Of a stretch of DNA of 64,000 nucleotides, positions 1 to 64,000 are shown in pieces (positions within the stretch are counted from its first letter, which is position 1; each line of letters opens with the position of its first letter). The stretch is from positions 1,426,001 through 1,490,000 of the forward strand of contig NZ_CP097462.1 of NCBI RefSeq assembly GCF_023559245.1, given 5' to 3'. The notes beneath the pieces are model-generated. The model did no database searches, had not been told where the DNA came from, and was given only the letters and a program-made list of their open reading frames with translations. The position numbers and the translations under genes are program-made. Source of the DNA: Sphingomonas sp. KRR8. GTDB lineage: Bacteria; Pseudomonadota; Alphaproteobacteria; Sphingomonadales; Sphingomonadaceae.

Positions 1-950
1 ACGCGATCGGGAAAGTAGACGCTGTTGCCGCGTCGCCGCGCCTCGCGGTCGAGGCTGCTGCCCGGTCGAACGTAAAAGCTGACGTCCGCGATGGCGACGA
101 TCGCGTCCCACCCGCCGCTTTCGCGGGGGGCAGCCCAGATCGCGTCGTCGTGATCGCGCGCGTCCGCCGGATCGATCGCGACGATCGGCAGATGCCGCAG
201 GTCCTCTCGATCCTGTCCCAGCGCCAGGGTCGAAACCTGGCGCGCTTCGGCGATGGTCTCATCCCGAAATTCGTGCGGCAGCCCGTGCTTGTGGATCGCG
301 ATCAGGCTGAAGCTGCGCGGAGCGAAGGGATCGCCCAGCACCGCATCCACCCGTGCCGACACGCGCGGCGGCCGCCCGCTCGGCTCCGCAAGCACCAGGT
401 CGCCCGTCTGCGCCTCGCCCAATTCACTGATCGGCAGCTCGCGCCTCTCGCGCTTGTCGACCGGCTTCAACCAGCGCCTTCCGTCCTCATCCTCATGCAC
501 CACGCCCAGGATCAGGTCAGCCGAGCGCTGCAGCTTCTTCATCAGATGTGCGACATGCCCGTTTCCGCGCTCCTCGGTGCGCGCCAGGATCCGGTCGTTC
601 AGCGCCAGCGCCGAGCGCCGCCCCTGCTGCAGCACCCGCAGCTTCGGCGGCGGTCCATCTCCCTGCCAGTTGTCCGGTACGGCCACGGCGCCGTCGCCCA
701 CTTCGACCACCCGAAGCACGGTGACCTTGGGCACCCCGCCTGACTTATGGAAGGCGCGCCCTGGTGCCGAGTCGATCAGCCCCTCGTCGGCCATGTCCTT
801 GAGCAGCGCCTTGAGCAGGATCTTGTCGTGCCCGTGGAGCCCGAAGGCCCGCGCGATCTCACGCTTTCCGGCGGGCTGTCCGGACGAGGTGATGAAGACG
901 AGGATCTGCTGGCGGCTAGGCAGTCCGGGGGCAGTGGTTTTGCGGGGCAT
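1..950 (-). CDS. rnr: Ribonuclease R, 5' part only (runs off the left edge)
   Basis: RNase R is a processive 3'-to-5' exoribonuclease that degrades structured RNA. The visible 316 residues start MPRKTTAPG and contain an N-terminal winged-helix-like segment (about residues 15-75, IAREAFGL-type region), a cold-shock-like middle, and the beginning of the RNB catalytic domain with DPADARDHDDAI, whose aspartates bind the catalytic magnesium. The reading frame is open to base 1, so the rest of RNB and the S1 domain lie outside the window. The ATG at 950 gives the expected N-terminus. The gene upstream on this strand is a questionable small reading frame and then zapE. Identification is firm; only the truncation by the window limits it. 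Confidence 0.9.
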   Translation of the reverse strand, partial: MPRKTTAPGLPSRQQILVFITSSGQPAGKREIARAFGLHGHDKILLKALLKDMADEGLIDSAPGRAFHKSGGVPKVTVLRVVEVGDGAVAVPDNWQGDGPPPKLRVLQQGRRSALALNDRILARTEERGNGHVAHLMKKLQRSADLILGVVHEDEDGRRWLKPVDKRERRELPISELGEAQTGDLVLAEPSGRPPRVSARVDAVLGDPFAPRSFSLIAIHKHGLPHEFRDETIAEARQVSTLALGQDREDLRHLPIVAIDPADARDHDDAIWAAPRESGGWDAIVAIADVSFYVRPGSSLDREARRRGNSVYFPDR

Positions 951-1039
951 CCGGACTCAAGTGGCGGCTCCATCCCCCCGGAGCAAGCCTCAACGCCTGT
1001 CGCACGCCCTTGTGAACAGGCTGAGCCGCCGGCGTTCGC

Positions 1040-1251
1040 CTACTCGGCCGCAACGAGGTGCGGCTGACTGGTCCAGGCGCTGCCGTTGTCGGTGCGTCCC
1101 TTATTCCCACGCCGGTCCACCGCCACCGGGATGTCGCGGGCTCGCCGGTCCCACTTGCACGTTCGCGCCTGCTCGACCAGGCTCTTGGCCTCGGTGAGCA
1201 GAGCGTCGGCGGCTGCGCTGGTTGGGCGAATGCCTCATTGTTGAGAGTCAT
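1040..1251 (-). pseudogene. Possible frameshifted small gene upstream of rnr
   Basis: One minus-strand frame ending at a TAG (1040-1042) reads about 60 residues with strongly GC-biased third positions and protein-like content (for example EAKSLVEQAR and DNGSAWTSQPHLVAAE). It has no ATG, GTG or TTG near its beginning and is closed by an in-frame TGA upstream. An ATG at 1251 opens a neighbouring frame (MTLNNEAF), which would need a frame change to join it. The ATG lies inside a 13-bp hairpin stem. Either this is a degraded small gene, or it starts at a rare codon, or there is a base error. I do not recognise the protein. Seen: codon bias and the stops. Inferred: former or disguised gene. Confidence 0.35.
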
Positions 1252-1261
1252 TCGCCCAACC
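1220..1261. repeat. Perfect 13-bp inverted repeat (hairpin)
   Basis: GGTTGGGCGAATG at 1220-1232 is exactly repeated in inverted form at 1249-1261, separated by 16 bases. No T-run follows on either strand, so it is not a standard intrinsic terminator. It sits between zapE and the questionable small frame before rnr and covers the only nearby ATG of that frame. Confidence 0.6.
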
Positions 1262-1288
1262 ATCGCCGCCGCCGTCAATTTGTGCCGC

Positions 1289-2398
1289 TCAGCTGATCCC
1301 GTGTCCTTGGGCCAGATACTCCGCCGAGCGCATCTCCTGAAGACGGCTGACGGTGCGCTGGAATTCGAATGCACCCGTTCCCGCCGTATAAAGCTCCTCT
1401 GGCTCCGCATCGGCTGCGGCGAGCAGCTTGACCTTGTGCTCGTACAGCGTGTCGATCAGCGTAACGAACCGCGCTGCCTCGTTGCGCTTGTCGGGACCCA
1501 TGACCGGAATGCCGACGATGATCACCGTGTGGAACCGCTGCGCCACCGCGAGATAGTCCGCCGCGCCCCGCGCTTCGCCGCACAGCCGCTTGAACGAGAA
1601 AACCGCCACCCCCTTCAGGCTCTTGGGCACGTGCAGGGTCCGAGCGCCGCCAACGTCCAGTTCCTCGGTCGGGACCTTGGCGCGATCCTCGACGGGATAG
1701 TCCGTCAGCTGAAAGAAGGCGCGGCTGAGCGCGGCGGTTGCCGCCGGCCCGTTTGGCACATGCCATGTCTCGACCCCTTCCAGCCGGTCGAGCCGGTAAT
1801 CGACGGGGCCATTGAGCGGGACGACCTGCATCCGCTGCTCGACAAGATCGATGAACGGCAGGAACAGCTCGCGATTGAGCCCATCCTTGTAGAGGTCCTG
1901 AGGAGGCCGGTTCGACGTTGTGACCACCGCCACGCCCTGTTCCAGCAAGGCCGTGAAAAGCCGCGAGAGGATCATCGCGTCCGCGGTGTTGTTGATCACC
2001 ATCTCGTCGAAGCAGAGCAGCTTGGCCTCGGAAGCGATGCTGGCGGCGACCGGCGGGATCGGATCACCTGGCTGCTCCTCGCGGGAGCGGCGAATGCGCT
2101 GGTGCACGTCGAGCATGAAGGCGTGAAAATGGACCCGGCGCTTCGGACTGACCGGCACATGCTCGAAGGCGAGGTCCATCAGCATCGACTTGCCGCGCCC
2201 CACGCCGCCCCACAGGTAGACGCCACAGGCTGGTTGCTGTTGCCGCTTGAACAGCCGGGACAATAGACCTGGCGCTGGCTGCTGCAGGTCGGCCGCCAGC
2301 CGGTCCAGCGCGGCGACAGCGCGCGCCTGGTCGGGGTCGGCCTTCAGTTCACCAGCGGTCAGCAGAGCCCTGTACGCGGCCGCAACCGGACCGGTCAT
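1289..2398 (-). CDS. zapE: Cell division protein ZapE / AFG1-family ATPase
   Basis: This is a 369-residue AAA-type ATPase of the AFG1/LACE1/ZapE family, which in E. coli acts on the FtsZ ring at the end of division. The Walker A motif GGVGRGKS lies at residues 64-71 and Walker B LLCFDE at about 127-132. A sensor-like TSNRPP follows, and SFKRLC near the C-terminus is typical of the family. The frame is open further upstream, but the ATG at 2398 (MTGPVAAAYRALL) matches the family start. It also overlaps the stop of the preceding thioesterase gene as ATGA, which indicates translational coupling. The upstream part of the open frame reads as an out-of-frame shadow of that thioesterase. Its link to division here rests on family knowledge. 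Confidence 0.88.
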   Translation of the reverse strand: MTGPVAAAYRALLTAGELKADPDQARAVAALDRLAADLQQPAPGLLSRLFKRQQQPACGVYLWGGVGRGKSMLMDLAFEHVPVSPKRRVHFHAFMLDVHQRIRRSREEQPGDPIPPVAASIASEAKLLCFDEMVINNTADAMILSRLFTALLEQGVAVVTTSNRPPQDLYKDGLNRELFLPFIDLVEQRMQVVPLNGPVDYRLDRLEGVETWHVPNGPAATAALSRAFFQLTDYPVEDRAKVPTEELDVGGARTLHVPKSLKGVAVFSFKRLCGEARGAADYLAVAQRFHTVIIVGIPVMGPDKRNEAARFVTLIDTLYEHKVKLLAAADAEPEELYTAGTGAFEFQRTVSRLQEMRSAEYLAQGHGIS

Positions 2399-2862
2399 GT
2401 CCGCTCGCGCAACTTCTTCAACGTTCCGGTGAAGCTGTAGCAAGCGTCTCCGTCCTGCCGCACCACGCCTTGCAGAAAGGCCAGACCGCGAGTCTGCCGG
2501 ATAAGTTCGACATGGCAGTCGAGCGGCTTGCCCGCTTCGCCCCGCGCGAGGAAATGGGTGGTGAGGTCCAGCGTCACATAATGGGCGCGCGCCATTCCGG
2601 CGCAACGTCCGCCGCCGAACAATGCCATGTCGATGAAACTCATCACCATGCCGCCGTGAAGCGAGCCGCCGAGGTTGAGGTGCTTCTCTGTCGGGAACAT
2701 CCGCACCACCGCCCGGCCCTCGCCATCGGGACGGAAGATCATCTTGCCGACCTGGGCCGCAAAACTGTCGGGCGGCAGGTCGACCCAGCTGTACCAGCCG
2801 GGATGCTCGGGGTCCTCGCGCGCGCCGGAAGGGCGGTTTGGCAGATCTTCAGGTGCGTCCAT
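2395..2862 (-). CDS. PaaI-type hotdog thioesterase
   Basis: A 155-residue hotdog-fold protein of the PaaI/acyl-CoA thioesterase group, expected to hydrolyse acyl- or aryl-CoA thioesters in the cytoplasm. The family signature LNLGGSLHGGMVMSFIDMAL sits at about residues 63-82 and forms the active-site helix region. DLTTHFLARG further on matches the second conserved strand. The substrate cannot be inferred. The gene ends in an ATGA overlap with zapE, so the two are probably co-transcribed. An alternative is a broad YdiI/menaquinone-type thioesterase, but nothing nearby points to menaquinone synthesis. Confidence 0.8.
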   Translation of the reverse strand: MDAPEDLPNRPSGAREDPEHPGWYSWVDLPPDSFAAQVGKMIFRPDGEGRAVVRMFPTEKHLNLGGSLHGGMVMSFIDMALFGGGRCAGMARAHYVTLDLTTHFLARGEAGKPLDCHVELIRQTRGLAFLQGVVRQDGDACYSFTGTLKKLRERT

Positions 2863-2937
2863 CGCCGCGGGGGTTAACCGCCGTTGTGAGCGGGTGCAAC
2901 ATATGCGCCGGCGGCCACCGGCGCGAAAGCCGCCCGC

Positions 2938-3723
2938 TTAGGCCGCGCGCTCGGCGATCAGCTTCTTGGTTTCCGCGATCGCCTTGGCCGGGTTCAACCC
3001 CTTCGGGCAGACGTTGGCGCAGTTCATGATCGTGTGGCAGCGATACAGCCGGAACGGATCCTCCAGCTGGTCCAGACGCTCGCCGGTCATCTCGTCGCGG
3101 CTGTCCGCCAGCCAGCGATAAGCCTGGAGCAGGATCGCCGGCCCGAGGAAGCGATCGCCGTTCCACCAGTAGCTTGGGCAGCTGGTCGAGCAGCAGAAGC
3201 ACAGGATGCACTCGTACAGCCCGTTGAGCTTTTCCCGATCCTCGGGGCTCTGCAGGCGCTCCTTGCCGCTCGGGTCCGGTGTCGCGGTCTTCAGCCACGG
3301 CTGGATGGAAGCATATTGGGCGTAAAGGTGGGTGAAGTCGGGGACCAGATCCTTGATCACGTCGCAGTGCGGCAGCGGGGTGATGCGCACCTCGCCCTTC
3401 ACGTCCTCGATGGCGGTGGTGCAGGCGAGGCCATTGCGACCCGCGATGTTCATCGAACAGCTGCCGCAGATTCCCTCGCGGCACGACCGCCGGAACGTCA
3501 GGGTCGGATCGACCTCGTTCTTGATCTTGATGAGCGCGTCGAGAACCATCGGCCCGCACTCGTCAAGGTTCACCTCATAGGTGTCGTAGCGCGGGTTCTG
3601 CCCCGTGTCCGGGTCGTAGCGATAGACCTTGAACGACTTCACGCGGTTGGCGCCGGGCGGAGCCTTGAAGCTCTTGCCCTTCTTGCTGATGACGCTGTTC
3701 TTCGGAAGCGTGAACTCGGCCAT
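2938..3723 (-). CDS. sdhB: Succinate dehydrogenase iron-sulfur subunit
   Basis: This is the 261-residue iron-sulfur subunit of respiratory complex II, passing electrons from the flavoprotein SdhA to the membrane anchor. All cluster ligands are visible: C81, C86, C89 and C101 for [2Fe-2S]; the CILCFCC..SC block at about 172-182 for [4Fe-4S]; and C229, C235 and C239 for [3Fe-4S]. Length and start ([10 protein letters not shown]) fit the family. In most bacteria sdhA lies directly upstream. Here the upstream neighbour is bcp, 86 bp away, and no sdhC, sdhD or sdhA occurs in the window. The subunit gene is therefore separated from its partners, or they lie elsewhere. Confidence 0.95.
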
Positions 3724-3809
3724 GAAATCCTCGTGAAGCTTGGGGGCGACTTAGGCGCGCGGAGGGCCAAAGAAAAGCCCGGAGCAGCCGGGACTTAGGT
3801 CGGTAGCAC

Positions 3810-4265
3810 TCAAGGCTCCCGGACGGCCTCGAGCACGGCGGCCGCATGGCCGGGCACCTTGACCTTGCGCCATGCCCTGATGACCGTTCCATCGGCACCG
3901 ATCAGAAACGTCGCCCGCTCCATTCCCATATACTTGCGGCCGTACATCGACTTCTCGACCCAGGTGCCGAACGCTTCACTGATGGCGCCATCGTCGGTCG
4001 CCAGCGGTACCTTCAGCTCATATTTCCCGATGAATTTCTCATGGCTCTTCTCGCTGTCGCGGGACACGCCGATGACTTTTGCTCCGGCGGCTGCAAACTC
4101 GTCCGCCAGGGCGGTGAAATCCTGCGCTTCCTTGGTGCACCCCGAGGTGTCGTCCTTGGGATAGAAATACAGCACGATCTTCTTCCCCGGCGCGGCTAGG
4201 TCCACGCTGGCGCCATCCGTCGTTGTCACGCCAAGCGCCGGTGCGCGCTGCCCTTCCTCGATCAT
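3810..4265 (-). CDS. bcp: Thiol peroxidase of the Bcp/PrxQ family (1-Cys type)
   Basis: A 151-residue peroxiredoxin that reduces hydrogen peroxide and organic hydroperoxides using thioredoxin or a similar donor. The peroxidatic cysteine is C43 in DDTSGCTKEAQDF. The resolving cysteine found five residues later in E. coli Bcp is replaced (KEAQDF), so this is a 1-Cys form. The ATG at 4265 (MIEEGQRAP) overlaps the glnE stop as ATGA. A longer frame exists upstream, but it would extend into glnE and lacks family similarity. Translational coupling to glnE is likely. Confidence 0.92.
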   Translation of the reverse strand: MIEEGQRAPALGVTTTDGASVDLAAPGKKIVLYFYPKDDTSGCTKEAQDFTALADEFAAAGAKVIGVSRDSEKSHEKFIGKYELKVPLATDDGAISEAFGTWVEKSMYGRKYMGMERATFLIGADGTVIRAWRKVKVPGHAAAVLEAVREP

Positions 4266-6958
4266 TGTCCCTCCTTCACCCGTGCCCATAAAGCCGCGAT
4301 CCTCTGCCGCGCGGCGCTCATTGCCGCAAGCAACGCGGGGAAGTCACCCTGTCCGCAAAGCCGTGCAAGCAGGGTCTGGGTTGGCGGCGTAAGCTTGACC
4401 TGCCCGGGCGCGAGGAGCCGCAGGCAGACGAGGATTCGGGACAGCAGGCGGAGGTCGGCATCGACCTGGGGCGCGTCGAGCAACCCGGCCTCCCCAAGCT
4501 CCTCGATGGCGACCTCAAGGCGCGCATCGAGCCCTCGCGCAGTCGACAGCTGCAGCGTGTGCACCGCGAACTCCAGGTCGACCAGCCCGCCGTCTCCAAG
4601 CTTGACGTCCAGCGGTCCCCACGCCGGCTTGTGGCGGCTCATGTCCGCTCGCATAGCCGCTGAATCCGCGCGCACCTTGGCGGGATCGCGGGGCATGGCG
4701 AGAACGTCACGGATCGCCCCCGTCACCGCCTCCCGCGCGGCTGGCGAGCCGGTCAGCGGACGCGCGCGGCACAGCGCCATATGCTCCCAGGTCCACGCCT
4801 CACCGCGCTGATAAGCCTCGAATGCCTGCAGACTGACCGCCAGCATGCCCTGCTCGCCCTGCGGCCGAAGCCTTGTGTCGACTTCGTAAAGCGGTCCCGC
4901 GGCCGTGGGCACGCTGAGCGCCGCGACGACCCGGCGTGCTAGCCGGTTGTAATAATCGGCCGGGGTAAGCGGCTTGGCGTGGTCGCTCTGCGCGCCGTCC
5001 GGGGCGTCGTAGATGAAGATGAGATCGAGGTCGGAGGCATGGGTCAGCGCCCGCCCGCCCAGCCGGCCAAGGGCCAGCACGACCAGCTCGCCGCCGGGCA
5101 CCGTGCCATGGCTCTGCTCGAAATCGGCCTGCGCCAGTGCCGCCAGCGCGATCACCGTTCCTTCGGCGACATCGCTATACCCTTCGGCGATCGCGATCGG
5201 ATCGCGGTGCCCGCTGACCAATTGCACGCCAAGCCCGAAGCGCCGCTCGCCGACCACCGCCCGCGCCCGGTCGAGCGCCGCGTCGTACGGCAGTCCAGCG
5301 ACGGCCCGGGACAGCCGCTCGGCGAACTCCCCCGCGGAGGGGGGGAGCGCGAAGCTGGAGGCATCGAGCAGCCCGTCGAGCAGCTCCGGTCGCCGCCCCA
5401 GCTGCGCGGCGAGCGCCGGCGCATGGCTGAGGATGGTGGCGAGCAGCGCCCCCAACTCCGGTTGCGCCGCGATCAGCCGGTAGAAATTCACTCCGCTTGA
5501 TAGCCGTTCGACCAGATCCGCGAGCCGGTTGAGCGCCGCGGCCGGGTCTGGCCCTTGCGCGATGGCACCGAGCAGGGCCGGCAGCATGGCCTCGAAAGCA
5601 TCGCGTGCTGTCGCCGAGCGCAGCGAACGTGCCCTGCCCGATCGCCAGTCCGCCACATGCCGCGCGGGCAGCTGGGGGTCCACGAACCCCATGCGCTTCA
5701 GCTCGTCGCCGAGAATCTGCGGATCGTTGCTGAGCCGGCCGCCCCGATCGTCGGCGAGTTCTCCGAACAATCGCTCGGTCGCGCTCACGTGCGGGCGCAG
5801 CCACGCGAGCAGCGCCGCGCCATCGGCGAGCCCGTGCAAAGTCGCCACCTGGTCTAGCGGAGCGCCCGCCGCGGGAAGCAGATGCGTTTGCGCGTCCGCG
5901 ATCATTTGCACCCGGTGTTCGGCGGTGCGAAGTGCCCGGTAGGCGCTGGAAAGCGCGTTCGCATCCGCTTCGCTGAGCTTTCCCGCGTCTCGCAGCGCGC
6001 CAAGCGCGTCGAGCGTTGCCGGCGTCCGCAGTGCCGGCTCACGACCGGCGTGGATCAATTGCTGGATCTGGGCGAAGAACTCGACCTCGCGAATGCCGCC
6101 GCGGCCGCGCTTCAGGTCGTACCCCGGACCAAGTTCCTGCCCTTGGCTGTAATGGTCACGAATGCGGGTCGAGATCGCCCGGATCTCGTCCACCACGCCG
6201 AAGTCCAGGCTCCGTCGCCAGACGAACGGCTGGATCGCGCCAAGGAAGGAGCGGGCGAGGTCTATGTCGCCAGCGCAGGCGCGCGCCCGGATGAACGCTG
6301 CCCGTTCCCACGGCAGCGCCGAACTCTCGTAATAAGAGATGGCCGCGCCCACCGACAGGGCGATCGGGGTCACCTCGGGAGACGGCCGCAGTCGCAGGTC
6401 GACCCGCACCACATAACCATGCTCGTCGCGGCGCTGGAGCAGCTCGATCAGCCGCTGGCCATACCGTACAGCCGCCTCCCCTGGATCGTCGCGCCCGCGC
6501 CGAGGCAGCGTGTCCGGATCGAACAGCAGGATGAGGTCCACATCCGAGCTGTAGTTGAGCTCACGGCTGCCGAGCTTGCCTAGTGCAAGCACCGTCAATC
6601 CGGCGAAGGGTACCTCGTCACCCATCCGCTCGGTCACCGCCTGCCGAAGCGCTGCATCGATCGCACCGTCGGCGAAGTCGGACAGTGCGGCGGTCACCTG
6701 CTCGAGGGCGAACTCGCTGGACAGGTCACCAAGGGCGGTCGCCAGCGCCAGCCGCAGGCGCTGACGGCGAAGCCGTTCCGCGAGCGGAAGGTCAGCGCCG
6801 ATCCGCAACGCTGTGGCGACTGCCGCTTCCGGTCCGTGCTCGCGAAAGTCGCCAACCACGTCCGCACAGCGCTCGATCGCCTCACCAAGGAACGGCGAGC
6901 AGCTTCGCGCGCGCTGCAGTGCAGTGTCGCGGATAAGCAACTCCGAAGCGCCTTGCAT
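4262..6958 (-). CDS. glnE: Bifunctional glutamine synthetase adenylyltransferase/deadenylase
   Basis: An 898-residue enzyme that attaches AMP to glutamine synthetase and removes it, adjusting nitrogen assimilation. It has two nucleotidyltransferase halves. The first carries GKLGSRELNYSSDVDLI and the second GRLGGRALTHASDLDLIFI, each with the paired aspartates of the nucleotidyltransferase fold. The N-terminal half is the deadenylase and the C-terminal half the adenylyltransferase in characterised homologues. The length is slightly below that of E. coli GlnE. The start chosen is the ATG at 6958 (MQGASELLIRD); the open frame upstream looks non-coding. The downstream gene bcp overlaps it by 4 bases. 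Confidence 0.94.
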   Translation of the reverse strand: MQGASELLIRDTALQRARSCSPFLGEAIERCADVVGDFREHGPEAAVATALRIGADLPLAERLRRQRLRLALATALGDLSSEFALEQVTAALSDFADGAIDAALRQAVTERMGDEVPFAGLTVLALGKLGSRELNYSSDVDLILLFDPDTLPRRGRDDPGEAAVRYGQRLIELLQRRDEHGYVVRVDLRLRPSPEVTPIALSVGAAISYYESSALPWERAAFIRARACAGDIDLARSFLGAIQPFVWRRSLDFGVVDEIRAISTRIRDHYSQGQELGPGYDLKRGRGGIREVEFFAQIQQLIHAGREPALRTPATLDALGALRDAGKLSEADANALSSAYRALRTAEHRVQMIADAQTHLLPAAGAPLDQVATLHGLADGAALLAWLRPHVSATERLFGELADDRGGRLSNDPQILGDELKRMGFVDPQLPARHVADWRSGRARSLRSATARDAFEAMLPALLGAIAQGPDPAAALNRLADLVERLSSGVNFYRLIAAQPELGALLATILSHAPALAAQLGRRPELLDGLLDASSFALPPSAGEFAERLSRAVAGLPYDAALDRARAVVGERRFGLGVQLVSGHRDPIAIAEGYSDVAEGTVIALAALAQADFEQSHGTVPGGELVVLALGRLGGRALTHASDLDLIFIYDAPDGAQSDHAKPLTPADYYNRLARRVVAALSVPTAAGPLYEVDTRLRPQGEQGMLAVSLQAFEAYQRGEAWTWEHMALCRARPLTGSPAAREAVTGAIRDVLAMPRDPAKVRADSAAMRADMSRHKPAWGPLDVKLGDGGLVDLEFAVHTLQLSTARGLDARLEVAIEELGEAGLLDAPQVDADLRLLSRILVCLRLLAPGQVKLTPPTQTLLARLCGQGDFPALLAAMSAARQRIAALWARVKEGQ

Positions 6959-7072
6959 GATCACTGACCGTTCCAATGGCTGGTCCGACGAAACTCCACG
7001 CCACTTACCGCGTTGAAGAAACAAATGGTTTCAGAAACTGCCAAGAAGGCGGCGGGTCTAAGTGAGCGCAAC

Positions 7073-7210
7073 ATGGATCGACGAGTCATTCGTGTCGAGC
7101 TTCCGCCCGCCCATGCCGGTGTGACCGCCGCTTTGCGGCGCGCGTTCGCACAAGCGTCGACTACCGGCGAGGACCGCCAGTTCGACGACCTCCTCGCGCG
7201 CCTGGGCTGA
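7073..7210 (+). CDS. Small protein of unknown function, 45 residues
   Basis: A short plus-strand frame, divergent from glnE, reading MDRRVIRVELPPAHAGVTAA and ending in DDLLARLG. I do not recognise it. Codons from the ATG at 7073 onward are GC-rich in third position, as in neighbouring genes. The in-frame codons before it, back to an ATG at 7025, are not, so the shorter form is preferred. No strong ribosome binding site is visible for either start. A strong hairpin terminator follows 21 bases after the stop. Confidence 0.5.
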   Translation: MDRRVIRVELPPAHAGVTAALRRAFAQASTTGEDRQFDDLLARLG

Positions 7211-7231
7211 GCCCGCGTCCCACACAAAAGC

Positions 7232-7268
7232 AGCGGGCCAGTGCCTCCTTGAGAGACACTGGCCCGCT
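7232..7268. terminator. Bidirectional intrinsic terminator between ecfG and the 45-residue gene
   Basis: AGCGGGCCAGTG (7232-7243) pairs perfectly with CACTGGCCCGCT (7257-7268) around a 13-base loop. On the minus strand the stem is followed by GCTTTTGTGT, which suits the end of ecfG. On the plus strand it also ends the small convergent gene. Confidence 0.8.
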
Positions 7269-7292
7269 TCGCTGTGATTCTCTTGGGGTTCG

Positions 7293-8018
7293 TCAGTCCC
7301 GGTCGCGCGCGAGCTCGTCGACTTCGCCCATGATCTGCGACAATGCGGAAACGTTCGGATCGGTCTTGTGCTGACGCCGGCTCGGCAGCTTTCCGCCTGA
7401 CAGCAGCTGCTCCAGCGCCACTCGCCCACGCGCCACGCGGCTCTTGATGGTGCCGACCGCGCAGCCGCAGATCTCGGCCGCCTCTTCATAGGCGAAACCG
7501 CCGGCACCGACGAGGATCAGCGCTTCGCGCTGCGGCTGCGGCAGGTGCATCAGCGCCCGCTGCATGTCGCCCAGTTCCACGTGCCTGTCCTGGCTGGCCG
7601 GTGCCGCGAGCAACTTGGAGGCGGTCAATTCGTCCCACTCGCCCTTGAACCGAGCTCGGCGCATCTGGCTCAGGAACAGGTTGCGCAAAATGATGAAGGT
7701 CCAGGCGCGCATGTTGGTGCCGGCCTGGAAGCGCTTGCGTGCTGCCCAGGCCTTGAGCAGGGTTTCCTGGACAAGGTCATCGGCCAGGTCACGGCTGCCA
7801 GAAAGCGAGCGGCCGAAGGCGCGAAGGTGCGGAATGACCTGCGCCAGCTGGTCCTTGAACTCTGGATCGGAAAGGGGAATCGGCTCCGGCTTGGGGGCCT
7901 CCACTTCGTCCAAGTCGTCGATATCTTCGTGAGCGCTCAAATTCCCCCACTCGCCACTACCGGCGCGTTGCGCGGCCGGAACCTCATTAGACAGCTTTGG
8001 CTGAGACAAACAGTCCAC
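7293..8018 (-). CDS. ecfG: EcfG-family general stress sigma factor
   Basis: An ECF sigma factor that directs RNA polymerase to general stress promoters and is held inactive by NepR. Region 2 lies at about residues 58-125 (GSRDLADDLVQETLLKAW and NMRAWTFIILRN) and region 4 at about 150-210 (LPQPQREALILVGAGGF and GTIKSRVARGR). The first 45 or so residues are an acidic, low-conservation extension. The GTG at 8018 is the longest start; a GTG at about residue 39 would give a more usual EcfG length, so the true start is uncertain. It follows a 47-residue membrane protein gene, and both lie downstream of an EcfG-type promoter at 8202-8227, implying autoregulation. Confidence 0.9.
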   Translation of the reverse strand: MDCLSQPKLSNEVPAAQRAGSGEWGNLSAHEDIDDLDEVEAPKPEPIPLSDPEFKDQLAQVIPHLRAFGRSLSGSRDLADDLVQETLLKAWAARKRFQAGTNMRAWTFIILRNLFLSQMRRARFKGEWDELTASKLLAAPASQDRHVELGDMQRALMHLPQPQREALILVGAGGFAYEEAAEICGCAVGTIKSRVARGRVALEQLLSGGKLPSRRQHKTDPNVSALSQIMGEVDELARDRD

Positions 8019-8022
8019 GGCC

Positions 8023-8166
8023 TTAACGGCCGCCTACCCATATAATGATGGCGAAGATCAGGATTACCAGACCCAGGCCACCGAACAGCGCCACCCGCGC
8101 CATGTGCGGCGTGGTACCCGCGCGCGCCTCCGTTCCGGTCAGATGTTCCGGCCGATCCTGTTCCAT
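8023..8166 (-). CDS. Small single-pass membrane protein between phyR and ecfG
   Basis: A 47-residue protein starting MEQDRPEHLTGTEARAG with one hydrophobic helix at about residues 27-44 (VALFGGLGLVILIFAIIIWV) and a short GGR tail. I do not recognise a named family. It is the first gene after the EcfG-type promoter at 8202-8227 and lies 4 bases before the ecfG GTG, so it should be induced with the sigma factor. A longer start is possible in the same frame, but it would place the promoter -10 region inside the gene. Confidence 0.6.
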   Translation of the reverse strand: MEQDRPEHLTGTEARAGTTPHMARVALFGGLGLVILIFAIIIWVGGR

Positions 8167-8201
8167 GATGCTACGTTCCCCGACGATGCGTTTGATAAGC
8201 C

Positions 8202-8227
8202 AACGCAACGCTGGGAACCGGAGTTCC
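8202..8227 (-). promoter_or_regulatory. EcfG-type promoter for the small membrane gene and ecfG
   Basis: Reading the minus strand, GGAAC (8227-8223) is followed by 17 bases and CGTT (8205-8202), a full match to the alphaproteobacterial general stress promoter GGAAC-N16/17-CGTT. It lies 36 bases before the ATG of the small gene. The -35 element also forms part of an inverted repeat, GGGAAC-CGGA-GTTCCC, at 8213-8228. Confidence 0.8.
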
Positions 8228-8241
8228 CTCGGTTCGGCGGA

Positions 8242-9045
8242 TTAACCTGCCGGAACCGTCGCCGCGTCGAAGAACAGGGCCTGCGCGATCGCCGCCTTCA
8301 CCGTGGCGCGCTGGAACGGCTTGGTGATGAGGAAGGTCGGCTCCGGACGGGTACCGGTGAGCAGCCGCTCCGGGAAGGCCGTGATGAAGATCACCGGCAC
8401 CGCGAATTCCACCAGGATGTCGCGCACTGCGTCAATTCCGCTGCTGTCATCGGCCAGCTGGATGTCGGCCAGCACCAGGCCCGGCGGGTGCGCGCGAGCC
8501 TGCGCCACCGCCTCGTCGCGGGTCACCGCAACGCCGGTGACATTGTGGCCGAGGTCGCGAACGATCGTCTCGATGTCCATCGCGATGATCGGCTCGTCCT
8601 CGATGATGAGCACGTCGGCATGGGTCTGCCGCTCGATTTCCTCCATCGCTTCGGACACGAGGTTCTCGACCTCGTCCGGACTGGCGCCGATCAAGTAACC
8701 GGCATCGTTGGACGAGAAGCCTTCAAGCGCGGTCAGCAGCAGTGCCTGGCGCGACAGCGGAGTGACCCGCGACAGGCGTGCCTGTGCGATGCTCTCCGGA
8801 TTGCCGAGGTCGCCTGCAAAGCCGTCCTCGCCTTCCTCGATGTTGGCGGTCGACCAGATGGCGTGGAATGTCTTGTAAAGGCCAAGCCGCGGTTCGACGT
8901 CGCGCGGAAAACTGTCCGGGGCGGCAACGATCGCCTCCAGCGTTGCGCGGACGAACGCGTCGCCATGAGTCTGGCTGCCGGTCAGCGCACGGGCATACCG
9001 GCGCAGAAATGGCAGATGCGGAGCGAGTTCCTGGCCCAGCGACAT
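8242..9045 (-). CDS. phyR: Response regulator PhyR (sigma-factor mimic)
   Basis: A 267-residue anti-anti-sigma factor. Residues 1-140 resemble an ECF sigma factor (region 2 and 4-like helices, including PLSRQALLLTALEGFS), and residues 143-262 form a receiver domain. The phosphoacceptor is D194 in VLADIQL, with the acidic pair at ED150-151 and the conserved lysine in ITKPF near the C-terminus. When phosphorylated, PhyR sequesters NepR and frees EcfG. The gene is divergent from nepR. No clear GGAAC-type promoter was found immediately upstream of phyR on its own strand. Confidence 0.95.
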   Translation of the reverse strand: MSLGQELAPHLPFLRRYARALTGSQTHGDAFVRATLEAIVAAPDSFPRDVEPRLGLYKTFHAIWSTANIEEGEDGFAGDLGNPESIAQARLSRVTPLSRQALLLTALEGFSSNDAGYLIGASPDEVENLVSEAMEEIERQTHADVLIIEDEPIIAMDIETIVRDLGHNVTGVAVTRDEAVAQARAHPPGLVLADIQLADDSSGIDAVRDILVEFAVPVIFITAFPERLLTGTRPEPTFLITKPFQRATVKAAIAQALFFDAATVPAG

Positions 9046-9147
9046 ATTCGGCTAATTCTCCATGATCGACATTTGGCCCCCTATTGGAAGCCGCAACGGC
9101 AATGTGCAACCCTGCGGCACAGGGCGCATTTTTCTTATCGCGAGCCC

Positions 9148-9172
9148 GGAACAAACAGCGGGCAATAAGGTT
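9148..9172 (+). promoter_or_regulatory. EcfG-type promoter for nepR
   Basis: GGAAC at 9148-9152 is followed by 17 bases and GTTT beginning at 9170. It lies 65 bases before the nepR start and points toward nepR and the downstream kinase gene, giving feedback control by EcfG of its own anti-sigma factor. Confidence 0.75.
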
Positions 9173-9236
9173 TCCGTGCCGAGGCTGACCGCATCTCGTT
9201 GACGAGGCGGCTGCTCGACTTCTAGGGGGGCGTTTC

Positions 9237-9497
9237 GTGCAGTCTCTGCGCTTTCCAGATGAGATCACGAGTATTTTGCGCCATGGCAATGTCGGCGTTA
9301 CGGGGGACGAAAGGTTGAGTGCGAACAACGATGCGGAAAACCGCCCTCCCCCAAGAGAGCGGAGCGAGGCGCCGAAGAAGCGCCGCCGCACCGATCCGCC
9401 GGGTTCGGTCGGGCGCGCGCTCAAGACCGTCTATGACGACACTCTCCGTGAAGAAGTGCCCAACGACTTCCTCGACCTTCTCGGCAAGCTCAGCTGA
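9237..9497 (+). CDS. nepR: Anti-sigma factor NepR
   Basis: An 86-residue protein whose C-terminal part (residues 57-86: SVGRALKTVYDDTLREEVPN followed by DFLDLLGKLS) is the conserved NepR core that clamps EcfG and is captured by phosphorylated PhyR. The N-terminal 55 residues are variable and rich in charged residues and proline. The GTG at 9237 is preferred because a strong ribosome binding site, AGGGGGG at 9224-9230, lies 6 bases before it. A TTG further in would give a length nearer 60 residues but has a poorly spaced site. It is followed after 27 bases by the PhyP-like gene. Confidence 0.92.
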   Translation: MQSLRFPDEITSILRHGNVGVTGDERLSANNDAENRPPPRERSEAPKKRRRTDPPGSVGRALKTVYDDTLREEVPNDFLDLLGKLS

Positions 9498-9524
9498 CCG
9501 TTCTCGCGCCATTGGCGTAGCGGC

Positions 9525-11132
9525 ATGAACGGACTGCTCGGCTGGTTCCGTCGCCTGCCCACCCCTGGCAAGCTGCTGATCATCCTGTCCGCGGCCATTC
9601 TTCCGCTGGGCCTGGTCCTGGTCTGGGCGGCAACAACCAGTATCAACCGCGCCAATCAGGCGCTCATTTCCGAGACGGAAACCCGCAGCCGCGGCGCCAG
9701 TCGCGCGGTTGAAAGCCTGCTGTCGCGCAATGTCCTGGCGCTGCGAATCGCTGCCACTGCGGCGCTCCGCACCCCGGGCGACGACGCCTGCGCACTTGCC
9801 AAGCGCTCGCTCAGCGTTTCGCCCAATGTAGCGGGAAGCTTCGCCCTGCAGGATGCGAACGGCCAACTGCTCTGCACGGTGGGCACCATCCAGCTACCGA
9901 ATGAGGGTGCGCTTATCGCCCCCGGCAAGGTCCGCTTGTGGCTCTCACCGAGCGGAAACGTGCTCTACTATCGCGTCGGCGTGCTTGGCGGGATCGGCAC
10001 CGGAACCCTCTCCCGGGAAGAATTGCGCGATGCCGCGCTGACCTCCACCGACACGCTGCGTCGGCTCACCATCTCCGACCGTCAGACCACTGCCACCCTG
10101 ATCGACGACGAAAACGCGGCTGCGGACCCGCCCGTCGAACTTCCTCGCCATGACGCCGACCTCCAGCTGATCGATCGTGACTGGACGATCGCTGGCAACC
10201 AGCTGTCGGTTCACACCGCGGCCTATGTGCGCCGGATTACGGCGGGCGAGCGCAGCGTGATCCTGCTTCCGCTGGTGATGTGGATCCTCGCCGCCCTGCT
10301 CAGCTGGCTGATGGTCAGCCGCTTCCTCATCCGCCCGCTTCGCCGGGTGCAGCGCGCGGTCAGCAGTTATGAACCCGGCAGCGGTGACCTCAAGCTGCCA
10401 GAACGGCTCGGCTCTGCGACGGAGATCCAGGAACTCGCCGCCAGCTTCAGCCGCGCGGTTGTCCGGATCGAGCAGTCGGAAAAAGACATGGCCGTGGCCC
10501 TCGAAGGGCAGCGCCGCCTGGTTCGTGAAGTTCATCACCGCGTGAAGAACAACCTGCAGGTCATCGCCTCGCTGCTCAACATCCACAGTCGAACCACCGC
10601 CGCCCCGGAGGCGCGCGATGCGTATGCATCGATCGGCCGCCGGGTGGATGCGCTCGCCGTTGTCCACCGCAATCATTATGCCGAGCTCGAGGAAAATCGC
10701 GGCATCTCGCTACGTCCGCTGATCAGCGAGCTTGCCTCCAGCTTGCGTGGAAGCGCACCGGACAGTGCCCGGCGCTTCAACATCGACCTGCAGCTGGACA
10801 CACTCAACACCACCCAGGACTCCGCCGTCGCACTCGCCTTTTTCACCACCGAAGTGGTTGAATGCGCGATGCTGACGCACCCGAACGACGCGGTCCGCCT
10901 TACCCTTGAGCGGATCAACGACCTGTCGGCGCGCTATACCATCGCGGCCACCCTGCTGGACCCGGCGACCGTCGACGAACGCCCCCAGTTCGAACGGATC
11001 ATCAGCGGGCTCGCCAAGCAATTGCGCTCGCCGCTCGAACGCGAGCCCGGCAGTTACAGCGTGATCTGTCCCGTGTTTCCGCCGCGCGATTACCGGGAAG
11101 AAGAAAAATCGGTGCTGCCCGAAAAAAGTTGA
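9525..11132 (+). CDS. phyP: PhyP-like membrane sensor, HisKA_2 histidine kinase with degenerate ATPase domain
   Basis: A 535-residue membrane protein with helices at about residues 17-36 and 245-267, enclosing a periplasmic sensor domain of roughly 200 residues, then a HAMP-like linker. The HisKA_2 dimerisation block is intact (EVHHRVKNNLQVIASLL, with H338 the likely phosphoacceptor). The ATP-binding half is not: the N-box position reads EVVECAML instead of an ELVTNA-type motif, and no DxGxG box is visible before GLAKQL. In Sphingomonas sp. Fr1 a gene called phyP, encoding a negative regulator of PhyR, acts in this pathway. Gene position and loss of ATP-binding motifs suggest the same phosphatase role here. 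The symbol is by inference. Confidence 0.75.
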   Translation: MNGLLGWFRRLPTPGKLLIILSAAILPLGLVLVWAATTSINRANQALISETETRSRGASRAVESLLSRNVLALRIAATAALRTPGDDACALAKRSLSVSPNVAGSFALQDANGQLLCTVGTIQLPNEGALIAPGKVRLWLSPSGNVLYYRVGVLGGIGTGTLSREELRDAALTSTDTLRRLTISDRQTTATLIDDENAAADPPVELPRHDADLQLIDRDWTIAGNQLSVHTAAYVRRITAGERSVILLPLVMWILAALLSWLMVSRFLIRPLRRVQRAVSSYEPGSGDLKLPERLGSATEIQELAASFSRAVVRIEQSEKDMAVALEGQRRLVREVHHRVKNNLQVIASLLNIHSRTTAAPEARDAYASIGRRVDALAVVHRNHYAELEENRGISLRPLISELASSLRGSAPDSARRFNIDLQLDTLNTTQDSAVALAFFTTEVVECAMLTHPNDAVRLTLERINDLSARYTIAATLLDPATVDERPQFERIISGLAKQLRSPLEREPGSYSVICPVFPPRDYREEEKSVLPEKS

Positions 11133-11140
11133 GGTGCGCC

Positions 11141-11165
11141 GGAACAAGCCTCCGGGATTGTCGTT
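11141..11165 (+). promoter_or_regulatory. EcfG-type promoter with no gene downstream
   Basis: GGAAC (11141-11145), 16 bases, then CGTT (11162-11165) is a perfect general stress promoter. It begins only 9 bases after the phyP stop and points into a 168-bp intergenic space before the convergent tatC end. The transcript would start near 11171-11175 and contains no plausible reading frame. Confidence 0.75.
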
Positions 11166-11170
11166 CTACT

Positions 11171-11280
11171 CTTCGGATAGCGACCTTTTGCCCCCCCGCT
11201 CTCGCTGTCCGCTTACATGGGCCCGGAACCGCTTACCCTCCCCCCCCCCGGTAGCGCTTCCGGGCCCACTTGTGTCTGGG
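11171..11280 (+). ncRNA. Candidate general-stress small RNA with two C-rich hairpin loops
   Basis: Downstream of a perfect EcfG promoter, the predicted RNA folds into two hairpins. The first pairs GGATAGCGA (11175-11183) with TCGCTGTCC (11202-11210), 9 pairs with one G-U, around an 18-base loop containing seven consecutive C. The second pairs TGGGCCCGGAA (11218-11228) with TTCCGGGCCCA (11258-11268), 11 pairs. It has a further inner stem (TACC with GGTA) and a 12-base apical loop that is all C except one T. This resembles GsrN of Caulobacter, a sigma-T-controlled RNA that uses a C-rich loop to bind mRNA leaders. The 3' end is uncertain because no long T-run follows. The second hairpin may also end convergent tatC transcription. 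Confidence 0.6.
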
Positions 11281-11300
11281 GCAGCAGAAATCAGAGAAAT

Positions 11301-12071
11301 TCAGGCGGCAGGATCCGGCGCGGCAGCGGCCTTGCGGGCGGCGCGCCAGTGCGTGATCCGGATCGCCAGCAGCGCGAATTCATACAGCGCGTAGAGCGGC
11401 ACCAGCAGCAGCAGCATGGACACGGCGTCCGGCGGCGTCAGTACGGCGGCGACCGCGGCACAGACGACGATCGCGTGCCGCCGGCGGCTGGCCAGCTGCT
11501 CGCGGGTGACGATGCCCGCCCGCTCCAGGATCATCAGCAGCACAGGCGTGAGAAAGGCGACGCCAAAGCCGAACAGGAAACGGGTGACGAAATTGAGGTA
11601 ATTGCCGACGCCGGGCAGCGCCTCCTGCTGCACCCCGCCGATCTGCCCGTCGAAGCCCAGCAGGAACTTCAGCGCCCACGGCATCGCCACGTAAAAAGCG
11701 AACAGTGCCCCGGCGGCGAAGAAAAAGGGCGTCATGAGGAGGAAGGGCAAGAAGGCCTTCTTCTCCTTCACATAAAGGCCCGGCGCGATGAACCGCCACG
11801 CCTGTGTCGCGAATACCGGGAAGCAGAGCATCAGGGCCGCGAACAGCGCTACCTTCACTTCGGAGAAGAACGCTTCGAACACGTCGGTGTAGATGAGTTT
11901 GGCCTGCCCGGCGCGGGCCAGTGGCTGCAACAGCACGGAGTAGATCGGCCGGGCGAAATACATGCACAGGAAGAAAGCGGCGATCAGCGTCACCAGGCTG
12001 ATCAGCAGCCGCCGTCGAAGCTCGATCAGATGTTCGAGAAGCGGTTGCTTGGTGTCGTCGATGTCCTTCAC
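11301..12071 (-). CDS. tatC: Sec-independent protein translocase TatC
   Basis: A 256-residue polytopic inner-membrane protein that recognises twin-arginine signal peptides. The N-terminus has the family signature PLLEHLIELRRRLLIS at about residues 9-24, followed by six predicted helices. FVTRFLFGFGVAFLTPVLLM marks the conserved fourth-helix region. The start at 12071 overlaps the tatB stop as ATGA. It is the last gene of the argS-to-tatC run, and its stop faces the candidate small RNA. Confidence 0.95.
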   Translation of the reverse strand: MKDIDDTKQPLLEHLIELRRRLLISLVTLIAAFFLCMYFARPIYSVLLQPLARAGQAKLIYTDVFEAFFSEVKVALFAALMLCFPVFATQAWRFIAPGLYVKEKKAFLPFLLMTPFFFAAGALFAFYVAMPWALKFLLGFDGQIGGVQQEALPGVGNYLNFVTRFLFGFGVAFLTPVLLMILERAGIVTREQLASRRRHAIVVCAAVAAVLTPPDAVSMLLLLVPLYALYEFALLAIRITHWRAARKAAAAPDPAA

Positions 12072-12466
12072 GGCAGCGGGCGTCCCGTATGGTCGGGTTC
12101 GCCCAGCGGCAATCGTGGCTCGTCGGCGGGCGTCTCCGGCGACGGCAGCGGCGGTTCCGCGGGTGGTGGAAGCGAAGTCATTACCGGCCCGGGAATGTCC
12201 TGCGGAGTCGCCGTCAAGCCGAGTGGATCGACCGGGAATTGCCGCATGATCCGCTCATTCTCTTCCCTCCAGCGCTTCTCCATCTCCTCCAGCTCGGCTT
12301 CGCGCATGATGTTCTCGATGCCCGCGGTGAAGTGCCGGGCATGGGCGCGCACCTTGCCCACCAGGCGCCCGACCGTGCGCATGGTGGCCGGCAGTTCCTT
12401 GGGGCCGATGAAGATCAGCGCCAGAACGGCGACGATGAAGAGTTCGCTGCTGTCGACGCCGAACAT
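12068..12466 (-). CDS. tatB: Sec-independent protein translocase TatB
   Basis: A 132-residue single-pass protein with the TatB-type N-terminus MFGVDSSELFIVAVLALIFI followed by GPKELP, which carries the conserved GP hinge and E after the membrane helix. An amphipathic helix (residues 25-75) and a proline-rich tail follow. TatB forms the receptor complex with TatC. It lies 18 bases after tatA and overlaps tatC by 4 bases. Confidence 0.92.
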   Translation of the reverse strand: MFGVDSSELFIVAVLALIFIGPKELPATMRTVGRLVGKVRAHARHFTAGIENIMREAELEEMEKRWREENERIMRQFPVDPLGLTATPQDIPGPVMTSLPPPAEPPLPSPETPADEPRLPLGEPDHTGRPLP

Positions 12467-12484
12467 CGGCGCGTGCCCTGGCGC

Positions 12485-12784
12485 TTAAACGCGCGGGTCC
12501 TGCGCCGGCGGCGGCGGGGGCGGCGGGGCGACAGGATCGGCCGCACGCGGATGAGCGGTCACGTCGATCGGGCGCTCCGGGCTACCCAGCCGGCTCTGAT
12601 CCCGCTGCTGCTGCTCGTGGCGGCGGCGCTGGTCCTCCTCGTCGTCGGCCATGCCGGCCTTGAAGTTCTTGAGGCCCTTGGCGACGTCTCCCATCATCGC
12701 GGAAAAGCGATTGCCGCCAAACAGCAGCAGCACCAGCAGCGCGAACAGAAGAATGTGCCAGAAACTGAAGCCGCCCATGACCAA
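12485..12784 (-). CDS. tatA: Sec-independent protein translocase TatA
   Basis: A 99-residue pore-forming subunit. It has an N-terminal helix ([18 protein letters not shown]), the hinge, and the amphipathic helix containing [19 protein letters not shown], which is the TatA/E signature. A charged and then proline-rich tail (a run of seven prolines) follows. Together with tatB and tatC it gives a full Tat system. The twin-arginine DUF1501 protein in this window is one likely client. Confidence 0.92.
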
Positions 12785-12806
12785 CTACTCCTAATCTGGG
12801 GGCTAT

Positions 12807-13376
12807 CTAGTCTTCTTCCTCGGCGCTTTCCAGTTGCAGTTGGTTCACGGTGAGGTCGACCGGGTCGAGCAGCCCGGCCGCCCGCAGGTCGTCGATCCCC
12901 GGCAGGTCACGACGGGAGCCCAGACCGAAGTGCCCGAGGAACTCGGCGGTGGTGGCATAGAGCAGCGGTCGGCCGGGTGCTTCGCGCCGTCCGGCCGGCC
13001 TGACCCAGCCCGCCTCCATCAGCACGTCGAGCGTGCCCTTCGATATCTGCACTCCGCGGATTGCTTCGATCTCGGCCCTGCTGACCGGCTCGTGATAGGC
13101 GATGATGGCCAGCGTCTCGGTGGCCGCGCGGCTTAGGCGGCGCGGCTCCTCGCGGGTGCGGCGAAGTAGGTGCGCGAGGTCCGGCGCGGTCTGGAAGTGC
13201 CAACGCTCGCCGCGCTCTACCAGCTGGACGCCACGGCCGGCATAATGGTCGGCCAGTTCAGCCAGCGCCGCCTTCACGTCGCCCTCGCCGACCTGGACGG
13301 CGATGTCGTCCAGCGTCAGCGGCGTTTCGGCGGCGAACAGGGTCGCCTCGACCGCTCGGAGGAATTCGTCGATCAT
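12807..13376 (-). CDS. scpB: Segregation and condensation protein B
   Basis: A 189-residue partner of ScpA in the SMC condensin complex. Two winged-helix domains are recognisable, with FAAETPLTLDDIA near the start and the conserved ATETLAIIAYHEPVSRAEIE followed by RGV at about residues 93-116. The ATG at 13376 overlaps the scpA stop as ATGA. The open frame upstream of it belongs to no coherent protein and is a shadow of scpA. It ends 22 bases before tatA. Confidence 0.93.
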   Translation of the reverse strand: MIDEFLRAVEATLFAAETPLTLDDIAVQVGEGDVKAALAELADHYAGRGVQLVERGERWHFQTAPDLAHLLRRTREEPRRLSRAATETLAIIAYHEPVSRAEIEAIRGVQISKGTLDVLMEAGWVRPAGRREAPGRPLLYATTAEFLGHFGLGSRRDLPGIDDLRAAGLLDPVDLTVNQLQLESAEEED

Positions 13377-14131
13377 CAGCTGTTCGCCGCCCGCGCGCGC
13401 ACCATCAGCGGTTCGAACGGTCCGCCCTGCTGCAGTTCGATCTGCCCTTTCTTCGCCAGCTCCAGTGTCGCTGCAAAGGAGGAGGCCAGCGCGCTCCGGC
13501 GGAACACGGGATCCTGTGTGGCCGGCAGGAAGCTTTCCAACTGGCTCCACTCCAGCCGGGCCCCGACCAGGGCCGAAACCCGCTCGATCGCTTCCTCCAA
13601 CGTCAGCACTGCGCGCCGAGCGATCATGTGCACGACCGGCGCGGACCGGGCGCGAATGGCGCCATAGGCCGCGTACAGGTCGAAAGCGGTCGCCTGCCAC
13701 GCCGCCTTGCGGACCAGCCGCAGGCCTTCGGGCGCCCCGCGCAGGAACACGTCCCGGCCGATGCGGTCGCCGCCCATCAGCCGCGCTCCCGCCTCCCGCA
13801 TGGCGTCGAGACGCTGAAGCCGCAGCTGCAGCCGGGCCGCGAGTTCCTCGGGGCTCGGGTCGGCCTGCGGGTCCTTGGGCAGGAGCAGGCAGGATTTCAG
13901 ATAGGCCAGCCACGCCGCCATCACGAGATAGTCGGCGGCGATTTCCAGCCTCAGGGCCCGCGCCCCGTTCAAATAGCTGAGATATTGCTCCACCAGCGCC
14001 AGGATGGAAATTTGTGCCAGGTCCACCTTCTGCGTCCGCGCGAGGTTCAGCAGCAGGTCCAGCGGCCCCTCCCACGCGCCAAGGCTGAGGGTCAGCTCAT
14101 CGTCATGGCGCAGGGGGAGTTCGGCGGTCAC
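13376..14131 (-). CDS. scpA: Segregation and condensation protein A
   Basis: A 251-residue kleisin that bridges SMC heads in the bacterial condensin. The N-terminus contains the family block WEGPLDLLLNLARTQKVDL, then LAQISILALVEQYL, with a C-terminal winged-helix region. The GTG at 14131 is chosen because it overlaps the nagZ stop as GTGA and precedes the conserved block by about 20 residues. A longer frame upstream is an out-of-frame nagZ reading. Confidence 0.92.
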   Translation of the reverse strand: MTAELPLRHDDELTLSLGAWEGPLDLLLNLARTQKVDLAQISILALVEQYLSYLNGARALRLEIAADYLVMAAWLAYLKSCLLLPKDPQADPSPEELAARLQLRLQRLDAMREAGARLMGGDRIGRDVFLRGAPEGLRLVRKAAWQATAFDLYAAYGAIRARSAPVVHMIARRAVLTLEEAIERVSALVGARLEWSQLESFLPATQDPVFRRSALASSFAATLELAKKGQIELQQGGPFEPLMVRARAANS

Positions 14132-15135
14132 ACCAGGGCCAGCAGCTCGTCGCGCTTGGCGGTGACTTCCGCAAGGTCGGGTCCCTCGCCTTCCAGCATC
14201 AACCCGGCCATCGCCCTCGCCAGCCGAGCGTCGGCCTCCGCCGTCAGCGCACCGACACGGGCGGCGACGTCGAGCATCTCCTCCAGCTTGCCGGAACAAT
14301 GCAGGGTGGCGTCGCAACCCGCCGCGATGGCCACCGCCGAGCGCTCGCCGGGCGTGCCCTGCAGCGCTTCCATGCCGATGTCGTCCGTCATCAGGAAGCC
14401 GCCAAAGCCGATCCGCTGACGAATGATCCGCTCGATCACCGTCGGCGACTGGCTCGATGGGCGCTCGGCGTCCCAGGCGGTGAACACGATATGGGCGACC
14501 ATGCCCATGGGCGCCGCCGCCAGCCGCTCGAACGGCTCCAGGTCGACAGCCAAGGCTTCGTCCGAGGCGGTGACGATCGGCAGTTCCTTGTGGCTGTCGA
14601 CCAGCGCGCGACCGTGACCGGGCATGTGCTTGAGCACACCCAGCACCCCGGCCGTCGCCATGCCGTCAAGCACCGCACGACCGAGCGCCGCCACCTGCAT
14701 CGGCTCGCCGCCATAAGCACGGTCCCCGACAATGTCGGTCGCGCCTGGCTGCCGGACGTCGAGCATCGGCAGGCAGTTCACATTGACCCCGCATTCGGCG
14801 AGCACCAGCGCGATTGCGCGGGCGTTCATCCGCGCCGCCTCGATCGCCGAAGACGGCGCCAACTGGTAAAGCTTGTCGAATGCCTCGCCGCTCGGAAAGG
14901 ACGGCCATTCCGGCGGCCGCATCCGTGCCACCCGGCCGCCTTCCTGGTCGATCAGGATCGGCAGCTCGGGCCGGCCGTGGATCTCGCGCAGGCTGTCGGT
15001 CAACGCCTTCAGCTGCGCGCGGTTCTCGCAATTGCGACGGAACAGGATGTAGCCGGCAGGATCGACGTCGGCGAAAAACGCCCGTTCGTCGGCGCTGAGT
15101 GCCGGCCCTGCCAGGGAATAGATGGCAGCCTGCAT
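14128..15135 (-). CDS. nagZ: Beta-N-acetylglucosaminidase NagZ (GH3)
   Basis: A 335-residue cytoplasmic glycosidase of family 3 that removes N-acetylglucosamine from anhydro-muropeptides during cell-wall recycling. Visible motifs are DQEGGRVARM at about 63-72 and KHMPGHG at 169-175, with the catalytic Asp-His dyad at D180/H182 in the LVDSHKELP loop. MTDDIGMEAL carries the nucleophile aspartate region. It sits between a SPOR protein and scpA with near-zero gaps, so it is part of a long operon. Confidence 0.93.
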   Translation of the reverse strand: MQAAIYSLAGPALSADERAFFADVDPAGYILFRRNCENRAQLKALTDSLREIHGRPELPILIDQEGGRVARMRPPEWPSFPSGEAFDKLYQLAPSSAIEAARMNARAIALVLAECGVNVNCLPMLDVRQPGATDIVGDRAYGGEPMQVAALGRAVLDGMATAGVLGVLKHMPGHGRALVDSHKELPIVTASDEALAVDLEPFERLAAAPMGMVAHIVFTAWDAERPSSQSPTVIERIIRQRIGFGGFLMTDDIGMEALQGTPGERSAVAIAAGCDATLHCSGKLEEMLDVAARVGALTAEADARLARAMAGLMLEGEGPDLAEVTAKRDELLALV

Positions 15136-15136
15136 C

Positions 15137-15787
15137 CTAGCGGACCACGAAGCAGGCTTCGCCCGCGACCTTGAGCAGCTGGCACGCCTGCCCTGCCTCG
15201 GCAGCGGACGGATAGCTGGCGCGCAGGCGGAAGCCCTGCTGATAGGGCACGATCAGCTTGGTCGCACCGGCCACTGCCGGAAAACGACCTGACAGCGAAT
15301 CCCAGACCTTGCTGGCGGACGCCTGGCTCGGGAAGAAGCCAAGCTGAATGGTGCTCCCCGCCGGCCCCGCGGGCGCGGCAGGCTCCGGCTTGGCCGGTGT
15401 GCTCGCAGCCTCTTGCGGCGGCGCAGCGGGAGCCGCCTTGCTCGGTCGGGCGACCGGCTCTTCCGGCACCGCGTTCAGGTCCAGTTGCGCGTCGGGTTGC
15501 TCACCGGCGCTGGTCGCGTAGGCCGTGCCGCTTTCACCGGTGATGTCGAGCCCGCCCGGATCGGCCGGCTTGACCTTGTAGGGGCGCGGGTCGGCCTTGA
15601 TCAGCTCGGGTGGGCCCGCACCTTCCGCATTGCGCCGGCCAAGCCAGAACATCGAGCCGGCGATCAGCGCGGCCGCGAGTAGCGCCAGCACCACTGCCAT
15701 GAGCATCCGCCCGGCGGACCAGCGAGGCCCGTCGTCCTCGTCGTCGACCGCTTCGAGCCAGGGGAAATTCTGTTCCTGCGCCGCCAT
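15137..15787 (-). CDS. SPOR-domain membrane protein, copy A
   Basis: A 216-residue inner-membrane protein with a single helix at about residues 27-49, a proline/alanine-rich periplasmic linker, and a C-terminal SPOR-type domain (about 145-216, GSTIQLGFFPSQASASKVWD onward). SPOR domains bind septal glycan stripped of peptide stems. It lies 1 base after a second SPOR gene and 1 base before nagZ. The two paralogues share architecture but little sequence outside the SPOR core. Confidence 0.85.
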   Translation of the reverse strand: MAAQEQNFPWLEAVDDEDDGPRWSAGRMLMAVVLALLAAALIAGSMFWLGRRNAEGAGPPELIKADPRPYKVKPADPGGLDITGESGTAYATSAGEQPDAQLDLNAVPEEPVARPSKAAPAAPPQEAASTPAKPEPAAPAGPAGSTIQLGFFPSQASASKVWDSLSGRFPAVAGATKLIVPYQQGFRLRASYPSAAEAGQACQLLKVAGEACFVVR

Positions 15788-15788
15788 C

Positions 15789-16547
15789 TCAGTACACCAC
15801 CACGCAACTTTGTTTCGCCGCTACCAGCCGCTGGCATATGACAACCGATTGGGCTTGCGAAGCGGTCGCGAGCTGCACCCGGAACATCTGTGTCGCCCGC
15901 CCATCGGTCGAACGCACCTCTAGCGGTGAGATCAGCCGCGGCTTGGTCGCCAGGTAAGGCCATCTGCGAACCATCACCGCCCATGCGCGCTCGGCTTCAT
16001 CCCGGCTTGGGAAGGCGCCGGTCTGGATGAGCCGCCCGCGAACGACCGGCTGCAGCGACATCGGCGCCAGCTCGCTGGCGCCCTCGCCAGTCGATTTCCT
16101 CCGCAGCGACTTCCGCCGAGACGAAGCGATCGGCTGCCGCGACGCTTGCTCGACCACGCGCGAGCGCTCGGGAGCCGAGGAACGGGCGTCGGTCGTGGAA
16201 GGCGCGCCTTGCCTCTCGACTGCCGGCGCACCAGTGTCGCCCTCGCCTGAGCGGGAGGCATTCTCCCGCGCCTGCTCCTGTTCCTGCGCCTCCGCTTCGG
16301 CCAGCGTGGCAACCTGCGCGGACATGCCCGGACGCTCGGTCTCCGCCTCGCCCGAGGCCGACCCGGTGCCCGGTCGCGAACCGAGCCAGTATGCGCCGAT
16401 CGCGATCAGCGCGAATGCGGCACCGAGCAGAACCGCCAACAGCGGCAAACGCGGCTTGCGCGCGGGGCTTGGGGGCGGCGGTGCGTCTTGCGGCGCACCA
16501 GTGACCCACGGGAGCCGGTCGTCAGTCTGTCGCGCCGGCTCGGCCAT
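15789..16547 (-). CDS. SPOR-domain membrane protein, copy B
   Basis: A 252-residue protein with a cytoplasmic proline-rich start, one membrane helix (about residues 33-52), a long Glu/Ser/Arg-rich periplasmic linker and a C-terminal SPOR-like domain. That domain begins at RLIQTGAFPSRDEAERAWAV and ends in QSCVVVY. It probably locates to the septum. It lies 2 bases after argS and 1 base before SPOR copy A. Related genomes often show a single SPOR gene at this place, so the pair may be a tandem duplication; this is from memory and not tested. Confidence 0.82.
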   Translation of the reverse strand: MAEPARQTDDRLPWVTGAPQDAPPPPSPARKPRLPLLAVLLGAAFALIAIGAYWLGSRPGTGSASGEAETERPGMSAQVATLAEAEAQEQEQARENASRSGEGDTGAPAVERQGAPSTTDARSSAPERSRVVEQASRQPIASSRRKSLRRKSTGEGASELAPMSLQPVVRGRLIQTGAFPSRDEAERAWAVMVRRWPYLATKPRLISPLEVRSTDGRATQMFRVQLATASQAQSVVICQRLVAAKQSCVVVY

Positions 16548-16549
16548 CG

Positions 16550-18283
16550 CTACCGCAACTCCTCCGCCGCTTCGACGCCCATCATCTTGAGGCCCGATCT
16601 GATCACCTGCTGCACGCCCCGCGCCAGCTCAAGCCGTGCCCGGCTGAGCTCCGGCTGGTCCTCGAGCAGGAAGCGCCGGCCGGGATCGTCGTTGCCTCGA
16701 TTCCACAGGGCATGGAACTGCGCCGCCAGCTCATAAAGGTAGAATGCGACGCGGTGCGGTTCATGGGCAAGGGCGGCGCCTTCGATTACCCGGGGATATT
16801 GCGCGGCCTGACGCACCAGCGCCAGTTCTTCCGCATCGAGCAGGTCGAGATTGGCGGCACTGTCACGCGCGATCCCCGCTTCTACGGCCTTGCGGCCGAG
16901 CGACGCGATCCGCGCATGGGCATATTGCACGTAGAAGACGGGATTGTCCTTGGACGCCTCGACCACCTTCGCGAAATCGAAATCGAGCGGCGTGTCCGCC
17001 CGCTTGGTCAGCATCATGAAGCGGACCACGTCCTTGCCAACCTCGCCAACCACGTCGGCCAGGGTGACGAAATTGCCGGCCCGCTTGCTCATCTTGATCG
17101 GCTCGCCGGCGCGGAGCAGCTGAACCATCTGCACCAGCTTGACGTCCAGATCGACCTTGCCGTCGGTCAGGGCAGTCACCGCCGCCTTGATCCGCTTGAC
17201 GGTGCCCGCGTGATCGGCGCCCCAGATGTTGACCAGGTGATCGGCGCTCTCCGCCTTTTGCAGGTGGTAGGCGGCGTCGGCGCCGAAGTAGGTCCAGCTG
17301 CCGTCCGACTTCTTCATCGGCCGGTCCTGGTCGTCGCCGAACTGGGTGGAACGGAACAGCGTCAGCTCCATCGGCTCCCACTCGTCATGCTCGTCCAGGC
17401 TCTTGGGCCGTTCCAGCTCGCCTTCGTAGACGAGGCCCTTGTCCCGCAGCACCTGCATCGCCCGCTGCGGCGCGCCGCTCGCCTGAAGCTCGGCCTCCGA
17501 ACTGAACTTGTCGTGGTGGATGCCGAGCAGCGCGAGGTCGTGACGGATGAGATCCATCATCGCGGCGACCGTCTTCTGCTTGAAGATGGGCAGCCATTCG
17601 GCTTCGGGCCGATCGACATACTGGCTGCCGAACTCGGCCGCCAGCAGGGTTCCCACCGGCATGAGGTAATCGCCCGGATACAGGCCCTCGGGAATGTCGC
17701 CGATCTCTTCGCCGAGCGCCTCGCGGTAGCGCAGGTGGGCCGAGCGGGCGAGCGTGTCGACCTGGCTGCCGGCGTCGTTGACGTAATATTCGCGGGTGAC
17801 CACGAACCCCGCGGCCTCGAGCAGGCTGGCCAGCGCATCGCCGACTACCGCGCCCCGGCAATGGCCCATGTGCATCGGCCCGGTCGGGTTGGCCGAGACA
17901 TATTCGACGTTGACCCGGCTGCCCTGGCCGAGGTCGCGACGGCCGTATCCGTCGCCCTCGCGCAAGATCGTGTCCAGTTCCTCGCGCCAGAGACGGGGAT
18001 CGAGGCGAAGGTTGATGAACCCCGGCCCCGCGACTTCGACGGCGGTCACCCCCGGCACCTGTTCCAGGCGAGGGGCGAGCAGCCCGGCCAGCGCGCGCGG
18101 ATTGGTGCCCGCGGGCTTGGCCAGCACCATGGCCGCATTGGTCGAGAGATCGCCGTGGCTCGGATCGCGCGGCGGCTCGACCGCCACCGCCTTGCGATTG
18201 AGGTCGGCCGGAAGCTCCCCCGCTGCCGTCATGGCGTCAAGGATGGTGGTCAGGTGATCGGAGAAGCGGGCAAACAAGGACAT
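16550..18283 (-). CDS. argS: Arginyl-tRNA synthetase
   Basis: A 577-residue class I aminoacyl-tRNA synthetase. The Add-1 N-terminal domain is followed by [20 protein letters not shown], the HIGH-type signature (here HMGH), and the KMSKR loop is visible as [13 protein letters not shown]. The C-terminal helical domain ends in [12 protein letters not shown]. The start ([11 protein letters not shown]) is typical. It heads the argS-SPOR-SPOR-nagZ-scpA-scpB-tatABC series and is divergent from an RcnB-like gene. Confidence 0.96.
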
Positions 18284-18444
18284 GCCGCGCGTCTAGCGCG
18301 CACCGGCCCACGCGTCACCCTTTTCGCCCAACCGCTTGTCGCCCGATGAACGGCGCGTTCCGGCACAATTCACCCGCCCGCTCGTAGTGCCTGTCCATTG
18401 CGGGGCCGTTTCGGCGGCCTTGGGGCATGAAAGAGGAGAATGTC

Positions 18445-18849
18445 ATGCGTAAATTGATCTTGCTCGGACTGATGGCGGCCACCGCCGTTCCGACCGTTGC
18501 CAACGCTCAGGCGCGTCAGGAAATCCGCCACGACCGGCGCGAGGTCCGCGAGGATCGCCGCGAGCTTCGTCAGGACCGCCGCGAACTGCGCCGTGACCAG
18601 CGCGAGATGCGCCGCGACCGCCGCTCGGCCTATGTCGCACCCTATGCGGGCTGGCGCTATCGCCCGGTCGTGGTCGGCTACCAGCTGCGTCCGGCCTTCT
18701 GGGGCAACCGCTACGTTGTCAACGATTATGGCCGCTGGAACCTCGCCCGTCCGGGCGTGAACCAGCGCTGGGTGCGCTACGGCGACGACCTGCTGCTGGT
18801 GAATGCCCGCAACGGCCGCGTGCTGCGGGTGATCCACAACCGCTACTAA
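18445..18849 (+). CDS. RcnB-like secreted protein
   Basis: A 134-residue exported protein. The signal peptide MRKLILLGLMAATAVPTVANA is followed by an Arg/Asp/Glu-rich coiled region (a repeated DRRE/LRQDRRE pattern at about residues 28-58) and a C-terminal RcnB-type domain (RWVRYGDDLLLVNARNGRVL at about residues 109-128). RcnB in E. coli is periplasmic and affects nickel/cobalt homeostasis. Many alphaproteobacterial members have no known role, so metal function is not claimed. The ATG at 18445 has GAGGAG about 7 bases upstream and is preferred over the ATG at 18427. Confidence 0.82.
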   Translation: MRKLILLGLMAATAVPTVANAQARQEIRHDRREVREDRRELRQDRRELRRDQREMRRDRRSAYVAPYAGWRYRPVVVGYQLRPAFWGNRYVVNDYGRWNLARPGVNQRWVRYGDDLLLVNARNGRVLRVIHNRY

Positions 18850-18869
18850 TCGCATAGCGGTCTGAAGGA

Positions 18870-18897
18870 GGGCCCGGCGCTTGATGGCGCCGGGCCC
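18870..18897 (+). terminator. Intrinsic terminator after the RcnB-like gene
   Basis: GGGCCCGGCGC (18870-18880) pairs perfectly with GCGCCGGGCCC (18887-18897) around a 6-base loop, followed by TTATTC. It lies 20 bases after the stop codon. Confidence 0.75.
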
Positions 18898-18909
18898 TTA
18901 TTCATGCCC

Positions 18910-19332
18910 TCAGCCCGCAGTGTCGCGAACGTCGCTGACGACCGTGCGCCGGCGACCGTCGATGCTCCAAGGACCCGCGCCGGCTGCCGCCAGAAACAGG
19001 AAGACGAAGCAGTAGAGTACCGCCGCGTCCCCGCCATTGTTCAGCGGAAAGAAGTTCTTCGGTGCGTGAACCATGAAGTAGCCGACAGCCATGGTGCCCG
19101 AGGCGATGAATGCCGCCGGCCGGGTCAGCAGGCCAATGGTGATCAGGAAGCCGCAGATCAGCTCGACTACGCCCGCAAAGGCGATCGGATTGTTCAGCGC
19201 CCAGCCCGCTCCCGAATATTCTCCGGGTGGAAAGGACAGGAACTTCTGCATCCCGTGCTCGAGAAACAGCAGCCCGGCCATGATCCGCAGCAAGGCGTGC
19301 GCCGGTCCAGCGAACCTCGACAATCCATCCAT
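18910..19332 (-). CDS. DoxX-family membrane protein
   Basis: A 140-residue protein with four predicted membrane helices. The N-terminal helix contains LLRIMAGLLFLEHGMQKFLS, the DoxX signature, and later segments include GTMAVGYFMVHAPKNFFPLN, also characteristic. DoxX proteins are associated with quinone or thiol redox functions in some bacteria, but most have no defined reaction. The ATG at 19332 (MDGLSRFAG) is preferred to a longer frame lacking family similarity. It faces the RcnB-like gene terminator. Confidence 0.83.
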   Translation of the reverse strand: MDGLSRFAGPAHALLRIMAGLLFLEHGMQKFLSFPPGEYSGAGWALNNPIAFAGVVELICGFLITIGLLTRPAAFIASGTMAVGYFMVHAPKNFFPLNNGGDAAVLYCFVFLFLAAAGAGPWSIDGRRRTVVSDVRDTAG

Positions 19333-19413
19333 GTTCAATCCCCCGGTGTCTGCAGGTCCGGGCAGCTTGCCACGACCGCCGCGCAAGTCCAGCTTCGATG
19401 CTGGCTGCTCGCT

Positions 19414-20556
19414 TCACGCAATGGCGAGCGTCTGCCGAAGTGGCGCGGAACCCGTATCCGGGAACAGGATCCCCGCCATTCGCGCCGGGTCCTGCCCGAA
19501 ATGCTGGGCCAGGGCCGTCGCGACAAGCGCATCCAGGCTGATCGTCGGCTTGAGGTCGCGCCCGTCGTAAAGCGCGGCGTCGGCGAGGCCTGGCCAATCG
19601 CTCAGCACCCTGCCCCCGTTGACGGCGCCGCCGAGCAGGAAGGCGGTCGAGCCGGTGCCATGGTCGGTGCCGCCCGTGCCATTCTCCTTCGCCGTCCGGC
19701 CAAACTCGGTCGCAACCAGCACCAGCGTGTTCTTCCAATCCTCACCTAGACCATCGCGATAGGCGCCAAGCATCGCGTCCAGGCCGTTGAGCTGCGCGTT
19801 CAGCCGCCCCTTCTGCGCCGTGTGCGTATCCCAGCCGTCGGTCTCGATCATCCCGATGCGGGCACCGGCCGGCCCCTTCATCATCCGCGCGGCCAGAGCG
19901 CCGGCGGCCGCCGCGCCCTTGCCTCCGGCGAGATCGCCGGCCGTGCTCCGCGCCTGCAGTGCTTCGTTCCACAGCTGCCCGAGCTGGGCATCGCGGGCAT
20001 AAAGGTCCCCAACTCGGATCATCAGGTCGTCGCCCGCCTGCGGCAGGTTGGACGGCGCATAGGACGCCACCTGCGCCGGACCGCGCAAGGCCGGCGGAAC
20101 CGTCGGCGCGAAGGCGATGGCTTGCGGATCGTCCGGCATGGTCCGGAGCAGCCGGTTCATCCACCCGTCCTGCAGCCGGTACGGCAGCGCGCCGCCGGTC
20201 TCGAGCACATTCTGGCCGTCGAAATGCGAGCGGTCGCGGTAGGGCGACGCGACCGCATGGACCAGCAGCGCCTGCCTGGCGGCTGTCATCGCCGCCACCT
20301 GCTTCAGCGCGGGATGTAGCGTGAACATGGGATCGAGCTTCGTGCCGCCGGCCACATCCGCGCTCAGCTGCGGGCGGAGGCGCGCGTAATTCGGATCGCC
20401 CGTAGGCGCGAGGATCGCCAGCCCGTCGGCGGCGCCGCGCTGGATCACGAACAGGAAGCGGCGGTCCGTCGCCGCCTTCGCGAAGGCCAGGCGCGGAGCG
20501 AAGGTGGTGGCGGCGATGCCAACGGCGCCGGTCGACAGGAAGGTGCGGCGGTCCAT
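19414..20556 (-). CDS. DUF1501 protein with twin-arginine signal
   Basis: A 380-residue exported protein of the DUF1501 family. The N-terminus MDRRTFLSTGAVGIAATTFA is a Tat signal ending at a probable AFA cleavage site. The body has the family pattern RGAADGLAILAP, a TDGWDTH block and EFGRTAKENGTGGTDHGTGS, which resembles the metal-binding loops of the alkaline-phosphatase superfamily. It starts 2 bases after a DUF1800 gene. These two families commonly occur as neighbours, and their joint role is not established. Confidence 0.85.
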   Translation of the reverse strand: MDRRTFLSTGAVGIAATTFAPRLAFAKAATDRRFLFVIQRGAADGLAILAPTGDPNYARLRPQLSADVAGGTKLDPMFTLHPALKQVAAMTAARQALLVHAVASPYRDRSHFDGQNVLETGGALPYRLQDGWMNRLLRTMPDDPQAIAFAPTVPPALRGPAQVASYAPSNLPQAGDDLMIRVGDLYARDAQLGQLWNEALQARSTAGDLAGGKGAAAAGALAARMMKGPAGARIGMIETDGWDTHTAQKGRLNAQLNGLDAMLGAYRDGLGEDWKNTLVLVATEFGRTAKENGTGGTDHGTGSTAFLLGGAVNGGRVLSDWPGLADAALYDGRDLKPTISLDALVATALAQHFGQDPARMAGILFPDTGSAPLRQTLAIA

Positions 20557-20558
20557 GA

Positions 20559-22016
20559 CTACCTCCTCAGAAATTCGGGGGACACCAGCAGCAGCGCTAG
20601 TCCCGTCGCAGGGCTTTCGGCCCGGCTGATGGCAGTGGCGGTGGCGTCAGTTAGGCGAGCGCCAAGCACCCTCGGGGCAAGCGCCCGTGCGTCCTTTCCC
20701 TGCCCGGCCGCAGTGGCAAAGCGCTGCGCCGCCTCCACCCTTCGCACCAGGGCATCGGGTCCGGCCCAGCTGGCGGCGATGTCGTCGAAGCCGGCCGGCG
20801 ACGTCGGCCGCCAGACTGGCATTCCAAGCTCCTGAAGCAGTCCAACCGTGCGCTGCGCCGGCGGCGCTGGTACGTCCAGCGCGCGCAGGCTCGCCACGGT
20901 CCAATCCCACGGATTGCGGAATTTCGGACTGTCCGGCTGCCACGCCTCGGGTGAGGCGATCAGCGCGCGATAGACGGTCGGCAGGTCACCGCCGCTGCCG
21001 ATAAAGGCATGTTCGACCTTGGCGACCACCGCCGGCGGCGGATCGTCGGCGACAAAGTGGCGGGTCAACTTGGTGGCGATATGCCGCGCGGTCGCCGGAT
21101 GCACCGAAAGATCCATGAGGACCGCGCGCGCCTGCGCTTCGCCATCCATGCCGTAGCGCTTGCCCAAGATCGTCCGGGTGCCTGGCTCATGCAGTACCTC
21201 GGCAAAGGCGAAGTCTCCCGGCGGACCGGTCAGGAACCGCTGCATCGGCCCGCGTCCCAGCCCTGCCACGGTCCAGCCGGTCAGCGCCCGCGCGAACTCG
21301 GTCACGTCGGCCTGGCTGTAGCCGGTTCGCACACCCAGCGTGTGCAGCTCCATGATCTCCCGCGCGAGGTTCTCGTTCAAACCGATGTTGCGGCCGCGAG
21401 CACCCGCGCGCTGGCCGGCCATGCTGTTCGGTCCCACCGACTGCGCCTGGTCGAGGTAGAGCAGCATTGCCGGATGCCGCTCCACCGCCAGCAGCAGGTC
21501 GGTAAAGCGGCCGGTCAAGTTGGGCCGGATGGCGTCCAGTTCGAGCAGCCCGGCATAGCCGACGGTGGTCGCCTTGGTCGCACCCACCGCGAAATGGTTG
21601 GCCCAGAAATGTGCCATCCGCTCCAGGAACGGCGTTGGCGTCGACAGTGCCGCGCTCATCCGTGCGTCCACCGCCCGCAGGTACAATGCGCGCTGATCCT
21701 TCAGCGCCTCGACCAGTTCGGGCGGCCGGGCCGCCCGTCGCATGGCCTTGTCGTCAGCCGCCGGCGGCGGCGAAGTGGCGGGCGCCATCGGCATGCTGGC
21801 CGGCATCATCATTCCGCCGGCCTTCACGTCGCGCCGCTCCGTTCGATAAGCGGTCAGCGCCTCCGCTGCCTCGGCCCGGCTCGGAACGTTCGGCAGAGCA
21901 GCGAGCTTCTGGGTAAGCTGCGCCTCCACCCACTCGCGGCCGTCGCGCCCGGCCACCGGCTGATCCCCGCGTGGCCCAAGGCCGAAGCGGTTCATGGCAA
22001 AGGCAAGATCCGTCAT
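20559..22016 (-). CDS. DUF1800 protein
   Basis: A 485-residue protein of the DUF1800 family. Family features are the start LAFAMNRFGLGPR, the EALKDQRALYLRAVDARMSA and MAHFWANHFAVG regions, NENLAREIMELHTLGV, and ATKLTRHFVADDPP. No clear signal peptide is visible at the chosen ATG. It is followed immediately by the Tat-exported DUF1501 protein, and the pair is probably one transcription unit. A proline/methionine-rich insertion occurs at about residues 65-90. Function unknown. Confidence 0.85.
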   Translation of the reverse strand: MTDLAFAMNRFGLGPRGDQPVAGRDGREWVEAQLTQKLAALPNVPSRAEAAEALTAYRTERRDVKAGGMMMPASMPMAPATSPPPAADDKAMRRAARPPELVEALKDQRALYLRAVDARMSAALSTPTPFLERMAHFWANHFAVGATKATTVGYAGLLELDAIRPNLTGRFTDLLLAVERHPAMLLYLDQAQSVGPNSMAGQRAGARGRNIGLNENLAREIMELHTLGVRTGYSQADVTEFARALTGWTVAGLGRGPMQRFLTGPPGDFAFAEVLHEPGTRTILGKRYGMDGEAQARAVLMDLSVHPATARHIATKLTRHFVADDPPPAVVAKVEHAFIGSGGDLPTVYRALIASPEAWQPDSPKFRNPWDWTVASLRALDVPAPPAQRTVGLLQELGMPVWRPTSPAGFDDIAASWAGPDALVRRVEAAQRFATAAGQGKDARALAPRVLGARLTDATATAISRAESPATGLALLLVSPEFLRR

Positions 22017-22080
22017 CTAACGCCGCTCCCGTCAGTCTGGTGGCAGCGGAAATCCGCCAATCCGACTGAACGCTGACTGA

Positions 22081-23244
22081 CTAGAAGCGGTCTGGAAGAT
22101 GAACTTTGCCGCACAGCTCCTGGTGGCGGCGGATCGCGAATGGATCGGTCATCCCGGCCACGTAATCGGCCACCGTGCGGGCCCTCGCGGTGGCGTCTTC
22201 CTCCCCTCTTGCCCAGCTGTCCGGCAGCAATCGAGGGTCTGCCAAGTAGGCCCGCGCCAGATTGCCCACCACGCGCTGGGCCTCGCGCCGCACCGGCTGC
22301 AGCGGCGGTGCATTGTAGAGGTTGGCGTAGAGGAAGCGCTTGAGCGACCGCTCGTCCGCCGCCAGCTCGTCGGAGAGGGCGACCAGCGGCTGCCCGGCGG
22401 CGCGAACATCGGCGATGGTCTCGACCCCCGCGGCTACGATCCGCCGCCGTGTCTCGCTCATCAGGTCGCCCACCATGGTGCCGATCTGGTCGCGCACCAG
22501 CGCCTTGAGCTTGCGGTCGATCGCAAGGTCGGGATGGCGCCGCTCGATCGCCTCCCAATGCCGCCGGACGAACGGCTGTTCGAGTAGCGCCTCAAGGCTG
22601 AGCAACCCGGCGCGCAACCCATCGTCGATGTCGTGATTGTCATAGGCGATGTCGTCGGCGAGCGCCGCGACCTGCGCTTCGAGGCTCGGCCAGCTCGCCA
22701 GCTCCAGCCCCACCGCGCGGTCGACCTCCGCCAGCGCCCACTGCGGCTCCGCGATCGGGCCATTATGCTTGGCCAGACCCTCGAGTGCTTCCCAGCTGAG
22801 GTTGAGCCCGTCGAACTCCGGATAGGGCGCCTCCAGGCAGGTCACCAATCGAAGCGTGTGGCCGTTGTGATCGAACCCGCCCCACTCCTTCAACGCGGCA
22901 TTGAGAGCGTCCTCGCCGGCATGGCCGAACGGCGGATGGCCAAGGTCATGCGCCAGGCACAAAGTCTCGGTCAGGTCCTCGTTTAGGCCCAGCGCTCGGG
23001 CGATGGTCCGCCCGATCTGGGCGACCTCGATCGAGTGGGTCAGCCGGACCCGGTAATGGTCGCCGTCGGGCGCGACGAACACCTGCGTCTTGTGGCGCAG
23101 ACGGCGGAAGCTGACGGAATGGACGATCCGGTCGCGGTCGCGCTGGAACAGGTCACGCGGACCGCGCGGGCCCTGGTCGGGTTCGGCGAACAGCCGCCCC
23201 CGTGACTGGTCGGGCCGAGCGGCGAGCGCCGCGAACGCGCTCAT
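22081..23244 (-). CDS. dgt: Deoxyguanosinetriphosphate triphosphohydrolase-like protein
   Basis: A 387-residue HD-domain enzyme predicted to remove triphosphate from dNTPs. The metal ligands are visible as the H of RLTHSIEVAQIGR, the HD pair in LCLAHDLGHPPFGHAGE, and a later D in ALADDIAYDNHDIDDGL. The RDLFQRDRDRIVHSVSFRRL block is typical of the short alphaproteobacterial Dgt-like class. Its ATG overlaps the upstream TPR/SPOR gene stop as ATGA. Confidence 0.92.
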   Translation of the reverse strand: MSAFAALAARPDQSRGRLFAEPDQGPRGPRDLFQRDRDRIVHSVSFRRLRHKTQVFVAPDGDHYRVRLTHSIEVAQIGRTIARALGLNEDLTETLCLAHDLGHPPFGHAGEDALNAALKEWGGFDHNGHTLRLVTCLEAPYPEFDGLNLSWEALEGLAKHNGPIAEPQWALAEVDRAVGLELASWPSLEAQVAALADDIAYDNHDIDDGLRAGLLSLEALLEQPFVRRHWEAIERRHPDLAIDRKLKALVRDQIGTMVGDLMSETRRRIVAAGVETIADVRAAGQPLVALSDELAADERSLKRFLYANLYNAPPLQPVRREAQRVVGNLARAYLADPRLLPDSWARGEEDATARARTVADYVAGMTDPFAIRRHQELCGKVHLPDRF

Positions 23245-24515
23245 TGCGGCAGCTTGCGAACCACCTGGCCGGGCGCGCTGGTCCAGCTGAAACTGTCGAT
23301 GTTCACGCTTGAAAGGTCCTCGGCGAAGGTCTGGGCGTCCGCCGTGCTCTTGAAGGGGCCGATGAGCAAGCGGCTACGGCCATTCTCCTCGGCCACATAG
23401 CCGCTGATGTTCTCGAACAGGTCGCGGTTGCGGTTCACCAGCCGCCGGAACTGCTCGGGCAAGGCGTTGGGATCGGTGCCGCTGGCGAGTTGGAGCCAGA
23501 TGCGCGAGCGCTGGACCGCTGCGGCCGGAACGGGCTGCGACACGGCGGGCACGGCCGGCCCGCCGGGCACCACCGTCGGAACCGGTGAAAGCCGCCCGGC
23601 AGGAGGACCAGCGGGAATGGGTCCGGGCTGTGGCGCAGCGGCCGCTTGCGGCTCGGCCGGATGCAGCAAGCGATCGATGTCGCCGAGCCGGTCCTCGACC
23701 GGCGCCTGCGCAATCCGCGCAGCAGGGCCGCCGCTGACGCCATTGCCCGGCATCACGCCGAAGTGAACCGCCGCGATCTTCTCCGCTGGCTGAAGTGTCG
23801 AGAGGCGGCGGAGGAAAGGATCCATGCTCCCCGCAAGACCTGGAAGCGCGGCATTCACGGCACTGAGCGCACCGCCGGTGTCGCCGGTCAGCGCAAGGAC
23901 GAACGCCCGTGCCCGCAAGGCTCCCGGATCACGCCGCGCCAGCAAGGGATCAAGTGCCGCCAGCGCTTCGGCGCGCCGCCCGCTCACCGCCAGGCTGAGC
24001 GCCAGCCGCCGCCGCGCTTCGTTGGGGTCGGTCCCGCTCAGGGCAACGCGATAGTCCGATTGCGCCCGAGCCTGATCGCCCAGCAGGTCATAGGCCAGGC
24101 CCCGGTCCAGTGCGATCGCGCCCTGACTGGCGCCAAGCCGCTGCGCTTCGGCAAATGCCTGCATCGCTGCATTGGGATCCATCAGCTGGACCAGCGACGC
24201 GCCTTGGCCGACCTTGGGAACCCAGCTGGCGGCATTCACTTCGCTGGCCCGGCCGAAGAAGCCGATCGCCGCTTCGGCATCGCCGCTGGCCAGGGCGGCC
24301 TGCCCGGCGCCGAGCAGCGCCTGATAATTGCGCGGGTCACCAGCGAGTATCCGGATGTTTCGCGCCAGCGCGGCACCCGGCGTCTCCACTTGTCCGGGTA
24401 GAGGCGCGGCCGGCGGCGGCGGCGCGTTGCCACCGATATATTGCGCACGCGCCGATCCCGGCAGCACCATCGCCGCCGCACACGCTCCAAGCACGCTGAT
24501 CCGGATCATTCCCAC
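23241..24515 (-). CDS. TPR and SPOR domain exported protein
   Basis: A 424-residue secreted or periplasmic protein with a signal peptide (about residues 1-25, ending ARA), tetratricopeptide-like repeats at about 45-240 (for example YQALLGAGQAALASGDAEAA), a proline-rich linker, and a C-terminal SPOR domain (about 340-420). It reads toward dgt and overlaps it by 4 bases. It lies just downstream of the ftsZ terminator on the same strand. The SPOR domain suggests septal location, which fits a position next to the dcw cluster; this is inference. Confidence 0.8.
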   Translation of the reverse strand: MGMIRISVLGACAAAMVLPGSARAQYIGGNAPPPPAAPLPGQVETPGAALARNIRILAGDPRNYQALLGAGQAALASGDAEAAIGFFGRASEVNAASWVPKVGQGASLVQLMDPNAAMQAFAEAQRLGASQGAIALDRGLAYDLLGDQARAQSDYRVALSGTDPNEARRRLALSLAVSGRRAEALAALDPLLARRDPGALRARAFVLALTGDTGGALSAVNAALPGLAGSMDPFLRRLSTLQPAEKIAAVHFGVMPGNGVSGGPAARIAQAPVEDRLGDIDRLLHPAEPQAAAAPQPGPIPAGPPAGRLSPVPTVVPGGPAVPAVSQPVPAAAVQRSRIWLQLASGTDPNALPEQFRRLVNRNRDLFENISGYVAEENGRSRLLIGPFKSTADAQTFAEDLSSVNIDSFSWTSAPGQVVRKLPQ

Positions 24516-24600
24516 CCTGTGGAAGGGGTTAGCTTGCCCGCAGCTTGCCGGAAGGGGGCCGAGCGACGGGGCGTGGTGAGGAGCAGGTGAGTTGAACGAA

Positions 24601-24628
24601 AAGAACCCCGACCGAGGCCGGGGTTCTT
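24601..24628 (-). terminator. Intrinsic terminator after ftsZ
   Basis: On the minus strand, AAGAACCCCG (24628-24619) and CGGGGTTCTT (24610-24601) form a 10-bp stem around 8 bases. The last bases of the right arm run on into TTCGTTC, giving a T-rich tail. It lies 28 bases after the ftsZ stop and closes the whole dcw cluster. Confidence 0.85.
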
Positions 24629-24655
24629 CGTCGTCAGCAAAGCCGCCGATGGCGC

Positions 24656-26053
24656 TTACTGATTGTTCTGCCGGTTGAGGAAACGCGGGATGTCCAGCGG
24701 CTCACGGCGAATGGTCGGGGCCGGCTCTTCATCGATCTTGCCGGCGCCGCGCGCGATGTTGCTCATCCGCTCGAACAGCGTGCCGCTGTCGCGCTGGAGC
24801 TTGGGCCGGGCGGGCTCCTCCACTTCGGCGGCGGGCGGCGGAACCGGCGGGGCTCCGACCGGCGATGTCAGGATGTCGTCGCTGTCGAGCAGCAACTCGT
24901 CCGAATCCTCGTCGGCGCCCAGGTCGAGCGGCTCGACCGAGGCCTGGGGCGCGGCGGCCGGAGCGGGCGTGGCGGCCGGCGCAGCGGCGGTGGCGCTGGC
25001 GTTCCGGCCGGCACCGGGGAAGCTGAACACCTTGGTCGGCGCCGTGCTGCTGGTGGTGGTCGAGGTCGTGGTCGGCTTGGACGCCTCCTCCGCCTCGATC
25101 CCGGTGGCGACCACCGAGACCCGGATCTTGCCGTCCAGATCGTTGTTGAAGGCCGAGCCCCAGATGATGTTGGCGTCGGCGTCGACCAGTTCCTTGATGT
25201 GGCTGGCGGCCTCGTCGACTTCCATCAGGCGCATGTCCTCGCCGCCGACGATCGACACGATGACGCCTTTGGCGCCCTTCATGCTGACGCCGTCCAGCAG
25301 CGGGTTGCTGATCGCCTTCTCGGCCGCCTCGATGGCGCGATTCTCGCCCGACGCTTCGCCGGTGCCCATCATCGCCTTGCCCATTTCGCCCATCACCGCA
25401 CGAACGTCGGCGAAGTCGAGGTTGATGAGGCCCGGCATGACCATCAGGTCGGTGATCCCGCGGACGCCCTGCTGCAGCACCTCGTCCGCCATTTCGAACG
25501 CTTCCTTGAAGGTCGTGTCCGAGTTGGCGAGGCGGAACAAATTCTGGTTCGGGATGACGATCAGCGTGTCGACATGGGCCTGCAGCTCATTGATGCCGGC
25601 CTCCGCTGCACGGGCGCGGCGCGCACCTTCGAACGCGAACGGCTTGGTTACCACGCCAACGGTAAGGATGCCGCGGTCGCGCGCTGCCTTGGCGATGACC
25701 GGCGCCGCACCGGTACCGGTGCCGCCGCCCATGCCGGCCGCGATGAAGCACATGTGCGCGCCCTCGAGCAGGCGGTCGAGCTCGTCGAGCGTTTCTTCAG
25801 CCGCGGCCCGGCCGATCTCCGGCCGTGATCCCGCCCCCAGGCCCTGCGTGATCTTCGGCCCCAGCTGCACCCGGCGGTCGGCCAGGCTGTGGTTGAGCGC
25901 CTGCGCGTCCGTGTTGGCGACCAGGAAGTCGACACCCTGAACGTCGCGGCGGATCATGTTGGCGATGGCGTTGCCGCCCGCACCGCCGACGCCGATCACC
26001 GTGATCCGGGGACGAAGCTCGTCGACGGCCGGACGGATGAAGTCGATGCTCAT
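24656..26053 (-). CDS. ftsZ: Cell division protein FtsZ
   Basis: A 465-residue tubulin homologue that forms the division ring. The GTP-binding signature [10 protein letters not shown] is at about residues 108-117 and the T7 catalytic loop region is [11 protein letters not shown]. After the globular domain (to about residue 320) there is a linker of about 120 residues rich in Ala, Pro, Thr and Asp, with a threonine/serine run at about 332-341. The C-terminal peptide [12 protein letters not shown] contacts FtsA and other tethers. It is the only dcw gene here with its own long leader (159 bp to ftsA), which contains five GANTC sites. Confidence 0.97.
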
Positions 26054-26100
26054 TCGGATGTCCCCCAGTGGCGCTGCCTAGCGCGTTGAACCCTCAACCC

Positions 26101-26197
26101 GAATCTATGAATCGCCGGAGTCCCGCGCACAAGCGGAAAAGTTAACCAGTCCGACGAAAAGAAGGCGGAATGTGGCCGAACGGACTCAACCTGATTC
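26101..26197. promoter_or_regulatory. Cluster of five GANTC (CcrM) sites upstream of ftsZ
   Basis: GANTC occurs at 26101-26105, 26109-26113, 26118-26122, 26183-26187 and 26193-26197, inside the 159-bp ftsA-ftsZ gap. A chance expectation for this base composition is well below one in 97 bp. In Caulobacter, CcrM methylation of GANTC sites influences ftsZ transcription. The region should also hold the ftsZ promoter, but I could not assign -35 and -10 elements with confidence. Confidence 0.6.
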
Positions 26198-26212
26198 AGA
26201 ACGGCACAGGGT

Positions 26213-27478
26213 TCAGGCGGAATCGCCCTTCATCGCGGCGATCAGCCGGCTGAACATGCCCCCGCTCGCGGCCTTGCGGCGCTGCCCGACCTGCCCCAGC
26301 GCGATGTCGCGAATGTCGTTGGGCCCGCCGTGGCCGATCAGCGCCAGGCCCACCAGGGTCGAGAAGCCCGGCCCCGAATGCGCGTCGGGCAGGCCGGTGA
26401 TCTGCTTGGGCCGCCCGACCCGAACCGCGCGGCCGAGCACGCCCTGCATGTAGTCGGCAATGTTCTTGAGCTCCGCGCCGCCGCCAGTCAGCACCACCTG
26501 CCGGCCGACCGGACCGGTGAAGCCCAGCTCCTTCAGGCTCTTCTCTATCTCGCCCGTGATCTCTTCGACCCGCTGGCGGATGACCGTCATCAACTGCGCG
26601 CGGCTGATGCGCATCGGCTCGGCGTGTTCGTCGCCGCCCTGCCCGCGCGCTTCGATCATCTCGTGATTGTCGCGCGGGGACGTCATCGCCGAGCCATGGA
26701 AGCACTTCATCCGCTCGGCATCACGGCGGCTGACCCCGAAGGCGCAGGCAATGTCGTCGGTGATGTCGCGCGCACCCAGCGGAATGGAACGAAGGCCGAC
26801 CAGCATCCCGCCGGCGTGAAGCGATACGTTGGTCGTCTCGGCGCCCAGCTCGACCAGCGCCACACCCAGGTCGCGCTCCTCCTGGCTCAGCACCGCAAGG
26901 CCGGTGGCGACGGGAGCCGCGACGATCGCCTTCACGCCCAGGTGCGCCTGGCGAATGGTCAGGTCGACATTCCGAAGCGGACCGGCGTTGGCGGCAATGA
27001 CGTTGATGTCGACGCCCATCCGCTCGGCATGCAGGCCAACCGGGTGCTTGACCCCTTGAACATCGTCCAGCGTGTAGAGCGCCGGATTGGCGTGGAGCAC
27101 GATCTGCCCCTGCCGATCGACCGCCTGCCGCCCCGCGGCCAGCAGTTCCTCGACGTCCGACTGCTCGACCTGGTGACCGCCCAGCGACACCTCGACCATG
27201 GCAAGGTCACTGGTCAGCCCGCCGGCGCCGAAGCTGGCCCACACGTCGTCGATCGATTGCCCCGCCATCCGCTCAGCCTGCTCGACCGCCTCGCGCACCG
27301 CGACCTCGCTGGCCTCCATGTCGGTGATGAAGCCGCGCTTCACCCCCCGGCTCTCACGCTGCCCGGTGCCGAGCACGCGCAGCCGTCCGTCCGCGTCGCT
27401 GGTACAGATCAGCGCGGACACCTTGGACGAACCGATATCGAGGGCCCCGATCAGCGGGGTCGTTTGCGGGGCGGCCAT
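26213..27478 (-). CDS. ftsA: Cell division protein FtsA
   Basis: A 421-residue actin-like protein that anchors FtsZ to the membrane. Recognisable are the phosphate-1 loop IGALDIGSSKVSALI, the 1C domain, the VELGAETTNVSLHAGG phosphate-2 region and VLTGGGAELKNIADY adenosine motif. The C-terminal GGMFSRLIAAMKGD segment is the amphipathic membrane-targeting helix. Its ATG shares one base with the ftsQ stop (TGATG). Confidence 0.96.
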   Translation of the reverse strand: MAAPQTTPLIGALDIGSSKVSALICTSDADGRLRVLGTGQRESRGVKRGFITDMEASEVAVREAVEQAERMAGQSIDDVWASFGAGGLTSDLAMVEVSLGGHQVEQSDVEELLAAGRQAVDRQGQIVLHANPALYTLDDVQGVKHPVGLHAERMGVDINVIAANAGPLRNVDLTIRQAHLGVKAIVAAPVATGLAVLSQEERDLGVALVELGAETTNVSLHAGGMLVGLRSIPLGARDITDDIACAFGVSRRDAERMKCFHGSAMTSPRDNHEMIEARGQGGDEHAEPMRISRAQLMTVIRQRVEEITGEIEKSLKELGFTGPVGRQVVLTGGGAELKNIADYMQGVLGRAVRVGRPKQITGLPDAHSGPGFSTLVGLALIGHGGPNDIRDIALGQVGQRRKAASGGMFSRLIAAMKGDSA

Positions 27479-28374
27479 CAGCTCGGCTGTTCCGGGGTTT
27501 TCTCAGGGGCGGGCAGCGGCTCGGGGAGGCGGACGATCATCTTGCCCGGTACGCGCAGGTCGAAGCGCTTGAACCCGCGGCCGAGCAGGCCCTGCGTGCG
27601 GTCCCGCTTGGCGAAGCGCTTGAGCGCGGTCGCCGCATCACCCGCCCCTTCCGGGAGCGCCAGCGTCTCGCCCGAGGTGAAGGCCAGGTCCCACCGCCGA
27701 CCCCCGATCCAGGTCGCCGAGGCGAGCTGCGGCTTCAGGGTCGGCACGTCCTTCATCAGGTCGGCAAGCTCGGTCGAATGGGCGTTCGCGCCCTGGCCGA
27801 TGATCAGCGGCAGGTCCGGCATCTTGTCGAGAGGGACCGGAGCCAGCACCACGCCTTCGGAATCGACCAGGCTCAACTGACCCTTGTTCTGCCACACGGC
27901 CGCCGGCTTGCGCTCGACGATGTCGATCACCAGCTGGTCGGGCAACCGCCGCGAGACGCGCGCATCGCGGACCCAGCCATATTGCATCAGCTGGTCGCGG
28001 ATCGCGCTTGCGCTCACCAGTGCCTGCGCAGGCCGATCCTCCCGTTCCGACAGCTCGGCGGCGCGGTGAAGCTCGCCGGTCACCACCTCATCGACAAGCC
28101 GGCGATCCATCCGCTTGATGCCCACGATCTGATAGCCGGCGACGGAAAAACCCGCGGCCCCGGTCGCTTCGCCGGCCGCCCGGCCGATCCTCGCCGGCAG
28201 GTCGAGCGCGAAGCCGACCCCGACCAGCAACGCCGCGACGAACAGTCCGATGCCCCATCCGGCGAGCTTCCCGATCTCGCGCTTGGCCCTGGCCGACGCG
28301 GCGGCCTGGCGCGCGGGCTTGCGGCCGCCCTTGCGAGCCCCGTTCCCGCCACGCCGGACCGTCTGTGCGTTCAT
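27478..28374 (-). CDS. ftsQ: Cell division protein FtsQ
   Basis: A 298-residue bitopic protein with a basic cytoplasmic tail (residues 1-38), one helix (about 40-60), a POTRA domain (FSVAGYQIVGIKRMDRRLVD onward) and a beta domain. FtsQ connects early and late divisome proteins through FtsL and FtsB. The ATG at 28374 overlaps the ddl stop as ATGA; the upstream extension of the frame is a shadow of ddl. Confidence 0.92.
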   Translation of the reverse strand: MNAQTVRRGGNGARKGGRKPARQAAASARAKREIGKLAGWGIGLFVAALLVGVGFALDLPARIGRAAGEATGAAGFSVAGYQIVGIKRMDRRLVDEVVTGELHRAAELSEREDRPAQALVSASAIRDQLMQYGWVRDARVSRRLPDQLVIDIVERKPAAVWQNKGQLSLVDSEGVVLAPVPLDKMPDLPLIIGQGANAHSTELADLMKDVPTLKPQLASATWIGGRRWDLAFTSGETLALPEGAGDAATALKRFAKRDRTQGLLGRGFKRFDLRVPGKMIVRLPEPLPAPEKTPEQPS

Positions 28375-29297
28375 GGCAACGCCTCCGCGATCAGCCGCTC
28401 GACCAGCTCGCCATAGTCTATTCCGCGCTGCCGCGCCTGCTCGGGCACCAGGCTCAAGGGCGTCATCCCCGGCTGGGTGTTGACCTCCAGCACATAGACA
28501 CCCGCCTCGCCTTGGGCATCGTCCCAGCGGAAGTCGGACCGGCTCGCGCCCTTGCAGCCGAGCGCCCGGTGAGCGGTCAGCGCCATGTCGAGCATGGATT
28601 GGGCAATCTCGTCGGGCACCTGGGCCGGGCAGACATGCTCGGTCAGCCCGTCGGTATATTTGCTGTCGAAATCGTAGAAGCCGACCTTGGGCTTCAGTTC
28701 GGTCACGCACAGCGCCTCATCGCCCAGCACCGCCACGGTAAGTTCGTGACCGGCGATGAAGGGTTCGGCCAGCAGTTCCTCGAATTCCTGCCACGGTCCT
28801 TTTGATTCCCGAGCGATCGGCTGGCCATAATTGCTCTCGTCGGTGACGATCGCCACGCCGACGGAGGACCCCTCGTTCACCGGCTTCAGCACATAGGGGC
28901 GCGGCAGGGGATCGCGCTCGTGCAGGGTCTCGCTCCTGACCATCACGCCCTTGGGCATCCGCACGCCGGCGGGCACCAGCAGCAGCTTGGTCAGCTCCTT
29001 GTCGATCGCGATGGCGGAGGTCGTGACGCCAGAGTGGGTGTAGGGGATGCCCATCAATTCAAGCATGCCCTGAACCGTGCCGTCCTCACCCGGATGGCCG
29101 TGCAGCGCATTGAACACGACGTCGGGCTTCAGCTGGTTCAGCCGCTCGGCGACGTCGCGGCCCATGTCGAGCTCGCTGATCCGACTCCAGCCCCGCTCCC
29201 GCAGGGCATTGGCGACACCCTTGCCGCTCATGAGCGACACTTCGCGCTCACTCGACCAGCCGCCCATCAACACGACGACGTGGAGGTCCCTATTCAC
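28371..29297 (-). CDS. ddl: D-alanine--D-alanine ligase
   Basis: A 308-residue ATP-grasp enzyme that joins two D-alanines for peptidoglycan precursors. Visible motifs are HVVVLMGGWSSEREVSLMSG at the start, FNALHGHPGEDGTVQGMLEL, the ATP-binding YVLKPVNEGSSVGVAIV and the C-terminal VLEVNTQPGMTPLSL. It begins with GTG overlapping the murB stop as GTGA. Confidence 0.95.
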   Translation of the reverse strand: MNRDLHVVVLMGGWSSEREVSLMSGKGVANALRERGWSRISELDMGRDVAERLNQLKPDVVFNALHGHPGEDGTVQGMLELMGIPYTHSGVTTSAIAIDKELTKLLLVPAGVRMPKGVMVRSETLHERDPLPRPYVLKPVNEGSSVGVAIVTDESNYGQPIARESKGPWQEFEELLAEPFIAGHELTVAVLGDEALCVTELKPKVGFYDFDSKYTDGLTEHVCPAQVPDEIAQSMLDMALTAHRALGCKGASRSDFRWDDAQGEAGVYVLEVNTQPGMTPLSLVPEQARQRGIDYGELVERLIAEALP

Positions 29298-30190
29298 TCA
29301 GCCACTCCCACGCGCTGGATTTCCCATTCGAGCTCGACACCGCTGTGGTCGCGAACGCGTGTCCGCACGTCCTCGCCCAGCTGCTCGATGTCGGCACTGG
29401 TCGCGCTACCGAGGTTGAGGAGGAAGTTGCAATGCTTTTCCGAGACCTGCGCTCCGCCACGCGTCAGGCCACGGCAACCAGCGGCGTCGATCACCTCCCA
29501 TGCCTTGTGCGGCAGCGGGTTCTTGAAAGTCGAGCCGCCGGTGCGGCTGCGCAGCGGCTGGGACGCTTCGCGGCTGGCGGCGATCCGGTCCATCTCGGCC
29601 TGGATCGCTTCAGGCTCGCCGGGCGCTCCCTTGAAGGTGGCAGAGACAACGACCGCCTGCTCCGGCAGGTCGGAATGACGGTAGGTATAGCCAAGGTCGG
29701 CATTGGACAGCGTCACCCGCTCGCCTGAGCGAAGTACTACGTCCGCCTCGACCAGCACGTCCTTGACCTCGCGCCCATAGGCACCGCCATTCATCCGGAC
29801 GAACCCGCCGACCGTTCCCGGGATGGAGCGAAGGAACTCGACCCCGCTGATCCCGGCATCCCGCGCGGTCGAGCTGACCAGGATTCCCGACGCGCCGCCG
29901 CCGCAGCGCAGGGTCACGTCATCGACCCGCTCGACCGTCGCGAATGGCTTGCCGAGCCGGACGACGACGCCGGGCACACCGCCATCGCGAACGATCAGGT
30001 TGGACCCCAGGCCGAGCGCCATCACCGGCACGTCGGACGGAAGATCGCGCAGGAAGGCCTGCAGGTCGGGCACATCCGCCGGCTCGAACAGCCACTCCGC
30101 CGGGCCGCCGGACTTGAACCAGACCAGCGGCGCCAGCGGAGCGGACGTCTTCAGCTTGCCGCGCACCTTGGGAAGCTCGGCGACGCTCAT
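29294..30190 (-). CDS. murB: UDP-N-acetylenolpyruvoylglucosamine reductase
   Basis: A 298-residue FAD enzyme that makes UDP-MurNAc. [20 protein letters not shown] is the FAD-binding signature, and [21 protein letters not shown] the second conserved block. [20 protein letters not shown] carries the catalytic serine region of type IIb MurB. The ATG at 30190 overlaps the murC stop as ATGA, so the longer open frame upstream is not used. Confidence 0.95.
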
Positions 30191-31602
30191 GCCTTGGTGG
30201 CCCTGGCCGCGCAGATCCCGTCGGCCAGCTTGGCGGCCCATTTGGTGATATCGCCGGCGCCCATGCAGATGACCATGTCGCCTTCGGCGGCGAGGTCGCG
30301 CAGCGCGTGGCACAGGTCGTCCAGATCAGCCACCGTGCGAACCATCCGGTGACCGCGGGCGCGAATGTCCTCGGCCAGGGCCGCCGCGTCCACGCCCTCG
30401 ATCGGCTGCTCGCCCGCGGCATAGACCGGCGCGACCAGCACCACGTCGGCATCGTTGAAGGCGCCCGAAAATTCTTCCATCAGGTCGCGCAGCCGGGTGA
30501 AGCGGTGCGGCTGGACCACGGCGATCACCCGCCCCTGCGCGCTCTCCCTAGCGGCAGACAGGACGGCCCGGATTTCCACCGGATGATGGGCGTAGTCGTC
30601 GATGATGATCGCGCCATCCACCTCGCCGACGCGGGTGAAACGGCGCTTGACCCCACCGAACTGCGCGAAGCCCTTGCGGATCGCCTCGTCGCTCATCCCA
30701 AGCTCGATGCCTACCGCGATCGCCGCCAGCGCATTCTGCACATTGTGCCGGCCCGGCATCGGCAGGCGCACGCCCTCGATCACCCGCCGTCCGCCATCGC
30801 GCTCCAGGACATGGGCATCGAACCGCGAACCGCCGTCCGCCGGCACGACATTCTCCGCGCGCAAGTCGGCCAGCGCCGAGAAGCCATACGTCACCACCCG
30901 CCGGTCGCGAATGCGGCTGAGGATCGACTGAACCACCGGGTGATCGACGCACATCACCGCCAGGCCGTAGAAGGGCACGTTCTCGACGAACTCGACGAAA
31001 CTGTCCTTCACCACGTCGAAGCTGCCGTAATGGTCGAGGTGTTCCGGATCGATGTTGGTCACCACCGCGATGGTGCCGTCCAGCCGAAGGAAGCTGCCGT
31101 CGCTCTCGTCCGCCTCGACCACCATCCACTCGGACTTGCCGAGCCGGGCGTTGGAGCCATAGCTGTTGATGATTCCGCCGTTGATCACGGTCGGGTCGAT
31201 CCCGCCCGCGTCGAGCATGGCGGCGATCATCGACGTGGTCGTGGTCTTCCCGTGCGTGCCGGCGACCGCGATGGTCTGCTGCATTCGCATCAGCTCGGCC
31301 AGCATCTCGGCGCGCTTGACCCGCGGCAGGCGGCGCTCGGCGGCGGCCTGCACCTCGGGATTGTCCGGGCGGATGGCGGTGGACGTCACCACCACCGTCG
31401 CATCACCCAGATTGTCGGCGCTCTGCCCGATCATCACCTTGATGCCGGCCTTGCGCAGTCCTTCCGTGACATAGCTGTCCGCCACGTCGGAGCCCTGCAC
31501 CGTGTAGCCCAGCTGATGCATCACCTCGGCAATACCGGACATGCCGATGCCGCCGATTCCGACGAAGTGGATGGTGCCGATGTCGGTGCCGAACGCCTTC
31601 AT
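30187..31602 (-). CDS. murC: UDP-N-acetylmuramate--L-alanine ligase
   Basis: A 471-residue Mur ligase that adds the first amino acid of the peptide stem. It has the N-terminal Rossmann motif [20 protein letters not shown], the ATP loop [18 protein letters not shown]-type [15 protein letters not shown], and the C-terminal [14 protein letters not shown]. Both ends overlap neighbours by 4 bases (murG before, murB after). Confidence 0.96.
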
Positions 31603-32750
31603 GCGGCCGCTCCTGCCGGCTTCAGCTTGGCCGGTGCAACGGCCGGTCCGACCAACAAGGGTGCCTGCTTGTTGGCCACTCGCTCGACCAGGTCGGCAAG
31701 GTCCTGCGCCGCACGCGGACGGCCGACCGACAGCGCACGTGCAGCCACATCGGCCAGCGCCTCGGGATTGGCCGCCAGAACCTCGATCTGTCGGGCCAAC
31801 GTCTCGGGCGTGAATTGCGGCTGCGGGATCATCCGCGCACCGCCGGCCCGTGCCATCTCGCGTGCATTGGCGGTCTGGTGGTCGTCCGTCGCGATCGGCA
31901 GGGGAATAAGAATCGCGGGCCGGCCGGCGGCAGTCAGCTCGGCAATGGTCGAGGCACCCGCCCGCCCGATCACCAGATGGGCGTCGGCCAGCTTGGCCGG
32001 CATATCCTCGATATAGGTCATCAGTTCCGCCGGGATCTCCAGCTCGCGATAGGCCTCGCGCACCTTCTCGATGTCATCGGGCCGGCACTGCTGCACCACC
32101 TGCAGCCGGTGACGGAGCACGGGCTGCAATTCGCCCAGGCCGCGCGGCACTACTCGGCCAAGCACGGTCGCACCCTGGCTTCCGCCGGTGACCAGGATCT
32201 TTAGCGGCGAGAATTCGTCAAAAGGCGGGAAGGGCTGCTCGCCCAGCCGCACGATCGCCTCGCGCACCGGATTGCCGACCAGCACGCACTTGGCCCGCTG
32301 CGAAGGCTTCAGCCGCTCGATCCGCTCATAAGCGGTGGCGATGGCGGCCGCCCCGCCGGCCAAGAGCCGATTGACCCGGCCAAGCACCGCATTCTGCTCA
32401 TGCAGCACCGTCGGAATGCCCAACGAGCGGGCGGCGAGCAGCGCGGGAAAGGCCGGATAACCGCCAAAGCCTACCACCGCATCCGGACGCCCGCGCTGAT
32501 AGAGCGCCCTGGCCTCGCGCCGCCCAGCAAGCACGCTCAACACGCCCTTCGCCAGTGCGATCGGGTTCTTGGTGATCCGACCGGCCTGCAGCACCTCGAC
32601 CGGCGTGCCTTCAAACAGCCCCGGAATGCGCTTGCCGCGCTCGTCGGTGATCAGCAGCACGCCGTGCCCGCGCGCCTTCAACTCGGCGGCGAGCGCGTGG
32701 GCCGGGATCATGTGACCGCCGGTTCCGCCGGCGGCGAGCACGAAATGCAT
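31599..32750 (-). CDS. murG: UDP-GlcNAc:undecaprenyl-PP-MurNAc-pentapeptide transferase
   Basis: A 383-residue membrane-associated glycosyltransferase producing lipid II. The first glycine loop [33 protein letters not shown], the VTGGSQGA loop and [20 protein letters not shown] donor-binding motif are all present. The C-terminal 30 residues are an Ala/Pro/Lys-rich tail. It lies 5 bases after ftsW and overlaps murC by 4. Confidence 0.95.
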
Positions 32751-32755
32751 CTGTT

Positions 32756-33967
32756 CTAACGGTCCCCGTTCCAGGTCACCACATAAGGAGAGCGCTTCAG
32801 ATACGGGTTCCGGCGGGTAAAGGCGAGCAGCAGGCCCATGCCGATCGACAGCGCCAGCATGGAGCTACCGCCATAGCTGATGAACGGCAGCGTCATCCCC
32901 TTGGACGGCGCCAGCCGCACGTTGACTGCCATGTTGATCAGCGCCTGCAACCCAAACTGCGCCGCCAGCCCGGCCGCGGTCAGCACCGCGAAGCTATCCT
33001 CCTCGTCGAGCAGCTTGACCAACACCCGCGCGACGATCGCCAGATAGATGGCGGCGATGGCGATGCAGGCGATCAGCCCGAACTCCTCACCGATGACCGA
33101 GAAGATATAGTCCGTATGCGGTTCAGGCAGCCCGAACTTGCGGGTGCCGCCGCCCGGACCCATGCCGAACAGCCCGCCGGCGGTCAGGGTTCGCATGGCG
33201 TTCTCGACCTGGAAATTGTCGCCCTCGCCGAACAGGAAGCCGTCGATCCGGACCGTCGCGACCGGATAAAAGAAATAGGCCAGCACCACGCCGACCACGG
33301 CGGCCAACCCCAGCAGCCCCAGCGTCCGCAGGTTGATGCCGGCCAACGCCAGCATGACGATCCACACGGAGCCGAAGATGATGGTTGAGCCGAAGTCCGG
33401 CTGGGTCATCAGCAGCACGGCGACGAGGCCGGTCAGCGCGCCCGAGACCCAGAACACCGGCAGCTTCTTGTCCTTGTCCTTCAGGCTCAGCAGCCAGGCG
33501 GTCAGGACAATGAAGAAGGGCTTGAGGAATTCCGACGGCTGCACCTGGGCAAAGCCGACGCCCAGCCAGCGGCGGGCGCCATTCACTTCCGGACCGATCA
33601 GCGGCACGAACACCAGCGCGACAAGGCAGGCCGCTGCGCCGATCAGGCTCAGCCGCTTGGCCCGCTCGCGCGGCATCATGGAGATGGCGATCATCACCGG
33701 CACCGAGATGCCGATCCACACGATCTGCCGGTAGAAATAGTGCAGCGGGGCGACCGACAGGGCCGCGCCCGAGTAACGCTCGCCGGCAGCCGGACTGGCG
33801 GCCGCGACGGCGATGAGCCCAATGCCGATCAGCACCGTGACCAGCAGCAGCAGGACCCGATCGATCTCCCAGAACCAGCGGCCGACCGCCGAACGGTCGG
33901 CGCGCCCATAGCGGTTCGGGTCGAGCAACGGACTCGCCTTCAGCTTCCCGGCCAGGATCGTATTCAT
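32756..33967 (-). CDS. ftsW: Lipid II polymerase FtsW
   Basis: A 403-residue SEDS-family glycosyltransferase that polymerises septal peptidoglycan with FtsI. About ten membrane helices are predicted. Family motifs are GARRWLGVGFAQVQPSEFLK, PDFGSTIIF, and the C-terminal LPFISYGGSSMLALSIGMGLLLAF. A short cytoplasmic N-terminus precedes the first helix. It overlaps murD by 4 bases. Confidence 0.95.
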   Translation of the reverse strand: MNTILAGKLKASPLLDPNRYGRADRSAVGRWFWEIDRVLLLLVTVLIGIGLIAVAAASPAAGERYSGAALSVAPLHYFYRQIVWIGISVPVMIAISMMPRERAKRLSLIGAAACLVALVFVPLIGPEVNGARRWLGVGFAQVQPSEFLKPFFIVLTAWLLSLKDKDKKLPVFWVSGALTGLVAVLLMTQPDFGSTIIFGSVWIVMLALAGINLRTLGLLGLAAVVGVVLAYFFYPVATVRIDGFLFGEGDNFQVENAMRTLTAGGLFGMGPGGGTRKFGLPEPHTDYIFSVIGEEFGLIACIAIAAIYLAIVARVLVKLLDEEDSFAVLTAAGLAAQFGLQALINMAVNVRLAPSKGMTLPFISYGGSSMLALSIGMGLLLAFTRRNPYLKRSPYVVTWNGDR

Positions 33968-35238
33968 AGCGCCCCCACTAATGCCTTGAAGGCATCCCCG
34001 CGTGCTTCGAAGTCCCGGAACTGGTCAAACGACGCGCACGCCGGAGAGAGTAGAACAACCTCACCCGCTTGTGAATCCGCCGCAGCGCCTTTGACCGCAT
34101 TTTCAAGCGTTTCCGACTCGGTCACCGGGACGCCGCGTTCGCGCAGCAGCCGGGCGAACATCGGACCGGCTTCGCCGATGGTGTAGGCGTGAACGAGGTG
34201 GTCGAGGTGCCCGGCGGTGTCACCCAGCTCCATGGTTTTCGCCTGCCCCCCGACGATCCAGCGAATATGCGGATAAGCCGCCAAGGCCGGCGCAGCCGCT
34301 TCGGCATTGGTCGCCTTGCTGTCGTTGACAAACAGGACGCCGCCGACCTCGCGCACCCGCTCCATCCGGTGCGGGAGGCCAGGATAGGAGCGCAACGCTT
34401 CAGCGATTGTCGACTCCGAAAGGCCGAGTTGCTCACAAGCCGCCCAGGCCGCACGCGCGTTCTGAAGATTGTGATGTCCAGAGAGCGCCGGCCAGACTTC
34501 TTCACTGAGAGCCACATCATCGATGAACTGGATGATCGGGTCCTCCGCCTCCGCGAGGACATCCTCTTCAGCCTCTGCTCGATAGTCGACAACGGCGAGC
34601 CGATGCGGCGACTGCATTTCAAACAATCGCGCCTTGCTCGCTGCGTAGGCCTCGAAGCTCCCATAACGGTCGAGATGATCCGGCGTGATGTTGAGCAGCA
34701 CCGCCACCTCGCAGTCGAGGCTCTGGGTCAGGTCGATCTGATAGCTCGACAGCTCCAGCACATAGACCCCGCCCTCTGGGAGTGGGTCCTGCGCCAGGAT
34801 CGGCAGCCCGATGTTGCCGCCCATGGTCGTCGGCACGCCCGCGGTCTGGAGGATGTGGTGGACCAGCGCGGTGGTCGTGCTCTTGCCGTTGGTGCCGGTG
34901 ATCCCGACCACCTTGTGCGGCGGCAGCTCGGGGCGCGCGCAGGCGAAGAGCTCGATGTCGCCGATGATTTCCAGCCCAGCGTCCCGCGCCCGCTTGGCCA
35001 GCGGATGCGTGTTCAGGGGCACGCCGGGGGAAACGACAAGGATATCGAACTGGCTGAGGTCGGCGGTCGCAAGGTCGAGCAGCTCGGCGCCTTCGACCTG
35101 CGCCCGTGCCTCCGCCTTCTCATCCCACGCCGTTACCCGCGCCCCGCTCGCCACCAACGCACGAACGGTCGCCTGCCCCGACCGCGCGAGGCCGTAGACT
35201 GCATAATGTTTTCCGGACCAGGCCTTGGCCGTGATCAC
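33964..35238 (-). CDS. murD: UDP-N-acetylmuramoyl-L-alanine--D-glutamate ligase
   Basis: A 424-residue Mur ligase adding D-glutamate. ATP loop [56 protein letters not shown] and the C-terminal [20 protein letters not shown] are diagnostic. The GTG at 35238 ([16 protein letters not shown]) overlaps the mraY stop as GTGA; the extra upstream residues of the open frame are out of register with mraY and rejected. Confidence 0.95.
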
Positions 35239-36305
35239 CGCAGCTTGAGGGTCGAAAGACCGGCCAGCGCCAGGATGAAGGCGATGATCCAGAAGCGGAT
35301 CACGACCGTCGGCTCGCTCCACCCCTTATGCTCGAAATGGTGGTGGATCGGCGCCATCAGGAAGACGCGCTTGCCGGTCCGCTTGTAGACCGCGACCTGG
35401 ATGATGACGCTCATCGCCTCGACGACGAACAGCCCGCCCACCACCGCCAGCACGAACTCATGGTGCGTCGCCACCGCCACCGCACCGAGCGCGCCGCCCA
35501 ACGCCAGGCTTCCGGTATCGCCCATGAACACTGCCGCCGGGGGCGCATTGAACCACAGGAACGCCAGGCACGCGCCCACCACCGACAGCAGCAGCACGGT
35601 CAGGTCACCCGTCCCGAGCACATGCGGAATGCCGAGGTAGGTCGCGTACTTCGCATTGCCGACGAGGTAGGCGATCAGCACGAAGGCAAGCGAAGCAATC
35701 ACCACCGGCATGGTCGCCAGCCCATCCAGCCCGTCGGTCAGGTTGACCGCATTGCCGAACGCCACGATCACGAATGCGCCGAACGCCACATAGAACCACG
35801 AAAGATCGGCGACCCACCCCTGCACGAACGGCAGGTAGAGGTGCGTGCCGCTGTGCCGCACCATCAGCCAGGTGGCGAAGCCGGCGATGATGAACTCCAG
35901 CGCCAGCCGCACCTTGCCGGGAATGCCGGCGTGATGCGCCTTCTTCACCTTGTCATAGTCGTCGAGGAAACCAATCGCGCCGAAGCCCAGCGTCACCAGC
36001 AGGCAGGCCCAGACGTAAGGATTGCCAAGGTCCATCCACAGCAGCACCGAGACGGTCACGCTGGTGAGGATCAATAGCCCGCCCATGGTCGGCGTCCCCC
36101 GCTTGGCGAGGTGGGTCTGCGGTCCGTCGGCGCGGATCGGCTGCCCCTTGCCCTGCCGCACGCGCAGCCAGTTGATGAACCACGGCCCGAGCACCAGTCC
36201 GATGAACAAGGCGGTCGCGGTGGCCGCGCCGGCCCGAAAGCTGATGTAGCGGATGAGGTTGAGGAGACCGGGGAAGCCCAGCGCTTCGGCGAAGATATAA
36301 AGCAT
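35235..36305 (-). CDS. mraY: Phospho-MurNAc-pentapeptide transferase
   Basis: A 356-residue polytopic enzyme that makes lipid I. Motifs [47 protein letters not shown] and the histidine loop [20 protein letters not shown] are present, with about ten helices. The ATG shares one base with the murF stop (TAATG) and the gene ends in a GTGA overlap with murD. Confidence 0.96.
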
Positions 36306-37702
36306 TAGGGCTTGAACCCCTTTCCGGGTGCGGCCCCTGCCACTCGCTCGACCAGTTTTGCAAGGCCGACTCCGTTGGACGCCTTGACCAGAACCGCGTC
36401 GCCGGGGCGCAGCCGCTCAAGCAGGGCCGCGGTCGCCGCCGTCGCGTCGGCAACGCGGGTCACGGCCAGCTGGCCGGCAAGCTCCCGCTCCAACGGAGCG
36501 GTGGCATCCCCCACCAGGATCAGCTCGTCGACCTTGTTCGCCAGCACCGGATGCGCCAGCCCGGCATGCTCGCGGTCGCTATGCTCGCCCAGCTCCAGCA
36601 TGGTGCCGAGCACCGCCAGCCGCCGCCCCGTGACCGGCTCGGCCGCCAAATTCTTCAACGTCGCGGCCATGCTCGCCGGATTGGCGTTGTAGCTTTCGTC
36701 GATCAGCAGCGCCTCGCCGCCGTCCACCGCAACCCTGTGCCGTTCGCCGCGGCCCTTGATCCCGCCCATATCGCCGAGCGCCAGACCCGCGGCCGCCACG
36801 TCGGCGCCCAGCGCTTCCACGGCCGTCAGAACCGCCAGGCTGTTCGACACCCAGTGATCGCCGGGCTGTGCAATCGTGTAGGTCAGTTCCGCCTCGAGCA
36901 GCCGCGCCGTGACCAGGCTTCCGCCATGGCCGGAACGAACCGCGTGCAGGGCGGTCACATCCGCGTCCCCCGAACCGAAGGTGACCACCAGCCCCGCATG
37001 CCGGCGGACCGCCTCGACCAGGCGGCTCCGGTAGGGCGTGTCTTCCGGGACGATAGCGACACCGTCGGGTTCTAGCCCTTGTGCGATCTCGGCCTTGGCG
37101 TCGGCGATGGCCTCCATGGATCCGAGGTTCTCGATATGCGCCGGCGCGATGGCGGTGATCAGGGTGACATGCGGGCGCACCAGCCGGGTCAGCGCGGCGA
37201 TCTCGCCGGCATGGTTCATTCCCATCTCGAACACGCCATAGACGCTGTCGCGGGGCATTCGGGCAAGGCTCAGTGGCACTCCCGTGTGATTGTTGTAGCT
37301 CTTGAGCGAGCGGTGGACCCGGCCTGAGTGCCGCCGGGAGAGCGCTGCGGCGAGCGCTTCCTTGGTTCCGGTCTTGCCAACGGAACCGGTTACCCCAACC
37401 ACCTTGCCCTGCATCCGTGCGCGGGCGACAACGGCCAAGCCGGTCAGTGCCTGCGCGACATCGTTCACCAGCACGTGTGGACCGTCCACGGGCCGGCTGA
37501 CCAGTGCGCCCGACGCACCGGCCGCGAAGGCTCTCTCTACAAAGTCGTGCCCGTCGGCGACTGTTCCCGGCATGGCGACGAACAGCCAGCCCGGCTCCAC
37601 CTCGCGGCTGTCGAAGGTGACGCCCGTCGCCTCGAAGCTGGCTGAGGCACGCCCACCCGTCGCTTCCTCAATCTCGCGGGAGGTCCATAGCGGCGGCGTC
37701 AC
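36305..37702 (-). CDS. murF: UDP-MurNAc-tripeptide--D-Ala-D-Ala ligase
   Basis: A 465-residue Mur ligase completing the pentapeptide. The ATP loop is [55 protein letters not shown] and [14 protein letters not shown] are family blocks. The GTG at 37702 ([17 protein letters not shown]) overlaps the murE stop as GTGA and is preferred over the start three codons earlier. Confidence 0.95.
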
Positions 37703-39114
37703 GCAGCGCACTCGCGCGCGACCTGCGCGTCGTCGAACGGCAGGCTGCTCTCGCCAATAATCTGCACGGTTTCATGTCCCTTGCCGGCGAGCAGGATGAT
37801 GTCGGCCTTGCCGGCTTCGGCGATCGCCGCGGCGATGGCGTCACGGCGACCACCAATCTCGCGCGCGCCCGGTGCGCCGGCGACCACCTCGGCGCGGATC
37901 TTGGCCGGATCTTCGCTGCGCGGATTGTCGTCGGTGACAATCACCAGATCGCTGAAGCGTGCCGCAACCGCGCCCATCTCCGGCCGCTTGCCCTCGTCGC
38001 GGTCGCCGCCGGCGCCGAACACGGTGATGAGCCGACCTTCGACATGCGGCCGAAGCGCGGCGATGGCGGCCTCCAGCGCGTCGGGCGTGTGCGCATAATC
38101 GACATAGACCGGCGCTCCGGCGCGAGTGATCACCGCCCTCTCAAGCCGGCCGCGCACCGGGCTCAGGCGCGCCATTCCCGAGAAAGTCGTCGCCCACTCA
38201 CCGCCGGTGACCAGCACCAGTCCCGCCGCCGTCAGAACGTTGGCCGCCTGATAGGCCCCGATCAGCGGCAGCTTGAGCAGCTGCCTCTTGCCGGCATGAA
38301 CCAGGTCCAGCTGCTGCCCCAGCGCACTTGGCCGTTGGGCAGCCAGGTCGATCAGCGTCCCGCCGGGGCCGACCGTCTCGACCTTCAGCCCGCGCCGCTT
38401 GGCGCGCAGCACGACCTCGTCGCTCTTCGGATCGCCGGTCCAGACGACCGCCACTCCGTCGACGTCGACGACCCGTTCGAACAGCGCCATCTTGGCCTCA
38501 AAATAGGCGTCCATAGTGCCGTGGTAATCGAGGTGATCGCGGGAGAAGTTGGTGAATGCCGCGGCCCGAACCGGCAGCCCCTCGGTCCGATATTGATCAA
38601 GGCCATGGCTCGACGCCTCATAAGCGACATGGCTGATGCCCATGGTCTTGAGGCCGGACATGTTGTGCAAGAAGGTGACGATGTCGGGCGTGGTCAGCCC
38701 CGTCTTTACCTGGTCGTCGGCGGTGGTCACGCCCAACGTCCCGACCGACGCCGAGCGGTGTCCGGCCATGCGCCACAACTGGCGCGTCATCTCCACCGTT
38801 GAGGTCTTGCCGTTGGTCCCGGTGACTGCGACCGTCACCTCCGGATAAGGCGCGAAGAAGCGAGCGGCGAGCAAAGCGAAACGCCGCCGCGGCTCCTCGT
38901 CCGCCAGGTGCAGCGCGCCTTCGACGCGGGCCTCGGGCCGGGCGATCACCGCAATCGCGCCGCGCTCGATTGCCTCGGGGATGAAGTCCTCGCCGTTACG
39001 GGTGCTGCCCTGGAAGGCGCCGAACACGGTGCCGGACACCACCTTTCGGTGATCGATCGCGAAGCCGCTGATCTCTTGCGCGCTCGCCTCGGGCAAGATG
39101 TCCGACAGCCGCAC
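37699..39114 (-). CDS. murE: UDP-MurNAc-tripeptide synthetase
   Basis: A 471-residue Mur ligase adding the third stem residue. The ATP loop is VAVTGTNGKTSTVEM and FTNFSRDHLDYHGTMDAYFE is the central block. The motif DDNPR (in VIVTDDNPRSEDPA) is the one that selects meso-diaminopimelate, so the wall is expected to be DAP type. It starts at GTG, 6 bases after ftsI, one of the few non-overlapping junctions in the cluster. Confidence 0.95.
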   Translation of the reverse strand: MRLSDILPEASAQEISGFAIDHRKVVSGTVFGAFQGSTRNGEDFIPEAIERGAIAVIARPEARVEGALHLADEEPRRRFALLAARFFAPYPEVTVAVTGTNGKTSTVEMTRQLWRMAGHRSASVGTLGVTTADDQVKTGLTTPDIVTFLHNMSGLKTMGISHVAYEASSHGLDQYRTEGLPVRAAAFTNFSRDHLDYHGTMDAYFEAKMALFERVVDVDGVAVVWTGDPKSDEVVLRAKRRGLKVETVGPGGTLIDLAAQRPSALGQQLDLVHAGKRQLLKLPLIGAYQAANVLTAAGLVLVTGGEWATTFSGMARLSPVRGRLERAVITRAGAPVYVDYAHTPDALEAAIAALRPHVEGRLITVFGAGGDRDEGKRPEMGAVAARFSDLVIVTDDNPRSEDPAKIRAEVVAGAPGAREIGGRRDAIAAAIAEAGKADIILLAGKGHETVQIIGESSLPFDDAQVARECAA

Positions 39115-39120
39115 CGGCGC

Positions 39121-40827
39121 TTACTTCTTCTCGTGAACGAAGGGCATCACCTCGGCCATGTTCGCATCGCGCTTGAGGTCCGGGCGGACACCCAGCATCG
39201 GGGCGATCCGCGCCACCGTCTTGCCGAAGGTCGGCGCCGAGTTCCAGCCGGCCGTGCGAAAACCGAATGTGGTGGCGGTCGCCTTGGGCTCATCCAGCAT
39301 CACCACCATGGCATAGCGCGGCTCGTCCATCGGGAATACGCCGGCGAAGCTGGTGACGTTCTGGCCCGTCTTGGAATAGTGGCCGTTGACGATCTTCTCG
39401 GCGGTGCCGGTCTTGCCGCCCACGCGATAGCCCGGCGCATCGGCCTGCTTGCCGGTACCCTTGGTCACGACCAGCCGGAGCAGCGCCCGCATCTTGTAGC
39501 TGGTCTCTTCGCTGAACACGCGGTGCCCCGGTGCGACCGGATGGTCCGGCCCGACCTTGAGCAGTGTCGGCGCATGGAACACGCCGCCGTTGAACAGGGT
39601 CGCGTAACCGGTCGCCAGATGCAGCGGCGACACCGCGATCGAGTGGCCGAAGCCGACCGTCATCACGTCCAGCGGAGTCCAGTCGCGCGGATAGAGCGGG
39701 CGCCCCTTTTCTCTCAATTCGAACGGCATCGGATCAAGGAAGCCCATCGCCTTTAGATAGCGCTTCTGGTCGGTTGCACCGACCTGCGCGGCGATCTGGG
39801 CGGTGCCGATGTTGGAGCTTTCCTCCATGATCTCGGCGACCGAACACTCACGCCCGAACGGATGGGTATCGGTAATGGTCCGGCCATAGGCCTTGAGCGC
39901 CAGCGGGCAATTATAGATCTGCCCCATCGAACGGACCTTGCCCGTTTCCAAGGCCATCGCGACCGTGAACGGCTTGAAGGTCGAGCCCAGCTCCCACACG
40001 CCCTGGGTCGCGCGGTTGAAGCGCGCCTCATTGTCGGCGTTGCCGGCGACATTGGGGTTGAGCTGCGGCAAGGAGGCCATGGCCATCACCTCGCCGGTGT
40101 GGATGTCGATGATGACGCCGGCGGCACCCAGCGCCGAGAAGGTCGCCTTGGCGTCCAGCAGCTCATGCTCGAGCGCCTGCTGAACCGCGCTGTTGATCGA
40201 CAGCACCAGCGGCTTGCCGCGCGTGTTCGGGTTGGTCAGCGTCTCGTCGAACGCCCGCTCCATCCCCGCCGCGCCATGGCCGTCGATGTCGGTGAAGCCG
40301 AGCACGTGGGCAGCCAGGTCGGTCTGCGGATAGAGGCGGTCTGGCTCGCGGCTCAACGCCAGCCCCGGTTCGCCCAGCGCATTGATCTGCTCCACCAGGC
40401 TCGGCGACGCGCGGCGGCGGATGTAGATGAACGGCTTGTCCGACCGCAGCAGCTGAAGCCAGCCGGCCGCATCGTGCTCTGGCATCAGCGCGGCCATCTT
40501 GCGGGCGAGGTCGAGCTTGTCGCCGATCACCTTGGTCGGCTGAATGGCAATGGTCCACGCGTCGATGGTCCGGGCCAGCGGCTCACCGTTGCGGTCGACG
40601 ATGTCGCCGCGGGCGGGGACCAGCGCCGTCACCATGCCCTTGCGGCCGGCGTGATCGCCGAACGCCGCCAGGTACATCAGCCGCAATACGATTAGCGTGA
40701 TGATGCCGCCGTACAGCAGCATTCCAAACATCAGCCGCTGGTGCATCACCGCAAGCGTTTGCCGCCGCTGGCCAACCAGGCGGAGCCGCTCGGGCCGGGC
40801 GACGAGAGCGGGGGTCGGCGCGTTCAT
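39121..40827 (-). CDS. ftsI: Septal peptidoglycan transpeptidase FtsI (PBP3)
   Basis: A 568-residue class B penicillin-binding protein with a membrane helix at about residues 32-54, a pedestal domain and a transpeptidase domain. Catalytic motifs are S282-T-F-K285, S337-S-N339 and K472-T-G474. RGDIVDRNGEPLA at about 73-85 is the conserved first pedestal motif. It works with FtsW. It overlaps ftsL by 4 bases. Confidence 0.96.
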   Translation of the reverse strand: MNAPTPALVARPERLRLVGQRRQTLAVMHQRLMFGMLLYGGIITLIVLRLMYLAAFGDHAGRKGMVTALVPARGDIVDRNGEPLARTIDAWTIAIQPTKVIGDKLDLARKMAALMPEHDAAGWLQLLRSDKPFIYIRRRASPSLVEQINALGEPGLALSREPDRLYPQTDLAAHVLGFTDIDGHGAAGMERAFDETLTNPNTRGKPLVLSINSAVQQALEHELLDAKATFSALGAAGVIIDIHTGEVMAMASLPQLNPNVAGNADNEARFNRATQGVWELGSTFKPFTVAMALETGKVRSMGQIYNCPLALKAYGRTITDTHPFGRECSVAEIMEESSNIGTAQIAAQVGATDQKRYLKAMGFLDPMPFELREKGRPLYPRDWTPLDVMTVGFGHSIAVSPLHLATGYATLFNGGVFHAPTLLKVGPDHPVAPGHRVFSEETSYKMRALLRLVVTKGTGKQADAPGYRVGGKTGTAEKIVNGHYSKTGQNVTSFAGVFPMDEPRYAMVVMLDEPKATATTFGFRTAGWNSAPTFGKTVARIAPMLGVRPDLKRDANMAEVMPFVHEKK

Positions 40828-41525
40828 CGTTCGGTTGCGGCTTCCCTGGACTTTGTCTTGGTGTTCGTAGGCTTGGTGGCGGCGGTGGCGAGCGCCTTGG
40901 GCTTGGGCCGGACACTCGAATCGGCGACCTTGATAACAGGCGACTTGGCTGGCGTCGCAGCCGCAGTCTTGCGAACGACCGGCTTTTCCACAGCTTTCTG
41001 CTTCACTGGCGCGGCGGCCGTTGGCTCGCCAAGGTCACGCCGCAGCCCGGCGACGTGCATCATCTCGGACGGAGAGCTCGGCCGTGGCGCGGGCGCAACG
41101 GCGGTCGTTGGGGCCGGCGTCGGCGCCCTCTGCGCATCGCTGACCGGACCATCGTCGTCGACCACGGGCGCGACATGCTCCGGCGCCTTGGCCGAAGCCA
41201 GCACCACCGGGGCTCCCGGATCCATCGTCTTGTGCGGCGCGGCCAGGGTGGCGAGCTGGAAGCTGCCCTCCAGGAACTGATTGGCCTTGGGCGCCGACAG
41301 CGCCAGCACCTTGACGTTCCACTGCTCCAGCTGGGCCAGCCGCCCGCGCGTGCCGATCTCCGTCTGCAGCAGGCGGATGTCGCGCTGGGCGAGCACGATC
41401 CGGTTCTCGACCTCCTCCAGGTTCGACCGTTCGGCCGCGACCTGCAGGTTGACCATGTAACAACCGAGCGCGGTGGCCGCGATGCCAGCGACCCAGCCGA
41501 CGGACTTGAAGCTCTTGAGGCTCAT
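40824..41525 (-). CDS. ftsL: FtsL-like division protein with long C-terminal extension
   Basis: A 233-residue protein in the ftsL position between rsmH and ftsI. It has one N-terminal helix ([20 protein letters not shown], about 9-28) and a short coiled coil (about 31-70, [20 protein letters not shown]). From about residue 95 there is a long low-complexity tail rich in Ala, Pro, Lys and Thr. Typical FtsL proteins have roughly 100-130 residues, so half of this protein is extra. The identity rests mainly on position, topology and coiled coil. Confidence 0.75.
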
Positions 41526-42478
41526 GCGGCGAGCTCCTTGCCGGCCGGAGCGTCGGTCCGGACGGCGCTGCGCAGCCGGGCGGACCGGGCGCGCGGATTG
41601 CGGGCGAGTTCGGCGTCGCTAGGCGACACCGGCTTGGCGACATGGGCAAATGTCGGCGCGGGGCCGGTCTGCACGGCGGGCCGGTGGCGCGAGCCGGCCG
41701 GCGTGGCCCCGCTGCGGTCACGCAGGAAACGCTTCACGATACGGTCCTCGAGGGAGTGAAAGGTGACTACCGCCAGCCGGCCGCCCGGACGAAGCACGCG
41801 CTCCGCGGCGCGGAGCCCCTGCTCCAGCTCCTCCAGTTCGGCGTTGAGGTGAATGCGGATGGCCTGGAAGGTGCGGGTCGACGGGTCGGTCTTCATGCCC
41901 GCATGATGGCCCAGGGCCTTGCGGATCACGGCCGCCAGCTCACCCGTGCGGGTCAGCGGACGGGCGGCGACAATGGCGCGGGCCACCGTCCGTGCGCGGG
42001 GTTCCTCGCCATAGTCGCGGATGACCCGGGCGATCTCGGCCTCGTCGGCCTCGTTGAGGAAGTCGGCGGCGGTCTGGCCCGCCTGGCTCATCCGCATGTC
42101 GAGCGGACCATCCTTGGCGAACGAGAAGCCCCGCTCCGCCTGGTCGATCTGCATGGAGGACACGCCGATATCCAGCGTCACGCCGTCGACCGGCGCCAGG
42201 CCGCGCTCCTCGAGCGCCTCGTCCATGCGTGAAAAGCGCTCGTGTATCAGGGTCAGATTGGCGGCAGGGACGAGCGCCGGCCCGTTCGCGATCGCATCCG
42301 GATCGCGATCGAAACCGATCACTCGTCCCGCCCCCGCCCCGAGCAGGGCGCGCGTATAGCCGCCTGCCCCGAACGTGCCGTCGACATGCGTTTCGCCAGG
42401 AACCACGGCGAGCGCAGCGACGACTTCATCAACCAGTACCGGCACGTGGGCCTGAGCGGAGGTGGGGACAGCACTCAC
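41522..42478 (-). CDS. rsmH: 16S rRNA (cytosine-1402-N4) methyltransferase
   Basis: A 318-residue SAM-dependent enzyme (MraW). The SAM-binding motif is [20 protein letters not shown] near residue 35, followed by [29 protein letters not shown] and ARRGFAFKN-like [20 protein letters not shown] are diagnostic. [15 protein letters not shown] lies near the C-terminus. It starts with GTG overlapping the mraZ stop as GTGA. Confidence 0.95.
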
Positions 42479-42966
42479 GCGCTGATCCCCCGCTCTTCGA
42501 GCCGGTAACGGCAGATGTCCTTCAAATCCTCCGGGATATTCTTGTCGTTGAGGAAGGTCTGCGGGTTCCAGATCTGGAATGTCTCGCCCGTGCCCAGGAA
42601 CAGCGCGAGATCCTGGATGCCGCCCTTGCGGCGCATCATTGGCGGCATGAGGATGCGGCCCGAACTGTCGTAGGAAACTTCCTCGCTGGCCGCGAAGGCC
42701 ATCAGATTGCGCTGCTGATATTGCAGCTGCGCCTTGGGATCGGTCTCCTGCTTTTCCAGCAGGCGCTCCAGCTTCTCGTGCTTCAGCGCCGCATAAGCGG
42801 GATCATAGGCGCTCAAGGCGTCGAACTGCTCGTGCTTGGCGAGGACAATGGTGCGGCTGTCGCCCCGGCGCTCGATCACGGTGCGCAGGAAGGCGGGCAC
42901 GGAGACGCGCCCCTTGGCGTCTACCGCATTGAGCGCACTGCCCTGAAACAGGTGCTCCAATGCCAC
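42475..42966 (-). CDS. mraZ: Transcriptional regulator MraZ
   Basis: A 163-residue protein with two SpoVT/AbrB-like repeats. The first contains [16 protein letters not shown] and the second [20 protein letters not shown], both matching the DxxGR motif. MraZ binds tandem TGGG boxes and represses its own operon in E. coli; four such boxes with 10-bp spacing lie upstream at 43101-43134. The start is GTG at 42966. It is the first gene of the dcw cluster. Confidence 0.94.
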
Positions 42967-43100
42967 TGCGCAACCACTCCCGCCGCGCTGGGCAAAGCTT
43001 CCCTGTTCGCCGGATGCACGGGGTTAACGTGCGCTCCGACGCCCTAGTGACCGAATGATGGTCAGCCCCGCGCTGGGGATGTGTGTAACGCGGGTGGAGA

Positions 43101-43134
43101 TGGGTAGCAATGGGATTCGATGGGATTTCATGGG
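43101..43134 (+). promoter_or_regulatory. MraZ operator: four TGGG boxes at 10-bp period
   Basis: TGGG begins at 43101, 43111, 43121 and 43131, each followed by six other bases, so the boxes fall on the same face of the helix. A degenerate fifth box (CGGG) sits in phase at 43091. The layout matches the TGGGN-N5 repeats bound by E. coli MraZ. The boxes read on the strand opposite to mraZ and lie about 135-165 bases upstream of its start. Confidence 0.8.
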
Positions 43135-43205
43135 CAATGATGCGTTTTGGCGGATTTCTGCGGCGCGAAAGGCACAATCCACGCCGTCCACAGGCGCGGA
43201 TTTGA

Positions 43206-43238
43206 TGTGTGGGAAGCTGTGGATAACCCTGTGTGGAA
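43206..43238 (+). promoter_or_regulatory. DnaA box with two flanking TGTG-type repeats
   Basis: TGTGGATAA at 43218-43226 is the exact complement of the DnaA box TTATCCACA. Related nonamers TGTGTGGGA (43206-43214) and TGTGTGGAA (43230-43238) flank it at 12-base intervals. The group lies upstream of the MraZ boxes in the dcw promoter region. Confidence 0.5.
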
Positions 43239-43253
43239 GGGACTCGGGGGCGG

Positions 43254-43928
43254 TTAGTGGTTCAACGAGACAAGCATTCCGACCATGGCCGCGGGACCGC
43301 CCGGAAGCCGCAGGAAATCGGCATCGGCGACCACCAGCGCCCATCCCTTCCCCAATCGGCATTCGGCCGAGCGCTTGTCCACAGCGACCTTGCACGATCC
43401 GTCGACCCTGCTCAGGGTGCCGGCACTGTCACTCTGCACCGCCTCACCCGCAACGGAGAAACCCACCATCGCCGAAGCGCCGGGGGCTGGAGCCTCGCTC
43501 CGCAGCCCCCAGTGCGCCAGCAGCCCGGTGTCGGCGAAGGCGTAGGGCGGGCGCTGTCTGTCCCCCAGCGGCAGATCACTCGGCCAGGTCAGCCGCGGGT
43601 CCGCCAGCAGCAGCAGCCTTCCCCCGCCGCGAACCCAGGCGTCGAGTGCGACCAGCCGCTCGGGCGTGAGCGCTCGCGGCTGCGCGGCGAGCAGCAGCCC
43701 GCGCGGCGCAAGCGCTTCGGGTCCGTCGATCAGCTTGACGCGATATCCCTGTTCAAGTGCCGCCATCACCGGCGACTTCGGCGCTTCGAGGGTGAAACTT
43801 TCACCAAAAGCGATCGGCAATCCGGTCAGCAGGTAGACGGTTGCCCGCGGCTCGGCCGGAGCCGCCGTCTGCTCACGGCAGCCTCCCGCCACCAGCAGGA
43901 AAAGTCCCGCCGCAACCGCCCGGATCAC
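43254..43928 (-). CDS. Predicted lipoprotein with DUF4350/GldG-like domain
   Basis: A 224-residue protein starting MIRAVAAGLFLLVAGGCREQ, a lipoprotein-like signal with the cysteine at residue 17 in a slightly irregular lipobox. The body has the pattern of a glutamine-amidotransferase-like fold seen in DUF4350 and GldG C-terminal domains (ALDAWVRGGGRLLLLADPRL at about 91-110, and KGWALVVADADFL near the end). No catalytic residues are evident. It follows a 71-residue membrane protein with a 4-base overlap and precedes the mraZ control region. Confidence 0.55.
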   Translation of the reverse strand: MIRAVAAGLFLLVAGGCREQTAAPAEPRATVYLLTGLPIAFGESFTLEAPKSPVMAALEQGYRVKLIDGPEALAPRGLLLAAQPRALTPERLVALDAWVRGGGRLLLLADPRLTWPSDLPLGDRQRPPYAFADTGLLAHWGLRSEAPAPGASAMVGFSVAGEAVQSDSAGTLSRVDGSCKVAVDKRSAECRLGKGWALVVADADFLRLPGGPAAMVGMLVSLNH

Positions 43929-44140
43929 TTGGGTTTGGAGCTGTTCTGCGCCCGGTTCTCGTCCGGGTTCTGGCCGGGCGCAACACCCAGTTCGCTAAGG
44001 GGATCGCTGGGCGCGGCGGCGTTGACGGCGTTGGCCTCAGGCTCCCCGCTGCTGCGCACAATGGCAGTGCCGAGCAGCACGATCAGGAAGACGAGAGCAA
44101 GCCCCGTCAGGCCATAACGGATGCGCTGCATGCTATCCAA
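43925..44140 (-). CDS. Small single-pass membrane protein, 71 residues
   Basis: One hydrophobic helix at about residues 9-28 (YGLTGLALVFLIVLLGTAIV), followed by a hydrophilic tail rich in Pro, Asn and Ala. I do not recognise a family. The start could be at 44140 or three codons later (MQRIRYG). It is divergent from a lipoprotein gene and overlaps the next gene by 4 bases, so the two are probably co-expressed. Confidence 0.65.
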   Translation of the reverse strand: MDSMQRIRYGLTGLALVFLIVLLGTAIVRSSGEPEANAVNAAAPSDPLSELGVAPGQNPDENRAQNSSKPK

Positions 44141-44260
44141 TGCCAGCTTGTATCCCTCCCCCAGACGATCGAAAGCCTATGCCCGTTCTAGGGGCTTTGC
44201 AAACCTGCTGTCGTCAAACGGCCATTGACGGTTCATCTCGCAGCCGCAAAAGGCGCAAAC

Positions 44261-44605
44261 ATGAACCGCAAACTCATCCTCCTTCCGATCGCTGCGGCCT
44301 TGGCTGTCAGCGCCTGCAACAGCAGCGACCACAACCTCGTGGACAATGGTCCGCCGGATCCCATGGCGAATGAGCTTAAGAATGCTCCGCCGGTGGAGCT
44401 GCCGCCGGCGATCACCGCCAGCAAGGTCTACCGCTGCAAGGACAACAGCCTGGTCTACATCGACTGGCTCAGCAACGGCGCGGCCCGCGTCAAGAAGAAC
44501 AAGACGGACGCCACCGGCACCGACATCCCCGCCGGTTCGGCCGACATCAAGGGCGACGCCAAGGCTCCGACGATCACCTACAAGGGTCAGAGCTGCAAGG
44601 GCTGA
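44261..44605 (+). CDS. Small lipoprotein of unknown function
   Basis: A 114-residue protein with the signal MNRKLILLPIAAALAVSACN, the lipobox being AVSAC with cysteine at residue 19. The mature part includes YRCKDNSLVYIDWLSNGAAR and ends TYKGQSCKG. The two mature cysteines could form a disulfide. It resembles small MliC-like or unnamed alphaproteobacterial lipoproteins but I cannot assign it. The ATG at 44261 is preferred to an upstream start that would disrupt the signal. Confidence 0.75.
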   Translation: MNRKLILLPIAAALAVSACNSSDHNLVDNGPPDPMANELKNAPPVELPPAITASKVYRCKDNSLVYIDWLSNGAARVKKNKTDATGTDIPAGSADIKGDAKAPTITYKGQSCKG

Positions 44606-44619
44606 GCCTGAGCCGCCAA

Positions 44620-44731
44620 AGCTAAGCCGCGCTTAGCTGAGACGGCGAAGGCCGGCCGACAGGTCGCGAAGAGAGCCTGACCGACGGCCCGGGATTTACT
44701 TCCGTGAAGGCCTTCCCGAAGAACCACTGAC
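44620..44731 (+). ncRNA. Branched RNA-like structure between lipoprotein gene and purL
   Basis: A hairpin AGCTAAGC/GCTTAGCT (44620-44638) is followed by a three-way junction. P1 is GAAGGCC/GGCCTTC (44647-44653 with 44709-44715). P2-P3 is GGCCG/CGGCC (44654-44658 with 44685-44689) continuing as CAGGT/GCCTG (44660-44664 with 44675-44679). P4 is CGGGA/TTCCG (44690-44694 with 44100-numbered bases 44700-44704). An intrinsic terminator follows. It may be a 3'-UTR element, an sRNA or a leader for purL. No match to purine or ZTP riboswitch cores was seen. Confidence 0.4.
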
Positions 44732-44757
44732 AACCCCGGCCTTAACCGGCCGGGGTT
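44732..44757 (+). terminator. Intrinsic terminator upstream of purL
   Basis: AACCCCGGCC (44732-44741) pairs with GGCCGGGGTT (44748-44757) around TTAACC, followed by TTGTTTTG. It lies 127 bases after the lipoprotein stop and 33 bases before the purL ATG. Confidence 0.85.
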
Positions 44758-44789
44758 TTGTTTTGCGCGCGCCTCGCTAAAGCGCGGCC

Positions 44790-47066
<2,277 letters not shown>

Positions 47067-47126
47067 CTTCCCAAGAAGGGCAAGCTGCGTCACACTCCTC
47101 CAACCAGCGTCCACGGGGGAACAGAC

Positions 47127-48383
47127 GTGGCCAGCACCGCAACCGACCGCATCGCCACGCTTGACCTCATCCGCGGAGTTGCCGTGATGGGCATCTTCTC
47201 GGTCAACGTGATCGCCTTCGCCATGATCGAGGGCGCCTACTTCAACCCCGGCGCGTATGGTGGCCACAGCGGCCTCGACCTGTGGCTATGGGCGCTCAAC
47301 CTCGTCCTCGTCGATGGCAAGATGCGCAGCCTGTTCTCCATGCTGTTCGGCGCCTCCATGCTGCTGGTCATTGACCGCGCCGAGGCGGCCGGACAGAACG
47401 CCGCCGCCGTCCACCTGCGCCGGATGATCGTGCTGATGGGCTTCGGCCTGCTGCACTTCTACTTCATCTGGTTCGGCGACATCCTGTTCAGCTATGGTGC
47501 GGTCGGCATAATCGCCTTCCTGTTCCGCAACCGGAGCGCGCGTCAGCTGGCGATCTCCGGCGGCGGCCTGCTGCTGGTCAGCACGATCATGTTCACTCTC
47601 TTCGCCTTCCACATGCACAGCGCCGACCTCGCCGCGCATGCGGCTGGCGCATCAGCGGAGACGATCGCCGACTGGAACGGCATCGGTCGGCTGCTCTACC
47701 CCTTGCCCTCCGACTTCATGCACGACCTGGCGGTCCATCGCGGCGGCTTCTTCGGACGCTCGGAATATATGTTCACGGAACGCGGCGCTGAGCCGTTCAC
47801 CAGCCTGCTCGGCATTGGCCCGGAAACGCTCGGCCTGATGCTGCTTGGCATGGCCGGGCTGAAGAGCGGCTTTTTGACCGGCGCCTGGTCCGACACCTCG
47901 TATCGCCATCTCGCATGGATCGCCGTGCCGGTCGGCGCTATCGCGTTCGCGTTGCTCGCCTTTGTCGATGTGCGCAGCCACTTCTATTCGCCCCTGGTGT
48001 TCGGCGGCTTCCTCGCCCTTGTCCCGTTCCGGACGGGCATGGCGCTCGGCTATGCCGCGCTGATCATCCTTGCCGGTCGCGGCATGGGTCCGCTCGCCGG
48101 GCGCATCGAGGCCGCGGGCCGCTGCGCCTTTACCAATTACCTCGGCACCAGCCTGGTCGCGAGCTTCGTCTTCTATGGCTGGGGGCTCGGGCTCTACGGC
48201 AGTGTGTCACGCTATCACGCGTGGCTGCTTGCGCCGGTCGTGTGGCTCGCCATGCTGGCCTGGTCGAAGCCATGGCTCGAACGCTTTCAGTATGGGCCGC
48301 TGGAATGGTTGTGGCGTTCGCTCAGTCGCGGCGCGCTGCAGCCGATGCGCAAGCGCCCAGCGCCCGCGCCCATCGCCGCCTAA
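47127..48383 (+). CDS. DUF418-family membrane protein
   Basis: A 418-residue integral membrane protein with about ten helices. The N-terminus RIATLDLIRGVAVMGIFSVN and the segment KMRSLFSMLFGASMLLVIDR are DUF418 signatures; the C-terminal DUF418 domain spans about residues 240-405. No reaction is established for the family, though its N-terminus resembles acyltransferase-3 membrane domains. It starts at GTG 60 bases after purL. Its stop overlaps the convergent Hpt gene by 4 bases. Confidence 0.82.
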   Translation: MASTATDRIATLDLIRGVAVMGIFSVNVIAFAMIEGAYFNPGAYGGHSGLDLWLWALNLVLVDGKMRSLFSMLFGASMLLVIDRAEAAGQNAAAVHLRRMIVLMGFGLLHFYFIWFGDILFSYGAVGIIAFLFRNRSARQLAISGGGLLLVSTIMFTLFAFHMHSADLAAHAAGASAETIADWNGIGRLLYPLPSDFMHDLAVHRGGFFGRSEYMFTERGAEPFTSLLGIGPETLGLMLLGMAGLKSGFLTGAWSDTSYRHLAWIAVPVGAIAFALLAFVDVRSHFYSPLVFGGFLALVPFRTGMALGYAALIILAGRGMGPLAGRIEAAGRCAFTNYLGTSLVASFVFYGWGLGLYGSVSRYHAWLLAPVVWLAMLAWSKPWLERFQYGPLEWLWRSLSRGALQPMRKRPAPAPIAA

Positions 48384-48838
48384 AGCCGGCCGAAGCCCTG
48401 CGAGGCCGACTTGCGGCCAAACCCGCCGGTCGCCGGACGCCGGCTCTGCAGCGGGTTGGTGACCTTGTCGAACAGTTCGACCGTGCGCCCGAACAGCCGG
48501 CGCAGTTCGACCACCTGCGGGACGAGCTCGTCGGGAAAGCGCTTGGTTTCGACGCACAGTCGCGCCGTGGACTCGATCAGCTCGGCCACCTTGGCCAGCG
48601 GCTCCGCCCCGAACTGCCGCGCCTCACCCTTGATGGTGTGGGCCGGCCGGACCAGCGCCACCGTGTCCTGCCGGTGCATCGCCTCTTCGATCTGCGACAC
48701 GGATTTCACCCCGTCCTCGCGGAAGTAGCCGAGGATGCGGATGAAGCCCGGCCCGAGCTCCGCCCGGGTCTTTTCGAAATGCGCCCAGTCAAGGATCCCG
48801 AGATCCTCCTCGCGCAGCTCATTACCTTGCTCGTCCAC
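48380..48838 (-). CDS. Hpt-domain phosphotransfer protein
   Basis: A 152-residue cytoplasmic protein with a histidine phosphotransfer domain at about residues 20-120. The active histidine is in RPAHTIKGEARQFGAEPLA. A basic, glycine-rich C-terminal tail follows. The cognate kinase and regulator are not evident; none lies adjacent. It starts at GTG 35 bases after der on the same strand. ChpT-like folds differ, so this is a classical Hpt. Confidence 0.8.
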   Translation of the reverse strand: MDEQGNELREEDLGILDWAHFEKTRAELGPGFIRILGYFREDGVKSVSQIEEAMHRQDTVALVRPAHTIKGEARQFGAEPLAKVAELIESTARLCVETKRFPDELVPQVVELRRLFGRTVELFDKVTNPLQSRRPATGGFGRKSASQGFGRL

Positions 48839-48873
48839 GTCCCCGGACTAGGCCCGAAAGGGTAAAGAGGGCG

Positions 48874-50238
48874 TTAGCGGTCGAACGGATTCTTCGGGCT
48901 GCGCATGCTCATCCGCAGCGGTACCGGCCCCAGCTCAAGGTCGCGCCGCATGCTGTTCAGCAGATAGCGCCGATAGCTTTCCGGCAACTGGTCGACCCGG
49001 CTGCCGAACACCACGAAGGTCGGCGGCCGGCTCTTGATCTGGGTGATGTACCTGAGCTTGATCCGCTTGCCGCCCGGCGCCGGCGGCGGGTTGTTCTCGA
49101 CCGCCCGCTCGAACCAGCGGTTGAGCTCGCCCGTGGTGACCCGGCGGTTCCAGCTCGCCCGGAGCTCGAACGCGGCCTTGAGGATCTGGTCGATCCCCTT
49201 GCCGGTCTTGGCCGAAACGGTCAGCACCGGCACGCCCTTGAGCTGGCTGAGCCCCTCTTCCAGCGCCGCCTTGACCCCGTTGAACAAGGACGAGGCATGC
49301 TCGGCCACGTCCCACTTGTTCAGGGCGATCAGCAGGCAGCGGCCCTCGTCCACTACCTCGTCGGCGATGCGCAGGTCCTGCGCCTCCAGCCCGCGCGTGG
49401 CGTCGAGCAGCAGGACGACGACTTCCGCCATGTCGATCGACCGCCGCGTGTCCGCCGCCGACAGCCGTTCCAATTTGTCGTCCACCTTGGCCCGCTTGCG
49501 CAGGCCCGCCGTATCGACCAGCCGGACCTCGCGCACTGTGCCGTCAGGACTGGCCCATTGCCAATCGAGCGCGATGCTGTCGCGGGTGATCCCGGCCTCG
49601 GGCCCGGTGATCATCCGCTCCTCGCCAAGCATCTTGTTGACCAGCGTCGACTTGCCCGCGTTCGGCCGGCCGACAACCGCGATGTGCAGCGGGCGGTCGT
49701 TGCTTTCCAGATCTTCTTCCGGCTCGGGCTCGACCTCCTCGCGCTCAAGGAAGGGCCGCAGGCTCTCGAACAGGTCGACCACGCCTTCGCCATGCTCGGC
49801 CGAAATGGCGATGGGCTCACCCAGGCCGAGCGCATAGGCTTCCATCCGGCCGGCCTCGCCCTGCCGCCCTTCTGCCTTGTTGGCGGCGACGATCACCGGC
49901 GCGTCCTCGGCCCGCAGCCAGTTGGCGATTTCCTCGTCCAGCGGGGTCACGCCCTCGCGCGCGTCGATCAGGAACAGGGCCACGTCCGCCTCGCGCACCG
50001 CGGCCTCGGTCTGGCGCCGCATCCGGCCCGGCAGGCTGGCCGGATCCTCGTCCTCAAAACCGGCGGTGTCGAACACGCGAAAGTCCATGCCGAGCAGCGT
50101 CGCGTCGCCTTCGCGACGATCGCGGGTGACGCCGGGACGGTCGTCGACCAGCGCGATGCGCTTGCCGACCAGCCGGTTGAACAGGGTGGATTTGCCGACA
50201 TTGGGTCGGCCGACGATGGCAACGGTGGGCAGGGGCAT
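48874..50238 (-). CDS. der: Ribosome biogenesis GTPase Der (EngA)
   Basis: A 454-residue double GTPase needed for 50S assembly. The first G domain starts VAIVGRPNVGKSTLFNRLVG and the second HIAVVGRPNAGKSTLVNKML; NKAEG and NKWD base-recognition motifs are visible. The C-terminal KH-like domain ends KNPFDR. The ATG at 50238 (MPLPTVAIVGRPNVG) is preferred since the upstream frame is non-conserved. Confidence 0.96.
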   Translation of the reverse strand: MPLPTVAIVGRPNVGKSTLFNRLVGKRIALVDDRPGVTRDRREGDATLLGMDFRVFDTAGFEDEDPASLPGRMRRQTEAAVREADVALFLIDAREGVTPLDEEIANWLRAEDAPVIVAANKAEGRQGEAGRMEAYALGLGEPIAISAEHGEGVVDLFESLRPFLEREEVEPEPEEDLESNDRPLHIAVVGRPNAGKSTLVNKMLGEERMITGPEAGITRDSIALDWQWASPDGTVREVRLVDTAGLRKRAKVDDKLERLSAADTRRSIDMAEVVVLLLDATRGLEAQDLRIADEVVDEGRCLLIALNKWDVAEHASSLFNGVKAALEEGLSQLKGVPVLTVSAKTGKGIDQILKAAFELRASWNRRVTTGELNRWFERAVENNPPPAPGGKRIKLRYITQIKSRPPTFVVFGSRVDQLPESYRRYLLNSMRRDLELGPVPLRMSMRSPKNPFDR

Positions 50239-50294
50239 GGCCGCGCCTCTACCCCAAGGGCGTCGTTTGGACCACCGCCTTGCGGTCAGGGTGC

Positions 50295-50322
50295 TTGACG
50301 GGTCGCGCAGCCTCCCTAGCGT
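50295..50322 (+). promoter_or_regulatory. Possible housekeeping promoter for the S9 peptidase gene
   Basis: TTGACG (50295-50300), 16 bases, TAGCGT (50317-50322). The -35 fits well and the -10 poorly. It lies 33 bases before the start codon. Confidence 0.35.
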
Positions 50323-50354
50323 GGGCCGCATCCATCTCTCCCTTGCGAGGCTCC

Positions 50355-52544
50355 ATGCGTCACCATCTGATCCTGTTTGCGTTGCCGATCGTTGCCGCCT
50401 GCTCGACTACTCCCGCACCCAGAATGATACCTTCCGACATGATCAAGACCGACCCCGGCGTGCCACCCGACCATGTTGCACCACCGCGCACCACCCTCGC
50501 CTACCCGCAGACCCGCCGCGAGGATGTTACAGACACGTTCTTCGGCACCACGGTCGCCGACCCCTATCGCTGGCTCGAGACCGACGCCCGCAACTCGCCG
50601 GAAGTACGCAGCTGGGTGAACGCGCAGAACAGCGTCACCAATGCCTTCCTCGCCACCTTGCCCGGCCGCGAGACGCTGAAGGCACGGATGACGGAGCTCT
50701 ACAATTATGAGCGCACCGGCACCCCGGTGAAGAAGGGCGGCCGCTATTTCTACCAGCGCAACACCGGCCTCCAGAATCAGTCGCCGCTCTACGTCCGCGA
50801 CAGCCTGAACGGGCCCGAGCGCCTGCTGGCGGACCCCAACACGTGGAGCAAGGATGGCGCCACCGCGCTCGCGGAATGGACCCCCAGCGAGGATGGCAAG
50901 CACCTCCTCTACTCGATCCAGGACGGCGGCACCGACTGGCGCACGGTCAAGGTGATCGACGTCGCCACCGGCAAGCCGACCAGTGACGAGATCAAGTGGG
51001 TCAAGACGTCCGCGGGCGACTGGATGAAGGACGGGTCAGGCTTCTTCTATACCCGCTTCCCGGAGCCGCCAGCCGGCGCCACCTTCCAGGCCACCAACGA
51101 GAACAGCACGGTCTACTTCCACAAGCTCGGCACCCCGCAGAGCGCCGACCGCAAGGTCTTCGCCACTCCCGACCAGCCCAAGCGTGGCCATTACGGCGCG
51201 GTGACCGAGGATGGCCGCTACCTTCTCATCCTGACCAGCGAAGGCACGGACAATCGCAACGAGGTGCGCGTCGTCGACCTGAAGGCGAAGAACTGGACGC
51301 CGCGCACGCTGATCGCCGGCCTCGACAACGAATGGAGCCCGATCGGAAATCGCGGGACCACCTTCTTCTTCCAGACCAACAAGGGAAGTCCGCGAAACAG
51401 CGTCGTCTCGCTCGATATCGCCCAGCCCAATCCGCAGCCGCGCACGATCATCGCGGAGCAGGCGGCGACCCTCGACGGGGTCAGCCTCGTCGGCGGCAAG
51501 CTCATCGCCTCCTACCTCGAGGACGCGAAGTCCGCGGTCCATGTGTATGACCTGACCGGCAAGCTGGTGCGCAACGTCGACCTGCCCGGGCTCGGCACGG
51601 CGTCGGGCTTCGGCGGCGAGGACAAGGACAACGAAACCTTCTTCGCCTTCTCCAGCTACAACCGGCCGACCACCGTCTATCGCTACGACGTGGCGAGCGG
51701 CCAGGCGACGCCCTGGGCCACGCCCAAGCTGACCTTCAATCCCGACGATTTCACCGTCGAGCAGCGCTTCTTCGCCTCGAAGGACGGCACCAAGGTGCCC
51801 ATGTTCATCGTCCGCAAGAAGGGCACCAGCGGTCCGGCGCCGACCCTGCTCTACGGCTATGGCGGGTTCAACGTCTCGCTGACGCCGGGCTTCTCCCCCA
51901 CCCGCCTCGCCTGGATCGAGGCTGGCGGCGTGTGGGCGCAGGCCAACATCCGTGGCGGCGGCGAATATGGGAAGGCGTGGCACGACGCCGGCCGCCTCGC
52001 CAACAAGCAGAACGTATTCGACGACTTCATCGGCGCGGGCGAGTATCTGAAGGCGCAAGGGATCACCGGGCCCAACCAGCTGGCGGTCGAGGGCGGCTCC
52101 AACGGCGGCCTGCTGATCGGCGCGGTGGTCAACCAGCGCCCCGACCTGTTCGCCGCCGCCCACCCGGCGGTGGGCGTGATGGACATGCTGCGCTTCGACC
52201 GCTTCACGGCCGGGCGCTACTGGGTCGACGACTACGGCTATCCCAACAAGGAAGCCGATTTCCGCACCCTGCTGGCCTACTCACCCTACCACAACATCAA
52301 GATGGGCGTGCATTATCCGGCGGTGCTGGTGACCACCGCTGACACTGATGACCGCGTCGTCCCAGGCCACAGCTTCAAGTACATCTCGGCCCTGCAGAAT
52401 GCCGACCCCAACGGCCAGCCACACGTCATCCGGATCGAGACCCGGGCAGGCCACGGCTCGGGCAAGCCGACCGATAAAATCATCGAGGAAACCAGCGACG
52501 TCTACGCTTTCCTGGCGAAGTACACCGGCCTGGCCATCAACTAA
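50355..52544 (+). CDS. Prolyl oligopeptidase (S9A), lipoprotein
   Basis: A 729-residue serine peptidase expected to cut short proline-containing peptides. The signal MRHHLILFALPIVAACSTTP has a lipobox with cysteine at residue 15, so it is probably a periplasmic lipoprotein. Residues about 65-430 form the beta propeller and the rest the alpha/beta hydrolase domain. S582 in EGGSNGGLL is the nucleophile, D lies in TADTDDRVVPGHS, and H in RAGHGSGKPTDK. The ATG at 50355 is used since the longer frame lacks a signal. Confidence 0.9.
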   Translation: MRHHLILFALPIVAACSTTPAPRMIPSDMIKTDPGVPPDHVAPPRTTLAYPQTRREDVTDTFFGTTVADPYRWLETDARNSPEVRSWVNAQNSVTNAFLATLPGRETLKARMTELYNYERTGTPVKKGGRYFYQRNTGLQNQSPLYVRDSLNGPERLLADPNTWSKDGATALAEWTPSEDGKHLLYSIQDGGTDWRTVKVIDVATGKPTSDEIKWVKTSAGDWMKDGSGFFYTRFPEPPAGATFQATNENSTVYFHKLGTPQSADRKVFATPDQPKRGHYGAVTEDGRYLLILTSEGTDNRNEVRVVDLKAKNWTPRTLIAGLDNEWSPIGNRGTTFFFQTNKGSPRNSVVSLDIAQPNPQPRTIIAEQAATLDGVSLVGGKLIASYLEDAKSAVHVYDLTGKLVRNVDLPGLGTASGFGGEDKDNETFFAFSSYNRPTTVYRYDVASGQATPWATPKLTFNPDDFTVEQRFFASKDGTKVPMFIVRKKGTSGPAPTLLYGYGGFNVSLTPGFSPTRLAWIEAGGVWAQANIRGGGEYGKAWHDAGRLANKQNVFDDFIGAGEYLKAQGITGPNQLAVEGGSNGGLLIGAVVNQRPDLFAAAHPAVGVMDMLRFDRFTAGRYWVDDYGYPNKEADFRTLLAYSPYHNIKMGVHYPAVLVTTADTDDRVVPGHSFKYISALQNADPNGQPHVIRIETRAGHGSGKPTDKIIEETSDVYAFLAKYTGLAIN

Positions 52545-52549
52545 GCAAA

Positions 52550-52583
52550 GGAGGGCGCCGGCAGCTACCCGCCGGCGCCCTCC
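52550..52583. terminator. Bidirectional terminator between the S9 peptidase gene and a 35-residue frame
   Basis: GGAGGGCGCCGGC (52550-52562) pairs perfectly with GCCGGCGCCCTCC (52571-52583). On the plus strand TCCCGTCTTATT follows; on the minus strand TTTGCTT follows. It starts 6 bases after the peptidase stop. Confidence 0.75.
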
Positions 52584-52590
52584 TCCCGTC

Positions 52591-52698
52591 TTATTCCTTC
52601 AACCCGCCGGTCACCTCCGGCTCGTCGCTCGGCACGCCGGGCAGCGCCTTGTGCCACCCCAGACCAGCGCTTGCCTGGACCCTCGCGGGGCGGAGCAT
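52591..52698 (-). CDS. Possible 35-residue protein opposite the mscL leader
   Basis: An ATG-initiated frame beginning MLRPARVQASAGLGWHKALP and ending VTGGLKE, with about 85 percent G or C at third positions, as in genuine genes here. Its stop is 8 bases before the bidirectional hairpin, which would terminate it. A purine-rich AGGAAG lies upstream but about 14 bases from the ATG, which is far. No family recognised; a chance frame remains possible. Confidence 0.35.
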   Translation of the reverse strand: MLRPARVQASAGLGWHKALPGVPSDEPEVTGGLKE

Positions 52699-52757
52699 TT
52701 GCAAGGCTCGCTTCCTGTGACACAAAGCAGCCGTTCATCCGCCAAGGAGAGCCGATC

Positions 52758-53180
52758 ATGCTTCGTGAATTTAAGGCCTTTATCGCTCGCGGCAACGTCC
52801 TCGACCTCGCCGTTGCGGTCATCATCGGCGCCGCCTTCGCCGCCATCGTCAGCTCTCTTACCGACGACGTCATCATGCCGGTCATCGGCCAGCTCGCTGG
52901 CGGCCTCGACTTCTCCAGCTACTTCGTCCGGCTGGGTGAGGTCCCGGCCAACTACGCCGGCTCGCTTACCGACTATGCCGCGCTCAAGAAGGCGGGCGTG
53001 CCGCTGCTCGGCTATGGCGCCTTCCTGACGGCGCTGATCAAGTTCGTGATCCTCGCCTTCATCATCTTCCTGCTGGTCAAGGCGGCCAACCGGGCGATGG
53101 GAAAGCGCCTCGACGCCGAGGAAGCGACCGCGGAGGAGATCCTCCTCCTTCGCGAGATCCGCGACTCGCTCCGCCGCTAG
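52758..53180 (+). CDS. mscL: Large-conductance mechanosensitive channel
   Basis: A 140-residue inner-membrane channel that opens under high membrane tension to release solutes. The N-terminal helix and TM1 read MLREFKAFIARGNVLDLAVA followed by VIIGAAFAAIV; TM2 is about residues 80-102 (FLTALIKFVILAFIIFLLVK). A cytoplasmic helix with EEILLLREIRDSL closes it. AAGGAG lies 10 bases before the ATG at 52758. Its stop is one base from the convergent lipase gene. Confidence 0.95.
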   Translation: MLREFKAFIARGNVLDLAVAVIIGAAFAAIVSSLTDDVIMPVIGQLAGGLDFSSYFVRLGEVPANYAGSLTDYAALKKAGVPLLGYGAFLTALIKFVILAFIIFLLVKAANRAMGKRLDAEEATAEEILLLREIRDSLRR

Positions 53181-53181
53181 G

Positions 53182-54297
53182 CTAGAACCGCCCGCACTGG
53201 TTGGGCGCTGGCCGTCCGGCGAAGCGATCGTCGATCCACGCCAGCGTCGCCGCCGCGCTCTGCTTGGCGGTGGTCGCATGGTCCTTGCCGGGCAGATCGA
53301 TCCAGCCCACCCGCACCCGGTTGGCGCACATCCGCCGGGCGAAGGCGCGGGTCACCGCCGGCGCGACCAGCGGGTCGCCCTGGGTCTGCGCGAACAGCAC
53401 CGGCACCCGGCTGACTGGTGACGTGCTGTTGGCCCGCACAAAGCTCGACCAGGGCGGCAGCGTGCCAAGGTCGGTGCGCTTCAGGTCCTGGCGAAGCGCA
53501 AGGATACCGAGCAGCGTGCCGAGCTTGGGGCCGCTGTCGACCACCACGCAATTCGCCGCCATGCGCCGGATGATCCCGGGCGTGCGCCGTGCGCCGATCT
53601 GCAGCGGAACGCCATAATAGCTCGACCAGCTGTCGGTCGCGAGCGCCGTCAGGAACGCCTTGGCGTTAGGGTCGCTCGCCTTGCGGAAGTTGGCGGCAAG
53701 GTCCGTCGGCGGAGCGCCGGCGGCCACACCCACCAGCTCGAGCCCGGCTCCTTCGACACCGGCCAGCTGCCCCGTCCACAAGGCCGCGTGTCCACCCTGG
53801 CTCTCGCCCCATACCGCAAAGCGTCGGCCCGCCGCGGCGGCGGGGATGGCCTGTGCCGCCCGAACGGCGTCCAGCACCGATCGCGCCGTTGCCGTCCCGA
53901 CCAGATACGGATGCGGCCCGGGATTGCCGAGGCCGATGTAATCGGGCGCCACCACCACGTAGCCGCGGCTCACGGCCTCGATCGCCGGGGTCTTGGCGAA
54001 GAAATTGGGGCTGAGCGAAGGGCCGCACTTCTCCGCGGTACCCCACGTCCCGTGTGTCCAGGCGAGCACCGGACGCGGCCGGGCGGGCACGGCTTCACGC
54101 GGCGCCACGACCACGCCGGTTACCTCGCGAGCCCGCCCGCGATCGTCGGTGGTGAGATAGCGGATCTTCCACGCTTGGGTGCCCGCCGGCGTCTCCACCA
54201 TCGGGTCGGCCGCGATCAGGCGGCCGGCCTGCGCCAACGCCGGCGAGGCGGCCAAAGCACTGCCGAGCAGCGCGGCGGTGAGTGCAAGCTTGCGCAT
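53182..54297 (-). CDS. Secretory lipase-type alpha/beta hydrolase
   Basis: A 371-residue exported hydrolase of the secretory lipase (LIP) family. The signal peptide covers about residues 1-23 (ALAASPALAQA). The oxyanion region is LAWTHGTWGTAEKCGPSL, the nucleophile motif is GESQGG at about 173-178, and D and H of the triad lie in QTQGDPLVAPA and PGKDHATTAK. Natural substrate unknown; family members act on lipids or esters. The ATG at 54297 is chosen for the signal peptide. Confidence 0.82.
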   Translation of the reverse strand: MRKLALTAALLGSALAASPALAQAGRLIAADPMVETPAGTQAWKIRYLTTDDRGRAREVTGVVVAPREAVPARPRPVLAWTHGTWGTAEKCGPSLSPNFFAKTPAIEAVSRGYVVVAPDYIGLGNPGPHPYLVGTATARSVLDAVRAAQAIPAAAAGRRFAVWGESQGGHAALWTGQLAGVEGAGLELVGVAAGAPPTDLAANFRKASDPNAKAFLTALATDSWSSYYGVPLQIGARRTPGIIRRMAANCVVVDSGPKLGTLLGILALRQDLKRTDLGTLPPWSSFVRANSTSPVSRVPVLFAQTQGDPLVAPAVTRAFARRMCANRVRVGWIDLPGKDHATTAKQSAAATLAWIDDRFAGRPAPNQCGRF

Positions 54298-54337
54298 GAA
54301 CCTCCCCCATGTCGGTTGTTCCGGAGGCAGAACCAAC

Positions 54338-54362
54338 GGAACCGAACTATGTTCATACCGTC
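54338..54362 (+). promoter_or_regulatory. Near-consensus EcfG-type promoter
   Basis: GGAAC (54338-54342), 16 bases, CGTC (54359-54362); one base differs from the CGTT consensus. It points to the Gly/Tyr-rich protein gene 143 bases downstream. Confidence 0.35.
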
Positions 54363-54505
54363 TATAGTCCAGACCCGGCCTCGGCCCGATCAGGTCCGCA
54401 CAGCTGAATGAAGGGCAACACAGTCTTCAGTCACGGTGCAGACCGACTCGGGCAAAAGGGGCACGATCGGCGGGAGGGCCCGCCTGACAAGTAAGGAGAG
54501 TGGCC

Positions 54506-55075
54506 ATGAAGGCTGTTCGTACACTTCTCATCGGTGGTGCTGCCGCGGCGGTCGCCACCATCGGCCTCGCGACCCCCGCTGCCGCCCAATATTATCCGTA
54601 TGGCGGCTACAATTACGGCTACGGCGGCGGCGCCGGAGACGTGATCGTCGGATCCATCCTCAACAACATCCTGCGCGGCAGCTGGAGCGGCGGCGCGTAT
54701 AATTACAACGGCTTCGACTACGGACCCGAGCGCTATGCCGTCGCTCAATGTTCGCGAGCGACCGAGGCTCGCCTCAACGGCGGCTACGGCGGCTATAACC
54801 GCTACGGGACTTGGGGCGGCGGCGGCGCCCGCGTGACCCAGATCGAATCGGTCCAGCGCACCGGCAAGGGCAATGTCCGAGTCCATGGCTGGGCCGGACA
54901 GGGCGGCTTCCGCGGCAACTATGGCGGCTATGGCGGATATGGCTACAACGGCGCCTATGGCGGCGGTGCGCCTGACATCTTCTTCAACTGCAAGGTGGAT
55001 GTCCGCAGCGGCCAGATCAGCGACCTGCAGATCCAACGCCGGCGCTACGGCTATGGTTACGGGTACGGCTACTAA
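54506..55075 (+). CDS. Exported Gly/Tyr-rich protein
   Basis: A 189-residue protein with a signal peptide (MKAVRTLLIGGAAAAVATIG to about residue 28). Two glycine/tyrosine-rich stretches follow (YGGYNYGYGG near 33-42 and GGYGGYGYNG near 140), and a tail of YGYGYGYGY. Between them is a more ordered part with two cysteines (AVAQCSRATEARL and FFNCKVDVRSGQI). Such proteins are frequent in sphingomonads and often annotated only as hypothetical. AAGGAG precedes the ATG at 54506 with good spacing, so the GTG at 54500 is rejected. Confidence 0.8.
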   Translation: MKAVRTLLIGGAAAAVATIGLATPAAAQYYPYGGYNYGYGGGAGDVIVGSILNNILRGSWSGGAYNYNGFDYGPERYAVAQCSRATEARLNGGYGGYNRYGTWGGGGARVTQIESVQRTGKGNVRVHGWAGQGGFRGNYGGYGGYGYNGAYGGGAPDIFFNCKVDVRSGQISDLQIQRRRYGYGYGYGY

Positions 55076-55100
55076 GTCCGCAGCCACAAGGTGACAAAGG

Positions 55101-55134
55101 AGTGCGCGGGCCCTAGTGGTCCGCGCACTTTTTC
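55101..55134 (+). terminator. Intrinsic terminator after the Gly/Tyr-rich gene
   Basis: AGTGCGCGGGCC (55101-55112) pairs with GGTCCGCGCACT (55118-55129) with one G-U pair, followed by five T. This is the strongest terminator in the window. It ends 25 bases before guaA. Confidence 0.9.
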
Positions 55135-55158
55135 GTTGTGCGAAAGGCCTGACCTCCC

Positions 55159-56718
55159 GTGACCCTGCAGCCGGCCGAAACCCTCCTCATCGTCGACTTC
55201 GGCAGCCAGGTGACCCAGCTCATCGCCCGCCGCGTCCGCGAGGCCGGGGTCTATTGCGAGATCGCGCCCTTCAACGCCGCCGAGGAAGCGTTCAACCGCT
55301 TGCAGCCCAAGGGCATCATCTTCTCCGGCGGCCCGTCCTCCGTGACCTGGGAAGACAGCCCGCGCGCGCCGCAGGTCCTGTTCGACAGCGGCCTGCCCCT
55401 GCTCGGCATCTGCTACGGCCAGCAAACCCTGCACCAGCAGCTTGGCGGCACCGTCGTAACCTCCGACCAGAAGGAATTCGGCCGCGCCTTCATCGAGGTG
55501 GTCGCCCCGTCCGCCCTGTTCGACGGCCTTTGGCAGGTCGGCGAAAAGCACCAGGTGTGGATGAGTCACGGCGACCGGGTCGAGAGCCTGGCCGAGGGCT
55601 TCTCCGTCGTCGCCCGCTCCGAAGGGGCGCCCTTTGCCATCGCCACCGATGAGGAGCGCCGCCGCTACAGCCTGATGTTCCACCCCGAGGTGGTCCACAC
55701 GCCCGATGGCGGCAAGCTGCTCGCCAACTTCGCCCGCCACATCTGCGGCTGCGGCGGCGAGTGGAGCATGGAGGCCTACCGCCAGGCCAAGATCCGCGAC
55801 ATCCGCGATCAGGTCGGCACCGGCAAGGTCATCTGCGGCCTGTCCGGCGGCGTCGACAGCGCGGTCGCCGCCGTCCTCATCCACGAAGCCATCGGCGAGC
55901 AGCTGACCTGCGTCTTCGTCGACCACGGCCTGATGCGCGCCGCGGAGGCCGAACAGGTCGTCTCGCTTTTCCGCAACAGCTACAACATCCCGCTGGTCCA
56001 TGTGGAGGCGGAGGAGCTGTTCCTATCCGGTCTGGCCGGCGTCGCCGACCCGGAGGCCAAGCGCAAGTTCATCGGCAAGACCTTCATCGACGTGTTCGAG
56101 ACGGAGGCGACAAAGATCGGCGGCGCCCAGTTCCTGGCGCAGGGTACGCTCTACCCCGACGTGATCGAAAGCGTCAGCTTCACCGGTGGCCCGTCGGTGA
56201 CCATCAAGAGCCACCACAATGTCGGCGGTCTGCCCGAGCGCATGAACATGCAACTGGTCGAGCCCCTGCGCGAACTGTTCAAGGACGAGGTGCGCGAACT
56301 CGGCCGTGAGCTTGGCCTTCCCGAAGCGTTCGTCGGCCGTCACCCCTTCCCCGGCCCGGGCCTCGCCATCCGCATCCCCGGCGAAGTCACCAAGGACAAG
56401 TGCGACATTCTCCGCCGCGCCGACACCATCTACCTCGAGGAAATTCGCAACGCGGGCCTTTACGATGCCATTTGGCAGGCCTTCGCCGTGCTGCTCCCCG
56501 TCCGCACCGTTGGCGTGATGGGCGATGCGCGCACCTACGACTACGTCTGCGCGCTTCGCGCCGTGACCAGCGTCGATGGCATGACCGCCGACGTCTATCC
56601 CTTCAGCAGCGACTTCCTCAGCCGCACCGCGACCCGCATCGTCAACGAGGTCAAGGGCATCAATCGGGTGGTCTACGACTATACGTCCAAGCCGCCCGGC
56701 ACGATCGAGTGGGAATGA
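55159..56718 (+). CDS. guaA: GMP synthase (glutamine-hydrolysing)
   Basis: A 519-residue enzyme converting XMP to GMP. The class I amidotransferase domain (1-200) has the nucleophile in [16 protein letters not shown]. The ATP pyrophosphatase loop [18 protein letters not shown] lies near 230-247, and the C-terminal dimerisation domain ends [18 protein letters not shown]. It starts at GTG 55159 ([17 protein letters not shown]). Confidence 0.97.
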
Positions 56719-56726
56719 ACGCGGGA

Positions 56727-56753
56727 CCGCAAGCATCCGGGGGATGCTTGCGG
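56727..56753. terminator. Hairpin between guaA and arsC
   Basis: CCGCAAGCATCC (56727-56738) pairs perfectly with GGATGCTTGCGG (56742-56753) around three G. The T-tail is weak on both strands (GCTTGATC on plus). It is probably the shared end of guaA and the convergent arsC. Confidence 0.55.
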
Positions 56754-56787
56754 GCTTGATCATCTGCCGCCAGGCCGTAGCGCCGGC

Positions 56788-57198
56788 TCAGCGCGGCCGA
56801 ACGACCTCGCCATCTTCCTTCGTGAAGCCTTCAGGCTGCTGTTCCAGCAGGTCCAGCACCTGCTCAGATGGCCGCGTCATCCTGGTCCCCTTGGGCGTGA
56901 CCACGATGGGGCGGTTCACCAGGATCGGATGCTCAACCATCGCCGCGAGGATGGCCTCGTCACTGACCCCGGCCCCCAGCAGCCCCAGCTCCTCCGCGGG
57001 CGTGCCCTTGGTCCGAAGCACATCGCGCGGACCCACGCCCATGGAGCTCAGCAGCTGCTCCAGCCGCTCGCGGGTCCAGCCTTCCTTGACGTACTCGACC
57101 ACGGTCGGCTGGTAACCCGCCGCCTCGATCATCGCCAGCGTATTGCGCGACGTGCCGCAGGCCGGGTTGTGGTAGATGGTGATGGGAAAGTCGCTCAT
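56788..57198 (-). CDS. arsC: Arsenate reductase, glutaredoxin-coupled type
   Basis: A 136-residue enzyme reducing arsenate to arsenite. The catalytic cysteine is C14 in YHNPACGTSRNTL, and the conserved arginines lie in LRTKGTPAEE, ILVNRPIVV and TPKGTRMTRPSE. The ATG at 57198 overlaps the upstream aquaporin stop as ATGA. The two genes are coupled and imply arsenite is passed to a membrane channel. No arsR, arsB, acr3 or arsH gene is in the window. Confidence 0.9.
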   Translation of the reverse strand: MSDFPITIYHNPACGTSRNTLAMIEAAGYQPTVVEYVKEGWTRERLEQLLSSMGVGPRDVLRTKGTPAEELGLLGAGVSDEAILAAMVEHPILVNRPIVVTPKGTRMTRPSEQVLDLLEQQPEGFTKEDGEVVRPR

Positions 57199-57905
57199 GG
57201 CCGCCGCTCCTGCCTGAACAGCCATCCGCCGATCAAGCCTCCCGCCATCGCCCCCACCAGTTGTCCGCCGATGAACCATGGCAGAGACACCGGCGCGATC
57301 CCGGCAAAGGTGTCGCTCAGCGACCGTGCCACGGTGACCGCCGGATTGGCGAAGGATGTGGAGGCAGTGAACCAGTAAGCGCTGGTGATGGTCAGCCCGA
57401 CGATGACCGGTGTCGCGTCGGGTCGGAAACGAAGCGAGCCCAGGATCGCGATGATCAGCGTGAAAGTCGCGACCACCTCCGACCAGGCCTGCCCCGGCTC
57501 GCCGCGAAGTCTGGTAGAAACCTGCCACAACGCCTCGCCGAACATCAGGTGTGCTGCCCATACCCCAAGCACCGCGCCCGCCAGTTGGACCGCCACATAG
57601 GCGACCGAGTGTCTCGCCGAAATCTCACGCCTCCAAGCGAACACGAGCGTCACCGCCGGGTTGAAGTGCGCACCGGACAAGGGCCCGAAGATGGTGATCA
57701 GCACCACCAGGCCAGCGCCGGTTGCAAGGGTGTTGCCCAGCAATGCGACGGCGGCGTTTCCGCCTGCCAGCCGCTCGCCCATGATCCCCGACCCGATCAC
57801 GATGGCCAGCAGCAGCGCTGTGCCCAGCCCTTCCGCAAATAGCCGCTGCCCCAGGCTGAAGTCCTCCAGCGGAGGCTCGAGGCTGGCGCGGTCGGCGACG
57901 GTCAT
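57195..57905 (-). CDS. MIP-family aquaglyceroporin, AqpS-like
   Basis: A 236-residue channel with six helices and the two NPA loops, SGAHFNPAVTLVF at about 80 and STSFANPAVTVARSL near 183. In Sinorhizobium meliloti a similar channel (AqpS) sits in an ars operon and lets arsenite leave the cell after ArsC acts. Here the 4-base overlap with arsC gives the same pairing. The substrate is inferred from context. Confidence 0.82.
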   Translation of the reverse strand: MTVADRASLEPPLEDFSLGQRLFAEGLGTALLLAIVIGSGIMGERLAGGNAAVALLGNTLATGAGLVVLITIFGPLSGAHFNPAVTLVFAWRREISARHSVAYVAVQLAGAVLGVWAAHLMFGEALWQVSTRLRGEPGQAWSEVVATFTLIIAILGSLRFRPDATPVIVGLTITSAYWFTASTSFANPAVTVARSLSDTFAGIAPVSLPWFIGGQLVGAMAGGLIGGWLFRQERRP

Positions 57906-58009
57906 GACCTTGTCATTAGGCGGCGCTCGTTACGGGGCCAAGACGATGCGCTTGCTCAATGGGCTGTTCACGCCCACCTTCGGCAAGCGAACGGTGAAGA
58001 GCGGAGCGC

Positions 58010-59608
58010 ATGGAAAGCATCGGCGACGACCTCACGGCCATGCGGCCGACCCCCTTCAGCGACGAGGAACTGGCCGCCATGCGTGCCGCTGGGGAAGAGC
58101 GCACCTACTCGTCCGGCGATATCGTCCTGTCCGCGGGACAGCCCCAGGACCGCTTCGTGCTCGTCCTCGAAGGCGAGATCGAGGTGGTCGATCCGGCTAC
58201 CGACCTGCGCATGATGGAATCCAGCCTCCGGGCGGGACAGTTCATGGGCGAACTCGGCTTCCTCAACGGCGCTCCGATGACCTTGGCGATGCGGGCGTCC
58301 ATGCCGACCCGGACGCTCGAAGTGCCGCGCCCGGCCATGCTGGCGCTGATGGGCCAGGTGCCCGAGATCGGTGACCATGTCCTGACCGTCTTCGCCGCGC
58401 GCCGCCGGATGATCGTGGCGGAAGGCCGCAGCAGCATCTTCCTGTTCGGGCAGGACGATGACCCGGCGATCGCGCGGGTCGCGAGCTTCCTGTCGCGTAA
58501 TCGCATCGCTTTCCGCAGCGCTCCGGCAGCCGACGGTCCGGGCGGCCGCCCGGGAGTGTCCTTCGCCGGAGAACCGATCGTCCCGCCCACCACCCGCTGC
58601 CTTGCCGAGCGGCTCGGGCTCCATCTCGACCCCGGCACGGACGAGCAACTCGACCTGCTCATCGTCGGCGGCGGGCCGGCCGGAGTCGCGGCGGCGGTCT
58701 ACGCGGGCTCCGAGGGGCTGTCCGCGCTGGTGATCGAGGACAGCGCCATCGGCGGCCAGGCCGGGACCAGCAGCCGGATCGAAAATTACATGGGCTTCCC
58801 GACCGGCATCTCGGGGGCCGACCTCACCTTCCGCGGCCAGGTGCAGGCGATGAAGTTCGGCACCCGCTTCGCCATGCCGCGCCGGGTCGAGGCGCTGGAG
58901 AAGACGGCCGACGGCTTCTGCGCCACCCTCGATGACGGTGCCCGGCTGTGCGCCCGCGCGGTGCTGGTGGCGACGGGCGTCCAGTATCGCCGCTTGCCGA
59001 TTGACCGCCTGGCCGACTTCGAGGGCGCCGGCGTCTACTACGCCGCGACCGAGATGGAGGCGCGCTTCTGCCGCGAGACGGAAGCGGTGGTGATCGGCGG
59101 CGGCAACAGCGCGGGTCAGGCCGCCATGTACCTGTCGCGCACCGCCCGTCACGTTCACCTGCTGGTCCGCTCGGGCTCGCTTGCCTCCACCATGAGCGCC
59201 TACCTGCGCGATCGGCTCGAGGCCGACCCGCGCATCACCATCCATTACCACAGCCAGCTGTGCGGCCTCGACGGCGATGACAAGCTCGCGGCGGTGCGCA
59301 TCGCCGGCCCAGACGGCGAGCAGACCCTTCAGGCCTCCGCCCTGTTCATCATGATCGGGGCCGCGCCCAACACCGACTGGCTGTCAGGGCTGGTCGAGCT
59401 CGATCCCAAGGGCTTCGTCCGGACCGGCCGCGACGTGGGCGGCGGCAGCGGATTCGAGACCTCGCACCCCGGCATCTTCGCCGTTGGCGACGTCCGCGCC
59501 GGCTCCGTCAAGCGCGTCGCCTCCTCGGTGGGTGAGGGCTCGGTCGTGGTCAGCGCCATCTGGAGCCACCTCAACCCGCCGCCCGCAAGCACCGGCATCG
59601 GCGGGTGA
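58010..59608 (+). CDS. Cyclic-nucleotide-binding-domain / thioredoxin-reductase-like flavoprotein lacking CxxC
   Basis: A 532-residue cytoplasmic protein. Residues about 15-135 form a CNBD-like fold (GQFMGELGFLNGAPMTLAMR resembles the phosphate-binding cassette, but the Arg of the usual PRAA is Met). A linker follows to about 215, then a TrxR-type flavoprotein with FAD loop LLIVGGGPAGVAAAVYAG and NADPH loop AVVIGGGNSAGQAAMYL. At the place of the redox CATC the sequence reads YYAATEME, so no disulfide is formed. The partner is unknown. It is followed by a GTGA-overlapping membrane gene. Confidence 0.8.
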   Translation: MESIGDDLTAMRPTPFSDEELAAMRAAGEERTYSSGDIVLSAGQPQDRFVLVLEGEIEVVDPATDLRMMESSLRAGQFMGELGFLNGAPMTLAMRASMPTRTLEVPRPAMLALMGQVPEIGDHVLTVFAARRRMIVAEGRSSIFLFGQDDDPAIARVASFLSRNRIAFRSAPAADGPGGRPGVSFAGEPIVPPTTRCLAERLGLHLDPGTDEQLDLLIVGGGPAGVAAAVYAGSEGLSALVIEDSAIGGQAGTSSRIENYMGFPTGISGADLTFRGQVQAMKFGTRFAMPRRVEALEKTADGFCATLDDGARLCARAVLVATGVQYRRLPIDRLADFEGAGVYYAATEMEARFCRETEAVVIGGGNSAGQAAMYLSRTARHVHLLVRSGSLASTMSAYLRDRLEADPRITIHYHSQLCGLDGDDKLAAVRIAGPDGEQTLQASALFIMIGAAPNTDWLSGLVELDPKGFVRTGRDVGGGSGFETSHPGIFAVGDVRAGSVKRVASSVGEGSVVVSAIWSHLNPPPASTGIGG

Positions 59609-60111
59609 GCGCCGCGCCACCGATACCGATCAAGCGAAGGGTGCTCGGCCTTCTCGCGGTGGCGGTCGCGGTCTGGCTGCTCATCGTGCTCTGGGTGGCG
59701 GGGCATGACGCCTGGCTGGGGATCAAGATCGACGATCCTTATTGGCCGTTGCGCCTCCGCAGCCTGCTCGTCCTCGCCGCCGTCTTCGGCCTTCCGATTG
59801 CCATCGGCGCGAGCCTGCTCGTCGGCCTGCCGCTCTGGGCGTTGGCCGAGCGCCTGGGCCTCCGAACCCGCCGCGCCGGCCTGCTCATCGGCGCGCTCGC
59901 CGGGCTGTGTATCGGCGGCCTGGGCACGGCCTATACAGTGCTTCGGCTGGTTCCCGGACAGATGTTCATGAGTGATGACGAGGTGATCATCGAGCACGGC
60001 CACCTCACCGCCATCGGTTGGGCCAACGAGGGCTGGAACGCGCTCGAACTGGCGCTGCTCGGGGCGCTCGCCGGACCGCTCGCGATCCATGTCGCACGGC
60101 GTCGCCCCTGA
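59605..60111 (+). CDS. Small polytopic membrane protein
   Basis: A 168-residue protein with about four hydrophobic helices (VLGLLAVAVAVWLLIVLWVA near 13-32; SLLVLAAVFGLPIAIGASLL near 53-72; LLIGALAGLCIGGLGTAYTV near 93-112; and LELALLGALAGPLAIHV near the end). Not recognised. The GTG start overlaps the stop of the CNBD flavoprotein as GTGA, suggesting joint expression and possibly a joint role. Confidence 0.7.
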   Translation: MSAAPPIPIKRRVLGLLAVAVAVWLLIVLWVAGHDAWLGIKIDDPYWPLRLRSLLVLAAVFGLPIAIGASLLVGLPLWALAERLGLRTRRAGLLIGALAGLCIGGLGTAYTVLRLVPGQMFMSDDEVIIEHGHLTAIGWANEGWNALELALLGALAGPLAIHVARRRP

Positions 60112-60186
60112 CCTCCCCGGTTAACGTCAACTTGCCGTTTACCGGCGTCTTGACGCCGCCGCTCCGCTCGGCTGCATCGCTGTTCC

Positions 60187-60753
60187 ATGCGCAAGCTCCT
60201 TCTTCCTGCCGCCGCCTTCGCTACCCTGCTGGCGGGCTGCGCGACGACTCCGACCCGCACCGTGCAGGCACCCCCGCCGGCCCCCGTCGCCGAGCTTACG
60301 TACAAGTGGACCAACGGCTTCGCTCCGCAGGCCCGCAAGGACGCGCTCGCCACGTTCGGCCCGCTGGCCCTGCGCCCCGGCGATTTCCGCTTCACCCCGG
60401 CCATTCCTGATGGCGATGCCAAGGTCGTCATCGACCTGCTCACCCAGACCTTCTACGTCTACAAGGGCGACGCGCTGGTCGGCGTGTCCACCCTGTCCAG
60501 CGGCAAGAAGGGCCGCGAAACGCCGCTGGGCTTCTGGACCGTCTTCCGCAAGCAGGTGAAGGGCTATTCGCGGCGCTACGACAATGCGCCCATGCCGTTC
60601 ATGCAGATGTATGACGAGAAGGGGATCGCCTTCCACGCCGGCGCCCTGCCCGGCTATCCCGCCAGCCACGGCTGCGTCCGTTTGCCCTACAAGTTCGCCG
60701 AGAAACTCTATGGCCTGACCAAGGTCGGAACCAAGGTCATCATCGAGGGCTGA
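60187..60753 (+). CDS. L,D-transpeptidase (YkuD), lipoprotein
   Basis: A 188-residue enzyme expected to form 3-3 cross-links in peptidoglycan or attach proteins to it. The signal MRKLLLPAAAFATLLAGCAT has a clear lipobox with C18. The YkuD domain spans about 78-187. Its active site is H150 in IAFHAGALPG and H161-G-C163 in PASHGCVRLP, with C163 as nucleophile. Followed by a 266-bp gap containing a long hairpin. Confidence 0.9.
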   Translation: MRKLLLPAAAFATLLAGCATTPTRTVQAPPPAPVAELTYKWTNGFAPQARKDALATFGPLALRPGDFRFTPAIPDGDAKVVIDLLTQTFYVYKGDALVGVSTLSSGKKGRETPLGFWTVFRKQVKGYSRRYDNAPMPFMQMYDEKGIAFHAGALPGYPASHGCVRLPYKFAEKLYGLTKVGTKVIIEG

Positions 60754-60891
60754 GGGCGCATCTCGTTGGCAGCCATGAACAATCTTTCATTGGCATTCCA
60801 CCTCAAGGCGAGCGCCGAAGGACTAAACCTACTGGCATTGAAGTAGGCTCGCTCGGCAAAGACTCCCTTCGTTCTGAGTTGATTGAGCCTC

Positions 60892-60957
60892 GCTGCATCC
60901 CGCCGGAGCCGGCCCGGGGCACCCCCTGTCCTCGGTCCGGCACCGGCGGGATGCAGC
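60892..60957. repeat. Long hairpin: 15-bp perfect inverted repeat
   Basis: GCTGCATCCCGCCGG (60892-60906) pairs perfectly with its inverted copy at 60943-60957. After one mismatch the stem extends by five more pairs (60908-60912 with 60937-60941). No T-run follows either arm. It lies 63 bases before the response regulator start, in its probable leader. Confidence 0.65.
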
Positions 60958-61019
60958 ATGTTTCCAGTTCAGCCAGGCGTGATACAAGCATGCACCAAGG
61001 TGCGGTTCGAGAGGTGGCG

Positions 61020-61700
61020 ATGGGCCGCAAGATTCTGATCGTTGAGGACGATGCCGAAACGGCATCCTATCTGACGCGCGGCCTCACCGAGGAAGGCCAT
61101 AGCGTCGATCATGCCGCCAACGGTCAGGACGGGCTATTCCGCGCCACGGATGGACACTTCGACCTTATCATCCTCGACCGGATGCTGCCGGGGCTGGACG
61201 GAATCGCGGTCCTGAAGGCCCTGCGCGCGGCCGGCATCACCACTCCCGTGCTCGTCCTCTCCGCGCTGGCGTCCGTCGGGGACCGCATCGATGGGCTGGA
61301 AAGCGGCTCGGATGATTATCTGGTGAAACCCTTCTCCTTCGCCGAGCTGCTGGCGCGCGCCAATGCGCTGCTCCGGCGGAGCGAGGCACGGGTCAATGTC
61401 GATCCCAAGCTGACCGTCGCCGACCTCGAGATCGATCCGCTTGCCCGCAGCGTCCGACGCGCCGGCAAGAAGCTCGACCTCAAGCCGCGCGAATATCTGC
61501 TGCTCGAATATTTCGCCCGCAACGCCGGACGCGTGGTCACCCGCACCATGTTGCTGGAGAAGGTGTGGGACTATCATTTCGACCCAGGGACGAACGTGAT
61601 CGACGTCCACGTCAGCCGCCTCCGGCGCAAGCTGGACGACGGGTTTGACAAGCCTCTGCTGCACACGGTGCGCGGCGCGGGCTACATGCTGGCGGCGTAG
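61020..61700 (+). CDS. OmpR-family response regulator
   Basis: A 226-residue two-component regulator. The receiver domain (1-118) has acidic residues ED10-11, phosphoacceptor D53 in LIILDRMLPGLDG and the lysine of YLVKPFSF. The winged-helix domain (about 128-226) includes LKPREYLLLEYFARNAGRVV and the recognition-helix segment VIDVHVSRLRRKLDD. GAGGTGGCG precedes the ATG at 61020. It is followed after 6 bases by its kinase. Confidence 0.92.
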   Translation: MGRKILIVEDDAETASYLTRGLTEEGHSVDHAANGQDGLFRATDGHFDLIILDRMLPGLDGIAVLKALRAAGITTPVLVLSALASVGDRIDGLESGSDDYLVKPFSFAELLARANALLRRSEARVNVDPKLTVADLEIDPLARSVRRAGKKLDLKPREYLLLEYFARNAGRVVTRTMLLEKVWDYHFDPGTNVIDVHVSRLRRKLDDGFDKPLLHTVRGAGYMLAA

Positions 61701-61706
61701 GCAAGG

Positions 61707-63077
61707 GTGCCGATCACGCTGCGCATCGCCCTGTTCGCGGGGCTTCTCGCGCTGCTGTCCAACCTTGCCGTGATCGGCTTCATCACCTTCCGCACGCACG
61801 ACGAGATGTCGTCCAACCGCTACCGCCAGCTGCAGGAGCAGGGTGAGGCGCTTGCCGACGTCAATCGCAGCGGTGGCCTCCCCGCTCTGCGCAACGCCGT
61901 GCTCGACCCCGATCTGCAGAATGATCCGCAGGCGGTGGTCGCGATCGTCGACAACAACGGCAATCCGCTCGTCGGCTCACTTCAGTCGCGGCCCGACTGG
62001 CGGGAGCCGCTGCACGAGGGTTACCTCACCACGAAGGTCCGCAAGCACGGCGATCCGGTCGCCCGCGAAGCTTCCGTTCGTCTTTTCCGCGCCGACCCGC
62101 AGCACTGGCTGCTGACCGGCCGCCTCACCGGCGATGAGATGGCCGTACGAGAGATCCTCGAACGGTCATTGCTGATCGGCCTCGCCATCGCGGTTCTGCT
62201 CGGGCTGCTGACCGGCGGCCTTCTCGCGCAATTCGTCGAGCGTCGCGTCCGCGACATCGTGGGGATCACCAGCGCGTTCGGCGCCGGCGACTTCGCCCGC
62301 CGACTGCCGGTGCAGGCCAAGGGCGGGGACGCCTTCGCCGGCCTGTCGCGTCAGATCAATCAGATGCTCGACCGCATCGCCACTCTGATGGAAGAGCTTC
62401 GGATGCTCACCGACAGCCTGGCGCACGACCTGCGCTCCCCGGTCAGCCGCCTCCGCTCCGCCGCCGACGCCGCGGTCAGCGCCACCGACGAGCAGGAACG
62501 CGACCTGCTGCTCGGCAACGTCATCGCCCAGGCCGACTCGCTGATGCGCGTGCTCACCACCGTGCTCGAAATCGGCCGCTCCGAATCGAGGACCGCGCGA
62601 AGCCAGTTCACCCGCTTCGACCCCGACGAGCTCGGCCGCGAGCTGGTCGAGATGTACGAACCGGTCGCGGAAGAGCAGGGCGTCACCCTCTCCTTCGGCA
62701 GCGCGGCCCATCCCGCCACCGTCTTCGGTCACCGCCAGTTGCTTGCCCAGGCGCTCAGCAACCTCATCGAGAATTCCCTTAATTACGGCGCTTCGGGCGG
62801 AGAGATCCGCGTCTTCATCGCCGCCGACGAGGATACGCTTCGGCTTGGCGTCGCCGACCGAGGGCCTGGCATCCCGGCCGAGCGCCGTGAAGAGGCGCGC
62901 CGCCGCTTCGGCCGGCTCGATCCCAGCCGCTCGCGCCAGGGCGCCGGGCTTGGCCTACCGCTGGTGCAGGCGATCGCCCACCTTCATGACGGCGAGCTGG
63001 TGCTGCGCGACAATCGCCCGGGGCTAAGCGCGGAGCTGGAGCTCCCGCTGGACCCGCCGGCCGAAGCGACAGCCTAA
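61707..63077 (+). CDS. Sensor histidine kinase paired with the OmpR-type regulator
   Basis: A 456-residue membrane kinase with helices at about 6-28 and 152-174, a periplasmic domain of roughly 120 residues and a HAMP domain. The HisKA phosphoacceptor is H240 in DSLAHDLRSPVSRLR. The ATPase boxes are LIENSLNYGASGG (N), VADRGPGIPAERR (G1) and GAGLGLPLVQAIAHLHDG (G2), all intact. The start is GTG at 61707. The signal sensed is unknown. Confidence 0.92.
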   Translation: MPITLRIALFAGLLALLSNLAVIGFITFRTHDEMSSNRYRQLQEQGEALADVNRSGGLPALRNAVLDPDLQNDPQAVVAIVDNNGNPLVGSLQSRPDWREPLHEGYLTTKVRKHGDPVAREASVRLFRADPQHWLLTGRLTGDEMAVREILERSLLIGLAIAVLLGLLTGGLLAQFVERRVRDIVGITSAFGAGDFARRLPVQAKGGDAFAGLSRQINQMLDRIATLMEELRMLTDSLAHDLRSPVSRLRSAADAAVSATDEQERDLLLGNVIAQADSLMRVLTTVLEIGRSESRTARSQFTRFDPDELGRELVEMYEPVAEEQGVTLSFGSAAHPATVFGHRQLLAQALSNLIENSLNYGASGGEIRVFIAADEDTLRLGVADRGPGIPAERREEARRRFGRLDPSRSRQGAGLGLPLVQAIAHLHDGELVLRDNRPGLSAELELPLDPPAEATA

Positions 63078-63262
63078 AGCACGAAGGGCGGCGGCTCGAC
63101 CGCTTGGCGTGGCCCCGCCTGAAGCTCGATCTCCCGCATCTTTCGGAAGTGCAGCGAACTTAGCTGCAGGTGCGCTCGCGCCACCCGGATGGAGCTGCAG
63201 GCCAACCCCAGGTTCAGCTCGCGGTTGGCTCGCTCGCGGTGATAGTCGAGGTCCTTGTCCAT
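63074..63262 (-). CDS. Small protein of unknown function, 62 residues
   Basis: Reads MDKDLDYHRERANRELNLGL followed by an amphipathic segment (RVARAHLQLSSLHFRKMREI) that suggests helices. No family recognised. The ATG at 63262 begins the more conserved-looking part; upstream residues of the frame are Arg/Gly rich and doubtful. Its stop overlaps that of the convergent kinase gene by 3 bases. Confidence 0.55.
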   Translation of the reverse strand: MDKDLDYHRERANRELNLGLACSSIRVARAHLQLSSLHFRKMREIELQAGPRQAVEPPPFVL

Positions 63263-63322
63263 GCCGCCACCATGACCCGCGCGGATGGCGCTGCGGTGCC
63301 GGACTCGTGACGGCACGAAGAC

Positions 63323-63604
63323 TCAGTTGATCAGCCACTCGGTATCGACGTTGCGCCACTCCGACGCGCCCACCAGCGCCTGATGGTTCATCCGGATCGA
63401 ATGGATGGTCGCCTCGATCTCGCGCCGCCAGTGATCGAGGAAGTGGCTCAGCGCGGGATATTTGGGCGCGATGTCATATTGCTGGAAGGAGAATAGCTGC
63501 AGCAGGCTCGGATGATCCGGCATGAAATAATGCACTTCGACGAGGCTCAGCCCATAGCCTTGCAGCTGAAGCTCAAGGTCGGGGGTGACGAGGCCCTTGC
63601 GCAT
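63323..63604 (-). CDS. usg: Usg-family protein
   Basis: A 93-residue protein of the Usg family, found mainly in alphaproteobacteria. The family pattern is clear: EVHYFMPDHPSLLQLFSFQQ followed by YDIAPKYPALSHFLDHWRREIE and HSIRMNHQALV. Function is not established; the name comes from a gene upstream of trpF in Caulobacter. The ATG at 63604 (MRKGLVTPDLE) has GAGAGGAG just upstream. Confidence 0.85.
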   Translation of the reverse strand: MRKGLVTPDLELQLQGYGLSLVEVHYFMPDHPSLLQLFSFQQYDIAPKYPALSHFLDHWRREIEATIHSIRMNHQALVGASEWRNVDTEWLIN

Positions 63605-63630
63605 TGCTCCTCTCCGTTGCTCTCCTTGTC

Positions 63631-63656
63631 GACGCATATGGTTGCGATTGCGTTCC
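63631..63656 (-). promoter_or_regulatory. Near-consensus EcfG-type promoter for usg
   Basis: On the minus strand GGAAC (63656-63652), 17 bases, CGTC (63634-63631), one base off consensus. It would start transcription about 20 bases before the usg ATG. Confidence 0.35.
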
Positions 63657-63709
63657 CAACGTCAAGCTGCGCCACTATGCAGGTGAACTTCTCAATCCAG
63701 AGGGCAGGA

Positions 63710-64000
63710 ATGAACCGCGACGAACCTTTCGGTCCCGAGCCGCTGGCCCGCTGGTATTATGCCGGCGCGGTGGCGTCGTTTCTCGTCATGGCGATGGGCT
63801 GCTGGACCTACGTCCTCCAGGTCACCGCTGACCCCGCCCGCCTGTCGCTCGACGAGAGGCAGCTGCTTGCCATCACCCCCTGGTGGCAGACGGCGGCCTT
63901 CGCGATCGGCGTGTGGGCCGGGCTGGCAGGAAGCGTCGGCCTGCTGCTCCGCCGCCGCTGGGCCGAGCCGCTGCTGGGGATCAGCCTGACCGGTACCGCC
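63710..64000 (+). CDS. Membrane protein, 5' part only (runs off the right edge)
   Basis: The visible 97 residues begin MNRDEPFGPEPLARWYYAGA and contain two hydrophobic helices (about 16-37 and 68-85) separated by TADPARLSLDERQLLAITPW. It resembles small unnamed membrane proteins of sphingomonads; no motif assigns a function. AGGGCAGG precedes the ATG. Divergent from usg. Confidence 0.65.
   Translation, partial: MNRDEPFGPEPLARWYYAGAVASFLVMAMGCWTYVLQVTADPARLSLDERQLLAITPWWQTAAFAIGVWAGLAGSVGLLLRRRWAEPLLGISLTGTA

What the first reader, a model, noticed from the sequence alone, without database searches (positions are those of the whole stretch)
11141..11280. Unannotated small RNA driven by a perfect EcfG promoter, with two cytosine-rich hairpin loops
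Seen directly: GGAAC-N16-CGTT starting 9 bases after phyP; no plausible reading frame downstream; a 9-pair stem (11175-11183 with 11202-11210) whose loop has seven C in a row; and an 11-pair stem (11218-11228 with 11258-11268) whose apical loop is nearly all C. Known: the Caulobacter general stress RNA GsrN is controlled by sigma-T (the EcfG homologue) and uses a C-rich loop to bind G-rich mRNA leaders. Inferred: this is a GsrN-like riboregulator encoded inside the PhyR-NepR-EcfG locus itself. A sigma factor, anti-sigma, anti-anti-sigma, phosphatase and RNA effector would then sit side by side.
Basis: partly seen in the sequence, partly recalled or inferred. Interest (0 to 1): 0.85.

Follow-up and report, generated by a model that had tools for sequence, protein, structure and literature searches.

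The report
Stress-response small RNA of sphingomonads
Just after the genes that switch on the general stress response, this bacterium carries the signature of an apparently undescribed small RNA with two cytosine-rich loops, conserved across Sphingomonas-like bacteria, that probably tunes messenger RNAs during stress.

Summary
The perfect EcfG site (11141-11165) and both C-loop hairpins recur in 35 of 37 sampled genomes of the genus (probably Sphingomicrobium, by contig-length match). All 36 copies fetched have GGAAC-N16/17-CGTT exactly 9 nt before stem 1. Across the family, 25 of 28 stem pairs show two-sided changes, while loop 1 is mostly kept. A covariance model finds it at E<=1e-6 in 106 of 298 family genomes. 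Of 20 model-negative genera with PhyR, 17 carry a different C-loop RNA near phyR, behind GGAAC and a near-consensus -10. At E<=1e-6 no genome of the 298 has both forms, and 223 have one. Rfam has no match. Outside the family (385-genome class draw) only weak, terminator-like hits appeared. One paralogue keeps promoter and loop 1 on a different stem and terminator. Best explanation: an EcfG-induced, about 105-nt trans-acting RNA that pairs with G-rich mRNA leaders, working like Caulobacter GsrN; homology to GsrN is not shown. Transcription and targets are inferred; nepR's G-run ribosome-binding site is only a candidate.

The parts
11141..11165 (+). EcfG-type promoter GGAAC-N16-CGTT
   Evidence: kept with N16/17 and exactly 9 nt to stem 1 in 36 of 36 genus copies fetched
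11172..11276 (+). Proposed small RNA, about 105 nt; both ends inferred
   Evidence: promoter spacing and terminator hairpin; fold z -8.1; no transcript data
11174..11211 (+). Hairpin 1: 10-pair stem (11174-11183 / 11202-11211)
   Evidence: fold; pairs with two-sided changes 8 of 10 family-wide, 1 of 10 in the genus alone
11184..11201 (+). Loop 1 CCTTTTGCCCCCCCGCTC, candidate seed
   Evidence: nearly invariant in 36 genus copies; same loop on another stem in a paralogue
11218..11268 (+). Hairpin 2, likely terminator stem with C-rich apical loop 11238-11249
   Evidence: 8 of 18 pairs with two-sided changes in the genus, 17 of 18 family-wide; U-rich tail in several relatives but weak here
9525..11132 (+). 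phyP/phyT, upstream neighbour
   Evidence: beside the RNA in 30 of 30 genus loci compared
11301..12071 (-). tatC, convergent downstream neighbour
   Evidence: 29 of 30 genus loci compared
9148..9172 (+). EcfG-like site GGAAC-N16-GGTT upstream of nepR (part of the regulatory circuit)
9302..9306 (+). G-run (GGGGG) at ribosome-binding distance from the likely nepR start TTG 9315; candidate target only

Best explanation
It is a stand-alone small RNA gene. When stress releases EcfG from NepR, EcfG polymerase starts just after 11141-11165 and makes an RNA of about 105 nt that ends at hairpin 2 (inferred). The RNA presents two cytosine-rich loops. Loop 1 (UUUUGCCCCCCCGCUC) is the main seed and base-pairs in trans with G-rich mRNA leaders or ribosome-binding sites, changing their translation or stability, probably with Hfq (inferred). 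It adds a post-transcriptional arm to the general stress response. Shown: conserved promoter, spacing, structure, loops and neighbourhood. Inferred: transcription, pairing, targets.
For: Present in 35 of 37 sampled genus genomes; the two misses are 77% and 79% complete. Promoter at fixed distance in 36 of 36 copies. Model hits in other genera, scored without the promoter, still have GGAAC-N16/17-NGTT in 32 of 34 strong loci (a 35th, L078, was dropped because its contig ends inside the RNA). In 120 loci found by a loop/stem pattern in titled genome records, 110 have the strict promoter within 85 nt and the other 10 have GGAAC with TGTT or CATT; control 110 of 22,579 windows. Covariation: 25 of 28 pairs with two-sided changes, 0 of 500 shuffles as high. 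In L091-L094 no phyR or phyP was found in the 6-kb stretch, yet the RNA and its promoter remain beside tatC, so it is not just the phyP 3' end. A paralogue (L122) keeps promoter and loop 1 on an unrelated stem and terminator, as expected if the loop is the working part. GsrN's C-rich loop is predicted to bind G-rich targets (PMC5869019, section 10 part 1).
Against: No expression data. In this window the U-tract after hairpin 2 is poor (CTTGTGTCTGGG), and the terminator scan did not report hairpin 2 (its loop limit of 8 excludes it). No target was established: a scan for loop-1 complements near ATG in 25 genus genomes gave 168 sites against 44 for the reversed pattern, but of 49 stretches inspected only a few look like leaders (for example before an FtsZ-like frame, L279) and I saw no leader of one gene recurring between genomes. 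G-runs near starts are common (8 of 52 window genes by my rough gene calls, nepR included). In Caulobacter nepR and sigT co-purify with GsrN, but the authors found no evidence for their regulation.
Confidence: 0.8

Rival explanations
1. The element is only the 3' end of phyP: a terminator between convergent genes, with no separate RNA function.
For: It lies between convergent phyP and tatC; hairpin 2 looks like a terminator and has U-rich tails in several relatives.
Against: A terminator needs neither a promoter at fixed distance (36 of 36) nor a near-invariant loop 1 on a covarying stem; in L091-L094 the RNA sits by tatC with no phyP found in the fetched stretch.
Confidence: 0.06
2. It is a leader or attenuator of a downstream gene such as the entericidin-like lipoprotein found between it and tatC in Sphingomonas.
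For: Entericidin A/B follows on the same strand in S. parapaucimobilis, and an entericidin match was found in 22 of 27 loci examined (one of the 22, L344, has no visible RNA).
Against: In the window nothing but convergent tatC follows, and tatC follows in 29 of 30 genus loci; the only entericidin-like match in the window (E up to 1) is a weak one at 44267-44329. In S. melonis the 'predicted small secreted protein' #1442, probably this gene, is listed with its own EcfG motif 30 nt before its start (PMC6599016, outline listing).
Confidence: 0.03
3. It encodes a small EcfG-induced peptide.
For: ATG/GTG/TTG frames of 21-36 codons run through it, and 29 of 36 copies share a GTG at the same place in stem 1.
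Against: C-run lengths change by single bases (6-9 and 8-11), so the frame after the loops switches between species; 34 of 36 longest frames do not stop before the end of the aligned RNA.
Confidence: 0.03
4. The C-rich loops bind a protein (for example Rho or an RNA chaperone) and act as a sponge instead of pairing with mRNAs.
For: Exposed C-rich tracts are typical of Rho sites (recalled); the second loop is little more than a C-run of variable length.
Against: Loop 1 is kept well beyond its C-run (GCTC after it), which suggests sequence-specific pairing; GsrN precedent.
Confidence: 0.08

Closest known systems
GsrN of Caulobacter crescentus and its predicted homologues (Tien, Fiebig, Crosson 2018, PMC5869019)
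   Same: EcfG/sigma-T promoter, about 100 nt, 5' C-rich loop with six C in a row, homologues usually near the core GSR genes (abstract, sections 7 and 14, section 10 part 1 and passages read).
   Different: Only weak model hits outside Sphingomonadaceae in our class draws; two C-rich loops here; a different gap (phyP-tatC). That paper states that Erythrobacter litoralis has no apparent gsrN-like gene.
Form B RNA of other Sphingomonadaceae, seen here near phyR
   Same: GGAAC-type promoter, stem of about 10 pairs with a C5-C7 run in its loop, terminator, GSR locus.
   Different: Different loop (AGACCCCCCUCCCGUCCAAG), one constant C loop, -10 mostly CATT, divergent from phyR; never in the same genome as form A at E<=1e-6 in 298 genomes.
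SuhB sRNA of Sphingopyxis granuli TFA (PMC6563040, passages)
   Same: A sphingomonad trans-acting sRNA, Hfq-dependent.
   Different: 61 nt and raised at high growth rate, not stress.
Rfam alpha-r14 (RF02344)
   Same: Alphaproteobacterial sRNA family; a weak chance-level match of 11.9 bits against a gathering score of 58.8.
   Different: E 3.5, so not a member.

Membership tests
GsrN | Promoter of the EcfG/sigma-T type directly upstream | tested here: met
GsrN | Located at or near the phyR-nepR-ecfG locus (typical, not universal) | tested here: met
GsrN | Exposed C-rich 5' loop with at least six C | tested here: met
   seven C in loop 1 of the window; covariation-supported stem
GsrN | About 100 nt with an intrinsic terminator | tested here: inconclusive
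   predicted 105 nt; stem conserved, but the U-tract is weak in the window
GsrN | Sequence or model similarity to Caulobacteraceae GsrN | tested here: inconclusive
GsrN | EcfG-dependent transcription | not testable with these tools
   no transcriptome held
GsrN | Processing to a stable 5' isoform; Hfq stabilises the full-length RNA | not testable with these tools
   -
GsrN | Activates katG by pairing with its leader | not tested
   the katG leader of this genome was not fetched
Any Rfam 15 family | Score at or above the gathering threshold | tested here: not met
   whole window; E up to 5, 11100-11310 only

The most novel reading that the evidence does not exclude
A C-loop small RNA is a core, near-obligatory component of the general stress response throughout Sphingomonadaceae. 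It comes in two mutually exclusive designs (form A after phyP, form B near phyR), each fixed in its own lineages, and at least one of its targets is the nepR ribosome-binding site, so that the RNA lowers the anti-sigma factor and feeds back on EcfG.
Probability: 0.15. Interest if true: 0.82.

Novelty: new variant of a known kind. Interest (0 to 1): 0.63.

Why it matters
The GSR of sphingomonads is studied in S. melonis and S. granuli, yet term searches of the main texts of two EcfG papers found no sRNA of their own (PMC6599016; PMC7083833, whose single 'non-coding' is a reference to SuhB); supplements could not be read. The S. melonis study used an RNeasy kit, which as recalled loses most RNA under 200 nt, and scanned motifs only upstream of annotated coding genes, so this RNA could escape it. 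A conserved RNA with a nearly fixed seed makes the post-transcriptional arm of this response directly testable, in bacteria used for plant protection and bioremediation. The A/B split would show that a C-loop RNA at this locus has been kept in two different designs.

Tried and rejected
Rejected: homology to an Rfam family (for form B only locus L350 was searched); a phyP-terminator-only reading and an entericidin-leader reading (see rivals). Targets: a search for GAGCGGGGG near ATG in 25 genus genomes and inspection of 49 stretches (30 loci plus 19 fetched, two showing one site) gave no recurrent orthologous leader; one recurring site (L300-L303) looks like a hairpin GCCCCCGGAGCGGGGGC, not a leader. 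nepR G-run: kept (G4 or more) in 21 of 21 Sphingomicrobium leaders (20 plus the window), G5 or more in 13 of 21, but G4 occurs in 12 of 52 window genes and pairing is only about 6 bp by hand, so it stays a candidate. PhyR loci of 12 other-family genomes (12 of 73 tested have PhyR; two stretches cut by contig ends): three sites had a promoter-like match plus a C5 run within 60 nt (L332, L339, L341; the last about 230 nt before phyR on the same strand), none of which I judged a clear equivalent. Of weak model hits, 12 of 24 had no promoter. Eight R3 hits outside the family read as terminators; one, L385, was first printed at a wrong offset and re-read: it has a C5 run, and no GGAAC in the 75 nt before it. 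Viral contigs: no match to a loop pattern of form A or form B. L344 has a phyP-tatC locus but no visible RNA of either form; L362 and L363 also lack both.

Full report
WHAT IS THERE. The site alone is not significant (0.45 expected in 64 kb). The fold of 11172-11276 is (z -8.1) and includes both conserved hairpins; adding more 3' sequence dislodges hairpin 1 in the minimum-energy fold.

WHERE IT COMES FROM. The genome is one contig of 2.87 Mb. The genus is therefore probably Sphingomicrobium in the GTDB sense (inference from lengths).

CONSERVATION IN THE GENUS. By blastn, 35 of 37 sampled same-genus genomes match (E below 1e-16); the two misses are 77% and 79% complete, and of 24 genomes from elsewhere in the order the best match is E 0.037, which on reading is not this element (L037). 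Of 30 loci compared, phyP lies beside the match in 30 and tatC in 29. In the 36 copies fetched (35 genomes; a further partial copy at a contig end of G031 was not fetched) the promoter is GGAAC-N16/17-CGTT and stem 1 begins exactly 9 nt after it in all 36, although the sequence between varies. Loop 1 is nearly invariant. Covariation in the genus is strong for hairpin 2 (8 of 18 pairs with two-sided changes) but weak for hairpin 1 (1 of 10), which hardly varies.

CONSERVATION IN THE FAMILY. A model from the 36 copies (R1) found matches in 100 of 396 order genomes at E<=0.1, in 18 of 84 genera, all in the same family; two of the 100 (G239, G310) are weak hits without promoter in genomes that carry form B. 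Of 39 aligned family-wide copies, 93.6% of pair cells are standard pairs, 25 of 28 pairs show two-sided changes (shuffle mean 13.1, 0 of 500 as high), and slid controls reach at most 14; the alignment is fitted to the model, which leans towards it. The promoter was not part of the model: it is nevertheless present upstream in 32 of 34 strong loci (L078 dropped, contig end); of the other two, L076 has GGAAC with a degenerate -10 and L097 has GAAAC with AGTT. Of the 120, 110 have the strict promoter within 85 nt; the other 10 have GGAAC with TGTT or CATT; control 110 of 22,579 windows. phyP ends within 400 nt upstream in 89 of 120, tatC converges within 600 nt in 91, both in 72; in four of the rest phyP lies a little further off (L151, L161, L175, L196). 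In an S. parapaucimobilis replicon (NZ_CP155750.1) the order is ECF sigma factor, hypothetical, response regulator, NepR, histidine kinase, [RNA], entericidin, tatC; no feature is listed under the RNA, but that table holds no RNA genes.

INDEPENDENCE. In L091-L094 the RNA and promoter lie beside tatC, and no phyP or phyR was found in the fetched stretch, so it is an independent unit. One genome (G919) has an extra copy (L122), away from phyP and tatC and next to SRAP-type peptidase and ImuA-like frames (my reading), with an EcfG site, the same loop 1 on a different stem and a different terminator.

A SECOND FORM. R2 (from the 39 copies) hits 125 of 298 family genomes at E<=0.05, 106 at E<=1e-6. 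I asked what the misses do, taking 24 genomes from the no-match rows; 20 of them have PhyR. Of these 20 loci, 17 carry another RNA near phyR (two of them, L346 and L354, about 1 kb away): GGAAC, a -10 of CATT in 15, GGTT in 1 and CTTT in 1, then TGTCACCGCCGAGACCCCCC(C)TCCCGTCCAAGCGG..GGTGA.. and a GC-rich terminator with a U-tract. Its alignment of 16 shows 93.7% paired cells and 8 pairs with two-sided changes (9 of 500 shuffles as high on that count; 0 of 500 on the covariation score), all in the terminator helix; hairpin 1 scarcely varies. Model R3 hits 117 of the 298 genomes at E<=1e-6, with zero overlap with the 106 of form A; together 223 of 298. Of the remaining 75 most were not examined: some genera lack PhyR (4 of the 24), some have divergent copies with promoter and tatC (for example L111, L112, L118). 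Whether A and B share ancestry is open. Names for form B genera were not obtained; that they include Erythrobacter is a guess.

OUTSIDE THE FAMILY. In 385 class genomes of 277 genera, the best R2 hit outside the family is E 0.0085. R3 gave eight hits outside at E<=0.01, the best E 5.2e-5 per genome; they read as terminator hairpins without the C-loop stem. Twelve PhyR loci of other families showed no clear equivalent, though three had a promoter-like site with a C5 run behind it. This does not test Caulobacteraceae specifically.

HOW IT PROBABLY WORKS. The closest precedent is GsrN, whose C-rich 5' loop is predicted to pair with G-rich targets and which activates katG (PMC5869019; abstract, sections 7 and 14, section 10 part 1 and passages read). 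The shared design is promoter, size, locus and C-loop, so the same mode of action is the best guess. For a target, nepR is attractive: its likely start is TTG 9315 with GGGGG at 9302-9306, and G4 or more is kept in 21 of 21 Sphingomicrobium leaders, G5 or more in 13. Against it, G-run sites are common, pairing is short, and in Caulobacter nepR co-purified with GsrN without evidence of regulation. A general target scan was inconclusive.

IN PRINT. Searches for 'GsrN' (14 papers), for EcfG with small RNA and sphingo, sRNA with PhyR and sphingo, sphingomonad sRNA terms (3,090 papers, 25 listed), S. granuli EcfG, PhyP with Sphingomonas, Novosphingobium sRNA and C-rich loop with EcfG listed no description of this RNA; I judged from titles and starts of abstracts in the listings, and most subscription papers are not held. 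The S. melonis EcfG transcriptome (PMC6599016; outline, sections 6, 65, 66, term search) and the S. granuli EcfG paper (PMC7083833; term search only) mention no sRNA of their own under the terms searched; PMC8103513 was seen in passages.

VERDICT. A real, conserved small RNA gene of the general stress response by every comparative test run here, of the GsrN kind in design but not shown to be its homologue, with a second form in the same bacterial family.

Noticed in passing
L345-L361 (near phyR), e.g. L350:4258-4351 (-): A second C-loop RNA with GGAAC-type promoter near phyR in 17 of 20 PhyR-bearing genera tested, exclusive with the window's form at E<=1e-6.
   Followed up: partly
L122:3000-3095 (+): A paralogue with EcfG site and identical loop 1 on a different stem and terminator, beside SRAP-type and ImuA-like frames; possibly a mobile or SOS-linked copy.
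   Followed up: partly
L106 near 3001 (-): A further weak copy in G312 (which also has a normal one): promoter present and two C-rich stretches, no GSR genes found around it.
   Followed up: no
L103-L105: Terminator-like hairpins with C-rich loops, two of them (L104, L105) right after a gene end; C-rich terminator loops may be common in these bacteria.
   Followed up: no
L341:5816 (+): In a genome of another family, an EcfG-like site about 230 nt before phyR is followed by a C5 run in a strongly folded leader; not pursued.
   Followed up: no
window 9148-9172: The nepR-phyR gap carries an EcfG-like site GGAAC-N16-GGTT; sites of this kind recur in the related nepR leaders read.
   Followed up: partly
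window 9237 / 9315: The nepR start is probably TTG 9315 (about 60 aa), not GTG 9237, judging by conservation of the TTGAGTG start and its upstream G-run.
   Followed up: partly
L387:5218-5352: An entericidin-like lipoprotein sits between the RNA and tatC in many Sphingomonas and Sphingobium loci but not in the window.
   Followed up: partly
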